A stretch of 64,000 bases of DNA from Isoetes taiwanensis (taxonomy: Eukaryota; Streptophyta; Lycopodiopsida; Isoetales; Isoetaceae), in assembly GCA_021234155.1 (NCBI GenBank), contig JAJEKV010000340.1, positions 1 to 64,000 on the forward strand, in the 5' to 3' direction. This document shows positions 1-64,000 of the stretch, piece by piece (positions within the stretch are counted from its first letter, which is position 1; each line of letters begins with the position of its first letter). The position numbers were made by a program, and so were the translations under genes. Under the pieces are notes generated by a model. That model was given only the letters and a program-made list of their open reading frames with translations. It ran no database searches and was not told where the DNA came from.

Positions 1-2516
1 TTATCTGGCTTAGCAGGTTTTGATTGTTCATAAATGACCTGCTTGAATCTTCTCGAGATTGAAACCTTCAAAAGCTCCATCGCAACTGATACCAACTTGC
101 ATACAGTATTCTGTGAATCACCTATAACTTGTTGAAAATCCAAAAATTGCTTTTCTTCACATAACTTCAATATAAAAAGAGGGCATGACAAAACTGAACC
201 CTTCACTCCTGAGACAAACAACGATTCAAGTAAATTATTGTCCTCTTTGATTGTAATGCTTGGGTCAGCAGCACATCAGCAGAATCTGTTTTGGGGAATA
301 ACTAGCCTCTCCACCTCTTCATTGTCGTTCTTTTTATCCTCCATTAATCCCAATGCTTTGATTCGTTCCTCCATCGTAGGTTCCTCATCAGAAACCTCCC
401 AGCTTTGGCCATCTTCTTCAACAACTGTAAATAAACATCTAAGTTAAAATACTGCAATTAGGAACCTGGAAAAAGAGCAAATAATTGTTGTTGAAAAAAC
501 AGATAAAATGTCACAATAGAACTTTAAGGGCTTACAGAAGATTTGAGTGCCACAGAAGTGTATCCAAGATGTTGGTGAAAGGAACATACTCAAGTTTGTC
601 TGTTCTGGGCTTGTTAGAGTCTCTTGGTTTTCATCGAGAGACTAACATCCGCGCCTTTTCCTCTTCTGATGTTTCTGTGCAGAATCTGACTCAACTATTG
701 GCTTAGTGATAGCTTTTGCATCTGCGTGCATTGTCAGCACCCAGCACAGTAACTGAAAAAGAATGTATCCAAAATTAGTGGCATCAATTAACTTCAAAAC
801 GCATATAAATTAGCACAAATCCATACCTTCTTCCTGCTAGCCTTAATGGTACTGCCTGAACCTTGGGCAGGCAGAGAAGTCCCCCTTGAGAAGATCTAAG
901 ACAATGGAACCAGTTCGGCCATTTAATAGTAACGGTCTCAAAGGAGGGCTTTGCAGGAGTTCCATGGGCTACATAAATAGAACTGTGATTCACTGTCCAA
1001 AAACTTAGCTGCAAGAACACATGACTGTGATTTCTTAGTTTTTGCATGGTCTTTTGAGCCACGCCAATTTTCACTGGTTCAATCTTTCTAAGATCCTCAA
1101 ACGACTCAGCATACCAAATGTATGCTACACCTGTTTCTGTGATGGCCAGAATTTGGTAGCCATTTCCATGTTCCCCATATTGTACACAATCAAGAGCTAG
1201 TGCTGGTTTCTCCATAGAAAGAGCCATAACAGCTCCATGTTCAGATGATGTATCATCACAATCCCATATTGCCACATGCCTATCTTCTCTGGCTGAAGAC
1301 AATGCATATTTTCCATCATGGGTAAAGGCCAATGCTTTTCACGGTGACTGCAACATACAGAAATATTATTATGACATTGCTATATCATAGAAAGGACTCT
1401 TGCACTAAAATGCTAATTTCTTTCCATCTCATAGCCATGCATCTCTATAAACACTGTTGACAAGAGACAAAGAGACAAAGAGAATTTGCTTCAAATAAAT
1501 TATGTTGGGCATTACTAGTGTTTCAAATATTTAAGCAAAGACTTTGATTCTCCACTTAAAATGTGTATGGACCGATGAATAATGCCAAATCCAAATTCAA
1601 AAGACTTACAGGATGACCAGTGAATTTCCGTAATCTTTTTTTTACTTGCAGATCATAGAGTTTTAGATCAGAACCTGCAGCAAAAGAAGTTTGCTTCCAT
1701 CTGGAGCAAGACCATGAACACAATGTAAAGATTATCTCAGCATGCTGAAAGCTTAGAGGTTACCTTCAGACACTGCAATACAAGTAATGCCACTTTTGGC
1801 AACACGGGAACTCTCCAAAATATCCCCAGATGAAGAATCAAGCTGGCAGACCAGCCTGCATCTGCCAGGCACTAAAAATGGATTGTCCATTCCTCTGAAA
1901 TACCAGCGACCTCACACCCCTAATTATGGATTTGAATGTACAAGCATAGTTAGAAATATTACTAACAGTCCTGCTTAGTGAATTTTAAGTCTACCAAAAG
2001 TCACCCTAACCCAGAACTACAGTTGCTAGTCTCCATTTCAGTTCTCCTGCTGCTGGATCCCAACCAGGACCCAGCACCGCACTTGTCCCTAAAAGGCTAT
2101 GACAAGAACCTTTGGTGCCACTCTTTTTCTTAGTCTGCAGTTAGAAGAATCATAGTCACTCAGGCTGCAATAAGCTAACCAAGAATAATAATAACCTTCT
2201 TTGTGGATGAAGCATGACCAGAGCCCCATGCCAATGCTGCATATTCAACAGCTAAATGCCCAGCTGAAGTACCTGTCAGCACATTTTTTTCACTTGGTGA
2301 TGCTATTAGATCTATAATCTCTCCAGCTAAGCGGCCACTGATACATCCCAAGTCTAGATGGAAAGGAGAAGTAAGATTCTAAACTGTCTTCACCAATCTA
2401 ACAAAGCACCTTGAAATGCTTACCTTTACACGGCCATCACCAGCAGTAATAACAAGGGAAATCAGTCTAAGGGGGCTAAATGCTGTTAGCACGTCTTTTA
2501 AGATCGGAGGAGTCAT
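1..2516 (-). pseudogene. WDR43/UTP5-like nucleolar WD40 protein, broken, 3' end off the left edge
   Basis: UTP5/WDR43 proteins belong to the t-UTP part of the small-subunit processome and act in nucleolar pre-18S rRNA transcription and processing. Reading the minus strand, exon 1 is 2516-2424 (ATG at 2516, ending ITAGDGRVK before gtaagc). Further exons lie near 2350-2200 (SGRLAGEIIDL), 1855-1764 (VCQLDSSSGDIL), 1720-1610 (LKLYDLQVKKRLRKFTGH) and 1332-830 (AIWDCDD..., ALSMEKPALALDC, ILAITETGVAYIW). After these come a basic stretch (KASRKK, KRKRRG) and a Utp12-like helical tail at 440-1. The order matches the WDR43 family as I know it. The homologous frame is broken at about 2337-2345, at A4 1682-1685, at C5 881-885, at G4 293-296 and at T3 245-247. 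An in-frame TAG lies at 642-644. Either this is a decayed copy or the consensus has homopolymer errors. Family call fairly sure; pseudogene status moderately sure. Confidence 0.72.
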
Positions 2517-3470
2517 TTAGAGAAAGAGATTAGGGTTCTAGTAGGGGTTTATGTGCCAGGAAACTGGAGGGTTTCCGTTAGAGGCGCCTCACATGTAGAT
2601 TTCTAGGCGTTCACATGAACTGGTTTAGAGACGACCGGTTTGATGTTTTGAGCTGGTCGTCCTGAACTACTGAGCAGTTCAGACCTCAGCGTCTCAACGG
2701 CTTGACGTCCGACAAGTTTTGCTGCTGACATGTGAAGGTTCCTTAGCCGCGAGCGGCGACGCTACTCGGTTTCCCCCAGACGGCTCCCTCACATAAACCA
2801 ATTAAAGGGGAAAATTCCGGCGGTCCAAAACAAAACTTTTTCGTCATTTTTCTTCTCCTCTTGAACTTCGGCTATGGCGAACTGCCGAGATTTGGCGATG
2901 GTGATCTTCGTCGTCGTCGAGGTGCTTGGTCCGTGATCTAGCTTTTGAGTTGCCCGAGGTCCCGGCTATAGTTTGGACGAGTTTTGTTAGATTTGCATAC
3001 CTTTGGTCGTCCTGTGGAAAATCTTTGTTGCCGAGTTCATGAAGTCGCTTGTAGTTTTACTTGAATTCTTGGAGCCGTTGGAGGTCGAGTGCGTAAAGGA
3101 GTTGTCGGATCTTTTTCGAGTTTCGAAGTGCGAATGTCAATCTTTTTGTTATCTTTCATATTCTCACGGAAGCTGCGTCTAATAGGAATGATTTTTGTGT
3201 GGAGTTTTTGGGCGTACTCAACCGCAACTACATGCATTGTTTGTTTCTTAGATGTGGCTCCACGAATATATACGACACTGGGCCGTATACATGCGGGGAC
3301 TTTCCCCTCCATGGCGACCACCTACCCATGGCGGAGACCCTAGTCTATTCGATACCACCCATATTATGGTGCTCGAAGAAGGACACGAAGGGGTCATTCG
3401 CCCACGCCTTCAATGGGACTCTACGTCGCGGAAGCATGAATACAAGGGTTAGCACCGCAGCATAAATCAC
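2517..3470. other. Non-coding stretch upstream of the WDR43-like relic
   Basis: No coding signal is convincing here. The open frames on both strands (for example 3037-3321 minus and 3089-3343 plus) overlap each other and have no recognisable motif. A short inverted repeat (CTGAACT...AGTTCAG) sits at about 2672-2692. Base composition is more GC-rich than the neighbouring DNA, as in the adjoining LTR-like repeat, so this may be its flank or an older element. The bidirectional promoter and 5' leader of the WDR43-like gene would also fall here. Confidence 0.4.
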
Positions 3471-4660
3471 GTATAAATAACCACCCGAAGGGTGGCGCAT
3501 CCATCAAATACCAGCGGCGAAAGAATATGCATCTAAAACTAAGAAAACACCCAAACCTCGGGTTCTGGCTCGGACTCGGTGAGGGGATCGGACGGCGGTT
3601 GGGCCTCAAGAGATCGGCCGGACCGAAGTCTTGGCATGGCGTTGGTGGCATAGAACATCGGCAGGTTGTCCACTCCATCCGCCCTCCCATTGCACACTTT
3701 GCGGATGGGTCAATTCACGCTATGGGCCGCTATAGCCTTGGAGACGCGGAGGTTCAAGGTATCACCTTTGAGCCTACTCCGGGTTCATGGACTTTGGTCC
3801 GATGAGGCGGTCGGGGAAGTCCCCCTTCGGGATCACGGTGGTTCCATGGGTGAGCTAGAATATGTGCCGTGACCCCCATCCGTACCCAACTTACTCACCT
3901 AAATCTACTCAAAGTGCATGGTGCCCCATCACGGGTCACACCACTACACCAGGGAGTGTCGGACCCATGCAGGCCCTCGTTTACGGACTGCTATCGGGCC
4001 TAGCCGCGTAGGAGTCGGGGAGCCTTTTTATGTTCGTGCAAGACCCCCACCCCACTTCTGGCTTTGTCCCTTGTCCGGTGCTGCGGACCATAGCATCCCT
4101 ATGACCCGGTGGGCTCTTGTACACGGGCCGAAGCTAGTAGGGTGTTAAAGGAGCTACTTAGAGCATTTTATACTCAAGCTCGGAGGCCTCTACCCCCCCC
4201 CTTAACCCCCTGTTTCTTTGGAAACTCTTTGAACTAATTCATAGATACATCGACCATTCCATAACGAAAGCATCATTCATAATTGAAAAGTATTCCTAGT
4301 TACCAAAGAAGAATCTCAACCAAAACTAATCGGAAAGAATAACCAAAGTATTATTCTACAATTTGCAAGTTAAACTACCACTAACCCATTGTTTTTGAAC
4401 CGCAGATTTATCAGGGGTGCTTCCATAGTCTTTATCTTGGGGTGGCGCTGACGGTAGAGGGTGTCCGGCGGTGGGGGTCGACAATGGTCCTTGGGGCCCA
4501 ACTCCTCCTCCTCCATCTCCGGTTGCTCCTAATTCGAATTGGGGCACAAAAGCCCTAATTTGGGTGTCCAAATGGAAACCATGCCTTGCCCAATCGATTT
4601 GGGCCAAGTGGCACCCCTTGTTGGTGCTAATTAACTAATTTAGTAATTAGGTAATTAGGC
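3471..4660 (-). repeat. LTR-like dispersed repeat, copy A (truncated)
   Basis: This ~1.2 kb block is repeated at 12255-13634. Shared landmarks, in order on the plus strand, are: TATAAATA followed by CCACCC-GAAGGGTGG, GAATATGCATCTAA, a GC-rich middle (GGATGGGTCAATTCACGCTATGG), GCCTCTACCCCCC, CAATCGATTTGGGCCAAGTGGCACC, and CTAATTAACTAATTTAG. The copies differ by many single-base indels. Copy B continues into a sequence that starts TGTGACG like a Ty3/gypsy LTR on the minus strand. Copy A lacks that end and changes to unrelated sequence after about 4655. I read it as a truncated LTR. The short ORFs within it are not coherent genes. Confidence 0.6.
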
Positions 4661-7109
4661 TATATCGACTAAATATAAAATTGTTCGAACGGAGTTATTT
4701 TTGGAATTGTCATCATTTTTAGAGGCGAGGTTTTAGGTGATGTAGCCTGCTCACGTGGATAAGGCGACACGGGGAAGATCCGAGCAAGGAAAAGCCGTTA
4801 CTCTTCTTTACACTAGCGGGAAACAGGGATTTGTCCAAAGCCCGATTCAGAAAGTGCTTTACCGCCATTTGAGCTCTTTTAAATAGGGCAAACGCGTCAT
4901 TGCGGGGAGCTTGAAAGCGGGAATATAAGGCTCATTTTGAAGCTTCATCAAATAATTTTTCATTTAGTTTTTGTTCCTAGCCTGGGTTCCGTGATTTGCA
5001 AGCTTCAATAGCCTTTTTCATCGGGTTTTAGATTTTAGAAAGTTGATTCGGTGTTTTTGCATGTCGACCGTGGCTGCTAGTTTTTGAATCCTTACATTTG
5101 TGTTTTAGCTCTGTTCAAAGGCCACGCACGGTTTTATCTTTGCTCTAGATGTGGAAGCGGCAATTAGATCGCCCTATTCAAGCGGGTTTCGACTAGCGAG
5201 AATCTGCCATTTCTAGATATGAAGAGTGGAATAAATTTGTGTAAGCTTCCTCTACAATTTCCCTCGCCAAAAATTAGCGAGAAAGGACAAACTTCAGAAC
5301 AGAATAGATTGCATTTGGACAAGGCTGGAGGGGTTTTCCCACTTTTGGGTTTCGTGGAGAACAAACACCTTCATGCTCCTAGATTACCTGCCCTAGTTGC
5401 ATCCCTATTGCATGCTTTGATTTTTGCAAAGGTGGCTCGGCCGAAGTTTGTTGGCACAAAAACAAGCAGTGCTTAACAAAATGACACAATTTCTTTTAGG
5501 AAGCTTCGGTTTTATGCAAAGGGTAAGTGAACAGATTATATGGCTGTGTGTTATTTGGTTAAAACTACAAGGACTATACAATTTGGTTTTCATTCTATCT
5601 TATTACTCTAGAGATGAAAATGGATGAAGGCATTAGTGTGTGGTATCTTTTATGGAATACCTAAGCGACCAAGCGGGACTCGGGATTAAACAACCTACGC
5701 TTCCCTCAAGGTTTGTAGATGTTGCCTAAGACCCTCTTCTGCTTTCTCTGCTATGTGTTTGGGTCCTAAATTGCTCCATGTCATGGTATACAAACTGATT
5801 GTCTTCCTGCATTTTAGCTCCAGATTAGATAGATAAAGGGACCTCTGCTAATGAATGTGCCTTCCTAAACGGTTCACGCAACAAGGTTGGCAAAGGAGAA
5901 AGGACAATATGGTTGATAGTGAATGCTGTCTTTACATTCTTTCTTGTGTTTTTGAAGTCATGTTTAACAATCTTACATTTTGCTATGTCTCTGCTACCTT
6001 AAAATAAGAGTTCATTAGAACTTTATGGCATGTAGCTCATCCTGGGGATCACAAGAGAAGGAACATTCTTAGACTATGCCAGCTGTGAAAGAGGTACAGG
6101 ATCTTAGGGACATGCTGTTGGTGATCAAGGTAGATTAGATGATACAATTCAACACAGGAATTCATGAATTAGAATTTAAAAAATGAATATCGCACAAATT
6201 TGGATGCGAGACGTTGCTTAAATTATCGTTGGAATGCAGTTCTTGACATTAGAACAAGCAGGCGCCATGTTTTACATTGCATGTTCCACTAATCTCTTGG
6301 GTTGGTACAATTAAACATGGTAATCGTGGCATTTTCCAAATTGTTAGATGTAGTTGATGACAATGAATTCAAACATCAAGAAGCTAGCTGGAAAAGGTGC
6401 ATCGAGAAATGGTTGGAGTATATGTGGTGCTCCACTAGTTGAACAAGTGGGAGCTGTTTCTGGGACGCTTTGGGCACTTCAAGAAGTAGACCCGACACAA
6501 ATATTGGTCACAGACTAGCTCAAGGTAAAATCTCCTTCTATATTACTTTCGACTATCTCGAATTTAATTCCTTACCCTATTATGCGGAGCTTTGATACAC
6601 CGTTACTGCAGCTTCTGCTATTTGAACAAACTCGTGGGTCTTAATGGTAAAGAATAAGCTTTCACACGCTTTGGTTTACTTTGCAGCAACATTTAAGGGA
6701 TACGATCTCTAACCAAAGCATTACAAGGAGATGCAGCTCGTCAAGGCTGGAAGAGATTCTGACGTTTAAGTTGGTTTTAAGCATTATCAATTGGACTTCT
6801 TTGTGGCGATTATGCAAAGACGGTATCTACGATTATTTAACCTTAAAAGCGTTGATTAGCTAATTGAGCCTTTATGTTGTTTTTGACAATTTGGAAGATT
6901 ATTGTTTAAGCGTTAGGTTTTGCAACTAAGCGTGGTTCTGGACCTAATGCGTTCATCTAAATGCTTTTGTGGGGCCTTCGTTAAGCTTTCCGGCAAATGC
7001 TCATGGATAAAAACCATTCAAAGTTATGCCCTTTACATGTCGTGCTTGTCCAAAGTAGGGACAAATGGCTTAATTTTGGTGATTTGTGACATAGTTAGAA
7101 TAAAAATTT
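4661..7109. other. AT-rich intergenic DNA without a recognisable gene
   Basis: Nothing convincing was recognised on either strand. A stretch at about 4860-5060 (AAATAGGG, then AATATAAGGCTC, then pyrimidine-rich leader-like sequence) resembles a promoter and 5' leader, possibly of an old LTR. Overlapping ORFs at 5164-5627 run on both strands and have no motif. They are treated as chance. Confidence 0.35.
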
Positions 7110-7362
7110 AAGGATCATGTGTCTAGCATTATTTTTAGATCTTCTTGCAAGCTTTCCAACGGATACTCTTGCTAATGAAACAGAGGTTTGCTTTGCAAGT
7201 TATGGCCAAAACTAGAAAACAGTTTTGTTTTGGCTGTGGACAACGAGTGGATTTTGTCATTTTCGACATACTTACAATGAAAATCTGAAGATTCTGTGCC
7301 TAGCATTATTTTTAGATCTTCTTGCAAGCTTTTCAACGGGTACTCTTGCTAATGAAACAGAG
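7110..7362. repeat. Direct duplication of a ~77 bp block
   Basis: Two copies, 7110-7186 and 7288-7362, share TAGCATTATTTTTAGATCTTCTTGCAAGC and then ...TACTCTTGCTAATGAAACAGAG with a few mismatches. They are separated by about 100 bp. A weaker echo (TTCGTTAAGCTTTCCGGCAAATGCTC) lies at about 6975-7000, so this may be part of an older tandem array. Confidence 0.7.
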
Positions 7363-8157
7363 TTATATTTTGCAGGTGTAATAATTTTTTATTTTGAGGA
7401 TCATTTAGATCTTTGTGCTTCTATTTATTTCCATGGTTCTTGCTTAATGCATTCACTCATGTAAACCTCATGCAGAAATTCAAGTTTAAGCAACTAAGCC
7501 AACAATCCAAACCATCTCCATTTTTCTACCTTTGATCTTGACCTTTGAGTAAAAAACATGTGTGTTAGAGCTTTTGATGTCTCATAAGTTAAAACTAAAG
7601 GAGATGCGACTTCTTCCTGAATGAGAATCAATATCCCTACGTGACAATCCACAAAAAAAACTCCCACAACATATATAAGCTAACTTGAAGATACGAATTG
7701 AGGTATTACTTCTTAACATCGATTTAATCCTCCCTCTTCCTAGTCCGTATCTAAAACTTTGAACCTTTTTGTAATTTTGTACTTCATTATTGCGTTTATT
7801 TGCAGGTCCTAACATCGAAATGCACAACGATACATGTATCTACATAACAATGTCTTACTTCCTGCATTTCAATCTGGACATCTTATGAATGTAGCAAATA
7901 CCTATCAAAAATCAAATTCGTAAGAGATATTCATTCTAGACACTCACAAAACTTCTGATCAACTTACACACTTTGTCATGCATCTAATCAATGATATCCA
8001 CAAATATATCATTCACTATCCAAAAAAATATAAAACTCTTGAATTATAGACGTAAGAATAGAATAGAATAGGTTTTTAGCATCCACGGAGACCAATTGGC
8101 CTATGGGACCCAAACAAAAAGAGAGCAAGGCGCTCGCTCCGCCAGCGTTAAATTCTT
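7363..8157. other. Intergenic DNA with one short dispersed repeat
   Basis: No gene is recognised. At 8081-8113 the sequence CATCCACGGAGACCAATTGG plus CCTATGGGACCCAAACA recurs at 41876-41909. A weaker match (GAGACCAATAGGTCTATGGGAC) is found at 16768-16790 and again at 17043-17065. The block may be a piece of a small dispersed element. Confidence 0.45.
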
Positions 8158-8299
8158 GTATACTTTATAATTATCCACAATGGATTTATTAACATAGCTA
8201 AATAAAACCATTGTGGTCGACTCCACAGACAATTACCCCCTTATGTCCTAGTGGGTCCCGTGCATCGTTATACCGAGTATAAATGCCCGGAACGTCACA
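8158..8299 (-). mobile_element. Fragment of a Ty3/gypsy-type 3' LTR
   Basis: On the minus strand this begins TGTGACGTTCCGGGCATTTATAC and matches the start of the LTR at 13634 through TCGACCACAATGG, TTTATTTAGCTATGTTAATAAATCC and GATAATTATAAAGTATA. Identity stops abruptly at about 8158, where the other copy continues into the ~1.2 kb LTR body. This copy is therefore truncated or interrupted there. Confidence 0.6.
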
Positions 8300-8310
8300 T
8301 TCTCCCCACC
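8300..8310 (-). promoter_or_regulatory. Polypurine tract of a minus-strand gypsy element
   Basis: On the minus strand GGTGGGGAGAA directly precedes TGTGACG, the usual layout of a plus-strand primer site next to a 3' LTR. The codons just upstream read SRTSSFFGGEN, which resembles the C-terminal end of plant gypsy polyproteins as I know them. Confidence 0.55.
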
Positions 8311-11300
8311 AAAAAATGATGATGTCCTCGACATCAAGACTAGTGTTATTAGGGGCAACACATCATGATCATCGCTTAGGATTTGTCAAAGTGAGCAGTC
8401 AAAGTTTGTGGAAGTCTCCTTTGTTTCATCCGTGGTGACGAGCTCACACTCTATCTATTTTAGAAAGCATTCTTTCTATAGATACGAATGGCGATTATAT
8501 ATTAAAGACATGTATAAATATAAAGAACTTCCATTTGTTGTTATATTATAATACAGAGTTATTAACCTCGCACTGTTTAATAGAAAGTCATTCTAATCAT
8601 ATTAAGTTCTGTGTATTTATGTATTATATTCTCCCTTCACTTTACGAGTGATTTTTTTATAGCTAGGCTTAATGTAATTTTGGATCTAAATTTTGTTTTC
8701 CTATTTTGTTACAATTTTAACAACTCATATATTGCTATCGTGAGTGTTTAGATGCCTTGACATTTATAGTTACCCTTTAATAGAATTATATATTGTCTTT
8801 GCATATTCCATTTTGACCTATATACGTTAATATTAATTACGAATGGCGTTCTTTTATTTATTTCTCATAACCTTGTTATAACATTATCTAAGTCTCGTTA
8901 TTCCTTAGGAGTTTTGTGTAAAGGCATTACATACTTATCCCCTTCTATTATATTTGATTATGTGTCTAAATAACTTGCTCCTTTCGATTATCTTTAATGT
9001 TTCCACACTCACACTTTCTATCTTTAGCATAGATTACTGATCACATGAGGACACATATTAATTCATTGGTTATGTTTGTACATTTATCGAGGCGTCCGAT
9101 ATTCTTATATTTGAATTACTTATTTATTTTATTGTTATTTTAAGTAAACTTATGACACATCTGAGACACTCTTATAGTTATAGGGCACATGTACAAGCCC
9201 GACATATACATTCGACATAATTGGTACCGCCGCTATCGCTATCCGTGATGCTATGGCTATGCAATAGATCTGTATCATAGAAGGCGGTTGTGATTATGGT
9301 GTCCACGGTGGAAGCTTATCGAAACCATCGTGGTGCGCCCTCGTTTTGTTAGATGGTGGTGACCGAGAAGTCCGGGCTCCTACTTGAAGTAGAAGTCTTT
9401 GAATGTTGGGAATTGTTTGGTATGTAAGTGAAATCTTGGACCTAAAAATTAGGAGGATTGATGTATGATGCGGCATCTAGATTGCTATTCAATGTAGAAG
9501 GAGACTAGATATAGCATGATATATTTGATGGAGAAGTGGTTTATGATTATCTACTAGACCATGTTAAGGAGGTACTATATTAAGGTGAAAAGTGGATTAT
9601 AAGTACCCGGCTCACGAGAGGGAAAACACTTTTAAAAGTGTAGGTTTCGACCATGATGGTGCGGAGGCATAGAATATGGCCTTCGACATTGTATAGCTAT
9701 TGCTTTCGATTATTAGGTATGATTAGTGAAAGCGGTAGAGAATAGTGTTGTATGAGGATGTTGATCCATAAATTATGGATTATAAAATTACACATATATT
9801 GTGTTTGGTAAAAGATTGATGTTCCCGAGGTGTGAAACAAAGGCGCTAAAGATTATAGGCGACTAAAGAAGACCCACGAGGGCGTGAATACACTTAATAA
9901 CGTTGGTCAAATGCATGATCCTTATGCGGGGTGAAAATTAAAGGAAATGGCGGATCCTATATATCCCGGGGGTATGTAGGCGCCGGATAAAGATTGGACA
10001 ATAGTGTGGAGCGTAGTTTCCCACAAGGTGAAGAGAGGCGAGGTCGAAGCCCGAGGAATAATGTGAATAAGCGTCTCCAGAAGACAATTGCTAGAATGGA
10101 AAGCTACGACAATTGCTAGCAAAGGTGCAAGGATTGACCTTCAGAAAGATCTTAGGGAGGCAAGTAATGGACCCATGCTTGAAAGAAGTTGTAAACAACC
10201 TTTCAATTATAGAGTTTGGAAGTAATGAAGATAAGAGTTCTTATACGGAGATGAAATATGTCCACAAGGAACTTAGGTTGGCATTTGGCCCCGTGGAAGG
10301 ATTTGGAGCTTGAGGGCGAAGGCAAGTAAGGTTAGTGGTATCGAACCCATAACATGTATGCGGTACAAGATAACCAAGTTGAAAAAAAAAATAGGTTGGC
10401 CAAAGATGCACGAATATAGCTAGATGCCTATGTCAACAAGTTTCATAGGAGTCTAGACTTAGGGTTGGTGTACACATGTTACTATATACATAATAACAAC
10501 GTGAGTGGTCTGCATGTAGGAAGGATTTAGTAGTATCAAATACTATAGTGGTGATCATATCGAGGATGTCAATTGTGATATTAGGATGTATATCATATTA
10601 AAAGATAGTAGAATATTAATGAGGGGCTGGTGGCATATTGCGTGACAATGTTTCTGAGAAGAAGCATAATGATATGCTTATATACAAAGATATTGGGTTA
10701 GGTATGCTTTACGAGGAGATAAGCATTCAAGTTATCAGAATGGTTAGAGTTGACTATCATAGATACGTCGTACTAAGGAAGATGAGAAAAAGTTTAAATG
10801 AGTGAGAATAGCTAGAGTAAGTCTAGCATATACGGTGATGCGTTCAAAAACATCCAGATGATGGTTGGAACGATTGGAATAACAGATAATGAGAGCTTAA
10901 CTACTCAAAGGTTCTAGATACCAATGTATTAGTTCAGCGTTATAAGCTAAGAGCATTTATTTGGTTTTGGGAATGAAAAGATATATATAAGAATATGGCG
11001 TCCACGATGGAAGATAAGAAGAGTCACGATGACTTTGGCGATTATACCTTTAGGGGTAGCAGAAGAAGAGGGCATTACATAGGAATTCCAAGTCCAGATA
11101 AAATCAAGGCGAGGTGTATTGATCAGAACGGTTAAGATTATATAGACCAGTAGTCCATATAATCGAAGAGTTACCCTACACGCTGATGAACAATTCTAGG
11201 CAGTAGAAGGCGGAGGATCCGTTTCCTTTGCGGCATAGACCCGTTAGAGATTATGACTTTGAAACTCTTAAGAGGGTAAGGAATTGGATATGAAACATTG

Positions 11301-11691
11301 GGTTTTCCTATTAGAAGACCTAGGAGGTTTTAGTGCCTCGCTTCATTATGGGGGAGCCAAAAGCGACAACATTCAAAGGGATCAAAAGTTGAGGTTGACA
11401 TGCTAATTTAAGATAAATAGGTTAGGTGTGACAAAACATGGGAAGCATAAAATTAACTGAAGGAACCTTTAGAAAAGGCCTTGGACTATGGTAGAAACCT
11501 TTGGAACTATGGCATAATCCCATGGGAAAATTATAGTTTATATATGGGGTTAAAAGTACCATAAGTTTAAATTCATATTTTTTAGGTCAACCCCTTAGGT
11601 TAAGATACTCCATGCATGGTGGCTTTTACCTTTATTGGGTGGCGGTAAACTATTTATATGTATACCGTAGTATAAATACATGGAACGTCAC
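8311..11691 (-). mobile_element. Degenerate retroelement interior
   Basis: About 3.4 kb lies between two minus-strand gypsy 3' ends (8300 and 11693). No frame longer than about 66 codons survives, and I could not recognise reverse transcriptase, RNase H or integrase motifs on either strand. The gypsy assignment comes only from the flanking LTR and polypurine-tract signatures. The stretch could also include unrelated insertions or nested elements. Confidence 0.35.
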
Positions 11692-11706
11692 ATTCTCCCC
11701 CTCTTA
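11692..11706 (-). promoter_or_regulatory. Second polypurine tract and LTR start
   Basis: On the minus strand AAGAGGGGGAGAA (11706-11693) is followed by TGTGACGTTCCATGTATTTATAC, the same LTR start as at 8299. The LTR body that follows, toward lower coordinates, is not closely similar beyond about 50 bp. This looks like an older relative or a recombined copy. Confidence 0.5.
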
Positions 11707-12254
11707 GAAAATAATGATGTCCTCGGCATTGGGGTTGGATTAAACAAATGACGGTTAATCTAAAAACTGCAATAGAAGGAAGTATACATAAAAGGAAGGT
11801 AATTCCTTATTTCCAAAGGTAATAGTATGAAAGCTTAAAACATAGAAGAGTTTAAGCACCAAGGTGCATTTGACATACTTATCATAAGAAGGTTTAAGGA
11901 CTTAAGTCCGATATCAAACATCAACTGTAACAAAAGGTATGGATGTAGATAAGATAAAAGCCCCGGAAAAGTCGGGCCATCAGCAATCCCTCCATACATG
12001 GGGTAGTCACGTAGTGCTTATGGCCTACACATGTGAATACATCAGGCATGTACAAGTCCAACATAGAGTTGGCCCTGCCCATTTGGAAAGTAGGTGGTGC
12101 ATACATCATAAGAACTACAAAGGTTACATTTCAACTAAGTTAGAGCGGGGCTCTAGCATTTGTGGGATGAGGATATATGTTTGTTATGCACATAGCATGT
12201 ACACATACGATAAACATCTTGGGAGAGGTAATCTAGGTGGTGACACTAGGAGAG
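11707..12254. other. Degenerate interior next to LTR-like copy B
   Basis: The longest frames are 11939-12268 (plus) and 11921-12109 (minus). They overlap each other and show no motif. This is probably decayed retroelement interior. Confidence 0.3.
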
Positions 12255-13634
12255 AAAGATATAAATAGCCACCCACGAAGGGTGGCTCATCCATCAAATA
12301 CCAACGGCAAAGAATATGCATCTAACTAAGAAAACACCCCAAACCCCAGGTCCTACCCGGTTCGGACTCGCGTGAGGATAGACCGACGCTCCGGCCCCAA
12401 GAGATCGTGACAGGTATAACCTGGCGTTGTTGGCATAGAACATCGGCTAGGGTTGTCCACTCCATCAGCCCCTCACATGCACACTTTGCGGATGGGTCAA
12501 TTCACGCTATGGCTTCGCTATAGCCTTGGGAGGCAGCAGGCTCGTGGAATCACCCGTAGGAAGCCTACTCCGGGGGTTCATGGCCTTTGGTCCCGACGAG
12601 GTCGGGGAAGCGTCCCCTTCCGAATCCGGTGGTTCCATGGGTGAGCTAGAGAACACGTGCGCATCGGCGACCCCCATCCGTGCAGAACTTACTCACCTAA
12701 ATCTACTCAAAGTGCATGGTGCCCCATCTGGTCCACACCACTACACCGAGGGGAGTGTCAGGACCCATACCGGCCCGGCTCGGCGCCTAGCTCTTTGGCG
12801 GCAAGGGCCCCTAGCCTAGCTTTGTAGGAGTCTCGGGAGCCTTTTATGTTCGTGCAAGACCCCACCCCCCTTCACCCTTTGTGTCCCTTATGCGGTGCTA
12901 AGCGGACCATAGCGTCTATGACCCGGTGGGCTCTTGTACCTGAGCCGCAACTAGTAGGGTGTAAAAGGAGCTACTAGGGCATTCTATACTCAAGCTGGAG
13001 GCCTCTACCCCCCTTTAACCCCTGTTTCTTTGGAAACTCTTGAACTAATTCATAGATACATCGACCATTCCATAGCAGCATCATTCATAATTGAAAAGTA
13101 TTCCTAGTTACCAAAGAGGGGTTAATCTCAACCAAAACTAATGGGGAAAAGAATACCAAAGTATTATTCTACAATTTGCAAGTTAAACTACCACTAACCA
13201 ATTGTTTGTTTGGGCGGATTATCAAGGGGGTGCTTCCATAGTCTTTGTCTTTTGGGATGGCAGCGGCGGTGTAGAGGGTGTCTGGCGATTAGGGGGTCGA
13301 ACAACAATCCTTGGGCCCAAAGGCTCCTCTCCTCCATCTCGGCTGCTCCCTAATTCGAATTGGGGCACAAAAGCCCTAATTTGGGTGTCTAAAATGGAAA
13401 CCATGCCTTGCCCAATCGATTTGGGCCAAGTGGCACCCCCTTGTTGGTGCTAATTAACTAATTTAGCTTAATTAGGGTAATTAGGCTATATACTTTATAA
13501 TTATCCACAATGGATTTATTAACATAGCTAAATAAAACCATTGTGGTCGACTCCTTAGACAATTACCCCTTATGTCTTAGTAGCGTGTCGGCGTGCATAG
13601 CATTATGATACCGTATAAATGCTGGAGCGTCACA
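12255..13634 (-). mobile_element. LTR-like repeat, copy B (candidate Ty3/gypsy LTR)
   Basis: This is the second copy of the ~1.2 kb repeat at 3471-4660. Here it extends to a minus-strand start TGTGACGCTCCAGCATTTATAC at 13634. Unlike the starts at 8299 and 11692, it is not preceded by a polypurine tract (its upstream flank reads TTCTAA), as expected of a 5' LTR or a solo LTR. The distal end near 12255 (minus strand GGGTGGCTATTTATATC) is set only by where copies A and B diverge. I could not confirm a terminal CA or a target-site duplication. Confidence 0.5.
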
Positions 13635-14020
13635 TTAGAACATTATCTCGCGAGGAGAACACATTGCGGGTAAATTATTTGTTTCTTTCTTGTTTTTCTT
13701 ATTTCTAACCATTATTTCATGTACTTGAGACCGGTTATTAGGGACACTTGTGTTGGTAGGCTATTATATGCTAAACTAGTTTTAGCTTGAGGACTTGGAG
13801 TTTAATTCTTGCACTTGGAGTTTAACTATTTAGCAGGTGTTCCAGACAGTTTCTTGGCTTCAACTTTCGGTTAGGTAAGCTGCATGTTAATTTTTTTTAT
13901 TATAATTCTGGATTAAAAGATTGATTAACCTATTTAATCTGTTGTTGCAGAGTTGTAGCTCAATGCAATGGACGAAGCTAGATGCTTTTTTTTCTTTCTT
14001 GTTTCATGGGAGTGCTGTAG
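13635..14020 (+). other. Possible 5' exon and intron of a small gene relic
   Basis: A plausible donor (GTTAG-gtaagctgcatg, about 13875) and acceptor (ctgttgttgcag-AGTTGTAGCTC, about 13950) bracket a short T-rich intron in front of the ORF at 14021. No protein signature is recognised. Confidence 0.3.
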
Positions 14021-14275
14021 ATGGTTTCTTACTACTGTATACGTCATGTCAGTCCGTCTTTTGCATTTGTAAGTGAGTATTTGTTGGACAATAATCCTTT
14101 GGAAGATGAGATCATTGCTGCTCAGAAATTAATTGAGTCAACAAGTCTGTCAGATGTCGAATCCTTGTTGAAGGATGTTGAGAATGAGGCTTGGTTTAAC
14201 CAGCACTTTGTGGAGTCAAGTGATGATGGAAAGGCAGGGAAGTCCAAGGAGTTTGCAGACCTGGACGAGCAGTGA
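14021..14275 (+). CDS. Small unrecognised ORF, 84 residues
   Basis: I do not recognise this protein. The first ~15 residues look like read-through sequence. The rest is acidic and helical in character (LLDNNPLEDEIIAAQKLIES, then LSDVESLLKDVENEAWFNQH) and has real-protein composition. A donor-like gtaagtg lies at 14069, inside the frame. The piece may be a terminal exon of a larger gene or a fragment captured by a transposon. It sits between an LTR-like repeat and sequence resembling transposon subterminal DNA. Confidence 0.35.
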   Translation: MVSYYCIRHVSPSFAFVSEYLLDNNPLEDEIIAAQKLIESTSLSDVESLLKDVENEAWFNQHFVESSDDGKAGKSKEFADLDEQ

Positions 14276-14462
14276 CTACAAAAGAATGAGCATTTTTTGT
14301 CAGGAAAAGCGTCAGATGGTCTTCACAAAATAGGCAACTGTCCAGACCCTACTAGGCCCGGCGATTTATCGACGCGATATTATCGGCGCTTGCTTGTCGT
14401 AAAAAGGGTCGAAAACTCATCGGTTTTTCGGCGATAAGTGTAAGAAAAAGCGTCGGAATAGT
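14276..14462. other. CG-rich short-motif region resembling transposon subterminal DNA
   Basis: Short motifs built around CGACGC, TCGGCG, GAAAAAGCGTCGG and AAAAGCGTCAG recur here, and again at 15107-15150 (AAAAGCGTCAG, CGTCAGAAAAAGCGGCAG). Such arrays are seen near the ends of plant CACTA transposons, and GACTACAAAAGAA at 14273 vaguely recalls a CACTA end. No convincing terminal inverted repeat was found, so this is only a suggestion. Confidence 0.25.
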
Positions 14463-14671
14463 ATAGAATAGAATAGAATACAATTATAGTCCTTAGTGTC
14501 GGCAGATCACATGACTTGTGTAGCGTGTGCGAGCTCCCATTGCATATCGCTACAAGCGAAACACACCGGTATAATGTAGTCTATTTGTAGGCTTATCTCA
14601 ATTCTATATGGTATCCGTGCCCCGCTTATAATTGGCTTCATGGCCATGCGAGAGCACTTTGTTATCAACTT

Positions 14672-14892
14672 TGACTTTGGGCTGTACATTGAGTGGGCTC
14701 CAATAGCCCACTTTGATATCGGACCCATATTATGAACCCTTTGTCTTGGTGCTCTTTTAGGTGTATGTCAGTCATTTCTCATGACTTTGGGTTGTACACA
14801 TTGGTGGGCTCCAATGTCCCACTTTGATATCAAGTCATATTATGAACCCTTTGTCTTGGTGCTCTTTTCGGTGTATGTCCGTCATTTCGCCG
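14672..14892. repeat. Tandem duplication of a ~110 bp unit
   Basis: The units at 14672-14781 and 14782-14892 share TGACTTTGGG, GTGGGCTCCAAT, CCCACTTTGATATC, TATTATGAACCCTTTGTCTTGG and TGCTCTTTT-GGTGTATGTC-GTCATTTC. There are a few substitutions and one small indel. The second unit overlaps the LINE-like relic on the opposite strand, so the duplicated block is part of that relic. Confidence 0.8.
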
Positions 14893-15077
14893 ATTGCATC
14901 TGCCAAATCTGCTAATGTACTATCCTGTGACATGAGGATGTCTACCTGTTGTCCCCACCCTATCTTCTGGAATTTGGTTCTCATATCTGTGTATGTTGTG
15001 CATCGGTTGAGCATATGATTTTCATCTTCAACTTCACCCGTGTCGCATATTTGACATGTGCAGTCTTCCCTCCTCAA
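14835..15077 (-). pseudogene. LINE-type C-terminal zinc-binding tail, fragment
   Basis: An 80-residue minus-strand frame holds CQICDTGEVEDENHMLNRC, a C-x2-C...H-x4-C arrangement. This is the usual zinc-binding tail after the reverse transcriptase of plant and animal LINE-like elements (xCxxCxxxxEDxxHxxxxC). The following residues (YTDMRTKFQKIGW) fit the same tail. No reverse transcriptase remains upstream on the minus strand. The part that survives is about 80 codons of a decayed element. Confidence 0.6.
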
Positions 15078-16350
15078 CTTTTCATCTCCCTGATAGTGTC
15101 AACAAAAGCGTCAGAATTAACGTCAGAAAAAGCGGCAGATCAATCTTCGGTATTTGTATCAGCTTTTTCGCAACTGGAATTGTCAAAATCTTCGTCAGTG
15201 TTATCGTTAAGAACCCGTCAAATAACACATCACCTATTTCATCAATCTTTTTAAATCAGATGCTTTGGTCAAAAAGTTCGTCCTTTGTAATTATTATTGT
15301 TGCTCCTTTTTTGTTGCTATTGAGATGGGTGCTTAAGCTATTAAAGAAACTTGACATTTATAAAGCTACAGTGACACATTCATTGCTATGGACCAAGTCC
15401 TAATTCAATGGACCAAATCTTGATAGAAAGAATGGACATTTGTTGATATGATAAAATCATTGAAATAATGTACAGGATGCAGCTTCGATGCTTTGATATA
15501 TATTGTATAAATATCTACGCCATTATCTCTGATAAACTGGACTTGGATTGCCAAAAAATCTCTGGCTTACTCCCTTTTTTTTTAGAAATTGATGGAGATC
15601 TGTGAAGATCTGCATGTGGCAATGGTTAAGGTGAACAAGACCATTGCGACTACTACCTTTCTTCATCAACTCTGACCTATAAGATAGAAAGAATTTAAAA
15701 AACCCATTACTTTGATTTAAACCCCACTAAGCCATTTCATGTATTTACCTTAATTCTCATATTTGAGAAAGACATCACCTTCTCTCCCAGAGCGAGCAAG
15801 ACCGGCTGCCTATTTCAAATCGATTATAAGAACACGATTAAAGCCTCTTTTGCTACCAGTCAACATAAAAAATGTTATGGTATTAGAACAAAATACTAGC
15901 TCGGGGAACGTGATTCACAACCAACAAGTGACTTAAATGAAACCATTGGCTCATTAAAATGTGTGTGGCTATATCAATCCATCCAAACTTGTCATCACAA
16001 GGATTCAAACCCTAGTCTCTAGCTTGAAAGACCAACCACCTAATCAAAGGACCAATCTTAGATCTAATAAGAAAAAACTAAGTGCCTTTCCAAAAAGGCA
16101 AAGATGGAAGAGGAACAAGAAACTATAAAAGAACATACATAGGGGACAAGACATGAAGAATCACAGCCATAGCCCTACCTCTCTTCCTCTACTAATTTTC
16201 CCTTCTACTTCCAACTCCATAGCCAAGCTTGTTGACCTGAGCGGGATAAAGATTACCTGCTCCAAGATAAAGACTTCTTGGTGAATCCGGTTGGGTGGAT
16301 CGGGCTTCTCCTTAGGTGATTTATCCAAGATCTATAAGAGGTCAGATCAA
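15078..16350. other. Intergenic relic DNA
   Basis: There is no clear gene. The frames at 14949-15254 and 15056-15403 are open by chance over low-complexity GTCA/TCAG motifs. 15900-16200 is A-rich with no signature. The last ~140 bp, before the primer-binding-like site at 16352, may be the end of an old LTR. Confidence 0.35.
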
Positions 16351-16351
16351 T

Positions 16352-16363
16352 TGGTATCGAGCA
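16352..16363 (+). promoter_or_regulatory. Primer-binding-site-like sequence of an LTR element
   Basis: TGGTATCGAGCA closely resembles TGGTATCAGAGC, the initiator-methionine tRNA primer site used by many plant LTR retrotransposons. About 40 bp downstream a short frame begins MAESLQYLGKWL (16395) and soon stops. The site therefore fits the leader of a decayed LTR element. Confidence 0.45.
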
Positions 16364-16576
16364 AGGTTTGATCTTGAGTAATAAATTCGCGGTTATGGCT
16401 GAATCGCTTCAATATCTCGGAAAGTGGCTATATGCAAGCTACACATAGCTCGGCGGCTTTTGTGGTGGCTTCGGATCGTTCTTCCTCCGCCGCCTAGCCA
16501 TGCTGATTACGAGACTGATTAGAGCATTTAGCAATTGCATATCAATTCTTGCCCGATCCTGCGAAACCAAATACCA

Positions 16577-17125
16577 CATGAATGACTCGTGTCACCTCCT
16601 CTGCAGAGGTCCTCCACTGAAATTCCTCCTTCACCTCAGGTTCAAGATTACGATGTCTCCGATTAAAGTTGAAAATACTACCAAGAAAGATAAATTGTGT
16701 AAATGGCTCGAGAAAGTGGATATGCCTTACTTTAAAGAGTTCCGAATGGATTTTTATTGCCCATTGAGACCAATAGGTCTATGGGACAAACAATAGTGCA
16801 ATCATAGTCACATAATCATACCTTCTTTTTAATTGAAAACTTAAAGACCGCCATGAATGACTCTGTGTCACCTCATCTGCCGAGCGGTCCTCCACCTGAA
16901 ATTCCTCCTTCACCTCCGGTTCAAGATTCTGATGTCTTCGTTAAAGTTGAATATACTACCAAGAAAGATAGATTGTGTAAATGGCTCGAGAAAGTGGATA
17001 TGTCTTACTTTAAAGAGTTCCGGAATGGATTTTTATTGCCCATTGAGACCAATAGGTCTATGGGACAAACAATAGTGCAATCATAGTCACATAATCATAC
17101 CTTCTTTTTAATTGAAAACTTAAAG
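16577..17125 (+). repeat. Tandem duplication of a ~275 bp unit carrying a small ORF
   Basis: Copy 1 is 16577-16851 and copy 2 is 16852-17125. Each starts CATGAATGACTC and ends AATTGAAAACTTAAAGA. Copy 2 encodes an intact 77-residue frame (16853-17086) with a proline-rich start (PHLPSGPPPEIPPSPPVQ) and a charged end (KWLEKVDMSYFKEF). Copy 1 has the same peptide split by indels (16500-16796 keeps the second half). The product is not recognised. Its place ~500 bp after a primer-binding-like site suggests a gag-region relic, but that is inference. Confidence 0.7.
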
Positions 17126-18771
17126 ATTGCATTGACTATTTCAATGTACCACAGATCTATATGGTGGAAAGCCCAAGAAACAATTTATGAAAATATCTTG
17201 TGGAAGAATTTAAACTCTTTGGAGCCAATTTTATGTGGGTTAATCAAAATCCAATTTTCAGCTACTTATGTGACTTCAATTAGTCGTACAACTTGTCTTT
17301 GCATAATAAATTTATGAAGTCACTCGTATCCAAGATCTATATATCCGTTAGCCCTTGCATGCATATCCGTTAGATCTTGTGTACATCCATTAGACCATCA
17401 TATCACTCATAGATGCCTCGCATGTTGATAAATGAGCCATGAGCCATGAACATCTCATGTATTTGATATTAGCAAGATTCAAGTTATGAAAAGGAGTATG
17501 AAGAACTAAAGCTTTGGTATGAAAGAAATTTTCTAGAAGGAAATTGATTTATGTCATTAAATCTCTTCACTCTTTTGTAGTAGCAAGAAGGTTCAGCCTT
17601 TGCAAATGATAATTATAGATGTCATGTTTGGTCAAGGAATTATGCAGATAAATCCAGAATTAGTGGTTTATATTAAAGTGGTAGTAATAAAAGGAGTAGC
17701 TAAAGTAGTCTAGATCTTACGTATTGAAGCTTGAGCACAGAAGCACCTAAGTTATTTTTCGAAGCCCTGTTACGCTTGAAGAGACATTCGCATACGAAGT
17801 TTGAGTGGAATTTTGGTATTGACGCCAAAGTACCTTGAAGTTCCATTTGGACTTGGTATATGCAGATATTGCCAAGCATGCGCTTCATCAGGTACCAATA
17901 TGCCTGATTTGTATTATATTTGGTTAGTGTCAGCTTGCAATTCTTGTTTTCGATGTGGAGAGAGACTTTTATGCCTAGTATATAGGAGCATTCAATAAGA
18001 TTTAAGTGGATGAAAGTGTTGAGTTTATTCCTATAGTAGTTCTATTTCAGTGATGCATCATTATATTTTCTTTTCTATTGAAGAAAATAGAAAAAAAAAG
18101 GAAAGAAACTGATATTCAAAGAAACGCCATTGCTCTTTGGCTAAAATGTAGCTCGTAGCATTAAGAGGTAACGTACCTTCAAAATCTTTTGTTGGCAATG
18201 CTTCTTCGAGCAAGTTGATGATGAGAAGGCCATGCAACATAGTTAAGCAAAATTGAAACGCTACGAATATGCATGGGCTCTTGGGCATGTAAAGAGGCCA
18301 GCAAACCAAGAATGTTGTTACACACATTGAAGGTAGTCCATTGTTGTACATGGTACATGATGGGGAGAGTGGGGTTATGAGATCGGTGGAAGAAGACTCT
18401 TTGGCAAGGGAAGAAGGTGAACGGGAGGAAGGCCCATCTATTTTGGCTAATTTGTCAAAAGTAGAATTTTTTTTAGCAACTTCGTATTTGAAAATAACTG
18501 GTAGCAATGCAATTAGATGCAATGGGAAAGTTGTCTACATATCCGTTAGCCCTCACAATTGTAAGGGTGAAATCACACTATCGGTGACCAAAATCAATTA
18601 CGTGGCACAATTAGGCATGCGTTTGGCACTGAAAATTTTGTGCCGCTCCATCCATATCACATTATCAGCGTCCAAACCAAAGAAATTTGTGCCACGCAAG
18701 CAAGAACAGAGACCTAAACAATCGGCCATCTTGCTTCTATCATCCAGCCGAAACCTATCGATTTATGAGAA
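17126..18771. other. Intergenic DNA, unrecognised overlapping ORFs
   Basis: Frames at 18061-18522 (minus, 153 codons) and 18341-18838 (plus, 165 codons) overlap for about 180 bp. Neither has a recognisable domain. The minus frame has a Ser/Pro-rich segment (SSRSPSSLAKESSSTDLITP). One of them could be a real fragment; I cannot choose. TCTACATATCCGTTAGCCCT at about 18533 echoes ATCTATATATCCGTTAGCCCT at about 17334. Confidence 0.3.
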
Positions 18772-19145
18772 ATCTGCCACCGATTTGAGAGATCTGCCAC
18801 CAGTTTTAACCAATAAATCACTGCAGGGCCGGATTTGAACCGGATTAAACCTCTCCTGCATTTTTCTTTCTCAAAAATCCAGTGATTTAAACCGGATTAA
18901 AGCTCTTGTAGGTTTTTCTTTGACAAAAATCCAGCGATTTAAGAAATCTGCCACCGATTTGAGAGATTTGACACCAAATTTCAGCCGGATTGAAGCTCTC
19001 CTGGGTTTTTCTTTCTCAAAAATCCAGTGATTTGAATCGGATTAAGCCCTTCTAGGTTTTTCTTTGACAAAAATCCAGCGATTTGAGAGATCTGATATCG
19101 AATTCGAGAGATCTGGCAGCAAATTTGAGCCGGATTGAAGCTCTT
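18772..19145. repeat. Minisatellite-like tandem array, ~50 and ~100 bp units
   Basis: The unit CCGGATT(A/G)AA-CTCT, ...GGTTTTTCTTT(CTC/GAC)AAAAATCCAG(T/C)GATTT occurs near 18838, 18890, 18992 and 19036, with a partial at 19130. GA-GAGATCTG(C/G)CA-C spacers lie between units. Two flavours (TTTCTC...CAGTGATTT and TTTGAC...CAGCGATTT) alternate, so the higher-order unit is about 145 bp. Confidence 0.75.
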
Positions 19146-19587
19146 AAGTTTCTTTGGCCGGGCGCAGAAGGTGCCGCTTTTGCCGGGCGCAGAAGGTGCT
19201 TTGGGAGTTTTCGCCGCTGCTGAAGGTGACGTGTTCGCCCCGCTTAAAGTATGGACATGCATTACCGCGTCAAAAATCGAAGCGTGCCAAAACGCCGATC
19301 GGCGTTGGGCACCTTAGATGTGATAGGTGCAAAGATGCCCAAAGTCCACATGTCACAAACTTGTTGGTCATTTATTTTTATTTTTTTCGGTTTAGGGTCG
19401 TAGTGTGATTTCAAATTTAAGATGGAGCACATGCAATTTATGTACTACGTAATGCACGCACGGAAAAGATTAGGTGTCTAATTTTTGAGGCTTACTTACC
19501 AGCATCGAGGCAAGACACGAGCGGCAGAGTGAGCGAGTCATGCCGCAAGAAAATTATACTTGGAATCTTCTAGGCGTGCATTACGGG
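19146..19587. other. Intergenic DNA between minisatellite and inverted-repeat element
   Basis: A GC-rich patch at 19155-19240 repeats GGGCGCAGAAGGTGC. TGTACTACGTAATGCACGC at 19440-19458 is an inverted counterpart of GCGTGCATTACGGGACGTAATAC at 19574-19596. No gene is recognised. Confidence 0.4.
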
Positions 19588-21070
19588 ACGTAATACATTG
19601 AATGGTGCAAATTACCACTTAAACTTTGACACCTGGTAACTTCCGTTGCCCTCTTTTTTGGTCTGTTCCGGCAGATTTCTTGTGGGCTATGGAGATCCCC
19701 CTTTCTTTGCCCTCTTTTTTGCTCTGTTCCGGCAGATTTCTCGTGGGCTATGGAGATCCCACTGTAAGACAACTAGCATAGCAGATCAAAAGCATTTCTT
19801 GTGCTTTTTGTTGTCATTGAGGAGCAGGGTTGTCAAAACCGGTTAGGTCTGTTGTTCCTTTGCTGGGATTTTTTCCTTCTTAGCTACTTGCATTTCATTT
19901 CAATCCCAGAATCCATCTTTTCGGACTTCCTTTTGATGCAACAACAAGCAGACAACATGAAGGGTTCTAGAAGCAGCCGATTCATCGTCTATAGTTCGGA
20001 GCAGACATGCCACAAAGCATCATGCAAATGCCTTAAAGAAAAAAAAAGCTTTTTTGGCTCAACAAAACTTGGGACTTCCCATCCTTTGAATGATGCCACT
20101 TCTTCATTTCGGCATAGGACGAACTAGAGACTTCTACATAACCTCCAGTGGCCAAATCCCGCAGGCCTCGTAGTACCTCATTTATGAGAAGATGGAGAGA
20201 GTTCTCCTTAAAATAATGTATTTTTTTTGCTTTAATCTTTCGGGGCATGCTTCAAGCTAGCAGGAATGTACTGATGGAAAGGGTTTACATCTCCTATAGT
20301 ATTATGGATGGGAGAAGAGAGTGAACTTTTAAGAGTGCACTTCTAGTCAAGTTATCCATCTTGAAAAATCTATGCTTCCGGGAATATATTTCGAGAGTAT
20401 GCTTCATAGTCCGGATGCATGTTTCTAGTAGGGGCTCCACTAATGTAGCGGACTTCCCATAGTACTTGATATGGTTGGAAGAGGACCAAGTCCCTTAGTA
20501 ATGGATGAGACGAGAGAAGAGGCTTATATCCTCTTGTAAATGATAGGGAAGAGGTTGAAGGTGCTTCAATCGAGTATACGCAGACATTATTGTATGGTGC
20601 TTTCTTAGCCAATTTGCTTTTTATGAAACCGATGCTTCCTATCTGGTGACCATGTGCTACTTCTTCCTATAAGGCCATTTGGGCCACTATGTAATAAGGT
20701 CTTGGACCACTTTTTATTAATAGAAAATCATACCTTCGTACCCTCAAAAAAAAAAAAAAAAATCCATGCAGTGGCAATTTTGGCAGAGATAGATAGAAAA
20801 AAACATGCATCCATTGCAGATTTACCTCTCGCTTGCTTTAAATCAAGGCTTATATCTGATCTCTGCAAATCGGCTTATTCTGATATAGATTGCTACCTAT
20901 GGCGATGATGCCGTAAGAAGAGGAACGGGCTTGCCGGAATAGCCTTGGCTCAAAGAAGAGGCAAGAAAGGGCCCCGTATGGGTTGCCACACCTCAAAAAT
21001 CTTTGAACGATTTTTCGCCAAATAAGATGAAGGGAATATAGGCGTAATTTGCACCATTCGTGTATTACGT
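19588..21070. mobile_element. Candidate 1.48 kb element bounded by ~27 bp inverted repeats
   Basis: The left end ACGTAATACATTGAATGG, then TGCAAATTACC (19588-19616), matches the reverse complement of the right end GTAATTTGCACCATTCG, then TGTATTACGT (21044-21070), with only a few mismatches. The interior holds a 54 bp tandem duplication, short unrelated ORFs and an A18-type run at about 20745. No transposase is seen, so this would be a non-autonomous element. No target-site duplication was confirmed. Two arms of an older inverted duplication are also possible. Confidence 0.5.
19646..19760. repeat. 54 bp tandem duplication
   Basis: The copies at 19646-19699 and 19707-19760 share TTGCCCTCTTTTTT-G-TCTG, TTCCGGCAGATTTCT and GTGGGCTATGGAGATCCC. 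They have only two or three substitutions, so the event is recent compared with most repeats in this window. Confidence 0.85.
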
Positions 21071-21854
21071 GCATGTAAATATCTGCCTCACGTCCATATA
21101 AAATTCATTTTTGTTCTCAAATTACTTGTCACACGTTTGGTCCCATAGAACTAGTCGCTTAGAACTACCACTTGTCGCATGTAAGATTAACTTCTCGCTA
21201 GACTAGCTAAAGTGACAATGTACAAACACGAAATGGGCATTTATTTGGAAATAAGGTATAAGGAAAATACCAATGGGCAATTAGTTGGAAATGAGGTTAG
21301 ATATGTATTTTCCATTAAACATTTACACCTCTCCAAACTGCCCAGATCCAAAGGTACCTTCTATTATAAGTTGCTACAAACCACAAAAACACCAATAGAA
21401 ATTGTGAACACAATAATAAGGATTATTGCCTCTGAATTTTGGGATTACTCCATACAATAGATAGCATAGCTGGACCAGCATGTGAACTTCAAAGCAATAA
21501 CGCAGTTTAATTAAAGAGTGCATATAAAATTGCGAGCAAAAAATGTTATGACATTAATTTAAAGCATACTTTGGCCCACCACAATCGATCCATAACGAAG
21601 ATTACATATTTCTTTCACAATTTAACATCAAATTTCCTTTATTAAATGATGTTCTTTGACACTCTTCAACTAATAATGCAGGCAGATGCTTTGCATTCTA
21701 TATTCATGTGATTAACAACACACGTCTTTCCACCAAAAACAAACTTGTGTTTCAACATGTTACATAAAAATGATTATAGCTACATAAAAATGGTTGAATA
21801 TAGCTACACAAATCTACACTTACGCATGGGACTCTAACAAAATTTCAGTCTCCA
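21071..21854. other. Downstream flank and probable 3' UTR of the Rab gene
   Basis: AT-rich sequence without a coding signature. The part nearest 21855 would be the 3' UTR of the minus-strand Rab gene. AATAAT and AATAAA-like words are common here and cannot fix a poly(A) site. The frame at 21212-21460 (plus) has no motif. Confidence 0.4.
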
Positions 21855-22709
21855 TCAGTTTGGCTGTAGATTAATCTTCACTCTCTTCCTTGTAGATGGC
21901 ACTAAAACAGATTAATAATCATTACTCGGAATATTTACCCCATGGAACAACATCTAGTCTTTGGCGCAAGTGATTTGGCATCTCCATTTTCGAATCCTGT
22001 AAGCTTCTGGCTTCCACGGCTAAATTTCTCTTCCTTTTAGAATCAGACGATATAATCTTTCTGCTTGCTACAGTATAGATCTCTCTTACAACAGATTGAA
22101 AAGCCTCTGCAACATTTGTGGCTTCCAAAGCAGATGTCTCGACAAAAAACATCCCTTGTGACTGGGCCAGATCTGTAGCTTCTTCCGTCGATACCTCTCT
22201 CAGTTGTTCTAGGTCGCTCTTATTTCCAACTAACATAGTCACTAAGCTTGCATCCGAGTACACTACACAAAAGAAAGCACTTAGGTCTAAGCCGCGTATG
22301 TGAATAAGCCAACAGATTTGCTAAATCTACCTACAATGCAGATAGGAAACAAGAAGCATACAATATGTTATAAGAAAGCGGACTCACTACGAAGCTCTTC
22401 AAGCCAGCGTTCCACATTGTCAAAGGTCTGTCTGCGAGTAATATCATAGACCACCATAGCTCCCATGGCCCCCCTGTAATAAGCGGAAGTAACAGCCCTG
22501 AATCGCTCCTGGCCAGCAGTATCCCATATCTGAGCTTTTACTTCTTTTCCATCAATCTCCATGCTCTGTGTCTGGAATTCTACCCCGATTGTTGCCTTTG
22601 AATTCAAATGAAACTCATTTCTCGAGTACCTGGACAGCAGATTCGACTTTCCCACTGCCGAGTCGCCTATAAGCACCACTTTGAAGAGATAATCATCGCC
22701 CTGATCCAT
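21855..22709 (-). CDS. RABA/Rab11-class small GTPase, three-exon model
   Basis: A small GTPase of the plant RABA (Rab11) group, which acts in trans-Golgi/recycling-endosome to plasma-membrane traffic. Exon 1 is 22709-22388 (ATG at 22709), exon 2 is 22262-21939 and possible exon 3 is 21901-21855. Introns begin gtgagt and gtaaat and end tgtgtag and ctgttttag. Motifs: G1 GDSAVGKS (~15-22), switch I/G2 TIGVEF (~40), G3 WDTAGQERF, the RABA signature [22 protein letters not shown]4 NKSDL and G5 ETSALE. The sequence LREVSTEE...ETSAL is closest, from memory, to the RABA5 clade. Oddity: neither the spliced end ([11 protein letters not shown]) nor read-through of exon 2 to 21922 (PWGKYSE) has the usual C-terminal double cysteine for geranylgeranylation. 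The GTPase call is very sure; the C-terminus is not. Confidence 0.9.
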
Positions 22710-23835
22710 TGCAGGCCCTTTCCTACAATAGGTAGAAGAAGCAGGGCCAGAGTAAAGTCCGATTCAAGAAATCCATATTGTATTGAATTTTCACGTCCGA
22801 TACCGCGATTTCAGACGTGTTAATGCCAGGTAGCTTTTCTTATACATAGCTTAAATCTGGCTTTATTTTATTTTTTTCCCCACCGTTGTAGGCTATGTTG
22901 GGAACTTGAAGGCTTATTGGTCGACAGTGGCAACGTTATTTTTATACAAATTATAAGAATTTCAGATGGAGGAAACCGCAACAGAAACCCCCGAGCCAAT
23001 GTGGTTACGCCATGTAAACGTCCGCAAGGCAGAATTTTTTGCTACGTGGCAAAAATATTTGGTTCTTTTTTGCTGCATCGCCGGACTTGCATTAGATTTC
23101 TTGGCACCAATGAGAGAACTAATGGGTGCCAAATCAGACCTGCCCAGACAAATCAACAAATCGTTGGATTTATGCCCTGCCCAGAAGGTCTTGTTGATTG
23201 GCAGTTGTGTTGCCCCTTTTTTTTCCTTATGAGCATCGTTGCCTGAGCAAATCATATCGTCGTAGCCCTGCAGACCAAGAAAGGGAAAATGTTGCTCAGA
23301 TCCGACCATGTTTTGGCTTTGGCTGCGCGTTGTTTCTGTGGCTACTCGTTGGAACAGAACCAGTATGGCAGAGCTATGGAAAATATAAAGTACAGAGGTT
23401 TAAACACAAGCCGACCTCCATAGTCAGTGAATGGAAATCAGAAAACCTTCTGGAGGTTTCTTGGCAGAGCTCTGGTGGCGCCGCCTGAGCTACCTCCACA
23501 TTTACCCCTTTCCTTTACTGATGTTGGTGGCCAAGTGGATAGTCCCTTGTGCCGAAGGCTAAGACTGTGCCAAAGTGAAAGGCCTTGTACCTTCGCTTGT
23601 ATCTTTGTATTGTCAAGTGAACTTCTAGAGTTTTGGTCTAGGTTAGTTGGTGCTTTGTTTTCTGAGTCTTTCAAATTATTTTGTGAGTCCAAAATGGCTG
23701 GTAGGCATGAGCGATGTTGGAAATTGCTATTTAAGAGCCATTTGCACATTATCAACTGCATTTGTAGTGTATTTGCATTTGTAGTGTGTTTAGAATTAAG
23801 GGGAGTGCCTGTAGTGGCAATAATAATAATAATAA
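22710..23835. other. Rab upstream region, promoter side
   Basis: This holds the 5' UTR and promoter of the minus-strand Rab gene, plus unassigned sequence. Overlapping ORFs at 22917-23488 and 23427-23885 run on both strands and lack motifs. A (AAT)n run at 23818-23835 abuts the Helitron end at 23836. Confidence 0.4.
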
Positions 23836-26800
23836 CTAGAAATGTGTGCCCGGCGATGCCGGGCATTATTCGAGAGCGTCTGTAATGGGCTGTGAGTCAT
23901 ACATAAGACAAAATGTTGAATTAGATTCAGAGATATATTATCATACAAATGAATAGAGTAGTTAAAGCTATCCATGTTATTAATTGAGTGAGGGCCTATG
24001 GAGTGCCATCATAATTCAAGTAGTTAACTTTAAAGTCTCTCTAATTTGCAAGTGCAAGTACAATTTATGCATGAGATTCTTAGGTTTTGCTTCTCTTATA
24101 TGTCACAAACATACTGAATTGGAAGTTAGAATTTCTTGCAAGACTGTAGTTAATTGATTTGCATGGACATAAGTAGCATTATGGTTTCCAAATGGGCCAT
24201 CTCTACTTGCCCTACTCAACCAACCAAACAATAACAAAAGAACTTGGATATATGATAAAAGAACTAAAGAATTAATTTTGTTCCGTTCACCGTTCATGCA
24301 TCCAAATAGGTATAGCATTTAATATCTTAGCATCACTTCTCTCGTCCCTATCTTCCATCACATAGGAGGGAATTAAACCCCAAAAGAGAATGCATCCACC
24401 AACTATATGCTCCAAAAGATTAATACACATGTACTAAGTGTCCTTTGATGTTAATTACACATTACCCTCCTTCCATTCTCCATTGTTCCCTTGACCCTGC
24501 TTTCCAATTCGAAACAGTAAAGAATGTCAAGCAAAAGTGATGTAAAGTAATCTTATTGCAAAAGCTTTTTCCAAAATGTGACCATACCTGGCAATCCAAA
24601 GTACAAACTATTTTTGCTTCTTGGATGTTTCTTGCTTAATACTTAAAACAAAATCTTTTTTATGGTCTGCGCTTTGAGAATGCCTTAGTCCTAAAGTTTA
24701 AAATCCTATTCAATGGTATCAGACTGATTCTAGATGCTGTGCAAATGTGTGTTACATTGGATTGCATGTTCAACAACCTCAACTTTTAAGCTTCCAAACT
24801 GGACTGCATATACAACATGAGAAAGAAAATGATGGCTAGCAAAATTATTGACAAAGTGATTAACATAACTACTTTTTTTGTTACACCTTAAATTGTCCTA
24901 TTTCAAACTGTCAAGAAAGCATAACCTGCATTTGTGATCATTCGATTGCCCCAACAAAGCTCTAAACATGTACTAACGTCTTAAAATAAATGGCCTACAT
25001 ATTCACATCAGAGGTTCGACACAAACAATAAAATGAAAATACCTAATATGAACTTAGGGGCAAGAAGAAGAGGTAAAGAGTAGTTTCATAGCAGAAGCCA
25101 AAGAAGAACAAAACTCAGAAGTCTCTAGTTACCAAGTTGCAAATAGTAACTACATTCCCTACATGTGCATTACAATAGAGACAGGCATTTAGAGAAGTAC
25201 AAATGGGGCTTAATTGTTATCTACCCCTAAAGCCAAAAATACCCCCGAGCAGAAAATATGACATGCAAGTAGAGTCTAGAGAATAGCCAATAGGTAAGAT
25301 GCCAAAGTCGAAGATTGCTACAATAGCATCACGCATAGCTACTAATGTTACAAAGGGATCACTACGTGCACAACTATGTAGTAATAAGAGCAGCACTGAC
25401 ACTTTCTATTCCAGACGATCAACAACGTAAACGAATCATTACCGACAGCAAAGCAAGGACTAAGTAGTTGTGCAAAATCTCCGCAAGCATGCTTAGAGTA
25501 GAAAGTTTAATGATAAGTAAGAAAAGTGATTTTCTAGAAGTAATAAGCTCTAATGCTAATATATAAAAGCAATGCACATCAGTAGAGTGAACGCCCGTAT
25601 GTATTAAAACCACATGCATCTCCTGCTGCAAAATGCTCTGCAAATGGAAGATGTTGAGAAGCTTTCTAAAAACTGCACATATATGAACTATTTTATGTTC
25701 AAAACAATTAACTTCAACCAAGACAAATGCTACATGACTATATTACATGAAAGAGTTATTGCTGCTCCTCTCAGCACCTCAGCACCAAGAGTACATAATC
25801 TCATTTTACGTCTTCTTCACATATGCAATATTCCTAATGCCCTAGTGCATACAATTTTTGGGGTATTGATACATTTGGCGCCAAATGGATACAAATGCTT
25901 AACGTCTAGAGATTTAGAGGACATAATAATAATGAAAATACCAGCAGCCAACAAACATAGAATCCTTTTTTAGCATCTTAGGTAAAGCCTGTGCATACAA
26001 TATTAGAATGGCATCAGAGTGTAAGTAAACCAAAAAGCAATGCACAACAGTAGAGTGATCAATCATGGCTGCAAGATTCCACATTTTATTTTAGTTAGAA
26101 ATAAAGGCTGCCAGTGCTCCAAACAAAGGAATAAATTAATTGCAGCATTGCGATATCATTCAACTGACTGATTGTCTGTCCACATCCATAAAACATGTTG
26201 GCCTGCATAGCAAGCACACCAAATTGACTGGCTTTCTCCTTCTAAGATTTTGATTCAAACTTAGCCAATTAGTGGCCTGCTTAATAAAGCATGCAACTTA
26301 AGATATCAGAAAAAAATGAGGATACCTCTAAAATGTAAACTTTGGTGCAAAACCCACGTAATGACCTCTATGGGCAAGCCTACATACCATAACATGTTCA
26401 GAATGCTTCAAAGTGACAATCAAAAGAGCTCTACGCACTTCATAGATGAAACTAATGAACAAAACTTAAAAGTTTTAGCACTGAACATAATGCCTGCTGG
26501 TATGACGAATCAAATAAGGTTTACATGGCAAACTCCAAGCTCTATTCCGCAACACAAAAGGGAAGACTATAAATGATACTATCAATAACTATAAAGTTAT
26601 CAGGTTCGGTAAACTACAGTACAATGTGACACTACAGGGCATGTCGAATGTGGCCTATGAGGCCCATCAAAAGGCTCTAAATCTGGAACAATGTACTCAT
26701 CTTCAAAGCCTGATAAAAAATCATCTTGGAATGGCAAGGCATATCAATAAACCAACCAGGATTATTAGAATAAGAACCATCTTTTACAGAGTTGGCATAT

Positions 26801-26993
26801 CATGTATGGTCAATCCAACATGCTGGTTGAGTATAAGAAAATTTAGGACATGTAGTAGCAGCAAACCTCTACCAGTCGAATCTGGTTCTTTGAAACTTGC
26901 AAGTATTCAAAAAGGAGGAACGTTGCAGAAAAGGATGCGAACATCCAACTCAACTCTCATTCTACAGTTCAAGCTTTGAGAATAGTATATAGA
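23836..26993 (-). mobile_element. Candidate non-autonomous Helitron 1 (minus orientation)
   Basis: Read on the minus strand, the 3' end is GCCCGGC-ATC-GCCGGGC (perfect 7 bp hairpin), then ACACATTT, then CTAG followed by host T. This is the canonical Helitron end. A matching 5' end is TCTATATACTATTC at 26993, preceded by host A. Insertion between A and T and the absence of a target duplication fit the family. The 3.16 kb interior has no Rep/helicase frame, so it depends on a helper in trans. Short frames (25614-25973, 26316-26576, 26626-26979) are unrecognised and may be captured pieces. The 3' end is quite sure; pairing with this 5' end is inference. Confidence 0.6.
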
Positions 26994-28088
26994 TCATACC
27001 GTGTACACAAAAGAAGCCAGCAGCTCTGATCTGCACCAACGCTAGATACCAATGCACTGATTTGCACCAATGCTCTGATCCGTAGAACACTTCTACTTTT
27101 GAAACTTGGTGACAGATCACCGAGTATTAACAGAAGAGAAAGATCTGTTCAAATTTTATGTTAGAGAAATGAAAAATATAAGAATTACGAACTGCATTGC
27201 AAAAGAGGCTACACATATGAATCCAAAAAAAAAAAACAATCGTATTTGCGGTATGCTTATACATTACCTTATTTGGGATACAATCCATGTTTTGCCAGAG
27301 TAATTGCAAATGAAGAAGCAAGCGTTGTCAAGGAGAATCTATAAGGCAATCCCAAAGAAGATGAAACATATAGAACTGTACATAGAGTCCCTTTTCACAT
27401 GGAAAACGAATTCAATCTTGTCACAACTCTGTATGCAGTTAGTGGGAATAACTGAAATCAAAGAGATATGAGTTTTGCTCCTCGATATGCGGCAACAATG
27501 ATGTGTTCCATTATTTGTTTCTTATGCACAAATACGAAATGCATCCAATCCAAGCAGGAGTCTATCAGAGTTCCATTCTAAGCACATGAATAAAATGTAC
27601 TACACGAGCTAGCAACGGCAATAGCTTGGATGATGATTTCAGTTGCCTACAAAATCCATTGATCGAAGGCATCAGTATGTGACCTAATAATGAAATAAAT
27701 ACTTCTTTGTTGTCGAAGCCTACATGTGCTTGCCATGCTTAATCTTCAGCGAGAAGCAAATTTATATACGAAATCTCATATACTTCTCTCCAGTTGCAAG
27801 GTGCACCTTTCGACACTACAGTCAAGCTTGCCAAAGCCCTCTGCAAATCTTCTAATGCGGCCAGGACCATCGCGGCCCTATGCCGCTCCTCTGCTCAAAT
27901 TTGAACTATGCATGCAGGAGAGATGGGAAAAGACGCATGACCAAAATAGTCCCGCAAGGGGCCAAAGAGAACGCCGCATGCGTTTGCACATGCAGCGTCT
28001 CGGGCTCGAAAACCAAAGCCGTCCCATTTTAAATAAGAAGATAATAATAATAATTAATTATTATTATAAATCACGCTCTTATGTAATA
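26994..28088. other. DNA between the two candidate Helitrons
   Basis: GCACCAA-GCT-TGATC is repeated near 27030 and 27063. A GC-richer segment at 27840-28020 carries frame 27726-28136 (plus), with no domain recognised. A 24 bp perfect palindrome (ATAATAATAATT and its complement) lies at about 28044-28068, just before the Helitron 2 end. Nothing here is supported as a gene. Confidence 0.35.
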
Positions 28089-28179
28089 CTAGTAACGGTG
28101 CCCAGCGTTGGTGGGCATAAGTTTGAAAACCTGTAAATGAGAAGCTTATGCATAAATCATTATAACTTCACCTTAACAC

Positions 28180-28250
28180 GTGAATACAATAAGCACTTTA
28201 CTTAGAAAAATGAATGCGTGAATACAATAAGCACTTTACTTAGAAAAATG
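28180..28250. repeat. 33 bp tandem duplication inside Helitron 2
   Basis: GTGAATACAATAAGCACTTT plus ACTTAGAAAAATG occurs identically at 28180-28212 and 28218-28250, separated by AATGC. Perfect identity implies a recent event. Confidence 0.85.
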
Positions 28251-29704
28251 CCTTTGCTGCCTTGCGACCAAGAATTGTACCTATATTTCACGTAAACATG
28301 GCCTAATTCCACAATTCATGCTACTAAATTAACTTATTTTGACTTAAATTTCTTTGTCTTAATATTAGAGCATAGAGAAATTAATGAGGTGCAAAGCACA
28401 ATAGATTATTGATTTTGGGATTATATACTTGGTTGCTCATAAAACAATCAGACATAAAACCATTAGACATAAAACCATGTGCAAGACATGCACTCATGCA
28501 TTTACTTCCACATACAAATTTTCACGCAAGGCATTTTTCCATGGCAATGTTCAACTTGGGGATGTATCTAGCATCCATCTTGTTTTCTATAAGAACACGA
28601 TGCATTTCTTAAGGTTATATCTTGAATATATTCCTTCTGTTTCACGTTTGTTGACTCGGATTGATTATGCAGAAATTGATTCCATTGAAAAATAATCATG
28701 TATATTAAAAGGCAACCCGAAAGAAACTTCCAATTAGCACTTTTAACAAACAAAAACCGTTATCCAGCATGTTGCTGCCATTACATATGCAAGTGCCCTT
28801 GCGCATCAAATCTGTATACTCTTCAGTTTCGTGTCAAGGCTACAACTATAGAATGCAGAAAAATGATAGTATAAGTTAATACATTATTAAATCTTCATAC
28901 ATCATGGATATGGTTTTTAATATAAATGTAGTATTTCTTAGTGAAGTGTGAACCATCTGCCAATATAATTGAAATGCTATTGATTATTTAGAAACAACAA
29001 AAATGAAAGCAGCCTGCAAAAACATACAAAATAATAAGAAAAATGAAAGAGAGACCATATCTCCATGGTCTAGATGCTCAGTCCTTGGGCTTATGCTTCA
29101 AAAAATGTTGCAGGAAAACTATTGTACATGTTTTCAGCAGTTTTCTTGAATCTAATTAGTTTGCAATTTTATCAAATTAGAAGAGTCAGATCACTTACGT
29201 TAAAAACACGGCTATGAAGAGGTGTCCTATAGTTAGGAAAAGAATTGCCAAAGTAGGATAAAGGGACACTGGCACTGGATTTGTTATAGCTCCCATTGAT
29301 GGAGCCTGCAAGAACCCATACAGAGACACTCATTACTGGGATCAAATGTTATCCATCTTAACCAACCAAGATGGCCACTTCACCAGAAACTATCAATAGT
29401 GTGATCAGTTGATCAAAAAACGGCAAAAAAACATATGAAGTACCAAGAAGAGGATCTCTTACGGAAATTTAAATAGTGATGAAAAGCTCTCGCAACATGG
29501 CAGAGCTGGCAAAAGCATTTATAGCATCCTTCTAAGCATGGAAAAATCTACAGTTAACATCTCAAAACTTACCCTAAATTGACATGTGAAAAAATTGAAA
29601 TCAAGGAGCACCATTCTTTGCAAAGTTCTACTGCCGCAAATATCTGTGTAGCAGCATATATATGAGGAATAATGTGTGCCACTTTCGTCTTGGTTGAGAA
29701 GTCT

Positions 29705-29991
29705 AGACTATATTTTTATAAGCTTGCTGCCAAGCATTTTGGTCCACTTTATTTGTTTATGTGTCTCAGCCCATAAAAGTTGATGCCTCTAGCGAAGATG
29801 CTCATAAAACCCAGACGGATGAAAATAGACTGTTTGAGCCTGTACATGCCCAGACTATATTTTGATAACCTTGCTGCCAAGCATTTTGCTCCACTTTACT
29901 TGTTTCTGTGTCCCAGCCCGTAAAAGTTGATGTTGTGGCAAAGATGCTCATGAAACCCAGACGAATGAAAATATAGACTGTTTGAGCCTGT
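29705..29991. repeat. ~143 bp tandem duplication inside Helitron 2
   Basis: The copies at 29705-29842 and 29850-29991 share AGACTATATTTT-ATAA, CTTGCTGCCAAGCATTTTG, TGTGTC-CAGCCC-TAAAAGTTG, AAGATGCTCAT-AAACCCAGACG and GACTGTTTGAGCCTGT. Divergence is about 10 percent by eye. Confidence 0.85.
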
Positions 29992-31461
29992 CCAACTATT
30001 CTTCAACAGACATCTTGGCAATGTCAAATCCTTGTAGACTTTTTGATACCCAATATATCCTGTAACTGCCATGCTGTATGAACAGAGCCATGCTGCAGTA
30101 ACCTAGTAAGGAAACGAAGCTGCGAGCTAAACGAAGTGTAGGGAGATCAGCACATATACAAAAATCGTGGGCAAAGCAACACATTGCCATGCCATCCCGC
30201 TACCAAATGATAAACTTTAGATGTTGCCATGCCATTGCAATTGGCCAAATTTGAACCCATTTGAACATCCACCTACAATTCGAAACTTGACATGCATGTG
30301 ATACTCCAATAGTAAATAAGGTAACATTCGCTCAATCTTACCAGGTTCAGGTTAATCTGCTAGCAAAAATCTCATCACTCCGTTAGCAAGCATTTCACCA
30401 TTTCCAGTTCTGCAAGGTTGGTTAAACAAACGAAGGATTGTGAATCAATGAAACTGCATACCTGCATGCACATTTGTAAAGATGGTAGAAATTAGATGTC
30501 CATGAATGCATTGCAAGTACTATATGTAGCTTTATATTATTAGCAGAAACCTTTGGTGTGATCTTTAATGCTTTCAGTTCCATATCAGAACACCACACCA
30601 ATACATGAAAACTGCCCTATGCTATCAGATACTTTTCAACTCAAAGTAATTTTACCCATGAAATAAGATTAAAGAAAATGGGCATCAACATGGAAACCAA
30701 AGAGAGTGGCAAAACATGATATTGGCATATAGAAGCCAAAGCTTACTGCAGGATCAGAACTGGAATCGTCCTACACAAAAATTGCCCTTATCTTTTATGT
30801 TCCTGACTCCTATATCTGCAAAAACAAAGATGAAGGCTAAGGGTCTAAATATTATTTAGAATGAAGCAATGGACGAAGTCACCTTTTCATCACGCTGTAG
30901 CTCAAATTGTACTTTCCAACTAAACCCTGACTTGCTCTGTTTCGATTGCCATGACTTGCCAATTCTTCAAGAACCATATCACGAACAACACATGCTGGAA
31001 GCCAAACTTCCCAACCAGCTTTTGAAAACCGATCATAAGGTGGTTAAGACGCTCATAAAAAGGAGCACGGTCCCTGTAACTTCCTTCAGCCTATTCCACA
31101 GTGATGGAACTCCCTAATGCCATTGCCATGCCGTAGCTAGGGTTTTTTTTTTTTTTTTTTATTATATGACCATATTTGGTGCTAAGATTATGGTGTGCAT
31201 GCAGAGGGACACAACCCTATGTAAAATCCTGTGAAGCTAACTAAGATGATTATGTATTAATGATAACAGTTCTTACACGAATTGACAGACTGGGAATTGT
31301 TTTAACTAATTGTCAAAAGCTAAAATAGTGCATGGTGCATGTATTAGGGTTCTATAAGTGAGCTTGTGATATGGTAGACGACAATAGAAAATGACACAGA
31401 CCATGTAGGTTTAACTTGGAAAAATTATGGAGAAGAAGGAACAAGGGCTTTAATATATAGA

Positions 31462-34249
31462 TTTTTAAGTAATGCATATGCTTAACAGATGGGGCATAGG
31501 AAAAGCACAATTATTATATGCTATAGGCAGGAAAACTTGTAGCAGAAGAACATGTGATATGGGAGAAGCCATAAGAAAAGGACAAAGACCCGGTTTTTCT
31601 AAAGACTTGGGAAAAGAAAACTGACAAATGTAGGCGAATAAGGAAATTGAAATTGCTTTTTAGGGTTCTTGAACCAAATTAGGGTTCTCTCTAATTACGA
31701 TCTTTGTGGCGGTGCTTTGGATATTTGCCGAGAACAAATGCATGTCTTGATTTCTTGAAATACAGGTAAGAATTACAATTTGGATTTCTCGCATGCAACA
31801 GATTGCAACTTTCTTAAGGGCCTATTCAAACCAAAAACACGGTATTAGGTACATTGTCCATTGATTCGCATAAATGACATGAATCTGGCTCTCCTGGACC
31901 TAGTTTCGCCTATGTGCATGCTTGCTTTTGAGCGCATCCCAATGCTATAGGGTTTTATGTGAGTTCGGTTGCATAATGAATGCATCTCCCGCCTTGTTCA
32001 TGTGGAGATGGTATTTGATCTGTCAGGCATATGATAGAAGGAAAGGAGACCCGGATATGGACACTAGAAAGAGAACTAGATATGAGAAGAATGGGGATTA
32101 AAGGGAGAAGAAGATGCTATGCAAATTTCACAATCTTTTGCAAAAGAATGGTGAAACAACACATTGGAGCTATCCTCGAGCGAAAAATCATTCAGGTTTA
32201 TGCTTTGAATTTATGATTTGCTTAAACTTTGAGTTTCTGCTATGCTTGGATAATAAGTTATGGTTTGTACTTGATTAAACACAGAAATAAGAAAGTAGAA
32301 AGTGGATTACCATAGTAATACATGGCCTTTATCTTTTTTGCCTTAAGATTTCTGATAATTGATCCATCACGAAGTCATACAATAAAGGGAATAAGTTTTA
32401 AGATCTGATGGCTTTTAAGGCGTGTTTGTTGGAAACTGTGTAAGAATCTAAGTCTGCTAATTGGACCAGACTCTTAATGATTAACTATAACTCCCTTAGG
32501 AGAGCAGAGCTTATTCTTTGTGTCCGTTAGTAGATATTAGTTTACATTTCGGCTGCTTTTCCAGATTTGTATGAGTGCTATAATAAGATCTGATGGTCTC
32601 TCTACCATATTAATTGACTATTTGGGATCTACTTGCTAGATATGCTTTGTTGTAACCTGTACAGAATATTAAATGTGTTGTTATCTTAGTATGTTAGATA
32701 CATAAATCATTGCTAATTCTTATGGAAACTCAAGATCATGTGATGTTTACGGGTCTCTAAGGGATATATACTAACATATTTATGATCCTTAACTTACTGG
32801 CTGCATGCAAGTAGGTTATACCAGGAACTAGGTTTAAATGTGTTGCTAAATGTTAACGTCTGGTGACCTTAGAAATAAGAATATGGAACCTGACCGCTCC
32901 GCCTTATAAAACGGGGATATCAATGGAGCCGCCACTATTATATTTCTGTTCTAACCTCTCTGTTGTGCTTTGACATGCTATTTGCTATGGTACATCTTTT
33001 ATAAACATGGTGAAGGGATAACCCAAGAAACCTAATGCTTACTGTCGGTCTTTGTCATTATTACCCTTCTTAGGCTAATTTTTGGCTGGTTTATCGCAGC
33101 TAACAAGGTTTCTTGCTCCATGCTTTGATGTATCTATTTGTCTAAGCCGATGGTTCAAGCAATACAAGACTTCAAGTAAGATTATTCCATTGGGAAATCA
33201 GAGATCATATTTGAAACTCATAACTATGTATTACATTATAGGCTTGTCGTACCATGTTATTGGGATGTTTGTATAAGTTTCAATTTGGAAAAACTCATAG
33301 TATTCATGAGGAATATAGTTGTATTAATACTGTAATTGGAATATAGTTTTTTTCTTCTGAAAAATATGGTATAATTACAAAGTAATAATGTTATGTCCTT
33401 ATCCTGGCCTAGGAAAATTGTTCCTGTCAATTTTCTAGGGTCTAAAAGGCAGACTTGGTATTTCGGTCGGAAATATCAAGGATGGAAGTCTGAAACAGAT
33501 TTGAGGGTTTTTTTTTTTTTTTTTTTTTTGTTATTTCCGAACCAGCTTTTGAAAACCCATTGTAATGGTTAAGATGCTCATAATGGTTTTAAAAGGCTAC
33601 GTTAATAATAAATCTCAACCCTCCATTGGATAGTGAAACCGCAGCCATTGGATCTAGGGCTGGGTCCAACACTTACAGCATAACATTATAATATAGGAGG
33701 ATTGGCTTTAAGTATTCCTTATGAGTGGAATTGTGGATGTAAATGGAATTTGTGAGATGTAATAACCATTGGCTTCAAATTATGTCATTATTCCATCAAT
33801 ATTATTATGTAGAATAAGGCTTCGTGTTTTGCGGAGCGGCACTGCCAGAGTCCAAATTTCAAATCGTGGCACAGCAAAACAGGGGCACAACAATCCGTCT
33901 CCGATCTCTGGCTTCAATCCGTCTCCGATCTCTGGCTTCAATCTGTCTTCGATCAACACGACCTTTCTAGAAGTTGCTACTGCATGCATCCACTTTAACA
34001 GGTTTCTTTATTGTAGCTAAGGATCTTTCTTATGTAAGCCAGCCAGCGCCCTGTCTACTGCAAATCTTTTGACTCAGCCAGCCCGCGCCCTGTCTGCTGC
34101 GAATCTTCCGACTCAAACTGAGTTCTGTTTCCTTCACCTTTTTGAGATAAAATCATCTGCTTCCTCATACGACTAATGCACCACTTAGCGAATCGATGCA
34201 CCACTGAGCGATAGAATATGGAAATTTGAAGCCAATGGTTATTACGTAA
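31462..34249. other. Intergenic DNA between Helitron 2 and the NLR
   Basis: AT-rich. An AGGGTTCTCTCTAATTACG leader-like stretch at about 31680 is followed by a donor-like gtaaga at 31767, but no coding frame follows. A T23 run lies at about 33508-33530. CCAGCTTTTGAAAACC..GGTTAAGA(T/C)GCTCATAA at 33541-33590 is a direct repeat of 31014-31062 inside Helitron 2. Small tandem repeats sit at 33893-33955 (25 bp unit TCCGTCTCCGATCTCTGGCT, 2.5 copies) and 34042-34116 (~38 bp unit, GCCCTGTCT-CTGC-AATCTT, two copies). No gene is supported. Confidence 0.45.
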
Positions 34250-34409
34250 GGTAATTCCCCCTCTCGAAGATTTTCTCGAGGGCATATCCCTCGGCGGCAT
34301 TGCCAGACTCGGTAGCGCACTCGCAGCTTGTCGCTCGTGCGCCACCTCGTCTAGCAGAGCCGCCTCAGGATATTCCCTCGAGGAAAGCTTCTCGAGGGGG
34401 GGAATTACC
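34250..34409. mobile_element. 160 bp MITE-like inverted-repeat element
   Basis: The left arm GGTAATTCCCCCTCTCGA, then AGATTTTCTCGAGGGCATATCC, is mirrored by the right arm GGATATTCCCTCGAGG, then AAAGCTTCTCGAGGGGGGGAATTACC. The arms are ~43 bp with a few mismatches, around a ~75 bp core. Flanking trinucleotides are TAA (left) and TAG (right), close to a Harbinger/Tourist-type TWA duplication but not exact. It ends about 430 bp upstream of the first NLR exon and could affect that promoter. Confidence 0.6.
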
Positions 34410-34838
34410 TAGTACTTATGTGTAATTATGTCATGTTGTAGATTCCGGTGACTTTGTGATTCAAACAAATCCCGCCCTCCTAAGAAAAATCCAAATCCAG
34501 GTTTTTAGAGAAGGCAAAAATCTTAGAAGGCTGAATGTTTTCGCACCGGGGAGGAGATTATATATAGTGCAAATATTAATCCTGCGACATGATGATGTGG
34601 CACTTTGACTAGACGCAACGGCGGTTCACGCTGAGGCAACATCGCAAAGGACATGCAAGATGGACGCACCTTCAATGTTGGGATCTGCTTAATCGTTGAT
34701 GTTGTATGTATGCCCATAACGTTTCCTCACAACAGCGAGAATCTGGATATTACTTCAGGAATGGATTTGTCTTGAATGTAGAGATTATGTGGCTCTAAAA
34801 CCCTTCTGGGTATATGGAATTTGACTCTTCCCTTAACA
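34410..34838 (+). promoter_or_regulatory. Proximal upstream region of the NLR gene
   Basis: This spans from the MITE-like element to the proposed NLR start codon. ATTATATATAGTGC at 34558-34571 is a TATA-like candidate. AAACCCTTCTGGGTATATGG lies close to the start. No transcription start can be fixed from sequence alone. Confidence 0.35.
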
Positions 34839-37800
34839 ATGTATGATAATATTTTCTTTGGAGACGGGATAACTTCATTTGAATCGGCCATTCACAGCTC
34901 TGGCCTACAGTTCAGAGCATTGAATGAAGTAAGCAATCTAACTAATACTTTTTTCTGTTTCTCTGTTGAGATTGAGGTAGTCGTTATGCTTTTCTTCAGG
35001 CTCTGCAAGTTTTTGACAGCAAGCATTCTCAGAAACTTACCAAAACACTGTCTGAAGACATTCGTAGAAAATGTGGATGCATATCATGGTTAGAGTTATC
35101 CTCGAAACTGGCTTTGCTAATAAATGAACAAGCTGGTTTAGCAGATAGTAAATATAGTCAGTCGCAATGGGAGGAAGTAAAGAACCGTTCACTTGTTCTG
35201 ACTGGAAGACTCCGAGAAGTTCAAAGGAAACTGCCAGGCGATAATAAAATATTCAAAAATGCTTTTTGTGCTTTACTTCATATCTATGCCTTTCTTCATG
35301 GCATCCTATGGGGTCCAGCATGCTGTAGGTAATGAACGTGCAGGTCTATTTCCTCTTGTTCTTCCCAGACTATAGATGAACCTCCCCAGTTTTATAAGTC
35401 TAGCAAACAGTGGTCATATAACAAAGCTTATGTTCCTTTGCAGATGCTGTATGGCAGCAGAATGGTGGATTTTGGGATTGCCCTCTTCCCGGTTCAAGCA
35501 GACATAACCTAAACAGAGTGCTTTTACATATGCAGCTTCTTCTACTGTACTTGAGCTCAGAAGCGCTAAACCCGAGTGCAGTTCCTGATCCCTGTTTACC
35601 ATCTCCTGGATCACTCTCACGTCCAGAATCCGTGGACGCACTATATTGTCTGTCACTTTCTGCAGTGGTGACAACAACAATGTTTGACACTGCAGATGGT
35701 CCTGAATATCCAAGTCAGGCTCGACCATCACAAAACAAAGTGGCTATAAGCCAACAAACAAGTAAATCTGATGCCCCCACTCCAAAGCATTCAGAAGTCG
35801 CTATAAAAACAACGAATGGCGAGCACCAATTCAGTTTATCTCTTACTTCAGGGCCTGTTAAGCTGGAATTTCAAGATAAGGAAACTGTATCTTTAAATGG
35901 AGAGCAGGAGTTGATTGTATCTGTTACTTCTGGCCCTCTGAAGTTGGAAATCCAGGACAGTAAAACAGAGACTACTCTTGTACTTCCTCATTCACAACCT
36001 GGTTCTCAATCAGAAATAGTTATGGGAGGTGAGACAGTTATTGTAACATTACCAGACACACCAACGAGTGAAATTGTGAGTACAGACGATGCTGGGAGTC
36101 TCTTAGACATACCTGACCTCTCTGTTGCAACTAAATCAGATGCCAATATATCAGAGAACAAAGCATTTGCACTTACTTCCTCGAGCATTCCATTGGCAAT
36201 ATTCCCAATGGGGTTTGAAGGGCAGAGTCTTGCAATTATACCTTATGCAGAGAAGAAATTTTGTTTGGCAATTTTGCCAACAACATCAGATGTTGCTTCA
36301 GAAGGAAAGAAACCTTGTCTGGCAATTATGCCCCATGAAGATACAAAACACTGTTTTGGTGTATTGCCAGATCTCCACGAGAATACATCTGTTTCAAATT
36401 CTACGCAGTCCTTGGCAATTATCCCATACCAATCTCAAAATAAGTGCATAGCGGTGTTCCCAAACATAGAAGATATCACTTTAGCAGGAGAATCTAACAC
36501 AATAAAACAGAACAAAATGTCCCTAAATCCAACATATATTCTGCACGAGCTACAACATCAAAATATATATGATATAAAACCTGATCACGACATGGTTTGT
36601 TTAGTTCAAAATACACTTTGTCTGACTGCTACTTCTTCAGAAGGATCTGCTTCAAGAATGGCAAACCAAAGCCTAGAAATTATTCCTTATGATGAAAAAA
36701 TGCATTGTTTAGCTATTATACCAACAAAACCAGATCTTCCTCTAAGAGAACAGACACATTGTCTGGCAATTGTTCCATATGATGCAAAGATGCATTGTCT
36801 GGCCATTATTCCGGCAAAATCCAATAAGCCTGATCAACCAGAATTTCTTGCAGTTGTCCCCGCAATTTCAAATGTCACCATATGTGAAAACAAGTCTTTA
36901 TTAACAATTCGTCCCATCACGCCAGATACTGCTCTTCTGGAACCGAAAAAATGCTTGGCCATTATTCCTTACAAATTAAAAGATATGTCTGAACAGCAAT
37001 CATGTCTGGTAGTTGTCCCGACTACATTAGATGCTGCTGTGGAAGGTGAAAGCAAGTGTATTGCCATTATTCCAGATCTTTCTATAGCAGAAGGTGGGCT
37101 GGAACTCATAAACACCACATCAGATGTTGCTTTGGAAGATGGTACACAATGCATTGCAGTTATCCCCACATCACTGCGCCCACTAGATACCGGTAGCCAA
37201 TGTATTGCAGTTATTCCGACTGCACCTTGTGCACCAGAAGAGCAGAGGAGTATTCTGGCAATTGTTCCAGGTGCAGGAGAGGTCATGAGAGATAGAAAAA
37301 AGCTAACAAGTGCAGAAGTATCAGGCCAAGTCAAACAAGAGGCTTCCCAGGGAGTGATAAATATTCTAAACAATAAAGAGAAAGAGATACTTATATCAAT
37401 AACAGGAGATGAAGCAACCGAAAGAAGCAGCCAGATAGCTGAAACTATGGAGGATGTCATTCCAGCAGAACACAAGGAAAAGAGGCAGCAAAGCCTCGTT
37501 ATAGAGTCAGAAAGAGAAGAAAAGTGCCATACTGAACTAGAAAAGCAGCCAGTTGTGTCCGGGAGAGAAGATGGTGGATCTAATTATTCTGCTTCTCATT
37601 TTGTTGCTCAACCAGAAATCATGGAGCTTGTTAAGGTAGGACTAAAAGAACGCGCGATGAGAATGCTTGAATTCATTCATCAAGAGGGTGTAATTGCAAT
37701 TGCTGTTATTGGAGAAAACGGTTTGGGTAAAACATCAATTCTCAGGGAGGTCATCTCGACTTTAGCTGTAAAAGAAGATTATGCTGTAGCTTTCGGTGAA

Positions 37801-40800
37801 GTGGGAACATTTTCTTCCAATGAATGCCTTACAGAATTTCTATCAATGATGACTCGTCAGCTAGGTGGTGATGGACGAGAGGTTTTTCGCAGTTTGTATG
37901 AAGGAAGAGAGGCATTGAAGAAACAGCTTCACCTGCTAAAGATGCAGAAAAAACGTGCTTGCATAGCATTAGATAGTGTTTTGTCAGGCACCACTTTACA
38001 AAAACTTATTCCTGAATGTTTCAGCAGTATTCTTCCACATGGAAGTTGTATACTGGTTACTTCTCCATCTGATTCTATACCTGAAATGCTGGACAATCTT
38101 TGCAGAGTACCTGAGGAGAGTGACAATCCTGTCAAGTATTTGTTCTGGGCATATACACCAACGTATATGCGACCATCAGAGGCAAAGGAAATGCTGATGT
38201 GCCATGCATCAGTGAGGAAAGTTCAGCTACTCCCAGAGCATGAAGAGCTTGTTGATGACCTCATACCACTTTGTGGCGGCCTGCCTTTAGTGTTGCAAAT
38301 AATAGGATCATATTTTGCTCGTTTCTCCAGGCATAAAAGAGAAGAATGGTGGACAATCACAAATCGCATGCAAATAGCTGAAGAATATCCTGTCAGAGGA
38401 GATGAAATATGCTCAAAGCTAAAAGTAGTGGTTGACGGGTTAGAAGACTCTTTGCAAGAAACTTTTCTAGACATTGTTGTCTTTTTTAAAGGCTTTGACT
38501 GGAAGAAGGCAGAGCGCAGCTTGGGTAAACATCATATGGCTAGCCTAGCAGACCATGCATTAATCTGTATGAGGACCAAAGATTTGTATTGCCATTCCTG
38601 CACTCATGGACATCCTGAACGCATTCCTACATGCCGCCAGTCAAAACGATTGAGTACAGGTATTATAGAAGTCCATGATCTTGTGTCTTCTGTTGGTGTT
38701 CAAATTGCCCAGGAGAGTTATGTTGTCTCAGTTGGTGAAGATAAACTACCGGTCCGTTTGCTTGAAAGAGCAGTAAGTTTATCTATTCCCTCAATTTCTC
38801 CCTTTTTTTTCCTTCTAAAATTCTGATATTGTTCTTGCTCTCAGAATTTGGCTTCCGTTAAAGCCATTGCATTGAAAAAATGTGGCGAGCCCTTCCCCCT
38901 CAACATGCTTGACAAAATGAAAAAACTGCATTTTTTACTAATTGAAGGGACGCACCTTGTTGGTCATTGTCACAGAACCCCCCATAATCTTCGCTACTTG
39001 GTTTGGCACCCTTCTGATCAAGGAAAGGAAAGGGCATCCATGCCCTTCAAGTTGAAAAAAATGAACAAACTTTTGGTGGCCCATTTGTATAACATACAGT
39101 CTGACTTCAGCGACATTGAAGTAAGCTATAAAACCGGCTTCCGCTTATCTTGGTAATTACGTAAAAAGACAATAACTTGAATGAAATGTGTAATGCAGTT
39201 TCCTCCAAGGCTTACGGAGCTGGAGTTGCATAACTGCGTGAAGATGGTAGAGTTTCCAAAATCGTTTGGACATTTGAAGCTGCTTCAAAGCCTCCATCTA
39301 CATAATTGCCACAGCCTTAGAGCACTTCCAGAGTCCATTAGCAGGCTCACAAAGTTGCAAGAGCTGGTCTTAAGTGTGTGTACAAATCTTATGGAACTGC
39401 CACAGACAATTGGGAATCTCCATGCTCTTGAATATATTGACCTTGCAGCGTGCTTCAAACTAACAGAACTTCCAAAGAGCATTGGTGATTTGAAGTCCTT
39501 GAAAGTTTTAGATCTGACAGGATGTGAGAGCCTAATAGAGCTGCCGGCTGAGGTTGGCAATCTATGCAAGCTACAGGAACTTGTCCTTGCGGGGTGCGGT
39601 TCACTGAGAGAGCTTCCACCAAAGATTGGTTCTCTCACCGATTTAAGAACTCTGGACTTATCCCATTGTGAGCAGTTAACAAGCCTCCCAATGCAGATTG
39701 GAAACCTAGTCAGCCTGAAGGAAATGAATCTAATGTGGTGTGAGAAGCTGTCAGCTTTACCCCCCCAAATTGGATTCCTTCACTCGTTGCAGAATTTAGA
39801 ACTCTCAGATTGTAGGAATCTTCCTGAAGTGCCAGCCACAATTGGTATTATGAAGTCTCTACAACAAGTCCATCTTCGGGGGTGCACAAATTTGCACTTT
39901 GTGCCTCCAGAAATAGGGAATTTGCTTAAATTGACATCTTTGGACATGCGAGGCTGCATCAACCTATTGTCATTACCGTTGGAGGTAGCTGCATTGTATA
40001 ATCTCTCATATTTAGGCCTTGAATGCCTTTCTGCAAGCCATCTTTGGCCACATCTCGACAAGCTTACATTGTTGAGAAAGTTGGATATTGATGATAAAAC
40101 TGGCATATGTACAACTGTCCCAATAGAGATATGGTCACTTTCTTGTCTAGAAAAGCTCGCTCTAAGAGGCTTTAAAAATGTTGATCATCTGGGAAATAGT
40201 GAATGGAAGCTTTCTGCTTTAACATCATTGTGGTTGGAAGGCTTTGCTAGCCTGAAAAGCCTACCACCGGGGATTTCTCAATTGAAGTCATTGAAGCTTC
40301 TTGTTCTATCTGAATTTGAAAGCCTGATAGAGTTTCCTGCTGGAATAGAAAAACTGGAAAACTTGGAGAGGTTAAGCTTGAGATGCAAGAGTGTAAGAAC
40401 ATTGCCTGCCAATCTGTTTTCAGGCTTGAAAATGGTCCGCTCTTTAAGCTTGGTAGAATGCACTGCATTGACAGAGCTTTCTGTGGAGAAAGGAAGCTTG
40501 CCTTTACTTGAAACTCTTGATGTGGTTTCATGCAAAAGTCTAAAGATGCTTCCCCCAGAACTTGGAAACATGGCTGCACTTCAACATCTTAATTGTAGAG
40601 AATGCACCAGCCTATCGACTTTACCAATGGAGATTGGACAGCTTCAAAATCTGCAGTCTATATGCCTTCACCAATGCTCTAGTCTCAGCAGACTTCCCAT
40701 GGAGATTGGTAGCTTGTCCGCCTTGGTACGGCTCGATTTGAGAAAATGCACCAATTTGACAGATTTGCCTCCGACAATTGGGAGACTGTCAAGCTTAAAG

Positions 40801-41361
40801 TATCTTCAGCTTTGTGGAAACGTGAAACTAAAGAAGCTTCCTACAGAAATTGAACACCTAGAAAACTTAATTGAGCTGAATCTGGAAGGATGCACAGCCC
40901 TTACAGTATTACCCTCAGAAATTGGCAGACTCTCTAAGCTTGAAAACTTAGGATTAGATTCCTGCATTGGACTTGTTTACCTCCCTCCTGAAATTGGTAG
41001 GCTTCAGTCCTTGAAACGCCTCTCTTTGGCCAGATGTTCCAACCTGCAGCTGCTTCCGGCAGAGATTGGCACACTTTTGAAGCTGAAACTGCTTCGGCTG
41101 GATGGTTGCATTAACCTCATACACTTACCACCTCAACTTGGGAGTCTACAAAATCTATTAAACCTAGGGTTGGAGGATTGCAGAGCTCTGATGGCATTAC
41201 CTCAGGAAATATGCGCATTGCAAAACTTGGAGCTCCTTGATCTTCGGGGGTGCCTCTTTTCAGATGATGATGTGCAACACCATATGACGCAACAGGGATG
41301 CACTGTTGTGCGGAACGATCTCGATTGGGAAGGTTTTGAAGAGGTTTGGCTTTATTATTGA
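34839..41361 (+). CDS. NB-ARC/LRR immune receptor with a LAIIP-repeat N-terminal region
   Basis: Intracellular NLR-type receptor, probably in pathogen sensing. Exons by frame and splice motifs: 34839-34928, 35000-35312, 35444-38772, 38845-39120, 39199-41361; about 2056 residues. Residues 1-250 are unrecognised: no TIR, RPW8 or kinase motif. TSGP(V/L)KLE(F/I)QD occurs twice near 264-307. 19 LAIIP-type repeats span ~383-745. NB-ARC: P-loop GENGLGKTS (~891), kinase-2 ACIALDSV, RNBS-B GSCILVTS, GLPL CGGLPLVL, TNL-like FLDIVVFFKG and VHDL in place of MHDL. Residues 1337-2025 are ~27 LRRs of 24 residues (LPxxIGxLxxLxxLxLxxCxxL). The tail ends EGFEEVWLYY. Donors gtaagc, gtaagt and gtaagc are good. 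The exon 2 donor (GG-gtccag) is weak but is the only one that keeps frame into exon 3. The start codon is uncertain. Confidence 0.88.
36187..37275 (+). repeat. Coding repeat array: 19 x (C/S)-(L/I)-A-(I/V)-(I/V)-P within the NLR
   Basis: Within NLR exon 3 the encoded peptide repeats a short hydrophobic strand ending in Pro: LAIFP, LAIIP, CLAILP, CLAIMP, CFGVLP, LAIIP, CIAVFP, LEIIP, CLAIIP, CLAIVP, CLAIIP, LAVVP, LTIRP, CLAIIP, CLVVVP, CIAIIP, CIAVIP, CIAVIP, LAIVP. Spacing alternates roughly between 11-12 and 18-22 residues, with one longer gap between copies 7 and 8 (about 36495-36660). The linkers are polar and acidic. Most copies have Cys or Ser before the strand. DNA copies have diverged while the core is kept, which suggests selection on the peptide. 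Confidence 0.9.
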
Positions 41362-42268
41362 TGCTCCTGACGAATCGACCAACAGCAACCCATCTGCATT
41401 GCTCGTTCAGGAACTTCAGCAAAGAGGGCACCCTAGGTCATACTGTAGCAGACCCAAGGTTTACTTGACAAACGAAGTAAATTTGCCCGGCATCCAAAGG
41501 TTTTGCCCTGTCCATGTATTTATTATTATTTTTTTTTTATTCTCATACTTTTTAAGTTTTTTTTAATATTTTCCCTTTTATCCCAGCATTATGTAAAAGA
41601 AGATGTGCAACTCAAATATGCAAAACCCAAGAGGCAATTCAAAAACCACATTTTTCATGTGTTGCAGAGTTTGTTGTGGAATTAGGGTTTGTTCATGCTC
41701 AATTGAGCATTTATAATGTAAACTGAATGCAAGATGAAGTCTTATTCTAGTTACGAAAAATTAGGACCAGGATATTTCAGCAGGATTTTTCAACCTAAAA
41801 TTTCATGTTGAGAATGTTTATCCATTTATTGACCTTCATGGCCCTAGTACAAACTTTTTGCGATGGAGGCTATCATCCACGGAGACCAATTGGCCTATGG
41901 GGCCCAAACAGGAGGCGCAGCAAGCGTATTACTGTCCGGGTTAAAAAAAACCCCTCCCCGCCTAGAAGGAAAAACCACGAAGGGAAAGCATAGTTATTAT
42001 AGTAAAGTATAAGTATGTTCAATAAGTTAAGTCACCATACTCGAGCTATGAATGTATACATTAGACTACTAACAAAAAAAAAAAAAAAAAAAAAATCTAA
42101 AGTGTAAAGAAATGGATGTACACATTAGACTACTAACAAAACAAAAATTTAGAGTGAAAGGATCTAACATCCACCATTAAGTAGAATATAAGTATGATTC
42201 CATGGGTGAAGCCACCATACTCATGCTCCACCCATGCAAAATCATTAACATTTTGCATTTAGTAGATA
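41362..42268. other. NLR 3' flank with local duplication
   Basis: The first few hundred bases are probably the NLR 3' UTR (T-rich, 41520-41580). 41876-41909 repeats the dispersed block seen at 8081. From 42007 to 42230 a motif pair is duplicated: (AG/GA)TATAAGTATG...AAG(TT/C)CACCATACTC, and GATGTA(T/C)ACATTAGACTACTAACAAAA at 42052 and 42114. An A23 run lies at 42073-42095. No gene is seen. Confidence 0.5.
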
Positions 42269-42310
42269 CTAGTTATAGTGCCTGGCGTTGCCGGGCTTTA
42301 GTAATAATTT
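42269..42310 (-). mobile_element. Helitron 3' terminus, third copy; 5' end not found
   Basis: Minus strand: GCCCGGC-AAC-GCCAGGC hairpin (one C:A mismatch), ACTATAA, CTAG, then host T. The arrangement is the same as at 23836 and 28089. The element body must lie at higher coordinates, but no convincing TCTATATA-type 5' end was found. TCTATAATTTTC at 42373 and weaker candidates near 43468 and 43506 were seen and are not compelling. Confidence 0.55.
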
Positions 42311-45300
42311 GAAGAGGGCGTTTGGTAGAACTACGTTAATAAGTGTAAACAACCATCTGTAGAAAATTATAGATTCGATCTCGATTGAACTATAGAATTT
42401 TAAAGTACATTGGTTTAGTTTATATGATGCTTCTACCGAAATGATTTTATGGTTAGGGCAAGCTTTAGGGAACGTATATGTAGAATTGGTGTATCTATTT
42501 TGATACACATTTTTCTAGGAATAATTAGTTATACGTCTCCTATAGGAAAATGTCATGCCCTATATGACGTACCTTCATTAAAAAATACAGAAAGATACAT
42601 GTTATTTCATGAGGATGTACAGTTGTTATGGTAGTCTTACAAATTACGAAGGGGAATGATATGGCAATTTGACCCCTCGTAATTAACTCTTTGCTTGTGT
42701 TAAGAAGTCGAGGTGTTCGATGAGAATAGTTTGTCTCGGATATTATGTGGAAGGGGGTATAGAACGTTGCATATTTACATAATGTTATGCTTTTAAATTC
42801 CAATCTAAGCATTTAAAATCCAATCTAGTTGAAGTGTTAGTTTCAGTTACATCCTTCAACACCCCCCCACCCCCCTAAAACCCCCAAAAAAAGGGTGCTA
42901 GTCTCAGTTTTTGTATAACAAATCATTCATATGAGACCATAATGTGATGCTAAGGTCTTGTGTTATGAGTTTAAGCTTTGTTTGGAAAATCAGGGAAGGC
43001 AGGTGACTCCTTAGATTTAAAGGAATTTAAGTGTGGACTGTTGCTTTGTGAGATATCAATAGGAATTTAGGTGGAGGGTGGGAGGCATGGATTTGTAGAT
43101 GGTGGATGCCTAGGCCTGTATTGGATATGTCATACATCGTCCCGCCATATCAGGCATGATCTTTTTCATATAACATTGAAGAGAAAACTACAAATTGGTT
43201 AGCAAACATCTAGGAATTTGCAGAGGCAAGAATTCAAATGAAATATCTAGTCGTCTAAAAAGTATAGAGAATATCTAGTCCTCTAAAAAGTATAGCACCT
43301 GATTGACAAATAGCACCTGAATTTTCCATGTAAACCTTGATGAACATATAGCACCTGAATTTTCCATGCAAACCTTTAATGCTTCTCATAACTTAGGGAT
43401 AGGCATCGAAGGCACACACTTAAGAGAACTCAGATGCATTAATCAGAATGGGCCTTATGGGAAATAGATCAAATAAAAGACTACACATCCCAATAGATAA
43501 CAATAGATTATATTTTTTATATGGGATTTGTTGAAGAGCATGGGGCACAACAAAAAAAGGAAGATGAGGGAAAAGAACTATTTACCATCAACAAAACCTT
43601 TTATGAAATGCAACCCAAAATTGCTTACATGTTTCTCAATTAGTTGTAAAACGATGGGGGCGAGGGGAAAGAGGATTGAACTAACTATTGTATACAACTG
43701 GTGAGATGAGGTACATGGTGAGATGAGGTACAGGATATATGCCAAATTAAATGTATAGGCTTTGTGGAGCGAGTGTCTCTTTAGTATCCTTGTCAAATTC
43801 GTAGCCATTTTTGTAACAATCTTTGTTAGGTGGTAGAAATATTTGTGGTGAGTTGTAGACTATTTGTAGACCCTTTAATGCAAGATAGGAAATGAACCAA
43901 AGAAGCATTCAAAATCATGGCAAGATACTATTTTTTTTCATGAACTGGTGTGAAATATATGTTATTAAGTTAATGATATTACTCTAAATCTACATACAAC
44001 CATAACCAAGGGAAATAAACAGATCATGTGCATTCGGACCACAAATTTTCTACAACACTATCCCGAAATTGAACAAAATATGTCTAGTCTTCAAAAGGAT
44101 ATGGTTATGTAATATAACATTACCATTATGTAATATAGCATTAAAACTTACTGCCTAGTAGTACCCATCTGTGCAAAGTCGGTAACTCCATAATGCAACT
44201 TTTAAGTTGCTTGCTATAAGCTGGTAGGCTCATGGTTAGTAACATGCCACTTCCATCATTGTTACAATTGGGAGAAAATCACATGCTCAAATGTCGCAAA
44301 TTATCTCAAATGTAATCAAGCAAATACATTTAAACTCTATTAAAGTCATTCTAGTTTATCCCTAATGTACATAACTTTAGTTTAAAATTCACAAAGATGT
44401 ATTACTCAACAACATTCATACTGCAATCACAAAAATGTTTTACTCAATGAATGCGAACCTGCTAAAAGTTTTCACAAAGCGATAGGCCTAGGAAGAATGG
44501 AACTGCAAACTTTAATAAAAGTAAACTTCAAGGTTTCAGGTTAGATTATTGCTTCCATGATCAATCGACTAACTTATATTAGGCAGAATCTTGAAAATAA
44601 AGAAAATAATAAGGTGCAGAGTAAAAATACCTAGATCCATGGGAAAAAAGGCATATCTATATGCCATTAAATAAAGGTATTGAAAAATTGGTTGAGATCT
44701 TCTCACAAGAAGAACTCAAATGGGGCTGCAAAAGATATTGTCTATATCCCACAAAGATGCAATCAGGAATGCCTGACATGCCCATGTAAGATAGTTGTTA
44801 GTAATCAGGAATGCCTGACACGCCCATGTAAGATAGTTGTTAGTTTTTCTGATGAGTAGCCATAGAGCAAACGTAAATTTGATATTTTCATATCTTTTAC
44901 TTATCCAAATAGTCAACACAATTACTTAGAGAAACCCAAGTGGGAAAATTCACACTTACAGCAAGGATATTGTACCATTTTGGAGTTGGATCTACAATAT
45001 ATATACACGTAATAAAACTCTACTGCTCACATTTTGATAGAACTTACATTTTCAACTCCCAGGCCTCTGAACGTCTAGCTTAAGATGCAACTTTTGTATG
45101 AGTGATGTACATATGCATTGCTCCTCGACTCTTGTGATAGTGCTAGTTCAAAACAACAAATCGTATAATAAATATATAGTGCGATATGAATTGAACATGC
45201 TCATGAATAGATTGTAGGACTACAAATGAATATCTTTTGAACACGGCTTGAGATGGTCACCAGCATAAATATTTGACCATTCAGAAGCATCATGCTGCAT

Positions 45301-45540
45301 TGCTTTTAAATGACCTGCAAGTAGGTTAATCATTCATAACTTTTGTGTCAAATTTTCCATCCAGATTTAAAGCATCCAGATTGCAAACCAACTGCCAAGT
45401 ACACGTGAGAATTGACAATCGAATATACTCAAAGCAGGGGCACGCAAGCTTCACAGAGGGAAATGACCTAGGAATCACTGACTAGCTCTCCGGATCTTAT
45501 CTCCCTTTCGGGGGCTCTCTCGCCATTGTTCCTCCACTTT
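42311..45540. other. AT-rich intergenic DNA, possibly the body of the third Helitron
   Basis: No gene is recognised. Local repeats: AATATCTAGTC-TCTAAAAAGTATAG twice at 43240-43297; ATAGCACCTGAATTTTCCATG twice at 43312-43370; a perfect-but-one 42 bp tandem repeat at 44761-44844 (AATCAGGAATGCCTGACA-G, CCCATGTAAGATAGTTGTTAGT). The short minus-strand frame 44716-44919 exists only because that repeat is in frame. Confidence 0.5.
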
Positions 45541-45549
45541 GTTTCAAGC

Positions 45550-46640
45550 TTTCCAGGTTCTTCTAGTCACGTGGATGACTTGATGACCATTGTGAAAATA
45601 ATTTGGAGCAATCATGGCACCTGCATCATCAAAAGCAGTCATAAGTCCTACTAAAAATTAAAACAACAAAATACTAAAACCCAAATTTTACCTTCTCAAG
45701 CTTCACACAATAGCCTCCAAGCCCAACATGAGCGAGCTGGAATCTTCGACTACTCGGTTCCACGAAATCTCCTCCTTGATGCACTTTCATGATTACGGAT
45801 ATGCATCGCCCCAACGATACAACAACCTAGCGAAGCACTGCAATTGGGCCAGCCCACAAGAGGCCCGTTCCCTCATCTGCCTCCTCTCTTCCTCAGATAG
45901 TAGCATAATTCCTTCCTCTTGTTGACCCTGTAGCAACCTCTCCACAGTCTCTCTTCCTATGTTCCATGCATGAGCAAGGACTTCCACTGAGAAACCCCTG
46001 ATCAAAGCCTTGAAGGACTCTTTCCTCCTCTCTCCTCAGTTTGCTCTTGCTCCTCATCTCTAGAACGGGTTCCCAAGATAGAGAATGCCTATAAAAATCA
46101 CAAAAGTATTGTTCAAAACCTAAAATAAAGAAGAATTAATATCATCAACAAATGAGTCAACTAACATCCTTAGAATCACAAATTAAAGCAATGAAACCAA
46201 GGATGAATATCCCAAGGATAAGTCAAGTGTTAAACCAAGGATGAACATCCCAAACATATAATAATATAATCAAGTCAAATTGTTTTAGTCAAGTCAAAAA
46301 TATACCAGCAAAATAAATTGGCTATAGGCATCAAATCACACACTGGTATGAGCATCCCAAACATTGAATTAAGCCAAGTCATAACAAACGCCCAACAAAA
46401 GAAACCAACAAACTGGTCTATTATCTCCCAGGTTTCATAAATCAACAAAAACAGAACAGAACATCATATTCAAAAATAAGGAATGCTGACACAGCTTAAC
46501 GCGAAATCGCTCTCCTTGTGCCCTCCTTCGGCTTTCAAGATGCCCTATTGCAATAAGCTGAGTATCGTTCCTTCCACTATTATAAAACCATGTAATGAAC
46601 AATGCCTTCATAAAGGAGCCATCACTTTTCTTCTCAATTT
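45550..46640 (-). pseudogene. 11S-globulin-like bicupin storage protein, decayed
   Basis: Minus-strand pieces appear in the order of a two-cupin seed/spore globulin. At about 46600-46490 is the end of the first barrel (TWFYNSGRNDTQLIAIG, cf. H/WxYNDG...L in legumins). At 46080-45870 is the inter-barrel helix region (RGFSVEVLAHAWNIGRETVE, then GIMLLSEEERRQM). At 45790-45692 and 45620-45550 is the start of the second barrel (VVEDSSSLMLGLEAIV, CVKLEK, then GAMIAPNYFHNGHQVIHVTR). The last join crosses a gtaaaa...gatgcag intron. The pieces lie in different frames, and a stop follows the RWGDAYP segment, so the gene is broken. Globulins store amino acids in protein bodies. The family call rests on remembered patterns and is moderately sure. 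Confidence 0.55.
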
Positions 46641-47305
46641 TGGTCCACAAAACCATAAAGAATAATAATTCTAGTGCCATAATCAACAAAGCAACTAAAA
46701 GGATAAATACTGCCATAATCAACAAATCAACTAATGGTTTGTATATACATGTGGAAGCTTTTAACTTTTCAGAAAACAATCAAGTTCCATAGAATCCGTC
46801 AAGCTAAATAATCACCTCGAGACTGCTCAAACCCTGAGCTGAATCATGAGAAACAAAATGGCTGCATCACGTAAATGGCTGCAGCACACGATGTAGCATT
46901 GAACCGACATGATTGTCCAATGGAGAAAAGAATGACCAGAGTTAGTCGTGGGGATTCAAACTGCAGCTTCTTGTGCCTTGTAAAAGCTGCATTTTCAAAA
47001 CGCTTCCGACTTCAAATCCAGAGAAGATCAAAACCTGGGAATTCAAAATCCCAATCACAAAGCTACAACCAGCCTTTACACAAAAATATTCACACAAAAA
47101 CCAATGAGGCATGTTGACAATGAGACAAAAACCAGACTTCCAGCAACTCCTGACTCCAAGCTGCTAGGAATAGAAGGCAATACTTTGTAGCAATTACATT
47201 AGGTTTTTCCAAGCTTTTTCTTCTACTCTATCATCCACAATCGTCACACAAATATACACATACAAAAGAAAAAAAAAAAAGGGGAGAGAGTACGCCCACT
47301 TTATT
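46641..47305. other. Intergenic DNA before the GC-rich element
   Basis: Sequence at 46640-47290 has no clear gene. The upstream exons of the globulin-like relic may start here. An A-rich run (47264-47280) is followed by GGGGAGAGAGTACGCCCAC, near-identical to AGAGAGAGTATGCTCACC at 48551-48568 on the far side of the GC-rich element. Confidence 0.35.
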
Positions 47306-48544
47306 GGCTCCCGAAATTGGGTCAAACTGCCAAGCGGGTTCGCCCAGGCGAACCCCGAAAATTCGCCTTCAGCGAACCCTGAGGGGGGATGGCATCAAAG
47401 TTCGGGGCGCATGATCGCTGCGTGGCATTCTTTGCCGGGTTCGCTTGGGCGAACCAAACCCGGGTTAAGCGGTGGGATGTTGCGACGCGACGGCATGATG
47501 CAGCGCCCCACGGGTTCGCTTGGGCGAACCCAAAAGCGTGGCGGGGGGAACCCAAAAGCATGGCGGGGCGAACCTCTTGTCCGTTGTCCCATCTTGCCTC
47601 TCGGAGCTCGCCACGTCGCCTCACGTGTGCCGGTCAGAACCGTCCTTTGTGGTTCCGACATCGGGTCTGCAACAAATCAGCCGGCCGCCCCTTCGTCCGT
47701 CGCCATAGCTGAGCTTCGGCTCCTTGCAGCTCCAGACAGGGTGTGGCGATGGCTCTCAGGTAAGGATAAACGGAATCGGCGGGCTGGAGCTTCGATTCAA
47801 GCGGGGTTTGCTTGGGCTCAATGAAGATTCCCGAAGGTACAACACCTGCTCCACCGATCAAACCGATTTCCATCTCCAAGATACTTCTCTGTTTCTTAGA
47901 TGAGAATAATCAAAAAATGCCCTCGCAAGAGAGTGTACGAATGGCTAATCCGCTGTAGAAGTTTTAAGTTTATGCAGGAAGCTGGAGTAATCAAAGTTGT
48001 AGTAAGCAAAGATTAAGGCGACAAAAGCAAAGGGAGCAAAACGGAGCTTAAAACCGTTCTACTAGAATCGTCGCTTATTTGGGATCTAGCTCTGCCTCCT
48101 TAGGGGAGTATTCTGGCGGGCTTCTTGCTCTCACGGTTGATTGATTTAGTATTATTAGATTTTGGATCTGAAATCGAATCAAGCAGTAATGGTAGAACCA
48201 ATCTCGATCAAAGCCCCAAAACAGAGGGCTTAAGGATTTAGCTAACAGATTTCGTGCAAGTTTACCCGTGATATACCACATTGCATCGGGCAAAAGACAA
48301 GTGATTCGAGCCCGGGATTCGCTTGGGCTTAACCCCGTGGGGTAAATAAATGCCCCCGTGCATTTGCCCGATTCGCACGGTTATTTAACTGGTTGGGTCG
48401 GCTTGGGCTTAACCCTTGAGTAGTGCCATCGCAGGCGCCACCTCAACATGGCGGGTTAAGCTTGGGCGAATCCAGGGTTCGCCTCAAGGAATTTCTGGGT
48501 TCGCTTGGCGAACCTACTGGCTCCCGAACTCAATTTCGGGAGCC
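47306..48544. mobile_element. GC-rich inverted-repeat element with internal palindromes
   Basis: A perfect 14 bp terminal inverted repeat GGCTCCCGAAATTG (47306-47319) / CAATTTCGGGAGCC (48531-48544) bounds 1.24 kb. The right end also folds alone: GGCTCCCGAA-CTCAAT-TTCGGGAGCC (48519-48544). The ends are markedly GC-rich compared with the surroundings and carry several copies of a small palindrome GGGTTCGC-(TTGG/CCAG)-GCGAACC at 47336, 47438, 47512 and 48497, plus variants (GCTTGGGCGAATCC, GCTTGGGCTTAACCC). ORFs at 47322-47879 overlap in several frames over the palindromes and are not taken as genes. There is no transposase. It resembles a foldback-type or other non-autonomous TIR element. Confidence 0.6.
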
Positions 48545-48918
48545 GATCGAAGCACCAGAGAGAGTATGCTCACCATAAGAATAATGGCCACAAATAAAAC
48601 CTTGATTCATGCTCTGCCATCTAGAAACATAATCCCTGCTACCATCGAAGATATCGTTAATTGGGTGAAAGCATGTTGTAATGGAACAAAAACGTGCATT
48701 TTAGCACCACAATTTTGGGTGCTAAGTGTGGTGGGATAAACCGAATTTGTAGTGGGAGAGGCAGTTATTTTTTCAAATATACACATGATTACTTATTCAA
48801 AATTTTGTCTTTTCTTAATTACACGATGCTTGTTTTCATTTTCCCCCAAAAACTCTGATCCCGCTCCCTAAATCCGGCAAGACCATTTTTTATTTCTGGC
48901 AAGAAGATCGATCACGAA
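48545..48918. other. Leader region before the 49 kb ORF
   Basis: No features beyond a pyrimidine-rich stretch. It would contain the promoter and 5' UTR of the plus-strand reading frames that follow. Confidence 0.3.
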
Positions 48919-49320
48919 ATGGCTCTGATTATACCGGACTTGAATGCCACGGGATACACCTACAAGGAAATGTACAGGCAAGAAAAGCATTACGCCACAC
49001 AAGAAGAAATCGAGTCTGTTCAGGGAAATCCACTTACAGGTGGGTTGCATTCTAGATTCGGGGATGCCCATGATTCTCTGTTGTTTAAAATATTGTTTTG
49101 TTTCATCATGCAGGTTGAAGAATCTGAGCAAGGAGAGGTATAATGAATATATGTCCCTTTACAGGAAAATCTCAAAAAAGAAGTGTGCCTGGGGAGGCAT
49201 GGCCTCACAGACTATGGCTATTGCGTATTACCTTCACACAAAAGGAAAAGAAATAAACCGGAGTTTGAGTTTCGCAATGATTAAGAGAAAAAAGGGTGCA
49301 AGCCTCTCCATCCCAACGTA
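48919..49320 (+). pseudogene. Small two-exon leader gene of the composite element, frame-broken
   Basis: The frame opens with MALIIPDLNATGYTYKEMYR and reaches NPLTG before a donor-like gtgggt (49039). After an acceptor-like catgcag (49114) a second frame reads RLKNLSKERYNEYMSLYRKI, CAWGGMASQTMAIAYYLHTK. The peptide flow across the junction looks natural but the phase is off by one, so either the gene is frameshifted or the splice sites differ. Then follows a basic stretch (KRKRKHAS). I do not recognise the product. It opens the group of plus-strand reading frames leading to the HAD and protease segments. Confidence 0.4.
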
Positions 49321-49864
49321 AGAGGAAGCATGCAAGCATTTCAAATAGTGAGGAAGCGAGCAAAATGCCACAGAGATGATGCTTCCTCTCTTGAAATGAC
49401 TAGGCCACAATTCAAGCCTCCTCAAGTTTGTAAGAAGAATCTGGGGAAAATCAACTGAAAAAATAGGTACTTTTCAACCCTCTTCTTCTAGAACCACCAT
49501 ATGATGCAATTTAATATTGGAACTGTTATTTTTCAGAAAGGTCTAGCAAGCTTGAACAATCAGGTACACCACTTCTTCTTCATTTGGGTGTGTTGTAAGT
49601 TATGTGTAGGAAATTTGTCTTTGCTAGTTTCGAAGTTGTGGTGGATAATTTCAGTTCCACGATAGTATGTAGCTCCAAATGTGTTACAGGGCAGTCATAT
49701 GGTGCCAATTATATGTTAATAATATAGTTTATAGCATATGTAGTGTCATATATAGTACCAAACGTGGTACCTTATCTAAATAGTAAATTGGCTTCCATAT
49801 GTTTCTATACTTAGTGTCATATGTGATGTTAGATATGGTGATACTTGTGAATGGTGGATTGTCT

Positions 49865-50180
49865 GCCATATGTGGTGCCAACTGCTGCGCTAAATATTGC
49901 ACCACGCTATGTGCCACATGTGGGGTGGTGGATGCCTGCCGGATGTGGTGCTTTCTATGCATTGTGGTGCCACATGTGGTGTCTAATGTGGCACCACTAT
50001 GGATCCACATTTTGCACCACATGTGGTGTCTTTGACGCCATTTGTGGTGCGAAGTAATGGATGTCTGCCATATGTGGTGCTTTGGGTGCATTGTGGTGCC
50101 ACACCACATATGACGTCATTTGTGGTGCAAAGTTTGTTATGATGGAATTTGTGGTGTGTAAAGTGGTGCCTGTTGTCATG
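49865..50180. repeat. TGTGGTG cluster 1
   Basis: About 20 copies of TGTGGTG or CACCACA lie in ~315 bp, often inside larger words (CATATGTGGTGC, CACATGTGGTGTC, GCATTGTGGTGCCACA). Both orientations are interleaved, so the region can fold extensively. It lies between two coding remnants and looks intronic or spacer. Similar clusters occur at 53593, 54897, 57063 and 59286. Confidence 0.8.
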
Positions 50181-50219
50181 TGGTACTAACCTTGGATTAC
50201 TTTCGGTTGAATTCAACAG

Positions 50220-50760
50220 ACACCGGGAGAATGGATCAACTCTACAAGATCGGAAGTGATTGATGAGGCAAGGTTGCAAACTCGTGATCAAAGCCCCGCA
50301 GTGCTACAAATGAAGGTTCAAAGCACCTTGAGTTCCGCATCCAGAAGATGAATAAAGATTTAAAAAATGGGAAGGAATGATTAAGGATAAACCAAGTCGT
50401 GCGAGGCGGTATTTGGGCTATATGCCAAGATGCGGAGGTCGAGCTCAAGGAACTATTACCGTAACTTGAGCGGACAAAAAATCGAGGAGCTTCGGGAGGT
50501 GGAAGAACATACAACATTGAAAGTCTTTTGGGAACCAAGGTTAGAGAGGTTTACGTCTTGCAAGGACCGCGTCTTCCTTTATTTGTCTTGGATCCACTAC
50601 TTCCGGACCTTGATAAGGTGAAGATTATGGTAGTGGCTGTCCATTCTCGTGGCAAGCTCCTCCGGTGGATGGGGAAACCACTACCAACTTTGATTCTTTG
50701 AATGCAATCACCAATACCATCTTCCATGTCCTTTCAACCTCTTGAGGTACTTCATAACAA
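50220..50760 (+). pseudogene. Unrecognised coding remnant of the composite element
   Basis: Peptide-like stretches shift frame: AKMRRSSSRNYYRNLSGQKI (50430-50500), then VREVYVLQGPRLPLFVLDPL and KVKIMVVAVHSRGKLLRWMG (about 50540-50670). No domain is recognised. The composition and the frame hand-overs suggest one decayed exon rather than chance. It sits between cluster 1 and the linker ORF. Confidence 0.35.
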
Positions 50761-50988
50761 AATTCTGAAGTGCTTAGTATAATTGTATTCTCATTGACAA
50801 ATTTGTGTTCACTTTTGCAGGATTTGTAATCACATTTGCATTGAGAATTGTTGTCATGAATTTTCTCAAACATGGGTACAAGCCTTAGGTGTGAGTAGGG
50901 AGGATCAAAAGCAACTTCAAGCTACTGAGGCACTTATAGGTGAGCGCCCTTGTCATATTAAGATGCCAAAGCATAGTTACAATCAATT

Positions 50989-51513
50989 GTGATTCAATTC
51001 CGTGTTTTTGCGAGCATGGTGCCGTTTACTAATTCAGGTTTAATTGTTCATCTTGGTGGCAATGACTTTGTGAGTCCATATAGCACACCAAAAAGGGACT
51101 TATTTTCTACCCTCAAAGGTAACCAAGTCTTGTTTGATGCAATTGGGATATGTAGCTTACTTCTTCATCGCTCCTTTGTAGATATAGAGGTACAATGTGC
51201 TCAGTTAGGGGGACAAGACACTCACACCCCTTCAAAAGCATTAGACACAGATAGAAACTCGGGCAAATCAGAAGATGCATCAAAGTTACGAGGAACTTCG
51301 GACAAATCGGTAGATGTCAACAAATCAAGAGGGTGCATCAATTCAAGCTCCAATCCGGACAACAATCGCAAATCGCCAGATGCATTAAGTCATGCTCCAC
51401 ACCAATCGCCAAATCAGCAGATGCATCAAAGTTATGATCCGAACAAATCGATAGGTGAATGTAAGTCACAAGGTAACTTCCAACCTTTTGTGCCTGTCTT
51501 CTTTTTAATTTGA
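50989..51513 (+). CDS. Low-complexity linker ORF, 174 residues
   Basis: The first ~60 residues are ordered-looking (VHLGGNDFVSPYSTPKRDLF). The rest is rich in Lys, Ser, Asn, Asp and Gln, with loose repeats of the form D-x-N-(K/R)-(S)-x-x-x-x-S/K (SGKSEDASKL, DKSVDVNKSRG, DNNRKSPDALS, NKSIGECKSQG). I read it as a disordered linker upstream of the HAD-like segment. The sequence at 51470-51548 (aaggtaact...tttttgtag) could be an intron joining it to that frame. It is not a recognised family. Confidence 0.4.
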   Translation: MIQFRVFASMVPFTNSGLIVHLGGNDFVSPYSTPKRDLFSTLKGNQVLFDAIGICSLLLHRSFVDIEVQCAQLGGQDTHTPSKALDTDRNSGKSEDASKLRGTSDKSVDVNKSRGCINSSSNPDNNRKSPDALSHAPHQSPNQQMHQSYDPNKSIGECKSQGNFQPFVPVFFLI

Positions 51514-51554
51514 CCCATATAGTTACAGAATCTGTTAAATTTTTGTAGCTGGAA

Positions 51555-52325
51555 GTGTCTCAGAGAAAAATCAAGAGCAGAATTCCAAGCAAAAGACACC
51601 TCCAAGACATGCTGAAGCAGAAGTTTCCAGCCCTGCACCAAGACATCTTTGAAGGAAGTTTCGATGCGACTAAGACATCTTTGAAGCGCGAAGTTTCGAT
51701 ACCGCACCAACTCGTCCATGAGAAGACTACAAGGTTAAGCCCAATCCTGCTTGTTTTTTACTACAATGGAGTTTTGGGTAGAAGCTATGACAAGAATCAA
51801 AAAATACCCACTGCCAAAGAAGAGGGTGTTACCATGATCCAACTTAACAGATCCAAGATTGCAGTAACTAAACCAGGCTGGGCCGAGTTCTTAGATTGGT
51901 GCAGTCAGAATTTTCATATAGCACTTTGGTCTAGCCTGCAGGCTCAAAACATGAGAGTGATAGTTAAGGGAGCATTGATGAAATACAAGGACAAATTCCA
52001 GTTCATATGGACTCAGGATCAGTGTACACGCACAAATTTCTACGACGCATATCCAGGTTTCACAAAAGAGAACGTGCTTCTCATTGATGACAGCAGATAC
52101 AAAGGGTACCTCAATGAGCCAAACACCATGATCTGTCCAAACAGCTGGAGCCCTGGCAGAGTAGATGGCAATTTCCTCATGAATGATCTAAAGGATTGGC
52201 TTCAGAGGTTGCTGAAGGCAGAGAATGTGCAAAGTTATGTCGAAAGCAACAAAATGTTGAATATGTTTGATACTGAGAGTCAAATTTGTATTAATATGAT
52301 GAAAAAACATAGAACTAAAGCCTAG
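51555..52325 (+). CDS. FCP1/SCP-like HAD domain protein, catalytically altered
   Basis: The frame is 256 codons. Residues ~65-215 follow the NLI/FCP1-type phosphatase fold of the HAD superfamily. Motif I is LLVFYYNGVL, where plant relatives have LLVLDxNG(L/V)L. The catalytic Asp is Tyr, so phosphatase activity is unlikely. Next come KPGWAEFLDWCSQNFHIALW (cf. RPGLxEFL...AVWSS), FQFIWTQDQCT, and motif IV LLIDDS, retained with RYKGYLNEPNTMI. Members normally dephosphorylate protein Ser/Thr, for example on the RNA polymerase II CTD. This copy may act as a binding domain or be a relic inside a transposon. It lies directly upstream of the Ulp1-like segment on the same strand. The fold call is good; whether it is expressed is unknown. 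Confidence 0.65.
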   Translation: MSQRKIKSRIPSKRHLQDMLKQKFPALHQDIFEGSFDATKTSLKREVSIPHQLVHEKTTRLSPILLVFYYNGVLGRSYDKNQKIPTAKEEGVTMIQLNRSKIAVTKPGWAEFLDWCSQNFHIALWSSLQAQNMRVIVKGALMKYKDKFQFIWTQDQCTRTNFYDAYPGFTKENVLLIDDSRYKGYLNEPNTMICPNSWSPGRVDGNFLMNDLKDWLQRLLKAENVQSYVESNKMLNMFDTESQICINMMKKHRTKA

Positions 52326-52475
52326 AAATAGTATTATTGTGTATATGATGTAACTTCTCTATACTTTTTAATATAAACAAAGTTTTACTTCAATTGTTCA
52401 TTTCTTGGCTATTTCAATGTTCCTCAAGGTTTTCAATGATCTTCCATTTCTTTGAATGTAAACTTACACCACCAA

Positions 52476-53200
52476 AGACGAGGGCTGGAGTTGTTAAGAG
52501 CGCACATCCGACCAGAACACTTGCCACTTGAAGTGTTTAAAGGACAGGAGGAGCCTATTGTACTTGATCAAGATTCAATCAGAATATTGGAGAAAAGTAG
52601 GGATTGGTTCAGTGACAGAATAGTCCATTTCTTCATGAGGTTAGTAATTTAATATAAACAACTCAGATTTGAAGTCTTCTGTTGTTTTTTAAAGCATCTT
52701 GTTTTACCAATCCTTGGACTTTGGCAGGTGTATGCACCAATTCTGCATCAAGCATGACATGGAACAGAGGTTCCATTTCATGGATCCGCTTATTTACACA
52801 TTATTGTCAAACGAGCATGCTTCAAAGGACAAACCTGGTTGAACCCTCAACTTGCAATTTCGAATGTACCATTACGCCAAAGATGTTATTATCAGCAAAG
52901 ACCGGACGGTGTATGTCATTGTAGGTCTTGGAGGTCACCCGGTTAAATGTCACCCGTGTGTGTACCATTTTTGACCTAGAAATGTACAAGGGCTTCGAGC
53001 CTGTCATGAGTTTTGTTGAGGATGCAAACACAAAATTCCCAAGCACCATAAAGCTGCACCACAAGAGAATTACAAGTTCCCCCACTCAGTGTGATTGCTG
53101 GTCGTGTGGTCCTGCTATATGTGTCTTTGTAAAGAAAGTTGTGGCTGCAGTAATGCGAGACTTGGACATACTATCCCAATGCAAGGTGAGTTCGTAAATT
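52476..53200 (+). pseudogene. Ulp1/SENP (C48)-like cysteine protease, frame-broken
   Basis: Reading across a well-formed intron (CATGAG-gttagt...ttggcag-GTGTATG), the peptide runs SRDWFSDRIVHFFMR-CMHQFCIKHD, then FHFMDPLIYTLLSN, typical of the start of a Ulp1 domain. After a stop at 52842-52844 the frame continues with TVYVIVGLGGHPVKC (the His position, normally GxHW). It then changes to IFDLEMYKGFEPVMSF (Asp position), and PTQCDCWSCGPAICVF carries the Gln and catalytic Cys (Q-x5-C-G). Ulp1 proteases remove SUMO-like tags. Copies are known inside plant Mutator-like and CACTA transposons, which fits the setting. At least one stop and one frame change make it a pseudogene. Confidence 0.6.
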
Positions 53201-53592
53201 TGAAGGTATTACTCATCCAATGTGAGGCCTGATATGTTTGTTGCAGGGTGTACCAATCTCTAGCTGGAGCCGTTGGACACTTGTGCAGAATGATGATTGA
53301 TGTTGTGAAGCACAGTTGCTCTAGTAATGAAGCTGAGGTTGACAGATCACTAGATCTTTACTTGTAATCTATTGTTTGTATTATTGTAACCAAAGAGGTT
53401 ATTCTTGTAACCTGTTCTTTCATTGACACTCTAATGTACATTGTTGTATACTATTGTATACAATAGACTTTTCTGGCTAACCAGAGCAACACTCTGGTGG
53501 AGTTCAAATCTCCAGAAGAAATTGATGTAAATTAACGTATCTTGGAATAAAAAGCTAAAGATGTATTCAAAGAGACATCTAGATGAAAATGA
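53201..53592. other. Downstream end of the protease relic
   Basis: A last exon-like piece follows at 53247-53300 after an acceptor-like tgttgcag. Beyond it the sequence is AT-rich up to TGTGGTG cluster 2. ORF 53431-54165 on the minus strand is a by-product of the ATGTGGTGA repeat (His/Met-rich) and is not a gene. Confidence 0.4.
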
Positions 53593-53738
53593 CAATGTGG
53601 TGATACATGTGGTGACATGTGGTGAATCATGTGGTGACATGTGGTGCATATGGTGAATCATGTGGTGAATACTGTGGTGATACTGTAGTGATGCAAATGG
53701 TACATATGGTGAATCATGTGGTGACATGTGGTGGGTGG
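53593..53738. repeat. TGTGGTG cluster 2
   Basis: ACATGTGGTG, GTGAATCATGTGGTG and CATATGGTGAATCATGTGGTG repeat in an 8-20 bp rhythm, nearly all in plus orientation. A weaker cluster of the same kind lies at 54897-54962 (TGTGGTGAAAACTATGGTGA). Confidence 0.85.
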
Positions 53739-53898
53739 CTCGGCTCCTGAGGTGTGCAATCGTATGCATGCAAACGTCCCTTTCCTCTTCTGCCTCATTC
53801 CCAAAATCGTATGCTTGCATCCCTTTTATTCCCAAAATTCTGCCCTGCAGCTTCATTCCGTCCATTTCGTTCATTCCGTCCCCATCGTTCATTCCGTC

Positions 53899-54192
53899 TA
53901 TGGCCAGGTTCAAAACTACAGTGCGCAGGAGTACTCCAGCCATTGTGCCTGCTCCTTCACCGCCAGCACGGTCAGAATTCGTGTCTTCGTCTAGAGGCCA
54001 TCCTGTTACAGTGGTGGCCAAGTTCACTCCACCAGAAGTGAAAAGCTTATCACCGAGGCACAAGCTGTCTGTTCGATCCAGGTTCTGGAATGGGTCGATC
54101 GAGGTTACCCCGACGAGGAGCGTCTTCTGGAAATGAAGATGTATGCCATGGAGGACGACCTCCATATAGAGCTGAGGATGGCCCTCGCCTGA
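53899..54192 (+). pseudogene. Small basic/proline-rich ORF with a frame change
   Basis: Starts MARFKTTVRRSTPAIVPAPS and continues GHPVTVVAKFTPPEVKS. A second frame then carries LITEAQAVCSIQVLEWVDRG, YPDEERLLEMKMYAMEDDLH and ends IELRMALA-stop at 54192. The two halves look like one short protein of about 97 residues (basic N-terminus, acidic helical C-terminus) broken by an indel near 54046, or joined by unseen splicing. Directly upstream, CATTCCGTC(C/T)ATTTCGTTCATTCCGTC is a 9-10 bp tandem repeat. No family is recognised. Confidence 0.4.
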
Positions 54193-54245
54193 AGATCAAG
54201 CCTGCTCCAGCCCTGATTAGTTTAGATTTGTTTTTTTAATCCCTG

Positions 54246-54366
54246 GTTTTTGCAATGGTCCTTGTGACTATTTTTTGTAAAGCTTTTTCATTAAAGACAG
54301 AACTTGTTTTGCAATAGTCCTTGTGACTCTATTTTTTGTAAAGCTTTTTCATTAATGACAGAAGTC
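54246..54366. repeat. ~60 bp tandem duplication
   Basis: TTTTGCAAT(G/A)GTCCTTGTGACT, (CT)ATTTTTTGTAAAGC, TTTTTCATTAA(A/T)GACAGAA occurs twice in tandem (54246-54305, 54307-54366). A partial third copy (TGTTGTGACTATTTTTTTTGC) follows at 54381. Confidence 0.8.
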
Positions 54367-55055
54367 CTCTTCTCTACAGCTGTTGTGACTATTTTTTTTG
54401 CTTTAACTGTTCTCTGAGTTTCCACTATTCTTTCAGTTAACTGAACTGTTTCTATCCTTTTCTGTACAGATATAAGAGACATGTTTGGTATTTAGTTTGT
54501 AACTCAAATGACAGTTTTTGTCATTAATTATAAAATGCAAAGTACAAAACAAAGTATGCCTTTACTGAAATAGCATACCAAAACAAACAGAATTTCAAGG
54601 TGCAGAATTTATGATCTGCACACTAACAAAATATGGTAACCAGCAGCAAATAGAAAAATATGAGGTGGGTGGCTCGGGTTCAAAAGAAACTGAAAAGAAA
54701 AACACAGAATTCCCTGAAGCAAAAGTTAGTGGCCTTGCAAGAATCTTTGCACAAAGTAGAGCTTAATGAATTTTGGCCTCATATCAATTCAGGGACCTAA
54801 TTTGGGATCCATATATTGCTATCACCAAAATCAGTCAAGATACTGTGAGGAATATAAGAGCCATTCCATTTTCTAACCGGGTCAAAAAATGGTCAATGCT
54901 TCTGGCTGATTGTGGTGAAAACTATGGTGACAACTGTGGGTGAAAACTGTGGTGATGCAAACGTTGTTTTTAACAAAATTATCTAAAGATGTCTTAGATA
55001 CATATCGATGAGCAAAATATTTGGACCAAGTTTTTCTTTTTTTTCAAGTTCAGTT
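54367..55055. other. Spacer between convergent gene groups
   Basis: AT-rich, with a weak TGTGGTG cluster at 54897-54962. Plus-strand genes of the composite element end before it and minus-strand genes end after it. No gene is seen. Confidence 0.4.
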
Positions 55056-56644
55056 CTAGACCATTTCCTCCACATTCTGCATGGTTAAATCAGGGACCTC
55101 ATTCCTGCCAAACATCTTCAGCAACATGTCTAGCGTGGTAGTACTGTAGTTAGTGAAGTCCAATAAGAGGAGGACATGGGCCTCCCTTCTTTGCTGCCAT
55201 TTGTGGTATAAGTTCTGAAAGTAAGGCTTCAGACTATTGAACCTCCACAATTCATGCTGCTTCAGCACTTTTTTGATGGCTTTGGCATGCACCATCTCCC
55301 TTCTAAGTGCCTTAAAAGTTTCTACCGCTCAAGCTTAGAAAGCCGGATTCTTCTTCATCCGAGTATTCAAGATTCCTCATCATCCTATCAGCAGCACCAA
55401 ACCTATTCAATCTACTCTGCCCGTCTGTGTAGCACATCATCACAAATATTAAGATTAGTAATATAGAAATCACGTTCTACCACAAAGAAAGGGAACCTTC
55501 ATCACACGCTTTGGCTTCTAAGTCTTTAAGCCTATCAGGGAATTAACCTATGTTTTAAGCCTAGAATACCTCGAATTCATGGATCCTCCCGTTGGCCCTG
55601 CTCCTCTAATATCCCTGTTCTGGTTTATTTGCTCCAAAGATAGGTCCTACCGGATGCATTGCATTTGAATCGGGCGAAATTGTTTGTGTTCGTGTTCTCC
55701 TTCTGTCTTCTTCCGCCATAGCTGGATTGGGATAAGCCAATGTCTGCATGCAAAACTAGATTTAGGGTTTCCGTCCAATGCTTCCTGCCGAGCCAGCTTT
55801 TGAATGATTGACCCTGCATTTGATGTGACAGATTTCCAATGGTGGGTTTCATCATGTGTTTCTGTCCCATTACGTTTCATCCTTAATGTAACTTTTTCAG
55901 GTGTCACTTTCACCCTGCTCCCACCAAATCCGACTCTTTGGATGTTGTACCTTTTCCCTTAGTCTATTAAAGAGTGAAGATTGAAGACTGAAGATCCATA
56001 TTAAACATATAAAATGATTTGTATTAAACATTTTCAGATTACATGAGAAACAAAACTTCTTATATACATTGCTTTCATTTCTCGGTCTTATATACATTGC
56101 CTTCTTGTGGATCTATCAAAAGAGATCCGGGTCCAGCTCCTCCTCGTCCTCTTCTATGATCACCGGATCGGTGGCCACCGGGTCACTTGCCGAGCCTATT
56201 TCCTCCCATTTTGGAGGGAAAGCAAAAACTATAATGGGTGCGGTGTTACCAAAGCGGAATAGCAGCTTCTCCATGTGCATCTGCTTGGCCTTGTGATGAT
56301 AGAACATATCCCCAAGTGAAGGAATTGGTCCTCAGTAAACAACCTATCATAACTAAACAAGAACCTGTCTAAGCGTAAAGGCTTGGTAGCCATTAAGGAG
56401 AAAAAGGTTTCAACCTTTGCGGATCTTGGTCAATAGTATGAGAAATAGGCCAAAGATGATCGTTCTTAAAAATTTCAGTGGCAGCAGAGTAAGGAGAGGG
56501 GTCTGGGAGGTTCGGTGTACAATTCATCCTCCTCGTGAGAGCTTTCAGCATTTCTGTGATCATATTTTCATCCGGTGAATAGAGAAATTTCTGTTTTCGA
56601 GGATGTCCATCCATTCTGACATTGGTGAAAATCGGGGACAACAC
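55056..56644 (-). pseudogene. Unrecognised minus-strand coding remnants of the composite element
   Basis: From 5' to 3' on the minus strand: 56644-56393 (RKQKFLYSPDENMITEMLKA, LPDPSPYSAATEIFKNDHLW), running into MATKPLRLDRFLFSYDRLFT. A frame change at G4 near 56310-56313 leads into GDMFYHHKAKQMHMEKLLFR and a strongly acidic end (IIEEDEEELDPDLF, stop 56116). Then come weaker pieces at 55913-55625 and 55295-55056 (LWRFNSLKPYFQNLYHKWQQ). The residues look protein-like but I recognise no domain. They precede TGTGGTG spacers and run parallel to the transposase-like gene, so they may be an accessory gene of the same element. Confidence 0.35.
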
Positions 56645-57062
56645 GCCTAGGTATTAGGGGCTCTTCTTTCTCGGGTCACATTGTCCCATTCCGGTACTCC
56701 TTGGTTTTGCAAAGATCCGGAAGGTGAAGTTGGCCATGTCGGAACCCGAACTGTGAGTCAGCCAGAAATCAGAAACGCTTCCCAATCAGAATCAGAACCG
56801 CTTCGGAAGTAGCTGCCAGAAACTATAAGTGCTCCCCAAACTGGCCAAAATGTAAACTTCGGGCCGGGAGCGGAAGAATGGCACTCGGGCCTTTTGGGTT
56901 GTCCGAGGTCATTAATTTTCGCCATCCCCTAATGATTTTCGGGTACGGATGTCAGCCAAAGGATGATGAGGGGAATTGATGGAACCGAGAGAATTTAAGG
57001 AAAAGGAAAGAAAAAGTGGAAAAGCTGTTCAGAAGGATCTATCTGGCTCGGGAAAAGAGCCA
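56645..57062. other. Spacer within the composite element
   Basis: GC-balanced, with repeated AGAAACGCTTCC / AGAACCGCTTCGG / AGAAACTATAAGTGC words at 56770-56830. Frame 56976-57314 (plus) depends on the ATGTGGTGA repeat (ETCGETCGDTC) and is rejected as a gene. Confidence 0.4.
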
Positions 57063-57160
57063 GAAAGTGAAACATGTGGTGAAACATGTGGTGACACATG
57101 TGATGAACCTGGCGTGGTGACTCATGTGGTGAAACATGTGGTGAACCTGGCGCATGTTAC
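57063..57160. repeat. TGTGGTG cluster 3
   Basis: GAAACATGTGGTG(AA/AC)... occurs five times, interleaved with AACCTGGCG twice. Direct orientation on the plus strand. Confidence 0.8.
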
Positions 57161-57394
57161 ATCAAAGACATCAAAATACAATTACATATTACATCAAAAG
57201 CAAACATATTACATTGAAACAAGGGACATCAAAATGCAATTGAGCATGGAATTGAGTTTCTTATATTGTTCCCAAACAAGGCAAGACACAACAACATATA
57301 TTCAAAATTTCTGAATCATTTCCTAACCTGTAAGAATGTGTCCAACAATGAACTTAGGATCTCAGCTGACGTCATACTGTAGCTCCAGAAAAAA

Positions 57395-59263
57395 CTATTC
57401 TTCATCAGACATGATATCTTCATCAGATAAAACCTCGGGCAAGTTTTCTAGAATCTTTTCCTCATCCGCTCGGGGTCTAGCCTCGTAAAGCAGTTCGAGC
57501 ACCTTTCTTGATCTAATCGCATGGGGAACTTCGAATAGCACAAATTTGAGTAGAGAATACAAGTGACTTTGGCTCATTTGTGCACAACTCATACATCACC
57601 TTTGACCGGGCTTCTTTCTATAGTAAATGCCCTCCACAACGGTTTTTCACCTCTCACAAACCGGTTTCGGATTCGCTTGAAGTCATTTTCAACTTCAAAT
57701 TTTGGCTTGGTGCATAGCAACATCCAAAATCTGTAATCCTCCTCATTCCCTTTAGGTGCAGCAACAGCAAAGTTGTCTCCTTCTCTGAGTGCTTCTGCAA
57801 GTACATTTGCCAAGGTTGAGTATAGTGGCCTGGTAGACTTGCGGGTCTCTTCCACATCTGCATGAACATTGGAGGATGGTTCAACGACTACAAGGTTCCA
57901 TTCATCTACATACAATTTGTTCTCACACATGTCCCATTTTCCATCCAAACAATTCCGCAAAAAAAACATGATAGCTTTTACGGTATGTAGCCGTGTTGGA
58001 TTTCATCTTTGAATCCATGGACCAATGAATTTGCCTCGGTTTTCCGAATTGTCTCCGCACCCCAAGCCTTTTTCCTATTGATATCCTCGTGTTTTATTTC
58101 CAAGAAGTATCTCGAACTTTTCTTCCATTTAGGTCCATTCACATTGAAATTGTTTTCTCGCAATTTTCACCACATCATGGGCATTATCTAGTTTAATGTC
58201 GGGGATGTTTAAGTCAGAGACCTCAGATCCATCTTTTCAATTCTCTTTGCCTTCCCATCATGTTCACCTTTTCCATGGTTTGATCCAAAGAAGTTCCACA
58301 TCATGTTGACCTCAGATCACAACCTGTACCTTCCAACAAAATAAAATGGTGATGCAAAGACCATCCTAAAAATATGTAGTCTTTGTTGGGGACATTGCCT
58401 TTCTGCTTTAAGTACTCAAAATGTTTCATAAAACAATGTTGAACAAAAAGTGTGTCATGTTCCCTATCATCTGACACATAGTAGTGTGTTTCCTTCTCAA
58501 TGGTGTCTGTCCGTGGATCAACCTGATAGGTTATTTGAACAAATATAGTTATCACGGATGTTGACCCCAGCATGGGTGAACTTCATTCGCGCTCCTTAAA
58601 AGTATAATTCTCTGCGAAGTCAACCACGGATAGGTAAGCATCTCCAGGCAAGTTATCAAGGAGTTCTTTGTACTGGCTTGCCTGCCACTTATATCTGAAG
58701 TTGTGTAAAGGAAATTTTGGAAGCTTCTCCAACATTTTGTTCACCAGTGGAAGACTTGCAGTTTCATTGTGTTGGTGAACGAGCTTAGACTTCTTGTTGC
58801 CATCTCTGAATTCAGTTTTTTCATAGTCTAGATATTCCCACCTCACCATGCCACTATCACTAGATTATTCATGTGGGCAGATAGGGAACTTCTTAATCCC
58901 ACACTCTTTACACTAACCTAGAATGCATTCCTTCTTATGGTAAGGTTGGAAGCTAGTTTTCTCACATAAAATTCCCTGCCACAAACTTCTTGTGCTACTT
59001 ATTTTGTATTCGAGGCCTTTTGCATTCACCATATATGTCCGACGCAAAGTTGACAAGTCAAATTTGCAGCTTTTTGGGTGCTTAGTTCTCATACTATTGA
59101 AGCCATCTATTAGTATCTGCATTCTAACATGGTATATACAGCAGCAACTATTGAAGTCTTTCAGCTTTTCAAACATCCTCTGCTTGATCATAACACTAGG
59201 ATGTTCCGTGTTGAATTTCCTGAACAATTGCAACTGCAAGGAAGATAACAAGGTGATCAGCAT
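57395..59263 (-). pseudogene. Transposase-like gene with Cys-rich region, decayed
   Basis: Minus-strand pieces in order. 59263-58913: CCCIYHVRMQILIDG, SLWQGILCEKTS, YHKKECILG. About 58910-58865: CKECGIKKFPICPHE (C-x2-C...C-x2-H, zinc-binding-like). 58860-58583: VRWEYLDYEKTEF, FPLHNFRYKWQASQYKELLD, AYLSVVDFAENYTFKE. 58573-58301: TIFVQITYQVDPRTD, HYYVSDDREHDTLFVQHCF. About 58300-58230: MMWNFFGSNHGKGEHDGKA. 57969-57589: DEWNLVVVEPSS, GDNFAVAAPKGNEEDYRFWM. The D-F-A-E-N-Y and HGKG-x2-DG signatures recall uncharacterised eukaryotic transposon proteins I remember from plants and animals; I cannot name the superfamily. Several stops and frame changes (after ILG, after KERE, around 58300) show decay. 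Confidence 0.5.
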
Positions 59264-59285
59264 ATATTACATAATTTATTGCACA

Positions 59286-59480
59286 CTATATTTTCCACCA
59301 CACTAGGCACCACATAGCATATATTATAGACATTCATCTTACACCTCGTTATTCACCACACTAGGCACCACAAAGCATATATTTACAGCATTTATTTTAC
59401 ACCATATTTTTCACCACACTACTAGGCACCACATAGCATATATTACAGCATGTATTTTACACCATGTTATTCACCACACT
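59286..59480. repeat. TGTGGTG cluster 4 (as CACCACA), ~62 bp tandem unit
   Basis: Three units of CACCACACTAGGCACCACA-AGCATATATT, then TACAGCATTTATTTTACACC-T-TTATT, start near 59306, 59351 and 59417. On the minus strand they read TGTGGTG, so the sense relative to the adjacent transposase-like gene is the same as that of cluster 1 relative to the plus-strand genes. Confidence 0.85.
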
Positions 59481-60392
<912 letters not shown>

Positions 60393-61842
60393 TACATGGA
60401 TTCTTAGAAAACCATAAAAAACTACACCTAAAAAAAACATTACCTTAAAAAACACCTTAGAAAAAAAACATCCCGTCGAAAAACTATACAGCCCGAGAAA
60501 GCAACACATCCTTAAAAAAGAAACTATGCCTCCTTAAGAAACCACACATTCTTATAAAAAAAAACTATGGCTCCTTAAGAAAAACTATATCATATCCTTG
60601 AAAACCACACCTCCGTATAACTACGTGTAGGTTTTTTTCAAATCTTCAAAAAAACAACCCATATTGTGTTTTTACTGTTGTTTTCAGCTGTGGACCAAAT
60701 GTTGGGGTTGTAGTGTATTACAAAGATAGCTAATTATTCATTTCTGTATATTGTGTATGTTGACAACCATTCAAGCATACAGATTTCATGGTGTCAAGTT
60801 TAGAATGAGCTGGGAACATGATCCGATGTTATGCTTCAAATTGTGGTCTTATAATCCAGCCATGTTACTCTTTGTGTCAGAATTTTGGGCAACTGAAAAT
60901 GCTGAAAGCAAGGAAGCCTTACTTCTAACATCAGGCTGGTAATCTTGTTCTCTGCTGATGACATGCAATTTATGACTGAGGCTTCATTGGTGCAGGATTT
61001 GAAATGTTTGAATTGTTTTCTTGAAATGTTTGAAATGTTTGCAGATACATGGTTCGATTGCTGCCTCATGCTCAGCAGGTTTGCATGGAGGAGAAGCTGA
61101 GGTCACATGTACATGTTGCTGCAGCATGCATCTGGCCAGAGTGGTTTAGTTCTTTGTTCCGTGTGAAGGTTAAGGTGTTTGTTGCGTACTCTTACACAGG
61201 TTGTTGTTGTATTTGAGCTCCTTGTATCTTGTGTTGCGAGTTTCTTCTTCTCTTCCAGCTAATTTCACTTGTTGCTAAATTCTCTGGCATATGTGGTTCA
61301 AATCCCCTCATCAATTCTTTTGTGACATGTTGTTATGTGTGATTTGTATTTTGACTTGTTGCAAAGGTTGGGAAATCTTATGATGAGATGGAAATGGGGA
61401 TTTGACCCCATCATGGACTTGGTAGACGGTCTGGAATCCAGGAAAAGGAATATGCACAAGAATATTGTGTTCATCAATGGTCCATAACAAATGATAAGAT
61501 AAAACAAACGATATAGCAGAACAGCAGCCGCTGTGTTTGCTAAGCCATATAGTCCAGATAGCCTTTTCTTCTCGCTTTAAAGACTAAGGGCTTCAACTAT
61601 GGCGAAGCAGGGCAAGGTCTGCAATAGCCATGGGCTGCAAAGCGCAGCGTCAATATCCGCTTCCAGGCTGTTATAAGCCCTAAAGGCATGGCTTATAATC
61701 AGAACCCTATTATAGATACTGCAAGAGTTTAGGAGGAGATGAAACGAACCGACTACTATTCTGTAGTATATATTTCTGGCTACAACACAATGAAATGGAT
61801 TATCTTTAATTCTCTAAATCGGCCCTGTCTTGTTTTGTCTCA
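60393..61842. other. A-rich minisatellite, unassigned DNA and probable copia LTR
   Basis: 60400-60640 is an imperfect array of CCTTA(A)n...AAACTA(TG)CC words (CTATG(C/G)CTCCTTAAGAAA twice). 60740-61300 has no recognised gene. The stretch before 61842 should hold the 5' LTR of the copia element: it ends TTTTGTCTCA just before the primer site and contains TATAAGCCC / TTATAATC promoter-like words at 61672-61700. The LTR start could not be fixed. Confidence 0.4.
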
Positions 61843-61855
61843 TCGTATCAAAGCA
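61843..61855 (+). promoter_or_regulatory. Primer-binding site of the copia element (diverged)
   Basis: TCGTATCAAAGCA differs at two positions from TGGTATCAGAGCA, the initiator-methionine tRNA primer site usual in plant Ty1/copia elements. It follows a CA dinucleotide that could end the 5' LTR and lies ~95 bp before the gag start codon. Confidence 0.55.
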
Positions 61856-61950
61856 AACCAAGTCTACCAGATTAGAGAACTAGAACCGGCAGCTTCCATA
61901 GCCCAGGATAAAAGGAAGAAGAGCGGTCAGATTTCAACCTAGCAGCAGCA

Positions 61951-62601
61951 ATGTCTTCTAATTTACAGATTGATCTGAAAAGTCTGGATAAATTAGACAG
62001 AAACAATGCTAAATATTGGTTCTGGAGGATGCAGAGCATTCTTGAAGGGAGAGATTGCTGGGGAGTGGTCAATGGGGATGATCCATGTCCTGATGAGAGA
62101 GAAGATCATCTGAGGAGGAAGATGACGAAGGGGAAAGCAGTAAAACTCAGAAGACAAAGAAGAAAATAACAAAGAAGTCTGTTGATGAGACGAATGAGTG
62201 GAAAAAGAAAGATAATAGAGCCAAAACCACCTAGGCTCAGGGATGATCAAATTCCATTAGTTCGTCTTCAAAGCTCCGCAAAACGTGGATGGGAATGTCT
62301 GAGAGCAACTTTCAAGCAGAGCTATACATCTGAAAATTTTTACCTATGGCAGAAATTCTTTTCTGCAAAGATGTTGGACCATGAGCATCTAGCTGACCAT
62401 ATTAGCAAGATGCAATCTTTAGCTACATAACTAGGTGCTTTAAATCATCGAGTCAAAGATGATGACCTAGTTATGGCTATTCTGGCCAGTTTGCCGGCAC
62501 AATACAAAGCTTTGAAACAAACATTTGGATGTCACGAAGGAAAACTCAAATCTGATGCAGTGATTGGAGCAGTATTACAAGCTTCTAACATAGAAGCTTA
62601 G
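61951..62601 (+). pseudogene. Ty1/copia gag region, interrupted
   Basis: ATG at 61951 begins MSSNLQIDLKSLDKLDRNNA, then YWFWRMQSILEGRDCWGVV, the usual copia gag opening in which a Trp-rich segment follows L-x-N-Y/N-W. A TAA at 62167-62169 and nearby indels break it. The same frame resumes with FKQSYTSENFYLWQKFFSAK, EHLADHISKMQSLAT, TAA at 62428-62430, then DDLVMAILASLPAQYKALKQ, and TAG at 62599-62601. Gag forms the virus-like particle; this copy could not make a complete one. It is followed in the same frame by the zinc-knuckle/pol frame. Confidence 0.8.
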
Positions 62602-64000
62602 GAGGTTGAAGAGACTAACTTTGCGAAAACATCTAAAGCAAACAAAGATGGAAGAAGAGAGCCTCCTACATGTTATAAGTGTGGAGAAATTGGGCACATT
62701 GCTCGATTTTGCAATGCCATGCCTTCAAACAAATCTGAAAATAAAGGAAAGAGAGCAGAAGCTAAGAAGGAATCGGGCAAGAAAGTCACATTTCAGGACA
62801 GAAGGAAGTGGTCTAATTACAGGAAACCAACTGCCTCTAGTGCTCAACATAATGATAGGGGGAGCGAGTCAGACGAAGAAGAGACCACAACCTCCATGGC
62901 AATCGCAGATTATGAAGATGAAGGAATGGGTCATACCCTTGAATGGCAGATGTTTCTTCAAACAAGATGGAATCATTGTCTCGATGATCATGACGATGAT
63001 CTTTCATATTGTTTTTCATCAATAGTAGCTCAAGAGCATCAGTCTTGGAAGGAGAAGGACATTTCAGATGATGCTGATCACGAGGTAATGGCTTTAGGAG
63101 CTGAACATGATGCAAACCCAGGTGGTCGTGCTTGGGTTCTAGAATGTGGAGCCACTCACACCATGACGTTTCAACTACCATGGCTGAAAAATGTTCATCA
63201 AGCAGACCCGGACAAATATGTGAATGGGATAGCCACTAAGTTGAAAATTGAAGCATATGGCACTCTGGAGTTTCAACTCCAAGATAAAATGAGAGAGTTG
63301 CAAAGAGTCTTGTATGTTCCCAAACTAAAAAGGAACCTATTGTCACTCTCTCAAATCAGTGATGTAGGAGTTGATACAAAAATTACATCCAGATCAGCAT
63401 TACTTCTTGATGAACTTAATGTTCTTCTTGGAGTGGAAAAAAGAAGAGGTTTTTTATATGAGTTTGAGGAGAACACAAGTCAAGCTTTTCAAGTTGAAGC
63501 AGGTATAAATCAAATGCAACTGTGGCATCTTCGTTTGGGGCACATTAATGAGACACGTCTCAAGTTTCTTCAGACTACAAACATGGTAGATGGGTTGAAC
63601 ATCAACTTGAATCACAATCTAGCTCTTTGTGAAGGATGCGTCTTGGCTAAGCAAACTCAAGGAGCAAGGAAAAAATCCAAAGGGACCAGAGCTAAAGAGC
63701 TTCTCGGCCTAGTTCATTTCGATGTTGCATCAATGGGTAAGCCTATATTTAATGGTTTTCTGTACTTTCTGATTCTGGTAGATGATTATTCCAGATTCAC
63801 TAGCATATGTCTCATGAAAACTAAGGATGAAGTCTTTGAGCTTTTTAAACAATGGAAGAAGCAAGCCGAAGATGCTACTAAACATGTGCTCAGGTCTGTA
63901 AGATGTGACAATGCGAAGGAGCATTTATCAAGTACTTTCACCTCATTTCTTCAAGGGTTAGGGATCCATCGGCAATTGACTATTCCATATGAACATCATC
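62602..64000 (+). mobile_element. Ty1/copia zinc knuckle, protease and integrase, partial at right edge
   Basis: One open frame of 466 codons runs off the window. In order: CCHC zinc knuckle CYKCGEIGHIARFC (62674); a protease site reading WVLECGATHTM (63133) where the family has WVLDSGA, so the active Asp is Glu and Ser is Cys; the pre-integrase zinc finger LWHLRLGH...CEGC (H-x4-H, C-x2-C, ~63520-63640); and the integrase core with HFDVAS (63718), LILVDDYSRF and VRCDNAKEHL, where DNGGEF is usual. Reverse transcriptase and RNase H would lie beyond 64000. The open frame is long, but the protease change and the broken gag argue for a dead copy. Confidence 0.88.

Follow-up and report, generated by a model that had tools for sequence, protein, structure and literature searches.

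A five-exon gene was modelled on the forward strand at positions 34839-41361 of the 64-kb window, the whole stretch of DNA that was analysed, and encodes 2060 residues without internal stops. As modelled, the gene joins an NB-ARC domain to leucine-rich repeats (LRRs) and is, on these domains, a plant NLR; no second NLR was seen within the 64-kb window. Exon 1 (34839-34928) provides an ATG start and 30 amino acids, and exon 2 (35000-35324) encodes a proline-poor N-terminal region that, judged by eye, is possibly helical. Both upstream exons come from splice-site inspection and frame continuity and have weak codon scores. Exon 1 is weakly supported because of its codon score of -0.06; exon 2, whose donor GTAGGT was picked for frame continuity, scores +0.20, +0.09, +0.27 and -0.26 in order along the exon. 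Exon 3 (35444-38772, 3329 nt) is one open frame comprising a pre-array region, an array of short repeats, a post-array linker and the NB-ARC, and places the first repeat after about 388 modelled residues. The splice model continues with exon 4 (38845-39120), which holds the NB-ARC/LRR junction, and exon 5 (39199-41361), which carries the LRRs (Pfam LRR_14) up to the stop codon.

The array and the NB-ARC share one stop-free forward-strand frame of 1134 codons (35422-38826), by which the erroneous fusion of a second gene is ruled out at the DNA level. The original prediction had placed the array, P-loop, GLPL motif and LRRs in a single uninterrupted exon of 3.3 kb; one exon of this size does span the first three, but the LRRs lie beyond two modelled introns, through which they are linked to the NB-ARC. 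Frame 0 of exon 3 has a positive codon score in 27 of 28 scoring windows, the negative one (at 36406) lying inside the array. It outscores both other frames in 25 windows, ties in one and is beaten in two. These scores were trained on the NB-ARC and LRRs, so that the training set shares sequence with the NB-ARC windows, and the final scoring window extends 33 bases beyond modelled exon 3. GC content by codon position is alike in the array (0.51/0.40/0.28) and the NB-ARC (0.55/0.38/0.33). The array remains without a stop over 359 codons, compared with a longest open frame of 69 (median) and 163 (maximum) in 1000 nucleotide shuffles. A weak donor/acceptor pair could define an in-frame intron of 1059 nt (36029-37087), which would remove 16 of the 19 repeat copies by hand count.

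The NB-ARC region (37591-38772, forward strand) was recognised by Pfam PF00931 (E 2.1e-10; 37.1 and 40.7 bits, cut-off 23.5) and contains what we take to be the P-loop GENGLGKTS, the GLPL motif CGGLPL, the stretch FLDIVVFF and a VHD motif. The LRRs were matched by LRR_14 at E 2.9e-69 on an open reading frame at 39181-41361. Among solved chains, the nearest to the NB-ARC is Roq1 (E 9e-8), presumably a TIR-NLR, with 114 of 394 residues aligned in the C-terminal part; the alignment covers query residues 192-305 of 394, so the P-loop falls outside it. The second match, on the P-loop side, is the bacterial ABC-F protein Lmo0919 (0.0013), followed by At5g66900 (0.0036), ADR2 (0.005) and RPP13-like 4 (0.0051), and more weakly by NRC4 (0.0072), ADR1 (0.019) and MLA13 (0.14).

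Ahead of the NB-ARC, pattern counting delimited an array of 19 cores (36193-37269, forward strand), each of five hydrophobic residues ending in proline, with the consensus LAIIP. The first ten begin at 36193, 36229, 36265, 36319, 36355, 36412, 36448, 36673, 36709 and 36763, and the other nine at 36799, 36847, 36901, 36955, 37006, 37060, 37153, 37204 and 37255. Position 1 is Leu in 14 copies, Ile in four and Phe in one; Ala occupies position 2 in 15 copies; at position 3 there is Ile in 13 and Val in six; and position 4 is hydrophobic in 18, with Arg in the remaining copy. Proline closes all 19 cores, and the preceding residue is Cys in 12, Ser in three and another in four, which bears out the predicted series of 19 short, proline-ended hydrophobic repeats standing mostly after Cys or Ser (15/19). 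Residue shuffles of the array region gave a mean of 0.20 cores and a maximum of 3 (n=5000), and those of the whole of exon 3 a mean of 0.48 and a maximum of 6 (n=2000), against 19 observed in each case; the pattern used was defined after the copies were known. This margin leaves no room for a chance origin of the 19 copies.

The cores are regularly spaced for the most part. Their 18 intervals measure 12 residues in six cases and 16-19 in ten, with one of 31 and one of 75; a 12-residue spacing had been correctly foreseen, but the second class, put at about 20 residues, is instead 16-19 and is joined by the two long intervals. By autocorrelation and alignment, the first half of the array (36220-36834) follows a 30-residue double register (12+18) with the 75-residue interval inside it, and by autocorrelation the second half (36862-37269) follows a register of 17-18 residues with the 31-residue interval. 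Hydrophobicity autocorrelation peaks at a lag of 30-31 residues for the first half and of 17-18 for the second. In the first half, each of the five cores trailed by Tyr or His is succeeded by another after 12 residues, which points to a double unit of 30 residues; a 12-residue step is also seen after the first core, which has Met behind it, and the sole Tyr-trailed core of the second half has a step of 17. The linkers are polar, rich in T, S, E, K and D, and contain L at 8% as well. The repeat alignment comprises five hand-chosen fragments, two of them nested within others. A six-frame survey of the 64-kb window found no second cluster of the core motif, only scattered single matches, and tblastn (E<=0.01) found no paralogue or second copy of the array there. 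Upstream of the array, at 35830-35952, two strand-like stretches of the form TSGP-[VL]-KLE were seen by eye at a distance of 27 residues from each other; they may be an older, related unit.

The array is old, with its fourfold sites near saturation: differences at these sites reach 0.72 for the 19 Pro codons and 0.54 for 15 Ala codons. A recent tandem expansion was ruled out, as Tandem Repeats Finder did not report the array (its only row in 35400-38900 is 22 bases long with a period of 10) and the five double units have diverged to 49-68% DNA identity across their 10 pairs. When copies were compared with one another, the core showed a pN of 0.24 against a pS of 0.61, a core pN that is biased downwards because the copies were selected by their core, while in the linkers pN (0.62-0.67) approached pS (0.66-0.71). 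A neutral simulation with a star tree and equal base frequencies, run at fourfold differences of 0.55-0.71, left 1.6-10% of cores surviving; the core is kept at 19 of about 22-24 register positions, as counted by eye. Decayed copies were also recognised by eye: the 31-residue interval holds one, the 75-residue interval two to four. The core has therefore been retained beyond neutral expectation while the linkers drift, in agreement with the earlier claim of a conserved core amid drifting linkers and DNA. This selection is read from copies within one gene only, since no orthologue or paralogue was found. The confinement of 16 of the 18 intervals to 12 and 16-19 residues, together with the periodic hydrophobicity, favours a structural constraint, an argument weakened by the fact that duplicated units also share lengths by descent.

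Searches for relatives placed the array outside the domain libraries. Pfam returned only sub-threshold matches (E 0.036 and 0.075; 14.7 and 13.3 bits, cut-off 27), the best NCBIfam match stood at E 0.21 with nothing above cut-off, and PDB sequences gave no match at E<=10; the repeat profile had one chance-level match to the PDB (E 2.4). An array foreign to the known NLR N-termini had been anticipated, and indeed none of the libraries searched (Pfam, NCBIfam and PDB sequences) matched it above cut-off. The flanking pieces gave sub-threshold Pfam matches only, that of the pre-array piece being Laminin_G_2 (E 0.017). The modelled N-terminus (230 amino acids) matched no Pfam family and no PDB sequence at E<=10, and Pfam recognised no TIR, CC, RPW8, kinase or hydrolase N-terminal domain in the modelled exons, which may hold a divergent four-helix N-terminal domain. 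Two scans each of viral and prokaryote contig collections confirmed no relative of the array, and tblastn against phages gave one chance-level match (E 7); empty scans are expected because the gene is a plant one, and they are uninformative on plants. By title or opening of the abstract, none of the open-licence literature matches listed described an NLR with such an array, and among the matches listed for the exact core motif there was no related paper.

Structure prediction with AlphaFold2 gave the array alone a mean pLDDT of 30.7, and 13 of the 14 strands in this low-confidence model overlap a core by hand count. A second model, covering 57 residues with four cores and supplied with five aligned repeat fragments, reached a mean pLDDT of 50.7, with strands of at least three residues at two of the four cores. 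Both models are below the confidence needed to support any fold, including the β-solenoid or aggregation-like strands suggested at first.

In our reading, this gene encodes a plant NLR whose NB-ARC is preceded by an unrecognised β-strand array, putatively multivalent and maintained by selection. Switches of the NLR family oligomerise, and such a switch is expected here because the NB-ARC and LRRs are recognisable. Our tentative proposal, which could well prove wrong, is that the array acts as a multivalent β-strand platform gathered by NB-ARC oligomerisation. The array, about 360 residues with linkers of two main length classes, stands between the N-terminal region and the NB-ARC switch, and each core would serve for docking as a β-strand. 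While the receptor rests, these strands would be held apart or paired as local hairpins, with the proline marking the end of each strand and preventing runaway growth of a sheet. Perception of a ligand by the LRRs would lead the NB-ARC to oligomerise and so gather the arrays of all protomers, which could then pair, among themselves or with a partner, by β-strand addition, making the array a multivalent assembly platform for an immune complex. That proline closes every core favours strands obliged to stop over strands free to extend, and the two spacing classes argue, not strongly, against a string of independent short motifs. Against the platform stand the lack of a confident AlphaFold2 fold and the two of 18 intervals (31 and 75 residues) that break the register.

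The array could instead be an integrated bait, mimicking the part of a host protein that is bound or cut by a pathogen effector, so that its disturbance triggers the NLR. Integrated domains occur in plant NLRs, and the accessible part of one survey puts them at about 4% of NLRs in non-flowering plants (PMC11218826); the receptor described here likewise carries an extra segment on a canonical NB-ARC-LRR body, and the position beside the switch and the repeated, probably exposed motif would suit a bait. Receptors with integrated domains differ in that the segment here has no library domain match above cut-off, and a bait should resemble some host protein, whereas the Pfam matches of the array are sub-threshold, a weak counterpoint that draws on a library search only. 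We consider this reading possible but on balance doubtful. A passive spacer or decaying tandem repeat with no role of its own would agree with freely evolving linkers of polar composition, with the missing confident fold and with the few copies that, by eye, have decayed. It is nevertheless unlikely, since core retention far exceeds the neutral simulation and the 359 array codons stay open well past the shuffle maximum of 163.

Two further readings take the core itself as a known kind of short motif. If each core were a SUMO-interacting motif in a flexible linker, the array would bind polySUMO. The strict form [VIL]-x-[VIL]-[VIL] is found in 12 of 19 cores, and the array region holds 14 matches to it compared with a shuffle mean of 4.1 and maximum of 10 (n=500). 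The available text of PMC12751080 describes a four-residue core rich in Val, Leu or Ile, to which acidic or phosphorylatable residues alongside lend help. The array as a whole has an acidic excess (41 D/E, 25 K/R), and D, E, S or T occurs within five residues before the core in 18 copies and after it in all 19. However, at least two acidic neighbours accompany only seven of the 12 strict-form cores and five of the 12 are net negative, and the near-invariant Ala and strict Pro do not figure in the motif definition as given in that text, which makes SUMO binding improbable. There is similarly a slim chance that the cores are amyloid-type signalling motifs like those of fungal and bacterial NLRs, which would template a partner effector bearing the same motif. 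Fungal NLRs carry amyloid signalling motifs at the N-terminus according to the accessible passages of PMC9815663 and PMC7889193, and both those of the HET-s, PP and sigma types, which adopt β-structure, and the tandem hydrophobic, strand-like motifs of the array precede the switch. The fungal cases, however, are described in the available literature passages as having one to three copies, against 19 here, with the partner effector encoded next door; the 64-kb window contains no second motif cluster that would mark a neighbouring partner gene, though one may lie elsewhere in the genome, every core ends in proline, and the array follows its long modelled leader instead of being N-terminal. That the oligomerising switch of a class of plant NLRs sets off a multivalent, proline-ended β-strand array, of a kind the available plant NLR passages do not describe, and that this array then serves for signalling as a polymerising or amyloid-like platform, strikes us as decidedly unlikely; if true, plants too would have strand-templated NLR signalling.

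Returning to the multivalent platform, the receptor that would carry it can be set beside other plant immune proteins. The fern and bryophyte 'CC-like' NLRs (OG5, OG11 and AF6) are described in the accessible part of PMC12512272 as often having N-termini of low AlphaFold confidence, sometimes with a disordered tail; their NB-ARC is placed there near that of the TIR, hydrolase and kinase NLRs. Our receptor resembles them in its NB-ARC-LRR body and in an NB-ARC nearest, among solved chains, to Roq1, and differs in its strand-repeat array, a feature that the same part of PMC12512272 does not describe for them; compared by description only, it might belong with the fern 'CC-like' NLRs. The RPW8/HR proteins, for which the available text of PMC6684095 reports tandem repeats (21 amino acids in RPW8.1, 14 in HR4) that affect NLR activation, are also plant immune proteins with repeats. 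As far as that text goes, however, their repeats are predicted to be alpha-helical, have another sequence and lie C-terminally in a protein separate from the NLR. With Roq1 and other solved plant NLRs the receptor shares a C-terminal LRR region and, for Roq1, the aligned C-terminal part of the NB-ARC, but a long array-bearing region stands in place of a recognised N-terminal domain.

The N-terminal module of an NLR determines its mode of signalling. An array of 19 putative strand motifs that is old, kept by selection and without a match in the libraries searched would represent an unrecognised module added to plant NLRs, and it would offer a concrete protein for testing whether plant immunity makes use of assembly through strands, of SUMO reading or of repeat baits.

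The remainder of the 64-kb window contains other genes and repeats. Just upstream of the NLR lie two MITE-like inverted-repeat elements (33759-34245 and 34249-34410), with arms of 23 nt that are perfect and of 19 nt that are 95% complementary, respectively. A Ras/Rab-type GTPase gene, presumably a Rab, occupies 21925-22763 on the reverse strand and is split into two or more pieces (PF00071, E 1.5e-41 and 1.8e-16). On the forward strand, 51549-52322 encodes an NLI-interacting-factor-like phosphatase (PF03031, E 2e-9, profile positions 36-159 of 160) whose domain start looks altered by eye. A direct duplication of 279 nt, 94% matching, is found at 16577-17126, and long runs of CT/CA dinucleotides extend over 59888-60316.
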